Source: Oscillospiraceae bacterium (GTDB lineage: Bacteria > Bacillota > Clostridia > Saccharofermentanales > Saccharofermentanaceae). From it: a stretch of 11,531 bases of DNA. The notes beneath the pieces are model-generated. The model worked only from the letters and a program-made list of their open reading frames with translations. It had not been told where the DNA came from and searched no databases. Within the stretch, counting starts at the first letter, position 1, and the number at the start of each line of letters is the position of its first letter. Position numbers and translations under genes: made by a program. Shown here piece by piece: positions 1-11,531 of this stretch. The DNA is taken from the NCBI GenBank assembly GCA_902782985.1, contig CACZPC010000198.1, forward strand, positions 1 through 11,531, given 5' to 3'.

Positions 1-1361
1 CCGAGAGCATATCTGTAGGAGTGAAGTACCATCTTGGGATAACCCGTAGTACCTGAGGAGAAGAACATTACCATGGGATCGTCTCCGCATGCAGCATCTT
101 CGGGTCTCTCGAATACATCGGAGAATGCCTCGAACTCCTTATTAAAGTCTCTCCAGCCCTCTCGGCAGCCGTTGACCATAACGAAGGTATCCATTGTCTC
201 ACAGCTCTGAGCGGCCTTATATGCCTCATCTGCCGTATCGCCGTCGGCGGTACATATGATACCCTTACAGCCTGCAGCCTTGAAGCGGTAATCGAAGTCG
301 TGTTCACGAAGAAGATTGGTAGCGGGGATAGCTATTGCTCCGATCTTATGAAGAGCAAGGATGGAGAACCAGAACTGATAATGACGCTTAAGAACGAGCA
401 TTACCTTGTCGCCCTTCTTGATACCCAGGGATTTAAAGTAGTTCGCAGTCTTGTTGGAATACTTCTTCATCTCTTCGAAAGTATATCTGTGGTCCGTTAC
501 ACAGTCCTTATCGACCCACATCATGGCAGTCTTGTCGGGATTCTTTGCAGCGATGGCGTCAACGCAGTCGAATGCGAAGTTGAACTTCTTGACTTCATCT
601 TCAACGAATTCGATCTTGGAAAGGATACCCTGATCGTTAAGCTCTGTCTTAACATACTTTGCGTAAACGGGATCCTTAAGATCTGCAAGATCCACGTTGG
701 TTACGTTATCTGCTCTGTATTCGGTCTTGAATGTTGACTTATATGTCTCTCCCTTGGACCAGGCCTCGGGATTTAAGATGATGGCATAGAATTCGCAGTC
801 CTCTCCGCCGATGGCGAACTCACCGTGAGGCGTGGAGGAATCGAAGAAGATGGAATCACCGGGATTTAAGATCTCGACAGCATCTCCGATCATTACCTTA
901 AGAGTACCTCTTACGACGATATTCATCTCCTGTCCTACGTGTGTAACGAGCTCGTAGGGAGGATTGAGGGCTTCCTCGGAATAGGGGATTATTACTCTGA
1001 AGGGCTCGGCAAGCTTGCTCTTGAATCTGGAGCCGAGTCTTAAATACTTATATCCTTCTCTTCTGGCGATAGGACGTCCCTCGCCCTTTCTTGTGACTGC
1101 ATATGTGGTAAGAGCGGGCGCGGAACCTTCCATAAGTTCCGAGATCTCTACTCCGGCTACATTGGCAAGTTTGTATACGAAAGTGAAGTTGAAGTCCTTC
1201 TCACCGTTCTCGTACTTCTTATATTCTTCGGTGGTGATGCCGACCTTCTCGGCCATCTCCTCCTCAGTGAGGTTCATGTCGAGACGTATACCCTTAACAC
1301 GGTCTGCGACCTCGCGGATCTTGTCATCCATCTGTCCGTTGATCTTAAGATTCTCTGCCAT
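1..1361 (-). CDS. XRE-HTH / cupin / medium-chain acyl-CoA synthetase fusion (3' part missing)
   Basis: The reading frame is open from ATG at 1361 to the left edge (453 codons seen) and is preceded by a good ribosome site, AAAGGAG. Residues about 13-78 look like an XRE helix-turn-helix (the stretch LTEEEMAEKVGITTEEYKKY fits the two recognition helices). Residues about 105-200 look like a cupin barrel with H141, E145 and H179 as candidate metal or ligand residues and a conserved NPGDSIFF turn. From about 255 an AMP-forming acyl-CoA synthetase begins; the start FNFAFDCVDAIAAKNPD resembles the medium-chain (ACSM) branch, and SSGTTGYPK at 435-443 is the ATP-binding loop. The family activates carboxylic acids to acyl-adenylate and then acyl-CoA in the cytoplasm. 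XRE-cupin proteins are usually separate regulators, so an in-frame fusion suggests a synthetase that senses its substrate or binds DNA; that is inference. A T-box leader precedes it. The substrate cannot be read from what is visible, and the C-terminal domain lies outside the window. Confidence 0.88.
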   Translation of the reverse strand, partial: MAENLKINGQMDDKIREVADRVKGIRLDMNLTEEEMAEKVGITTEEYKKYENGEKDFNFTFVYKLANVAGVEISELMEGSAPALTTYAVTRKGEGRPIARREGYKYLRLGSRFKSKLAEPFRVIIPYSEEALNPPYELVTHVGQEMNIVVRGTLKVMIGDAVEILNPGDSIFFDSSTPHGEFAIGGEDCEFYAIILNPEAWSKGETYKSTFKTEYRADNVTNVDLADLKDPVYAKYVKTELNDQGILSKIEFVEDEVKKFNFAFDCVDAIAAKNPDKTAMMWVDKDCVTDHRYTFEEMKKYSNKTANYFKSLGIKKGDKVMLVLKRHYQFWFSILALHKIGAIAIPATNLLREHDFDYRFKAAGCKGIICTADGDTADEAYKAAQSCETMDTFVMVNGCREGWRDFNKEFEAFSDVFERPEDAACGDDPMVMFFSSGTTGYPKMVLHSYRYAL

Positions 1362-1422
1362 AGTTTCTTTCTCCTTTTGTTAATTCTCTTTACCCATAAG
1401 AAGTGCCCGAGTTTACTGCAAT

Positions 1423-1463
1423 AAAAAACGCCCCAAGCTTCCCTGTAGGAAGAACTTGAGACG
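1423..1463 (-). terminator. T-box-controlled intrinsic terminator
   Basis: On the minus strand CGTCTCAAG (1463-1455) pairs with CTTGGGGCG (1437-1429), with extra pairs towards the loop, and six U follow (1428-1423). It lies just after the TGGTACCGCG antiterminator bulge and before the start codon at 1361, which is the standard T-box arrangement. When tRNA is charged, transcription should stop here. Confidence 0.88.
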
Positions 1464-1715
1464 GAATATCCGCGGTACCACTCAACTTGCACTGACCCTG
1501 TAACAGATCAATACCTCTTATGGGTTCTGACAAACCCCTTGCCTTAACGCGGCTGCCTTCGGGTACAGTCTACAAGGTCTGATGACCGTTCGGTGTACCG
1601 GCTCGGAAGCGATAGTCGTATTGATAATTAAGGTTATCGGCTTGCAGCGACCGCCGACTCTCTGTGAACCCGAAGTATCTGACCTCTTCGTCATAGCCTT
1701 TACTATATCGAAACA
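1429..1715 (-). ncRNA. T-box riboswitch leader (tRNA-sensing)
   Basis: Read on the minus strand, the leader has the T-box parts in the right order. GACGAAGAGG opens Stem I (about 1692-1683), followed by AGATA in the place of the usual AGUA motif. CAGAGAG and then GGTCGCTGCAAGCC form the distal tRNA-elbow-binding part. The T-box bulge TGGTACCGCG lies at 1480-1471, then the terminator. GAGGTC (1686-1681) can pair with GACCTT (1579-1574), and TTCGG with CCGAA, leaving an internal loop that holds the specifier. AUC at 1583-1581 followed by A is my best reading (Ile); GUC at 1586-1584, also followed by A, is the alternative (Val). The base after UGG in the bulge is U, which calls for a tRNA with A at position 73, as expected for Ile, Val, Leu or Phe and not for Ser, Thr or Gly. 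The leader sits directly upstream of the acyl-CoA synthetase fusion on the same strand, with no other gene between. Low charging of the matching tRNA should allow read-through. Confidence 0.93.
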
Positions 1716-1721
1716 ATGTAG

Positions 1722-1750
1722 AGAATAATCTCAACTCGGGCAATTGTCAA
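1722..1750 (-). promoter_or_regulatory. Promoter of the T-box / acyl-CoA synthetase transcript
   Basis: TTGACA (1750-1745) is a perfect -35 box. It is followed by a 17-bp spacer and TATTCT (1727-1722) as the -10. This is a sigma-70/SigA-type promoter starting transcription near 1715, immediately upstream of Stem I of the T-box. Confidence 0.7.
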
Positions 1751-1811
1751 CACCCTTTTGAGGGGCAGTTAATAATTCGTTCACAGATTGCTCAAATTTT
1801 CAGGGGATATG

Positions 1812-1832
1812 TTTACATTATAAAGATGTAAA
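1812..1832. promoter_or_regulatory. Palindromic probable operator around a TATAAA box
   Basis: TTTACAT (1812-1818) and ATGTAAA (1826-1832) are perfect 7-bp inverted arms separated by 7 bp. The centre contains TATAAA (1819-1824), a plausible -10 box for the rightward SDR gene that starts 90 bp downstream. No convincing -35 box is visible at the right distance, which would suit an activated or atypical promoter. The geometry is that of a dimeric repressor or activator site, but I cannot name the regulator. The site lies in the divergent gap between the synthetase and SDR genes, so either could be affected. Confidence 0.4.
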
Positions 1833-1921
1833 TCCGCAGAGCACTACTTAAAATAGAGGTAATCATATCTTGTATGTTAGAAAACTATCATTATGAAGTG
1901 AAAATAATCGGGGGATGTGTT

Positions 1922-2899
1922 ATGTATCAGAAGTATTTGGTTACCGGTGCTTTAAGTCCGGTCGGTAAGCTCGTAACGGATATGCTCGTGGAGAGCGGTA
2001 ATTCGGTGAGGATCCTCGTATCGCCCGGAGCCGATGTCTCGGAATTCGAGAGCAAGGGCGTAGAGATCTTCGAGGGAGAAGTATTCGAGAAGGATTCCAT
2101 GAAGGATTTTTTCAAGCTCGAGGATCCGAGGCATTCCTGTCTTATCCATACAGAGGAGGTAGTATCGATCTCAGATAAGGTCAATATCGAGATGAGAAGG
2201 GTCAACTTTACGGGCACTCAGAATGTTGTGGATAATTGTGTCAAGACCAAGATCGGACGACTCGTATTCCTCGGTTCCGCTTACGCACTGAATCCCACGG
2301 CGAGTCTTGAGAATTCGGTTCTTCATTTCGACAGGAGAGCGGTAGAAGGCGAATATGCCAAGACCAAGGCAGAAGCAGGTGAGTATATCATCGAAAAGAT
2401 ATCCCTCAATAAGCTCAATGCCGTAATGCTCCTTCCCACGTTTATCATCGGTCCCGGATATACCGAGGATTCTGCGATCGGTCAGATCCTTAAGGGCTAT
2501 CTTGAGAAGGGTATCGCCACGGTCGACGGAGGTCATGCTTTCGTAGACGTAAGAGACGTAGCCACGGCTCTTCTTGCCATCTCGGAGAATGGTCAGGTCG
2601 GTGCATGCTATGTCCTTAACGGCGAATATAAGTCGACCGAGGAGTTCTTTAAGTCGGTAAAGGATATCAGCGGATCGACGATCGATGTTAAGAAAATGCC
2701 CAAGTGGATGATGGGTAAGTCGATGGGTAAGTTCGTTGATACTTATTATCGAGTTACGAAGAAAGATAATCCCAAGGAGGTATATGCGCTCTTCAGGAAC
2801 AGTCCTACTGCAGACTTCCCGAGTACGATCGCGGATATGATCCCCGATCTTCAGATCACGAGCGTATACGATTCCCTTAATGATGCATTGAATCAGTGA
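1922..2899 (+). CDS. Extended SDR / NAD(P)-dependent epimerase or dihydroflavonol-4-reductase-like protein
   Basis: The 325-residue protein starts at the ATG after GGGGGATGTGTT. A longer in-frame start at 1874 adds 16 residues that do not belong to the Rossmann fold and has only a distant purine stretch upstream. The N-terminus YLVTGALSPVGKLV is the dinucleotide-binding loop. The middle glycine of the usual TGxxGxxG is Ser12, so the loop reads TGxxSxxG. Ser119 in FLGSAYAL and Tyr145/Lys149 in EYAKTK fit the SDR catalytic residues, and HAFVDVRDVA near residues 210-220 is typical of the extended, DFR-like branch. Such enzymes reduce ketones or epimerise sugars with NAD(P)H in the cytoplasm; the substrate cannot be predicted. 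The gene stands alone between a divergent leader and a terminator, with a palindrome at its probable promoter. Confidence 0.88.
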   Translation: MYQKYLVTGALSPVGKLVTDMLVESGNSVRILVSPGADVSEFESKGVEIFEGEVFEKDSMKDFFKLEDPRHSCLIHTEEVVSISDKVNIEMRRVNFTGTQNVVDNCVKTKIGRLVFLGSAYALNPTASLENSVLHFDRRAVEGEYAKTKAEAGEYIIEKISLNKLNAVMLLPTFIIGPGYTEDSAIGQILKGYLEKGIATVDGGHAFVDVRDVATALLAISENGQVGACYVLNGEYKSTEEFFKSVKDISGSTIDVKKMPKWMMGKSMGKFVDTYYRVTKKDNPKEVYALFRNSPTADFPSTIADMIPDLQITSVYDSLNDALNQ

Positions 2900-2928
2900 T
2901 CACACAACATTATTCATATGGAGAGAAG

Positions 2929-2960
2929 ACACCCGAGCTCATTTGTTGAGCCGGGTGTTT
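2929..2960 (+). terminator. Intrinsic terminator after the SDR gene
   Basis: ACACCCGAGCTC pairs with GAGCCGGGTGT across the loop ATTTGTT, with one bulged A, followed by TTT CTATT. It lies 30 bp after the SDR stop codon and separates it from maf. Confidence 0.82.
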
Positions 2961-3023
2961 CTATTGAGTTTTACCCTTATATAAAGTATTTATCTTTAAA
3001 ATAAGGCAAGAAGTATTACTTCG

Positions 3024-3032
3024 TGGTATACT
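3024..3032 (+). promoter_or_regulatory. Extended -10 promoter for maf
   Basis: TGGTATACT is an extended -10 box (TG-n-TATACT) with no clear -35. Transcription would begin near 3039. The ATG at 3023 would then lie upstream of the transcript start, which argues for the maf start at 3056. Confidence 0.45.
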
Positions 3033-3055
3033 ATCTCAGTTCAAGGAGTCATTAC

Positions 3056-3667
3056 ATGCATTTGATACTGGCCAGTGCCTCGCCGAGAAGGCGGGAGCTG
3101 ATGCGCCTGATAACCGAAGAATTTGAGGTTATTACGGCTGATATAGATGAGAGGGAACTCGAGAGCAGTCTCGGGGATATCCCTGCCAAAGATGTATCCG
3201 AGAGGATCGCCAGAGCTAAGGCCGAGGCGGTATGGTCGACATTAAGTCCGTCCGATACGGAGGATGCAGTTGTCGTTGCCGCAGATACATCCGTTATCTC
3301 GGGTGACCGCATTATGGGAAAGCCGAAGGATAGGGCCGAAGCCGGACAGATGCTTACCGAACTGTCGGGGAAGATCCACAGCGTCGTTACAGGCGTATGG
3401 ATCATCAAAGATAATAAGGGTAAGGGCTTCAGCGAAGAGACTTTTGTTGAATTCTGTCCTCTTGACCGATTTCAGCAGGAGACTATAGAATCTTATATCT
3501 CAACGTCTGATCCTTATGACAAGGCAGGAGGCTACGGCATTCAAAACGGCGGAGCTCTGCTGGTGAAGCGGGTCAACGGAGATTATTTTAATGTGGTGGG
3601 TTTGCCGGTAATGGCACTTTCAAGAGAATTAGCGGCCCTGGAGGATGATAACAGATGCGAAGCTTGA
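3056..3667 (+). CDS. maf: Maf-family nucleoside triphosphate pyrophosphatase
   Basis: This 203-residue protein matches the family length and motifs: SASPRR at residues 7-12 (phosphate binding), AADT with the catalytic Asp77, GKPKD at 88-92, and DKAGGYGIQ at 155-163 followed by NVVGLP near the end. Maf proteins hydrolyse non-canonical or surplus nucleoside triphosphates (dTTP, UTP and modified bases) to monophosphate and pyrophosphate in the cytoplasm and are linked to septum control. The start at ATG 3056 is chosen because AAGGAG (3043-3048) lies 7 nt upstream and the protein then begins with the typical MHLILASASPRR; a start at 3023 would add 11 residues without a ribosome site. The gene overlaps the next one by 13 nt, so the two are probably co-translated. 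Confidence 0.95.
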   Translation: MHLILASASPRRRELMRLITEEFEVITADIDERELESSLGDIPAKDVSERIARAKAEAVWSTLSPSDTEDAVVVAADTSVISGDRIMGKPKDRAEAGQMLTELSGKIHSVVTGVWIIKDNKGKGFSEETFVEFCPLDRFQQETIESYISTSDPYDKAGGYGIQNGGALLVKRVNGDYFNVVGLPVMALSRELAALEDDNRCEA

Positions 3668-5793
3668 TAAAAGCTGATCATAAAGGCAGATATATCGACA
3701 TCATTTTTGTAGTCGGCATAATATTCGCCATACTTACGGCCATTGAGATCCGTTTCGGCGGTTATTTCTTCGTTCATGACGACAATCAGCAGTCTTATCT
3801 TTGTTTATATAAGCATACATTCGACGGATTAAAGCAGGGCACGCTCTCGCTTTATAATTTCCACCAGTTCATGGGCATCCCTTTCGTGGATGACGGTCAG
3901 TCCGGTGTATTCAATCCCGTTGTATACATCTCGGTTGGATTAAGTTACCTCTTTACCGGTCATGTCTTTGCGGCGATCGACATAATGACATATATCTGCC
4001 TCGGATTTGCCGGCATTACCATGTATATGCTTCTGTGTAAGCTCGGTGTCGGAAGAGCGGTATCGGTACTCGGAGGCGTGATCTGGGCGCTTAACAGCTT
4101 TACGATCAATATGGGAAAGGCGTGGATGATCACGACTCTTTTCACGGCTATATTCCCGCTGATGCTTTTCGGAAGCATCATCCTGATGTACAGAAGGGAC
4201 CTTAAGGGATATATCATTGCCGCACTCCCCCGTGTGTTCATGTACTATACGGGTCATCCCCAGTTCTTCGTCTATGCCGTATTATTTGAAGGCATTACGA
4301 TGCTCATTTACATTATCCTTATGAAGGGTAAGATCTCCGTTAAGTTCTTTGCGGCAGTCCGATACGGTCTGAGCTATATTCCCGTATGCATCCTGTGTCT
4401 TCCGCTGCTCTATATCCAGTACAGAGCTACCAGATACTCCGGTGCCCGTTCGGATCAGGTACCGTGGGGAGCATTCTTCCCGGGCAAGATGGAAGCTCTT
4501 GAGGTCCTTAAGGGACTTGTTGTACCGTGGAAGAAGAATGTCTATTACGGCGTGTGGACTAATTTCTGGAATATCAATGCCAACCTCGGTCATGTGGGAT
4601 ATATCGTTCTTTATGCATTCCTGCTGTTGCCTGTGATAGTAGTCGTAGCACTGGCGCATAAGAAGGGAAGGAAGCTCGTAAGGATCATTCCTTTTGTACC
4701 CGGAGCCGTTATCGCATTCTTCTGGGGTACGAGCGAGTCGTTCCTGAAGTTTATCTATCAGATCCCCATGCTCAACAGATTCAGGTTTCCGTTTAAGCTC
4801 ATCCTGATATTCGATTTTTTCATCATAGTTATCGGATGTATGCTGGTTCATATCGTAGCTGAATTCGTATTTAAGAATATGCCGAAGATCAGGAACGGAG
4901 CAGTTGCATTCCTTGTCTTTGTACAGGCCTGCAATTATCTGGTACTTTATCTTTTCTTCCCTGTTCCGCAGTACGGTATCAGAGGAGAGACGGATCTTCC
5001 CCATGAACCTCAGTATCTTAACGAAATGCGCGAGGGACGAATAGTAACGACCGGATATACGATGTATTTCGTCAACGGGTCTACAGTCCCGAAGGATTAT
5101 TATATCGATTCTCTCGGCTTCAATTATGCTACTCTCTACGGTGTGGATAACGTGCTGGGTTATTCGGTATTCCTTCCCGTAGAATTTTATGGGAATCTTA
5201 CGAGTCTCGGTATCGCATACTGCGAGAATGCATCTTTTGTCGGAATGCCACAGGGACTTGTCGATCTTATGAATCAGTATGGTGCCGAGTGGTATATCGT
5301 ACCCAAGGCTCACGGACAGCCTGAGATGTTCCCTCGATATGCTACTGCTCTGGCGGTGCATGGAATGAAGCCTGTTTATCAGACGGATACATGCTATATC
5401 TATAAGAATGAGGACCCGGTTCCTCTTGTTCACCCCGAGAGCGCATATAATGCCAATGAGACGGTCTCTTTTGTAGAGAATATCAATGATATCACTGCTC
5501 ATACAACGTCTGATTTCAAGGCTGATGATGTAGCATTTATCTACTCATATCTCTACAGACTTCATGCATATGTTGACGGCAGGGAAGTGGAGCTTCGTCA
5601 GGATGCCGACAGAACGCACCTTCTCATCGCGGTTCCGGACGGTGCCCATGAAGTCGTTCTCAGATATGAGGATGAGAGGCTTTGGCAGTGCTTCCTTATA
5701 ACAACTGCATCGATGACGATATTCTGTATCGGAATGTCTTTCTTTATCTCGAAGACGAGATTTATGACTGCACTTTATGAAGGAACCCTATAA
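3655..5793 (+). CDS. YfhO-like polytopic membrane protein, putative GT-C glycosyltransferase
   Basis: The 712-residue protein has a first membrane helix at about 13-33, then an extracytoplasmic loop with HDDNQQ (about 41-46) where GT-C enzymes carry an acidic catalytic motif. A series of about 10 further helices runs to about residue 430 and includes GHPQFFVYAVL and RFRFPFKLI, both reminiscent of the YfhO family. A soluble domain occupies about 440-675 and a final helix about 684-702. YfhO-type proteins are linked in Bacillus and relatives to glycosylation of teichoic acid or other wall polymers using lipid-linked sugars; whether this protein does so is inference. GGAGGA lies 8 nt before the ATG, inside the end of maf, which implies translational coupling. 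Its 3' end overlaps the converging GGDEF-EAL gene by 32 bp. Confidence 0.75.
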   Translation: MRSLIKADHKGRYIDIIFVVGIIFAILTAIEIRFGGYFFVHDDNQQSYLCLYKHTFDGLKQGTLSLYNFHQFMGIPFVDDGQSGVFNPVVYISVGLSYLFTGHVFAAIDIMTYICLGFAGITMYMLLCKLGVGRAVSVLGGVIWALNSFTINMGKAWMITTLFTAIFPLMLFGSIILMYRRDLKGYIIAALPRVFMYYTGHPQFFVYAVLFEGITMLIYIILMKGKISVKFFAAVRYGLSYIPVCILCLPLLYIQYRATRYSGARSDQVPWGAFFPGKMEALEVLKGLVVPWKKNVYYGVWTNFWNINANLGHVGYIVLYAFLLLPVIVVVALAHKKGRKLVRIIPFVPGAVIAFFWGTSESFLKFIYQIPMLNRFRFPFKLILIFDFFIIVIGCMLVHIVAEFVFKNMPKIRNGAVAFLVFVQACNYLVLYLFFPVPQYGIRGETDLPHEPQYLNEMREGRIVTTGYTMYFVNGSTVPKDYYIDSLGFNYATLYGVDNVLGYSVFLPVEFYGNLTSLGIAYCENASFVGMPQGLVDLMNQYGAEWYIVPKAHGQPEMFPRYATALAVHGMKPVYQTDTCYIYKNEDPVPLVHPESAYNANETVSFVENINDITAHTTSDFKADDVAFIYSYLYRLHAYVDGREVELRQDADRTHLLIAVPDGAHEVVLRYEDERLWQCFLITTASMTIFCIGMSFFISKTRFMTALYEGTL

Positions 5794-7609
5794 CCTTATC
5801 TTCCGTCATCGGATCGCATAAATGCTTTCCCTGGAAGAACTTACATCCGAAAGCTACAAGTGAATCGAACTGAGCCTTGCTTCCTACACCCGTAGCATCT
5901 ACGGGAATGTCGATCTCCGTAAGAAGTGAGATGATGGATGCTGTCAGTACACGCTCTGCAGAACCTTCCTTAAGACCGGAGGTGAAATGACCGTCAAGCT
6001 TTACGACTGATATCGGCAGGAGAGGGATATTATTGAGTGAAGAATATCCGCGGCCGAAGTTGTCGAGTGTCAGAGTGACTCCGGCAGAAGAGAAGTCATC
6101 AAGCATGGGCTGAATAGTCTGTACATTAGATATAAGGCTCTCTTCGGGAATGTCCAGGATCACGTTCTTGATATTAACGCCGATGGAGCGGGCGATCATC
6201 ATGAAATCTTCGAAGACCTTGCCGTTACGGAGCTGGTTGGATGATATATTGACGGTCATCGTCATATCGGGATAATCATCATTGATCTCCTTGAGCTTTG
6301 AAAGAGCCATATTCAAGGCCATTCTTCCGATCTCGTAGATATGACCCGATCTCTCGGCTGCAGCTATGAATTCGAAGTTGTTGACGATACCGTACTTTTT
6401 GCTGTTCCATCTTACGAAAGCCTCAAAGCCGTGGATCACCATCTCTCTGTCGAATACAGGCTGATAGACCATATAGATCTCATCATCGGCGATGGCGTTA
6501 TCCATTAATTCGGAGATCTTATTAAGAGGCATATTATCAAGACCTGCCGTCACGTCGATCCTGACATCGGAATGATATCTTACCTTATCGGAATCGGTCT
6601 TATATGCTTCATGCATGGCTGTCTCGGCGCATCCGAGCAGATCGCCCGGGAATCTGGCATCGTCCGGATATACGGCATAGCCTGCCCTTACTTTGCTTAA
6701 TACATGGCCGTTACTGTCACACATGGAATCCTCACCTGCGAAGCAAAGATCGTCTATATAAGCTGATATCTCGCTTTCGCTGAATGATTTCTGAGTTATA
6801 ACGACGAACTCCGTATTGGCTACTCGGCCGACCATGTCAAGAGGATCTGCACATTCTCTTATCCTGTGTGCCATACACTGGATGAAGAGGTCGAGCGATC
6901 TGTGCCCGAGGCTTCGGTTGAATACTTCATTATTGGAAGCTGATAAGTAGATAACGGTTATCTGACCCGGCATGAAATCATCCGAGATGTGAGACTGGGA
7001 GAAATTGATCCTGTCTTCGATAAGAGTATCCAGATGTTCTATCAGCTTTTCTCTGTCGGGGAGGGTCGTAAGAGGGTCCAGAGAAGCACTTTTTGACCTC
7101 TCGATCGACTTGGCAATATCGGGAGTATCCTTGATAGTATCGTGCTTTACGATGAGGCTGGTCCTTTTGACTGCCGCATCGGTAATGTAAGAAGTTTCAC
7201 TCTCGATCCTTCTTTTCTGTTCTTCGTCTATGCGTTGCCTTAATAAGGTCATCTTAGCGGCGACCCTGCGGGTAAATATCTGGAACGCTATGATGATGGC
7301 CATCGAGACACAGGCCACACCCAGCTGATAGAGGTATGCCGACTTAAGAGTCGACGAAAAAGCATATGAATAAATGATCAGCTGGAATATGTTAAAGACA
7401 AGGCTTACCATAAAGCCCGGAGTGCCGAGAGTTATATTCAGCAGAAAGATAACGATCAGTGAAGTGATCGATGCGAAAAGCTTTATCCCGGGAGCGGCAG
7501 ACATACTTTGAATGATCATCAGCCCGATAAAGGCGATGGTAAGAGCCGTCATGCTGAGGATGAAGCTCAGGCGTTTTTTGCAGAAGATGTTACCAATATC
7601 ATAATCCAT
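5762..7609 (-). CDS. Membrane-anchored GGDEF-EAL protein with degenerate active sites
   Basis: The 615-residue protein has about four membrane helices (about 14-34, 42-60, 66-86, 92-112), a charged coiled stretch (about 118-140), a GGDEF domain (about 175-345, starting DPLTTLPDRE) and an EAL domain (about 362-612). The GGDEF signature is VANTEF at 263-268, lacking both glycines and the aspartate, so cyclase activity is unlikely. In the EAL domain the signature is EAF (396-398), and Asn454 and Lys537 are kept, but DDFG has become DNFG (516-519) and the glutamate of AEGVE has become Thr573. Loss of these metal ligands makes phosphodiesterase activity doubtful. It may be a c-di-GMP receptor, a regulator by protein contact, or inactive in this pathway. 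Gene spacing to the HAD gene is 51 bp. The ribosome site is weak. Confidence 0.88.
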   Translation of the reverse strand: MDYDIGNIFCKKRLSFILSMTALTIAFIGLMIIQSMSAAPGIKLFASITSLIVIFLLNITLGTPGFMVSLVFNIFQLIIYSYAFSSTLKSAYLYQLGVACVSMAIIIAFQIFTRRVAAKMTLLRQRIDEEQKRRIESETSYITDAAVKRTSLIVKHDTIKDTPDIAKSIERSKSASLDPLTTLPDREKLIEHLDTLIEDRINFSQSHISDDFMPGQITVIYLSASNNEVFNRSLGHRSLDLFIQCMAHRIRECADPLDMVGRVANTEFVVITQKSFSESEISAYIDDLCFAGEDSMCDSNGHVLSKVRAGYAVYPDDARFPGDLLGCAETAMHEAYKTDSDKVRYHSDVRIDVTAGLDNMPLNKISELMDNAIADDEIYMVYQPVFDREMVIHGFEAFVRWNSKKYGIVNNFEFIAAAERSGHIYEIGRMALNMALSKLKEINDDYPDMTMTVNISSNQLRNGKVFEDFMMIARSIGVNIKNVILDIPEESLISNVQTIQPMLDDFSSAGVTLTLDNFGRGYSSLNNIPLLPISVVKLDGHFTSGLKEGSAERVLTASIISLLTEIDIPVDATGVGSKAQFDSLVAFGCKFFQGKHLCDPMTEDKVIGFLHKVQS

Positions 7610-7659
7610 AGTTCTATTATCCGTTATTATCGTTACGTAATAATGAACAAACGAAAGCG

Positions 7660-7687
7660 ATTATATTAATGTTCTCCAGCTTTTAAA
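7660..7687 (-). promoter_or_regulatory. Possible promoter of the GGDEF-EAL gene
   Basis: On the minus strand TTTAAA (7687-7682), a 16-bp spacer and TATAAT (7665-7660) overlap the end of the HAD gene, giving a start near 7653. A 6-bp inverted repeat (TTATTA / TAATAA, 7624-7643) lies in the resulting leader. The -10 is perfect and the -35 poor, so co-transcription with the HAD gene is also possible. Confidence 0.35.
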
Positions 7688-8362
7688 GCAATAGTCACTT
7701 TCTTTTGCCATCTCTTCCCATTGTGCTCCGTGGTTGCAACCGATGTCATCGTAGACGGCACATGTTCCGAATCCGCCTGACTTTGCACCCCTGATGGCAG
7801 CCGGGATATCCTCGAATACGAGGCAGGATGCCGGCCGGATCCCCAAAGCAGAAGAAGTAATAAGATATATACGGGGCTCGCTCTTGTTGACATTCTCTCC
7901 GATGTCTTCGAGCGTGACGAGTTTATCGATATATCGCGAAATGCCGTTAGACTCTATTGCCGCAGTTGCATTTCGAGCAGAAAGCGCGGTGGCACAGGCG
8001 ATCTTCAATCCTGCGCGGTGTGCTGCATCAATATATTCTTCAGCTCCATCCTTAAGTTTGATCTTTTCTTTATATTCTCTATAGACCATGCTGTTCCATT
8101 CGGCCATGATCTCCTCGGGAGATTCCCTGAGGGAAAATCTCTCTTTGGTATAGACTGCACCTTCCTCCATTGAAGAGCTCTTGACGAACTCGGTGTAGTC
8201 GGGCGTGACCTCGAAGCCTCTCCTGCTTAGGAATTCCTGATCGACACGAAACCATAATGTCATGGAATCCAGGAGCGTACCGTCAAGGTCGAATATAAGC
8301 GCTTCAAACCTTTTCTTTATTTCTTCTATATTTGGTAAAACCATCTCGCATATTATAAACAT
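7661..8362 (-). CDS. HAD-superfamily hydrolase, beta-phosphoglucomutase-like
   Basis: The 233-residue protein has HAD motif I FDLDGTLLDS (Asp25 nucleophile, Asp27), motif II Thr125 in ACATAL, motif III Lys160 in NKSEPRIYL and motif IV EDIPAAIRGAKSGG (Glu184, Asp185). The helical cap lies between motifs I and II, as in subfamily IA phosphatases such as phosphoglycolate phosphatase, beta-phosphoglucomutase or sugar-phosphate phosphatases. It should remove phosphate from a small metabolite in the cytoplasm; the substrate is not predictable. The start is uncertain: ATG 8362 has AAGGAT almost touching it, and the second ATG at 8344 has no clear ribosome site. It is divergent from the alpha/beta hydrolase gene. 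Confidence 0.88.
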   Translation of the reverse strand: MFIICEMVLPNIEEIKKRFEALIFDLDGTLLDSMTLWFRVDQEFLSRRGFEVTPDYTEFVKSSSMEEGAVYTKERFSLRESPEEIMAEWNSMVYREYKEKIKLKDGAEEYIDAAHRAGLKIACATALSARNATAAIESNGISRYIDKLVTLEDIGENVNKSEPRIYLITSSALGIRPASCLVFEDIPAAIRGAKSGGFGTCAVYDDIGCNHGAQWEEMAKESDYCFKSWRTLI

Positions 8363-8380
8363 ATCCTTATTAAATTGAAA

Positions 8381-8411
8381 TTGACAATATTACGCTTACA
8401 TGAAATATTAG
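8381..8411 (+). promoter_or_regulatory. Promoter of the alpha/beta hydrolase gene
   Basis: TTGACA (8381-8386) is a perfect -35 box, with TATTAG (8406-8411) 19 bp downstream as a fair -10. Transcription would start near 8418, which rules out the upstream in-frame TTG at 8375 and supports the ATG at 8444. Confidence 0.5.
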
Positions 8412-8443
8412 AAACAAACCTGATTCAGTTGACCGGAGGGTAT

Positions 8444-9301
8444 ATGGGTATCGTAGATCGAAAGGCTGAGACGGCCAGAGAATATTTCATTACTAGCTGT
8501 CTGTCATATGATACACCGAGGCTTGAAGCGGAAGTGTATCCTGCGGGAGTACGTGTCTTGGAAGAATTGAACTATTCTCGTGATCTTCACTATGATATAT
8601 ATATCGGTGATGATAAGTCGCACGACGAGATATTTCTTCTGATCCACGGAGGAGCTTTTGTATACGGATCCAAGGAACTGGATAAATGCTTCGGTATGCA
8701 TCTGGCGCTTGAAAGCGGTATCCCTGTCGCCAATATAGATTACACTCTTATGCCGGACACGGATCTTAAGGGACAGCTTCAGGAGATAATGGCCGCAGTA
8801 GAAAAGCTGTCGGCTGATCATGGGATCAGGAGATTTCATACTGTCGGTGATTCGGCCGGCGGATATCTCGCATTGATAGCGGCCATCCTCATCAATTCGG
8901 AGGAGGCGCGAAATGCTTTCGGACTTGACCTGGGATGTGATGCTGCGGCGGACAGTGTTAATATGATCTGCGGTATGTATAAAACAACTGATGATCTTTT
9001 TCCGGGCGTCTATTTCGAGACGGATGAGAAGCTTCCCGATCTTATCTATGATCTGTCGGAGGCCGTAAGGAGATACGGCTGTCCCCGTACTGTTATAGTA
9101 ACGGGGGACAAGGATTTTCTTGAGAAGGACGATCGGACATTTCATGAATTCCTGACGGATATGGGAGTAGAAGTAAAGTTTTATGACGCGGTATCGACAG
9201 ATGAGAGGCAGATGTATCACGTTTTTCCGATATCAAATCCTGCATGGCCTGAAGGCAGGAAAGCAATAGAGATGATAACCGATAACGCGGCAGGCAGATA
9301 A
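8444..9301 (+). CDS. Alpha/beta hydrolase of the hormone-sensitive-lipase (HSL) type
   Basis: The 285-residue protein carries the HSL-family oxyanion motif HGGAFVYG (68-75), the nucleophile elbow GDSAGG with Ser137, a candidate acid residue Asp222 or Asp224 in VTGDKDFL, and His259 in MYHVFPI near the end, so the catalytic triad appears complete. Such enzymes are esterases or lipases acting on short acyl esters, often used for acetylated sugars or xenobiotics. There is no signal peptide, so it is cytoplasmic. The ATG at 8444 is preceded by GGAGGG only 3 nt away, which is short but the best site available. The substrate is unknown. It is a single-gene transcript, with its own promoter upstream and a strong terminator downstream. 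Confidence 0.88.
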   Translation: MGIVDRKAETAREYFITSCLSYDTPRLEAEVYPAGVRVLEELNYSRDLHYDIYIGDDKSHDEIFLLIHGGAFVYGSKELDKCFGMHLALESGIPVANIDYTLMPDTDLKGQLQEIMAAVEKLSADHGIRRFHTVGDSAGGYLALIAAILINSEEARNAFGLDLGCDAAADSVNMICGMYKTTDDLFPGVYFETDEKLPDLIYDLSEAVRRYGCPRTVIVTGDKDFLEKDDRTFHEFLTDMGVEVKFYDAVSTDERQMYHVFPISNPAWPEGRKAIEMITDNAAGR

Positions 9302-9307
9302 AATAAA

Positions 9308-9335
9308 ACGGATCTTTCGAATGTGAAAGATCCGT
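9308..9335. terminator. Bidirectional intrinsic terminator between the hydrolase gene and ribU
   Basis: An 11-bp perfect stem (9308-9318 with 9325-9335, core CGGATCTTTC) closes on the loop GAATGT. The plus-strand tail is T-rich (TGTTGTTTG) and the minus-strand tail is TTTTATTT, so it can serve both converging genes. Confidence 0.88.
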
Positions 9336-9364
9336 TGTTGTTTGTATGCTGTTATCAGGTCTTA

Positions 9365-10000
9365 TCAGTGGGTCTTGTTGTATATCTTTCCGATAAGATT
9401 TGAGATGGGCTTATATACCCAGAAGGTAATGAAAGATACCACGATACCCTTAAAGAGGTTAAAGGGAAGAAATCCCCAGAGTATAAGTGAGAGCTTGGAT
9501 GTGATAAGAGGATTTACAGCGTTGCTCATTCCGATTATCGCTTCGGTGGAAAAATTCAATACCGAACCGTAGAGAGGAAGGGTAACGAAGAAGTTCAGAG
9601 GGCAGGCAAGTAAGCAGAGAGCTCCTGTTGCAACTGCCATGGCGATGACTGCTCCCTTTCTGGTCCTGATCTTCTTATAGATGCTTCCTGCAGTAAACAC
9701 ATAGATGCTTCCCGTAAGGAAATTGGATGCTTCGCCGATGCCCATCGTTCCCGTAGCGGGAAGGTGGATAAGATTCTTTAAGAGCTCGATGATCACACCG
9801 TAGATCGGCCCCAGTGCAAAGGAACCCACAAGTACCGGCACCTCGGAGAAGTCAAACTTCAAAAAAGGCGGCATAAAGGGAAGCGGGATCTCAAGGTACA
9901 TAAGTACTACTGCGAGTGCCGTCATTACGGCAGTGCAGGTGATCTTGGTGATCACGGCTCTTCTGGCAGATACAGTGTTCTTGGTGGAAATTTCGGACAT
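9365..10000 (-). CDS. ribU: Riboflavin ECF transporter substrate-binding subunit RibU
   Basis: The 211-residue membrane protein has the RibU family layout: a cytoplasmic N-terminus, an ECF-typical first helix with ALAVVLMYLEIPLPF, then FLKFDFSEVPVLVG and GPIYGVIIELLKNLIH, and about six helices in all. The S-component binds riboflavin (or FMN) outside the cell membrane and works with the shared EcfA/EcfA'/EcfT energy module, which is not in this window. An FMN riboswitch lies immediately upstream on the same strand, which fixes the substrate with good confidence. The start is ATG 10000, with GGAAGGAG ending 10 nt upstream at the riboswitch 3' end. Confidence 0.95.
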   Translation of the reverse strand: MSEISTKNTVSARRAVITKITCTAVMTALAVVLMYLEIPLPFMPPFLKFDFSEVPVLVGSFALGPIYGVIIELLKNLIHLPATGTMGIGEASNFLTGSIYVFTAGSIYKKIRTRKGAVIAMAVATGALCLLACPLNFFVTLPLYGSVLNFSTEAIIGMSNAVNPLITSKLSLILWGFLPFNLFKGIVVSFITFWVYKPISNLIGKIYNKTH

Positions 10001-10012
10001 AAAAAAACAACT

Positions 10013-10156
10013 CCTTCCATCCGGACTTTACCGTCGGCCACGGAATCTCACCGTGTCAGTCCCGCCTTAAAAGATTTGACGGGAGTAGCGGGCTTACCAT
10101 CTGAGCTGTTGCTTCAGGTTCACCGCCGGTCGAGGAATTACGCCTCGCCTTGGATT
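10013..10156 (-). ncRNA. FMN riboswitch (RFN element)
   Basis: On the minus strand the conserved RFN blocks appear in order: GAGGCGTAATTCCTCGACCGG with GGCGGTGAACC, the variable arm, AGCCCGC near 10093, GACACGGTGAGATTCCGTGGCCGACGG (from about 10058) and AGTCCGGATGGAAG (about 10027-10014). The 3' end contains the ribosome site GGAAGGAG of ribU, so FMN binding could block translation of ribU. The run of seven T after it lies between ribosome site and start codon and is not preceded by an obvious terminator stem, so I favour translational control over termination. Confidence 0.95.
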
Positions 10157-10164
10157 ACGCGGTC

Positions 10165-10193
10165 ATTATAATCGCAACGGAGGAATTGTTCAA
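10165..10193 (-). promoter_or_regulatory. Promoter of the FMN riboswitch / ribU transcript
   Basis: TTGAAC (10193-10188), a 17-bp spacer and a perfect TATAAT (10170-10165) precede the riboswitch by a few bases. The site lies just after the stop codon of the VanY-like gene, so ribU has its own transcript although it points the same way. Confidence 0.75.
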
Positions 10194-10203
10194 GTATATA
10201 TCG

Positions 10204-11109
10204 CTATTCGTCCCAGGGGACTACCTGCGCTATTCCGTAATATGCTTCAAGTGACATGTCATTCTCGTAAAGATATGTCGCAAGCTCGACGCCGACATAT
10301 CTGTAATGCCATGCTTCCTGGCCGTACCCGGTCTCATATGCATAATCAAGCTGATATCTTCTTATAAATCCGTATTCATAGCAGTGCTCGTTTACCCATT
10401 GTCCGGTTGTCGTCTCACCGAACTCGTCAAGGATCTCATATACACCTTCGGGAGTTATATCGAGTGCCAGACCGAGCTGATGTTCGGATCTTCCGGGCCA
10501 TGCATTCTTCTGGCACGCGAAAGCCGTGCCTCGCAAGTTGGCTGATCTGTAGAAGAGGTATTCCTGGATATTGGAATCTCTGTAACCTGACACCAGGAAA
10601 AGCCCCTGTCCCGTTGCTTCCTTGCATGCATCGTACATGAGGTTCCATGCATCACAGGCCTCCTGCCTGAGCTGCTGGTCCATGGAATGAGGTGCATCCA
10701 CCAGGTCTGAAGGTTCATAGTCCAGAGGAAGAGCATAGTATTTATTGACTACTACGGTGATGTCATCGGGATTCGTTACGATCTCGGCTCTTACCGATCT
10801 GGGGTCCACGAATCCGTCATACCAGACCTCGTCATATTGCGGCTCCACATATTCGGGCACGGGAGTAGGCACCGGAGTGGGCGTCGGAGACGGGGAGGGA
10901 GTAGGTGAAGGGGACGGTGTCGGCGTGGATTCGGGAGCCGTCGAAGATGTTTCTTCGGTAACCGCCGAAGCCTCCTCTGAAGGAGACGGTCTGAGCACCG
11001 AGCATCCGCTTATCGGACACAACAAAGCGGCGACCGTTACGGTCACCGCAAGTTTCTTTAATCTGTCGTATCGATCACTTATCGGCATATTCCCTGCATG
11101 TGCTGTCAT
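10204..11109 (-). CDS. VanY-like D,D-carboxypeptidase lipoprotein (peptidase M15B)
   Basis: The 301-residue protein has a lipoprotein signal: charged N-terminus, hydrophobic core and lipobox ISGC with Cys36. Then comes a Thr/Pro/Ser-rich linker (about 60-86) that would span the wall. The peptidase domain (about 95-290) carries SGYRDSN (174-180), SEHQLGLALDI with zinc ligands His210 and Asp217, and EAWHYRYVG with Glu265 and zinc ligand His268. All M15B zinc and catalytic residues are present. The enzyme should remove the terminal D-Ala from peptidoglycan stem peptides outside the membrane. The start is ambiguous: ATG 11109 (overlapping the upstream gene by 35 nt) or ATG 11088 (14 nt overlap), the latter giving a more compact signal peptide. 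No van resistance genes lie nearby, so a wall-trimming role is likelier than glycopeptide resistance. Confidence 0.9.
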   Translation of the reverse strand: MTAHAGNMPISDRYDRLKKLAVTVTVAALLCPISGCSVLRPSPSEEASAVTEETSSTAPESTPTPSPSPTPSPSPTPTPVPTPVPEYVEPQYDEVWYDGFVDPRSVRAEIVTNPDDITVVVNKYYALPLDYEPSDLVDAPHSMDQQLRQEACDAWNLMYDACKEATGQGLFLVSGYRDSNIQEYLFYRSANLRGTAFACQKNAWPGRSEHQLGLALDITPEGVYEILDEFGETTTGQWVNEHCYEYGFIRRYQLDYAYETGYGQEAWHYRYVGVELATYLYENDMSLEAYYGIAQVVPWDE

Positions 11110-11531
11110 AATTCTCGACAGTTCCGATATCTATGCACTTTCCGTCACCCTTGAATGCGTATACGGGCATCTTCTTATAAAGCCATGAGGGGAAGTTTCC
11201 GGGTGCATCGGGGGAATTGCCCTCTGCGATATATTCATTAAAGAGCGGGAGGATCTCTCTGCCGTAGAAATATGTGGCGTAGATGCCCCATTCACTCTTG
11301 GGCTCCCTGGGCTTTTCCTCCATATCCGTGACTTTTCCGTCATCGTCGAGGATGGCGATGGCGAGCTTCTGCCTCTGGTGCAGCTCGGGGACATGGATCG
11401 CGATAAGCGTAGGAGCGTTCTTCTCTCTGAAGAAGCGGTACATGTTCTCGATGCTGTATGTGAAGATATTATCTCCTGCGAGAACACAGATATCATCATC
11501 GACGGATTCCTGCTCGATCGTATAGATGATA
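11075..11531 (-). CDS. Sugar nucleotidyltransferase (RmlA/GlmU-like NTP transferase), 5' part missing
   Basis: The frame is open from the right edge to TGA at 11075; 151 complete codons are visible. GDNIF near the visible start resembles the metal-binding GDN/GDH motif of nucleotide-sugar pyrophosphorylases, followed by EEKPREPKSEW (the EKP sugar-binding region) and the typical C-terminal DIGTVENYD. The family joins a sugar 1-phosphate to an NTP to give an NDP-sugar plus pyrophosphate in the cytoplasm. The visible part resembles glucose-1-phosphate thymidylyl- or uridylyl-transferases, but the N-terminal signature GxGTRLxPxT lies outside the window, so the nucleotide and sugar are uncertain. 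It overlaps the start of the VanY-like gene and is probably translated with it. Confidence 0.88.
   Translation of the reverse strand, partial: IIYTIEQESVDDDICVLAGDNIFTYSIENMYRFFREKNAPTLIAIHVPELHQRQKLAIAILDDDGKVTDMEEKPREPKSEWGIYATYFYGREILPLFNEYIAEGNSPDAPGNFPSWLYKKMPVYAFKGDGKCIDIGTVENYDSTCREYADK

Follow-up and report, generated by a model that had tools for sequence, protein, structure and literature searches.

The window considered here, that is, the whole 11,531-nucleotide stretch of DNA that was analyzed, is a complete contig of a MAG with a completeness of 73%. Its minus strand carries the first part of a gene for a fused helix-turn-helix (HTH)-cupin-acyl-CoA synthetase protein, preceded by a long leader with a promoter of its own (Table 1). 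The gene leaves the contig at residue 453, and the second half of the protein is hence absent from the window; the orthologue of the fusion in KHP2 comprises 786 amino acids and is 95% identical to the window protein.

Table 1. Leader elements and protein domains of the fusion gene in the window
Feature	Positions	Strand	Basis or remark
HTH-cupin-acyl-CoA synthetase gene	3..1361	minus	453 codons, ATG at 1361, truncated by the contig end
AMP-binding (adenylate-forming) domain, N-terminal half, residues 269-452	6..557	minus	PF00501, 110.4 bits (gathering score 29.9)
Cupin_2 domain, residues 140-194	780..944	minus	PF07883, 41.5 bits (gathering score 27.2)
Helix-turn-helix domain, residues 25-76	1134..1289	minus	PF01381 (HTH_3), 40.1 bits (gathering score 23)
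Ribosome-binding site AGGAG	1371..1375	minus	sequence
Intrinsic terminator hairpin with six U	about 1423..1463	minus	overlaps the 3' arm of the antiterminator
T-box leader, Stem I to antiterminator	1454..1703	minus	RF00230, 80.2 bits, E 9.1e-18
Antiterminator: TTGAG 1485..1481, bulge TGGTACCGCG 1480..1471, CTCAA 1460..1456	1456..1485	minus	sequence
Specifier AUC (Ile), followed by G1610 and lower-helix CUUC 1609..1606	1611..1613	minus	covariance alignment
Sigma-70-type promoter TTGACA-17-TATTCT	1722..1750	minus	10/12 consensus match

All three domains score above their Pfam gathering scores and share one frame, so that the gene encodes an AMP-forming acyl-CoA synthetase joined to a regulator-like part, the HTH portion of which resembles the 434 repressor in sequence comparisons. 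A previous sequence-only reading of this DNA had recognized the synthetase and overlooked the fused HTH and cupin domains. Among the best 120 of 7998 scored homologous proteins, the cupin and synthetase domains are always present, a precomputed HTH domain is absent in 13, and the few that have been named go under AMP-binding protein or acetyl-CoA synthetase. The top NCBIfam match of the full-length KHP2 orthologue is MbcS (NF047394), with 445.8 bits below the equivalog cut-off of 850; the synthetase may, judged from its sequence, work like MbcS, but it is not classified as one.

The leader RNA is a T-box by structure. It matches the RF00230 covariance model over the full model length (positions 1-219), which bears out the earlier proposal of a complete T-box directly in front of an acyl-CoA synthetase gene. 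The score lies below the Rfam gathering score of 93, a cut-off that reflects curation and not a structural feature, and a gathering-mode Rfam scan consequently listed an FMN riboswitch only. T-box leaders of KHP2 stay below 93 as well (ilvA, 89.3; aspS, 86.5; thrS, 78.6; the latter two genes were named by eye from their N-termini). The promoter and the terminator that had been assigned to the leader from its letters were likewise recovered. Promoter-like sites occur three times in the stretch, against a shuffle mean of 1.4, and by eye Stem I is preceded by TTGACA or TTGACT in the 26 Ile-type relatives inspected. The terminator folds with -18.2 kcal/mol (z -4.05), and none of 200 shuffles was as stable; a simple terminator scanner called no terminator for the leader. 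Since the CTCAA segment is common to the antiterminator and the terminator, these two structures are mutually exclusive. Taken alone, the antiterminator fold is no better than those of shuffles (z -0.36), and the Stem I fold is likewise at shuffle level (z 0.07), so that the evidence for the structure comes from the covariance model and from comparison.

This comparison was based on the best 80 of at least 597 homologous stretches in named genomes, 75 of which carry a T-box. The motif TGGTACCGC lies no more than 260 bases from the start in 73 of these best 80 loci, and in two further ones (L039 and L043) the T-box was detected by Rfam. With one locus (L051) devoid of upstream DNA, 79 of the best 80 were testable, and in four of these 79 (L055, L093, L095 and L096) no T-box was found before the fused gene; the same held in Rfam for a fused gene outside the 80 (L286). 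The best 80 loci are spread over Ruminococcus (R. flavefaciens FD-1 among them), Lachnospiraceae, Saccharofermentans and related records from gut and rumen. Unfused homologues of the window's order yielded no T-box in the 38 loci checked with Rfam.

The specifier is invariant in these leaders. AUC was found in all 71 leaders of the best 80 loci read by script, from which two leaders lacking the specifier part (L068 and L074) had been excluded, and reading L039 and L043 by eye brought the total to 73 of 73 readable leaders. Mean identity among the 71 leaders is 63%, and the base following AUC varies (C in 45, G in 15, A in 11). The register was set with 46 T-box leaders, 43 from five of the six isolate genomes and three from the window's MAG. 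In 12 leaders of other genes from this set of related isolates and the MAG, the codon agrees with the gene: ilvA AUC, ilvB GUC, tyrS UAC, valS GUA, asnS AAC, pheS UUC, alaS GCU, leuA CUC (two), trpE UGG (two) and trpB UGG, where ilvA and ilvB were tested with NCBIfam and gene names were otherwise given by eye from the N-terminus. As judged by eye, a single base separates the codon from the lower helix in these 12 leaders, as it does in the synthetase leaders. The covariance alignment places a branched-chain codon at the specifier; of the two choices offered by the sequence-only reading, AUC for Ile or GUC for Val, the first holds and the second fails for this leader. We rejected GUC on account of the invariant AUC and the register of the 12 other leaders, and a Tyr specifier (UAU) on the same two grounds together with the base preceding AUC, which in the 71 leaders is a T 69 times and a C twice. 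No Leu specifier was seen on a synthetase among the leaders read. The codon fits the downstream gene in that the synthetase would, by homology, serve Ile synthesis.

Three aspS-like leaders (L155, L162 and L165) carry AAC, an Asn codon, which would suit an AspRS able to charge tRNA-Asn too. The antiterminator bulge of leuA, tyrS and ilvA leaders reads UGGU, and that of trpE and asnS leaders UGGC, in agreement with the base before CCA in the KHP2 tRNAs that were read: A in both Val tRNAs, Leu and Tyr, and G in Trp and Asn. The UGGU bulge of the window leader is predicted to fit tRNAs with A73.

Paralogues with Val-coded leaders provide the counterpart. Searching the KHP2 protein against 188 genomes of the window's order gave matches in 138, unfused relatives included, and 60 regions were retrieved. 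All 13 listed paralogues with 57-59% identity carry GUA before G-CUUC, an arrangement identical to that of valS leaders. In two genomes of another family, tandem pairs occur in which one copy carries AUC and the other GUC, so that Val specifiers total 15 paralogues (13 of 13 GUA, 2 of 2 GUC). When 135 synthetase domains are placed on a FastTree tree, the 15 proteins with Val leaders cluster together, with support of 0.98 for the GUA group, 1.0 for the GUC pair and only 0.50 for their union; the Val specifier may therefore reflect one switch or two.

The specifier codon and the enzyme change jointly. At residue 480 (KHP2 numbering, in TGW-G-K), which could be read in relatives only as the window gene ends before it, Gly is found throughout the 83 Ile-leader proteins (78 of them distinct, some of the same genomes having been reached by two routes) and Ala throughout the 15 Val-leader proteins. 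Twelve fused proteins with a specifier unread by the script also have Gly, as does the corresponding place of the solved structure 3ETC in the alignment, and of the 25 unfused relatives on the tree, 17 carry Ala and eight Met. We take position 480 to correspond to the acyl-pocket residue Val310 of Salmonella Acs. Ala at this position would narrow the pocket, fitting isobutyrate as opposed to 2-methylbutyrate, and the Gly/Ala change may have been a single event. However, 48 other columns also split the Ile and Val clades (overlap under 0.12), and at two of them, residues 273 (Lys/Arg) and 580 (Thr/Ser), the split is equally clean; residue 480 is accordingly a candidate and not proof.

A second synthetase is widespread in the genus and almost never coincides with ilvD (PF00920). 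In our sample of 85 genus genomes, 46 of them of high quality, 57 possess such an enzyme: 13 the fusion with a Val T-box and 45 the unfused type, one genome having both. Residue 480 is Ala in all 45 unfused enzymes, one of which shows only 58% identity. Rfam detected no T-box in the 25 of these 45 loci that were checked, so that most Val salvage would not be under T-box control. An HTH-cupin gene probably precedes the unfused synthetases, as the matches run over stop codons (residues 4-784); an open reading frame of more than 150 codons is found upstream of most of them. Twenty-three of the 85 genomes have ilvD, and it coincides with a second synthetase in a single one (G108; Fisher p 6e-14, kinship ignored); the same is true for one of the 46 high-quality genomes (p 1e-8, kinship again ignored). 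Neither gene was present in six of the 85, five of which are less than 90% complete. For the Val-T-box fusion genomes taken separately, ilvD occurs in 0 of 13 vs 23 of 72 others (Fisher p 0.016, kinship ignored), and in the high-quality subset in 0 of 8 vs 12 of 38 (p 0.09, kinship ignored).

The sequence-only reading had also proposed a search for oxidoreductase or ilvE genes with the same class of T-box. VorB (NF005507) is encoded in 71 of the 85 genus genomes, two below the family cut-off; 43 of the 46 high-quality genomes encode it. The VOR genes of KHP2 are the immediate upstream neighbors of the Ile T-box-ilvA unit; in the six isolate genomes, one of them judged by coordinates only, no T-box was seen just upstream of VOR. 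Neither VorB nor ilvD was found in the window's own MAG, which is 73% complete, so that the pathway is putative there; two KOR-type clusters of this MAG look IOR-type by eye. KHP2 and FD-1 have ilvD; no copy was detected in YAD3003, YRB3002, R. flavefaciens Y1 and SAb67. While KHP2 and other ilvD-bearing genomes retain both routes, the carriers in which ilvD is missing include some that seem to depend on acids or amino acids from outside.

These data lend themselves to a model in which branched-chain acid salvage is controlled by tRNA, 2-methylbutyrate being converted to Ile and isobutyrate to Val. We regard this as the best explanation and a very probable one. The transcriptional T-box would read uncharged tRNA-Ile (codon AUC, anticodon GAU, A73). 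The tRNA would pair through its anticodon with AUC and through its ACCA end with the bulge UGGU, which would hold the antiterminator and allow the gene to be read through. The enzyme part of the fused protein would then convert 2-methylbutyrate into 2-methylbutyryl-CoA, a ferredoxin-dependent 2-oxoacid oxidoreductase of the VOR type would carboxylate the latter to 3-methyl-2-oxopentanoate, and a putative transaminase would yield Ile. The Val-specifier paralogue would run the same route from isobutyrate to Val, in place of the ilvD route; in the majority of genus genomes lacking ilvD, isobutyrate would be handled by an unfused relative instead of a Val-coded copy. We infer the flux, its direction and the read-through of the leader. 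T-boxes switch genes on under starvation, which favors synthesis over catabolism. For the Ile-leader synthetase, 2-methylbutyrate is the predicted substrate because its closest solved homologue is 3ETC from Methanosarcina acetivorans and because of the sub-cut-off match to MbcS. As the sequence-only reading had stated, the M. acetivorans enzyme (MacsMa) prefers 2-methylbutyrate (PMC10455477). The salvage route to Ile or Val proposed in that reading is thus largely supported, with Ile and not Val assigned to the window leader.

The MbcS match also points to a different use of the activated acids. The synthetase could feed the synthesis of branched-chain (anteiso, iso) fatty acids, with Ile-tRNA charging as a proxy for branched-chain supply; MbcS is its top NCBIfam match, and the Staphylococcus aureus enzyme activates 2-methylbutyrate and isobutyrate for FabH (PMC10026030). 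The match is well short of the cut-off, however, and fatty acid synthesis would predict neither a specifier that tracks paralogue and residue nor a second synthetase where ilvD is missing, which makes this reading unlikely.

The enzyme might alternatively act on another substrate or on a broad range (propionate, valerate, isovalerate, aromatic acids), with the Ile T-box reporting general starvation. The substrate assignment comes from homology, and MacsMa adenylates C3-C8 acids, but its thioester formation was completed with 2-methylbutyrate (PMC10455477). Under a signal of general starvation, the codon would not be kept, as AUC is in 73 of 73 leaders, and switched alongside the enzyme, with Val codons on 15 of 15 members of the Ala-type clade; we judge this alternative quite improbable. 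It and the fatty acid reading are the main rivals, and both explain less well why codon and enzyme change together and why the second synthetase and ilvD nearly exclude each other. A catabolic direction, in which Ile and Val would be broken down through oxoacid oxidation and acid release, is conceivable in that VOR-type enzymes and AMP-forming synthetases of anaerobes can work in either overall direction. It is highly improbable, since a T-box activates its gene when the amino acid is short, the KHP2 Ile T-box with the same codon controls the biosynthetic ilvA, and genomes lacking ilvD are those with the second synthetase.

Within the tRNA-controlled salvage model, the fused HTH-cupin part invites a further, tentative reading. 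The protein could be a trigger enzyme under two controls, the T-box and its own HTH-cupin part, with the acyl-CoA synthetase itself being a transcription factor and the Ile and Val copies (Gly/Ala pocket) forming a tRNA-addressed replacement for ilvBCD; as it stands, this is possible and somewhat doubtful. Under the same joint reading, and with the same reserve, the HTH-cupin part might sense the acid, the acyl-CoA or the product and bind DNA. When relatives were inspected by eye, no conserved operator for the HTH domain was seen upstream of the T-box.

Since about 1970 it has been known that rumen bacteria use branched volatile fatty acids as precursors, 2-methylbutyrate for Ile and isobutyrate for Val (Robinson and Allison, 1969; Allison and Peel, 1971; both as cited in PMC7356843). 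In the loci described here, the amino acid served by the candidate first enzyme is spelled out by the regulatory codon, and paired Ile and Val copies predict the acid taken by each. To our knowledge, the genes of the rumen route have not been assigned in these bacteria. Our analysis provides concrete genes for testing whether gut and rumen bacteria, Ruminococcus flavefaciens among them, depend on branched acids, and would extend T-box control to carboxylic-acid salvage. In the open full-text literature searched, we found no paper on T-box control of a synthetase activating 2-methylbutyrate or isobutyrate; in the searched main text of two T-box surveys, "CoA" (PMC2494555) and "acyl-CoA" or "CoA ligase" (PMC3766115) do not occur.

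Compared with known systems, the leader shares Stem I, specifier, UGGU antiterminator, terminator and a pathway-fitting codon with the T-box leaders of amino-acid biosynthesis genes, from which it differs in that the gene it controls encodes an acyl-CoA synthetase. We know of no T-box for the Macs enzyme of M. acetivorans. This enzyme (3ETC) is the closest solved sequence, with 670 bits over residues 258-783, and besides Gly in the position equivalent to residue 480 it has Trp in the one equivalent to Trp462 (KHP2 numbering, by alignment); it is archaeal, and as the match begins at residue 258, it is devoid of the HTH-cupin part. S. aureus MbcS resembles the synthetase in sequence and in the acids activated, but serves fatty acid synthesis with one enzyme for both acids. 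The same kinds of domains recur in cupin and AMP-binding gene pairs of Bacteroides and Parabacteroides, the four best records of which show 48-51% identity over most of the query. Such unfused relatives occur in the window's own order too; in the Bacteroides and Parabacteroides pairs the domains are encoded by separate genes, whereas in the protein described here they are fused.

Alanine occupies residue 480 (numbering of the isolate KHP2) in the unfused synthetases, those relatives that lack the HTH-cupin part, at loci L270-L279 and L342-L376. These proteins would replace the fused, valine-specific T-box paralogue, which carries the same residue, in most genomes of the genus lacking ilvD. No T-box was found at unfused synthetase loci in the 25 tested out of 45. 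Four such loci have weak manganese riboswitch matches nearby (25.5-32.3 bits; gathering score 45), which may reflect chance or the leader of a neighbouring gene.

Among the fused synthetases, no T-box was found upstream of those at L093, L095 and L096, loci with a promoter-like stretch near the start codon; the element was apparently lost within one clade.

T-boxes also precede other genes in the isolates. Those upstream of aspS-like genes (assigned by eye) in KHP2 (L155), YAD3003 (L162) and YRB3002 (L165) present the asparagine codon AAC, which would suit a non-discriminating AspRS that handles tRNA-Asn as well. For the matches L172, L178 and L180 (R. flavefaciens Y1) and L183 and L189 (FD-1), the nearest ORF on the downstream side that reaches 90 codons encodes a small protein, which may not be the gene product under T-box control.

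Riboswitch matches and genes in related loci (L numbers) and in the window
Sequence	Feature	Position	Strand	Remark
L342	Manganese riboswitch, weak match	613-753		
L343	Manganese riboswitch, weak match	2589-2716		
L355	Manganese riboswitch, weak match	2498-2622		
L357	Manganese riboswitch, weak match	609-754		
Window	712-residue protein gene	3655-5793	plus	membrane-like by eye
Window	ECF-type substrate-binding membrane protein gene	9365-10000	minus	downstream of FMN riboswitch
Window	FMN riboswitch	10005-10160	minus	80.4 bits

Within the window, the 712-residue protein gave no Pfam match. The ECF-type gene probably encodes the riboflavin transporter RibU, and its placement with the FMN riboswitch is an ordinary arrangement.
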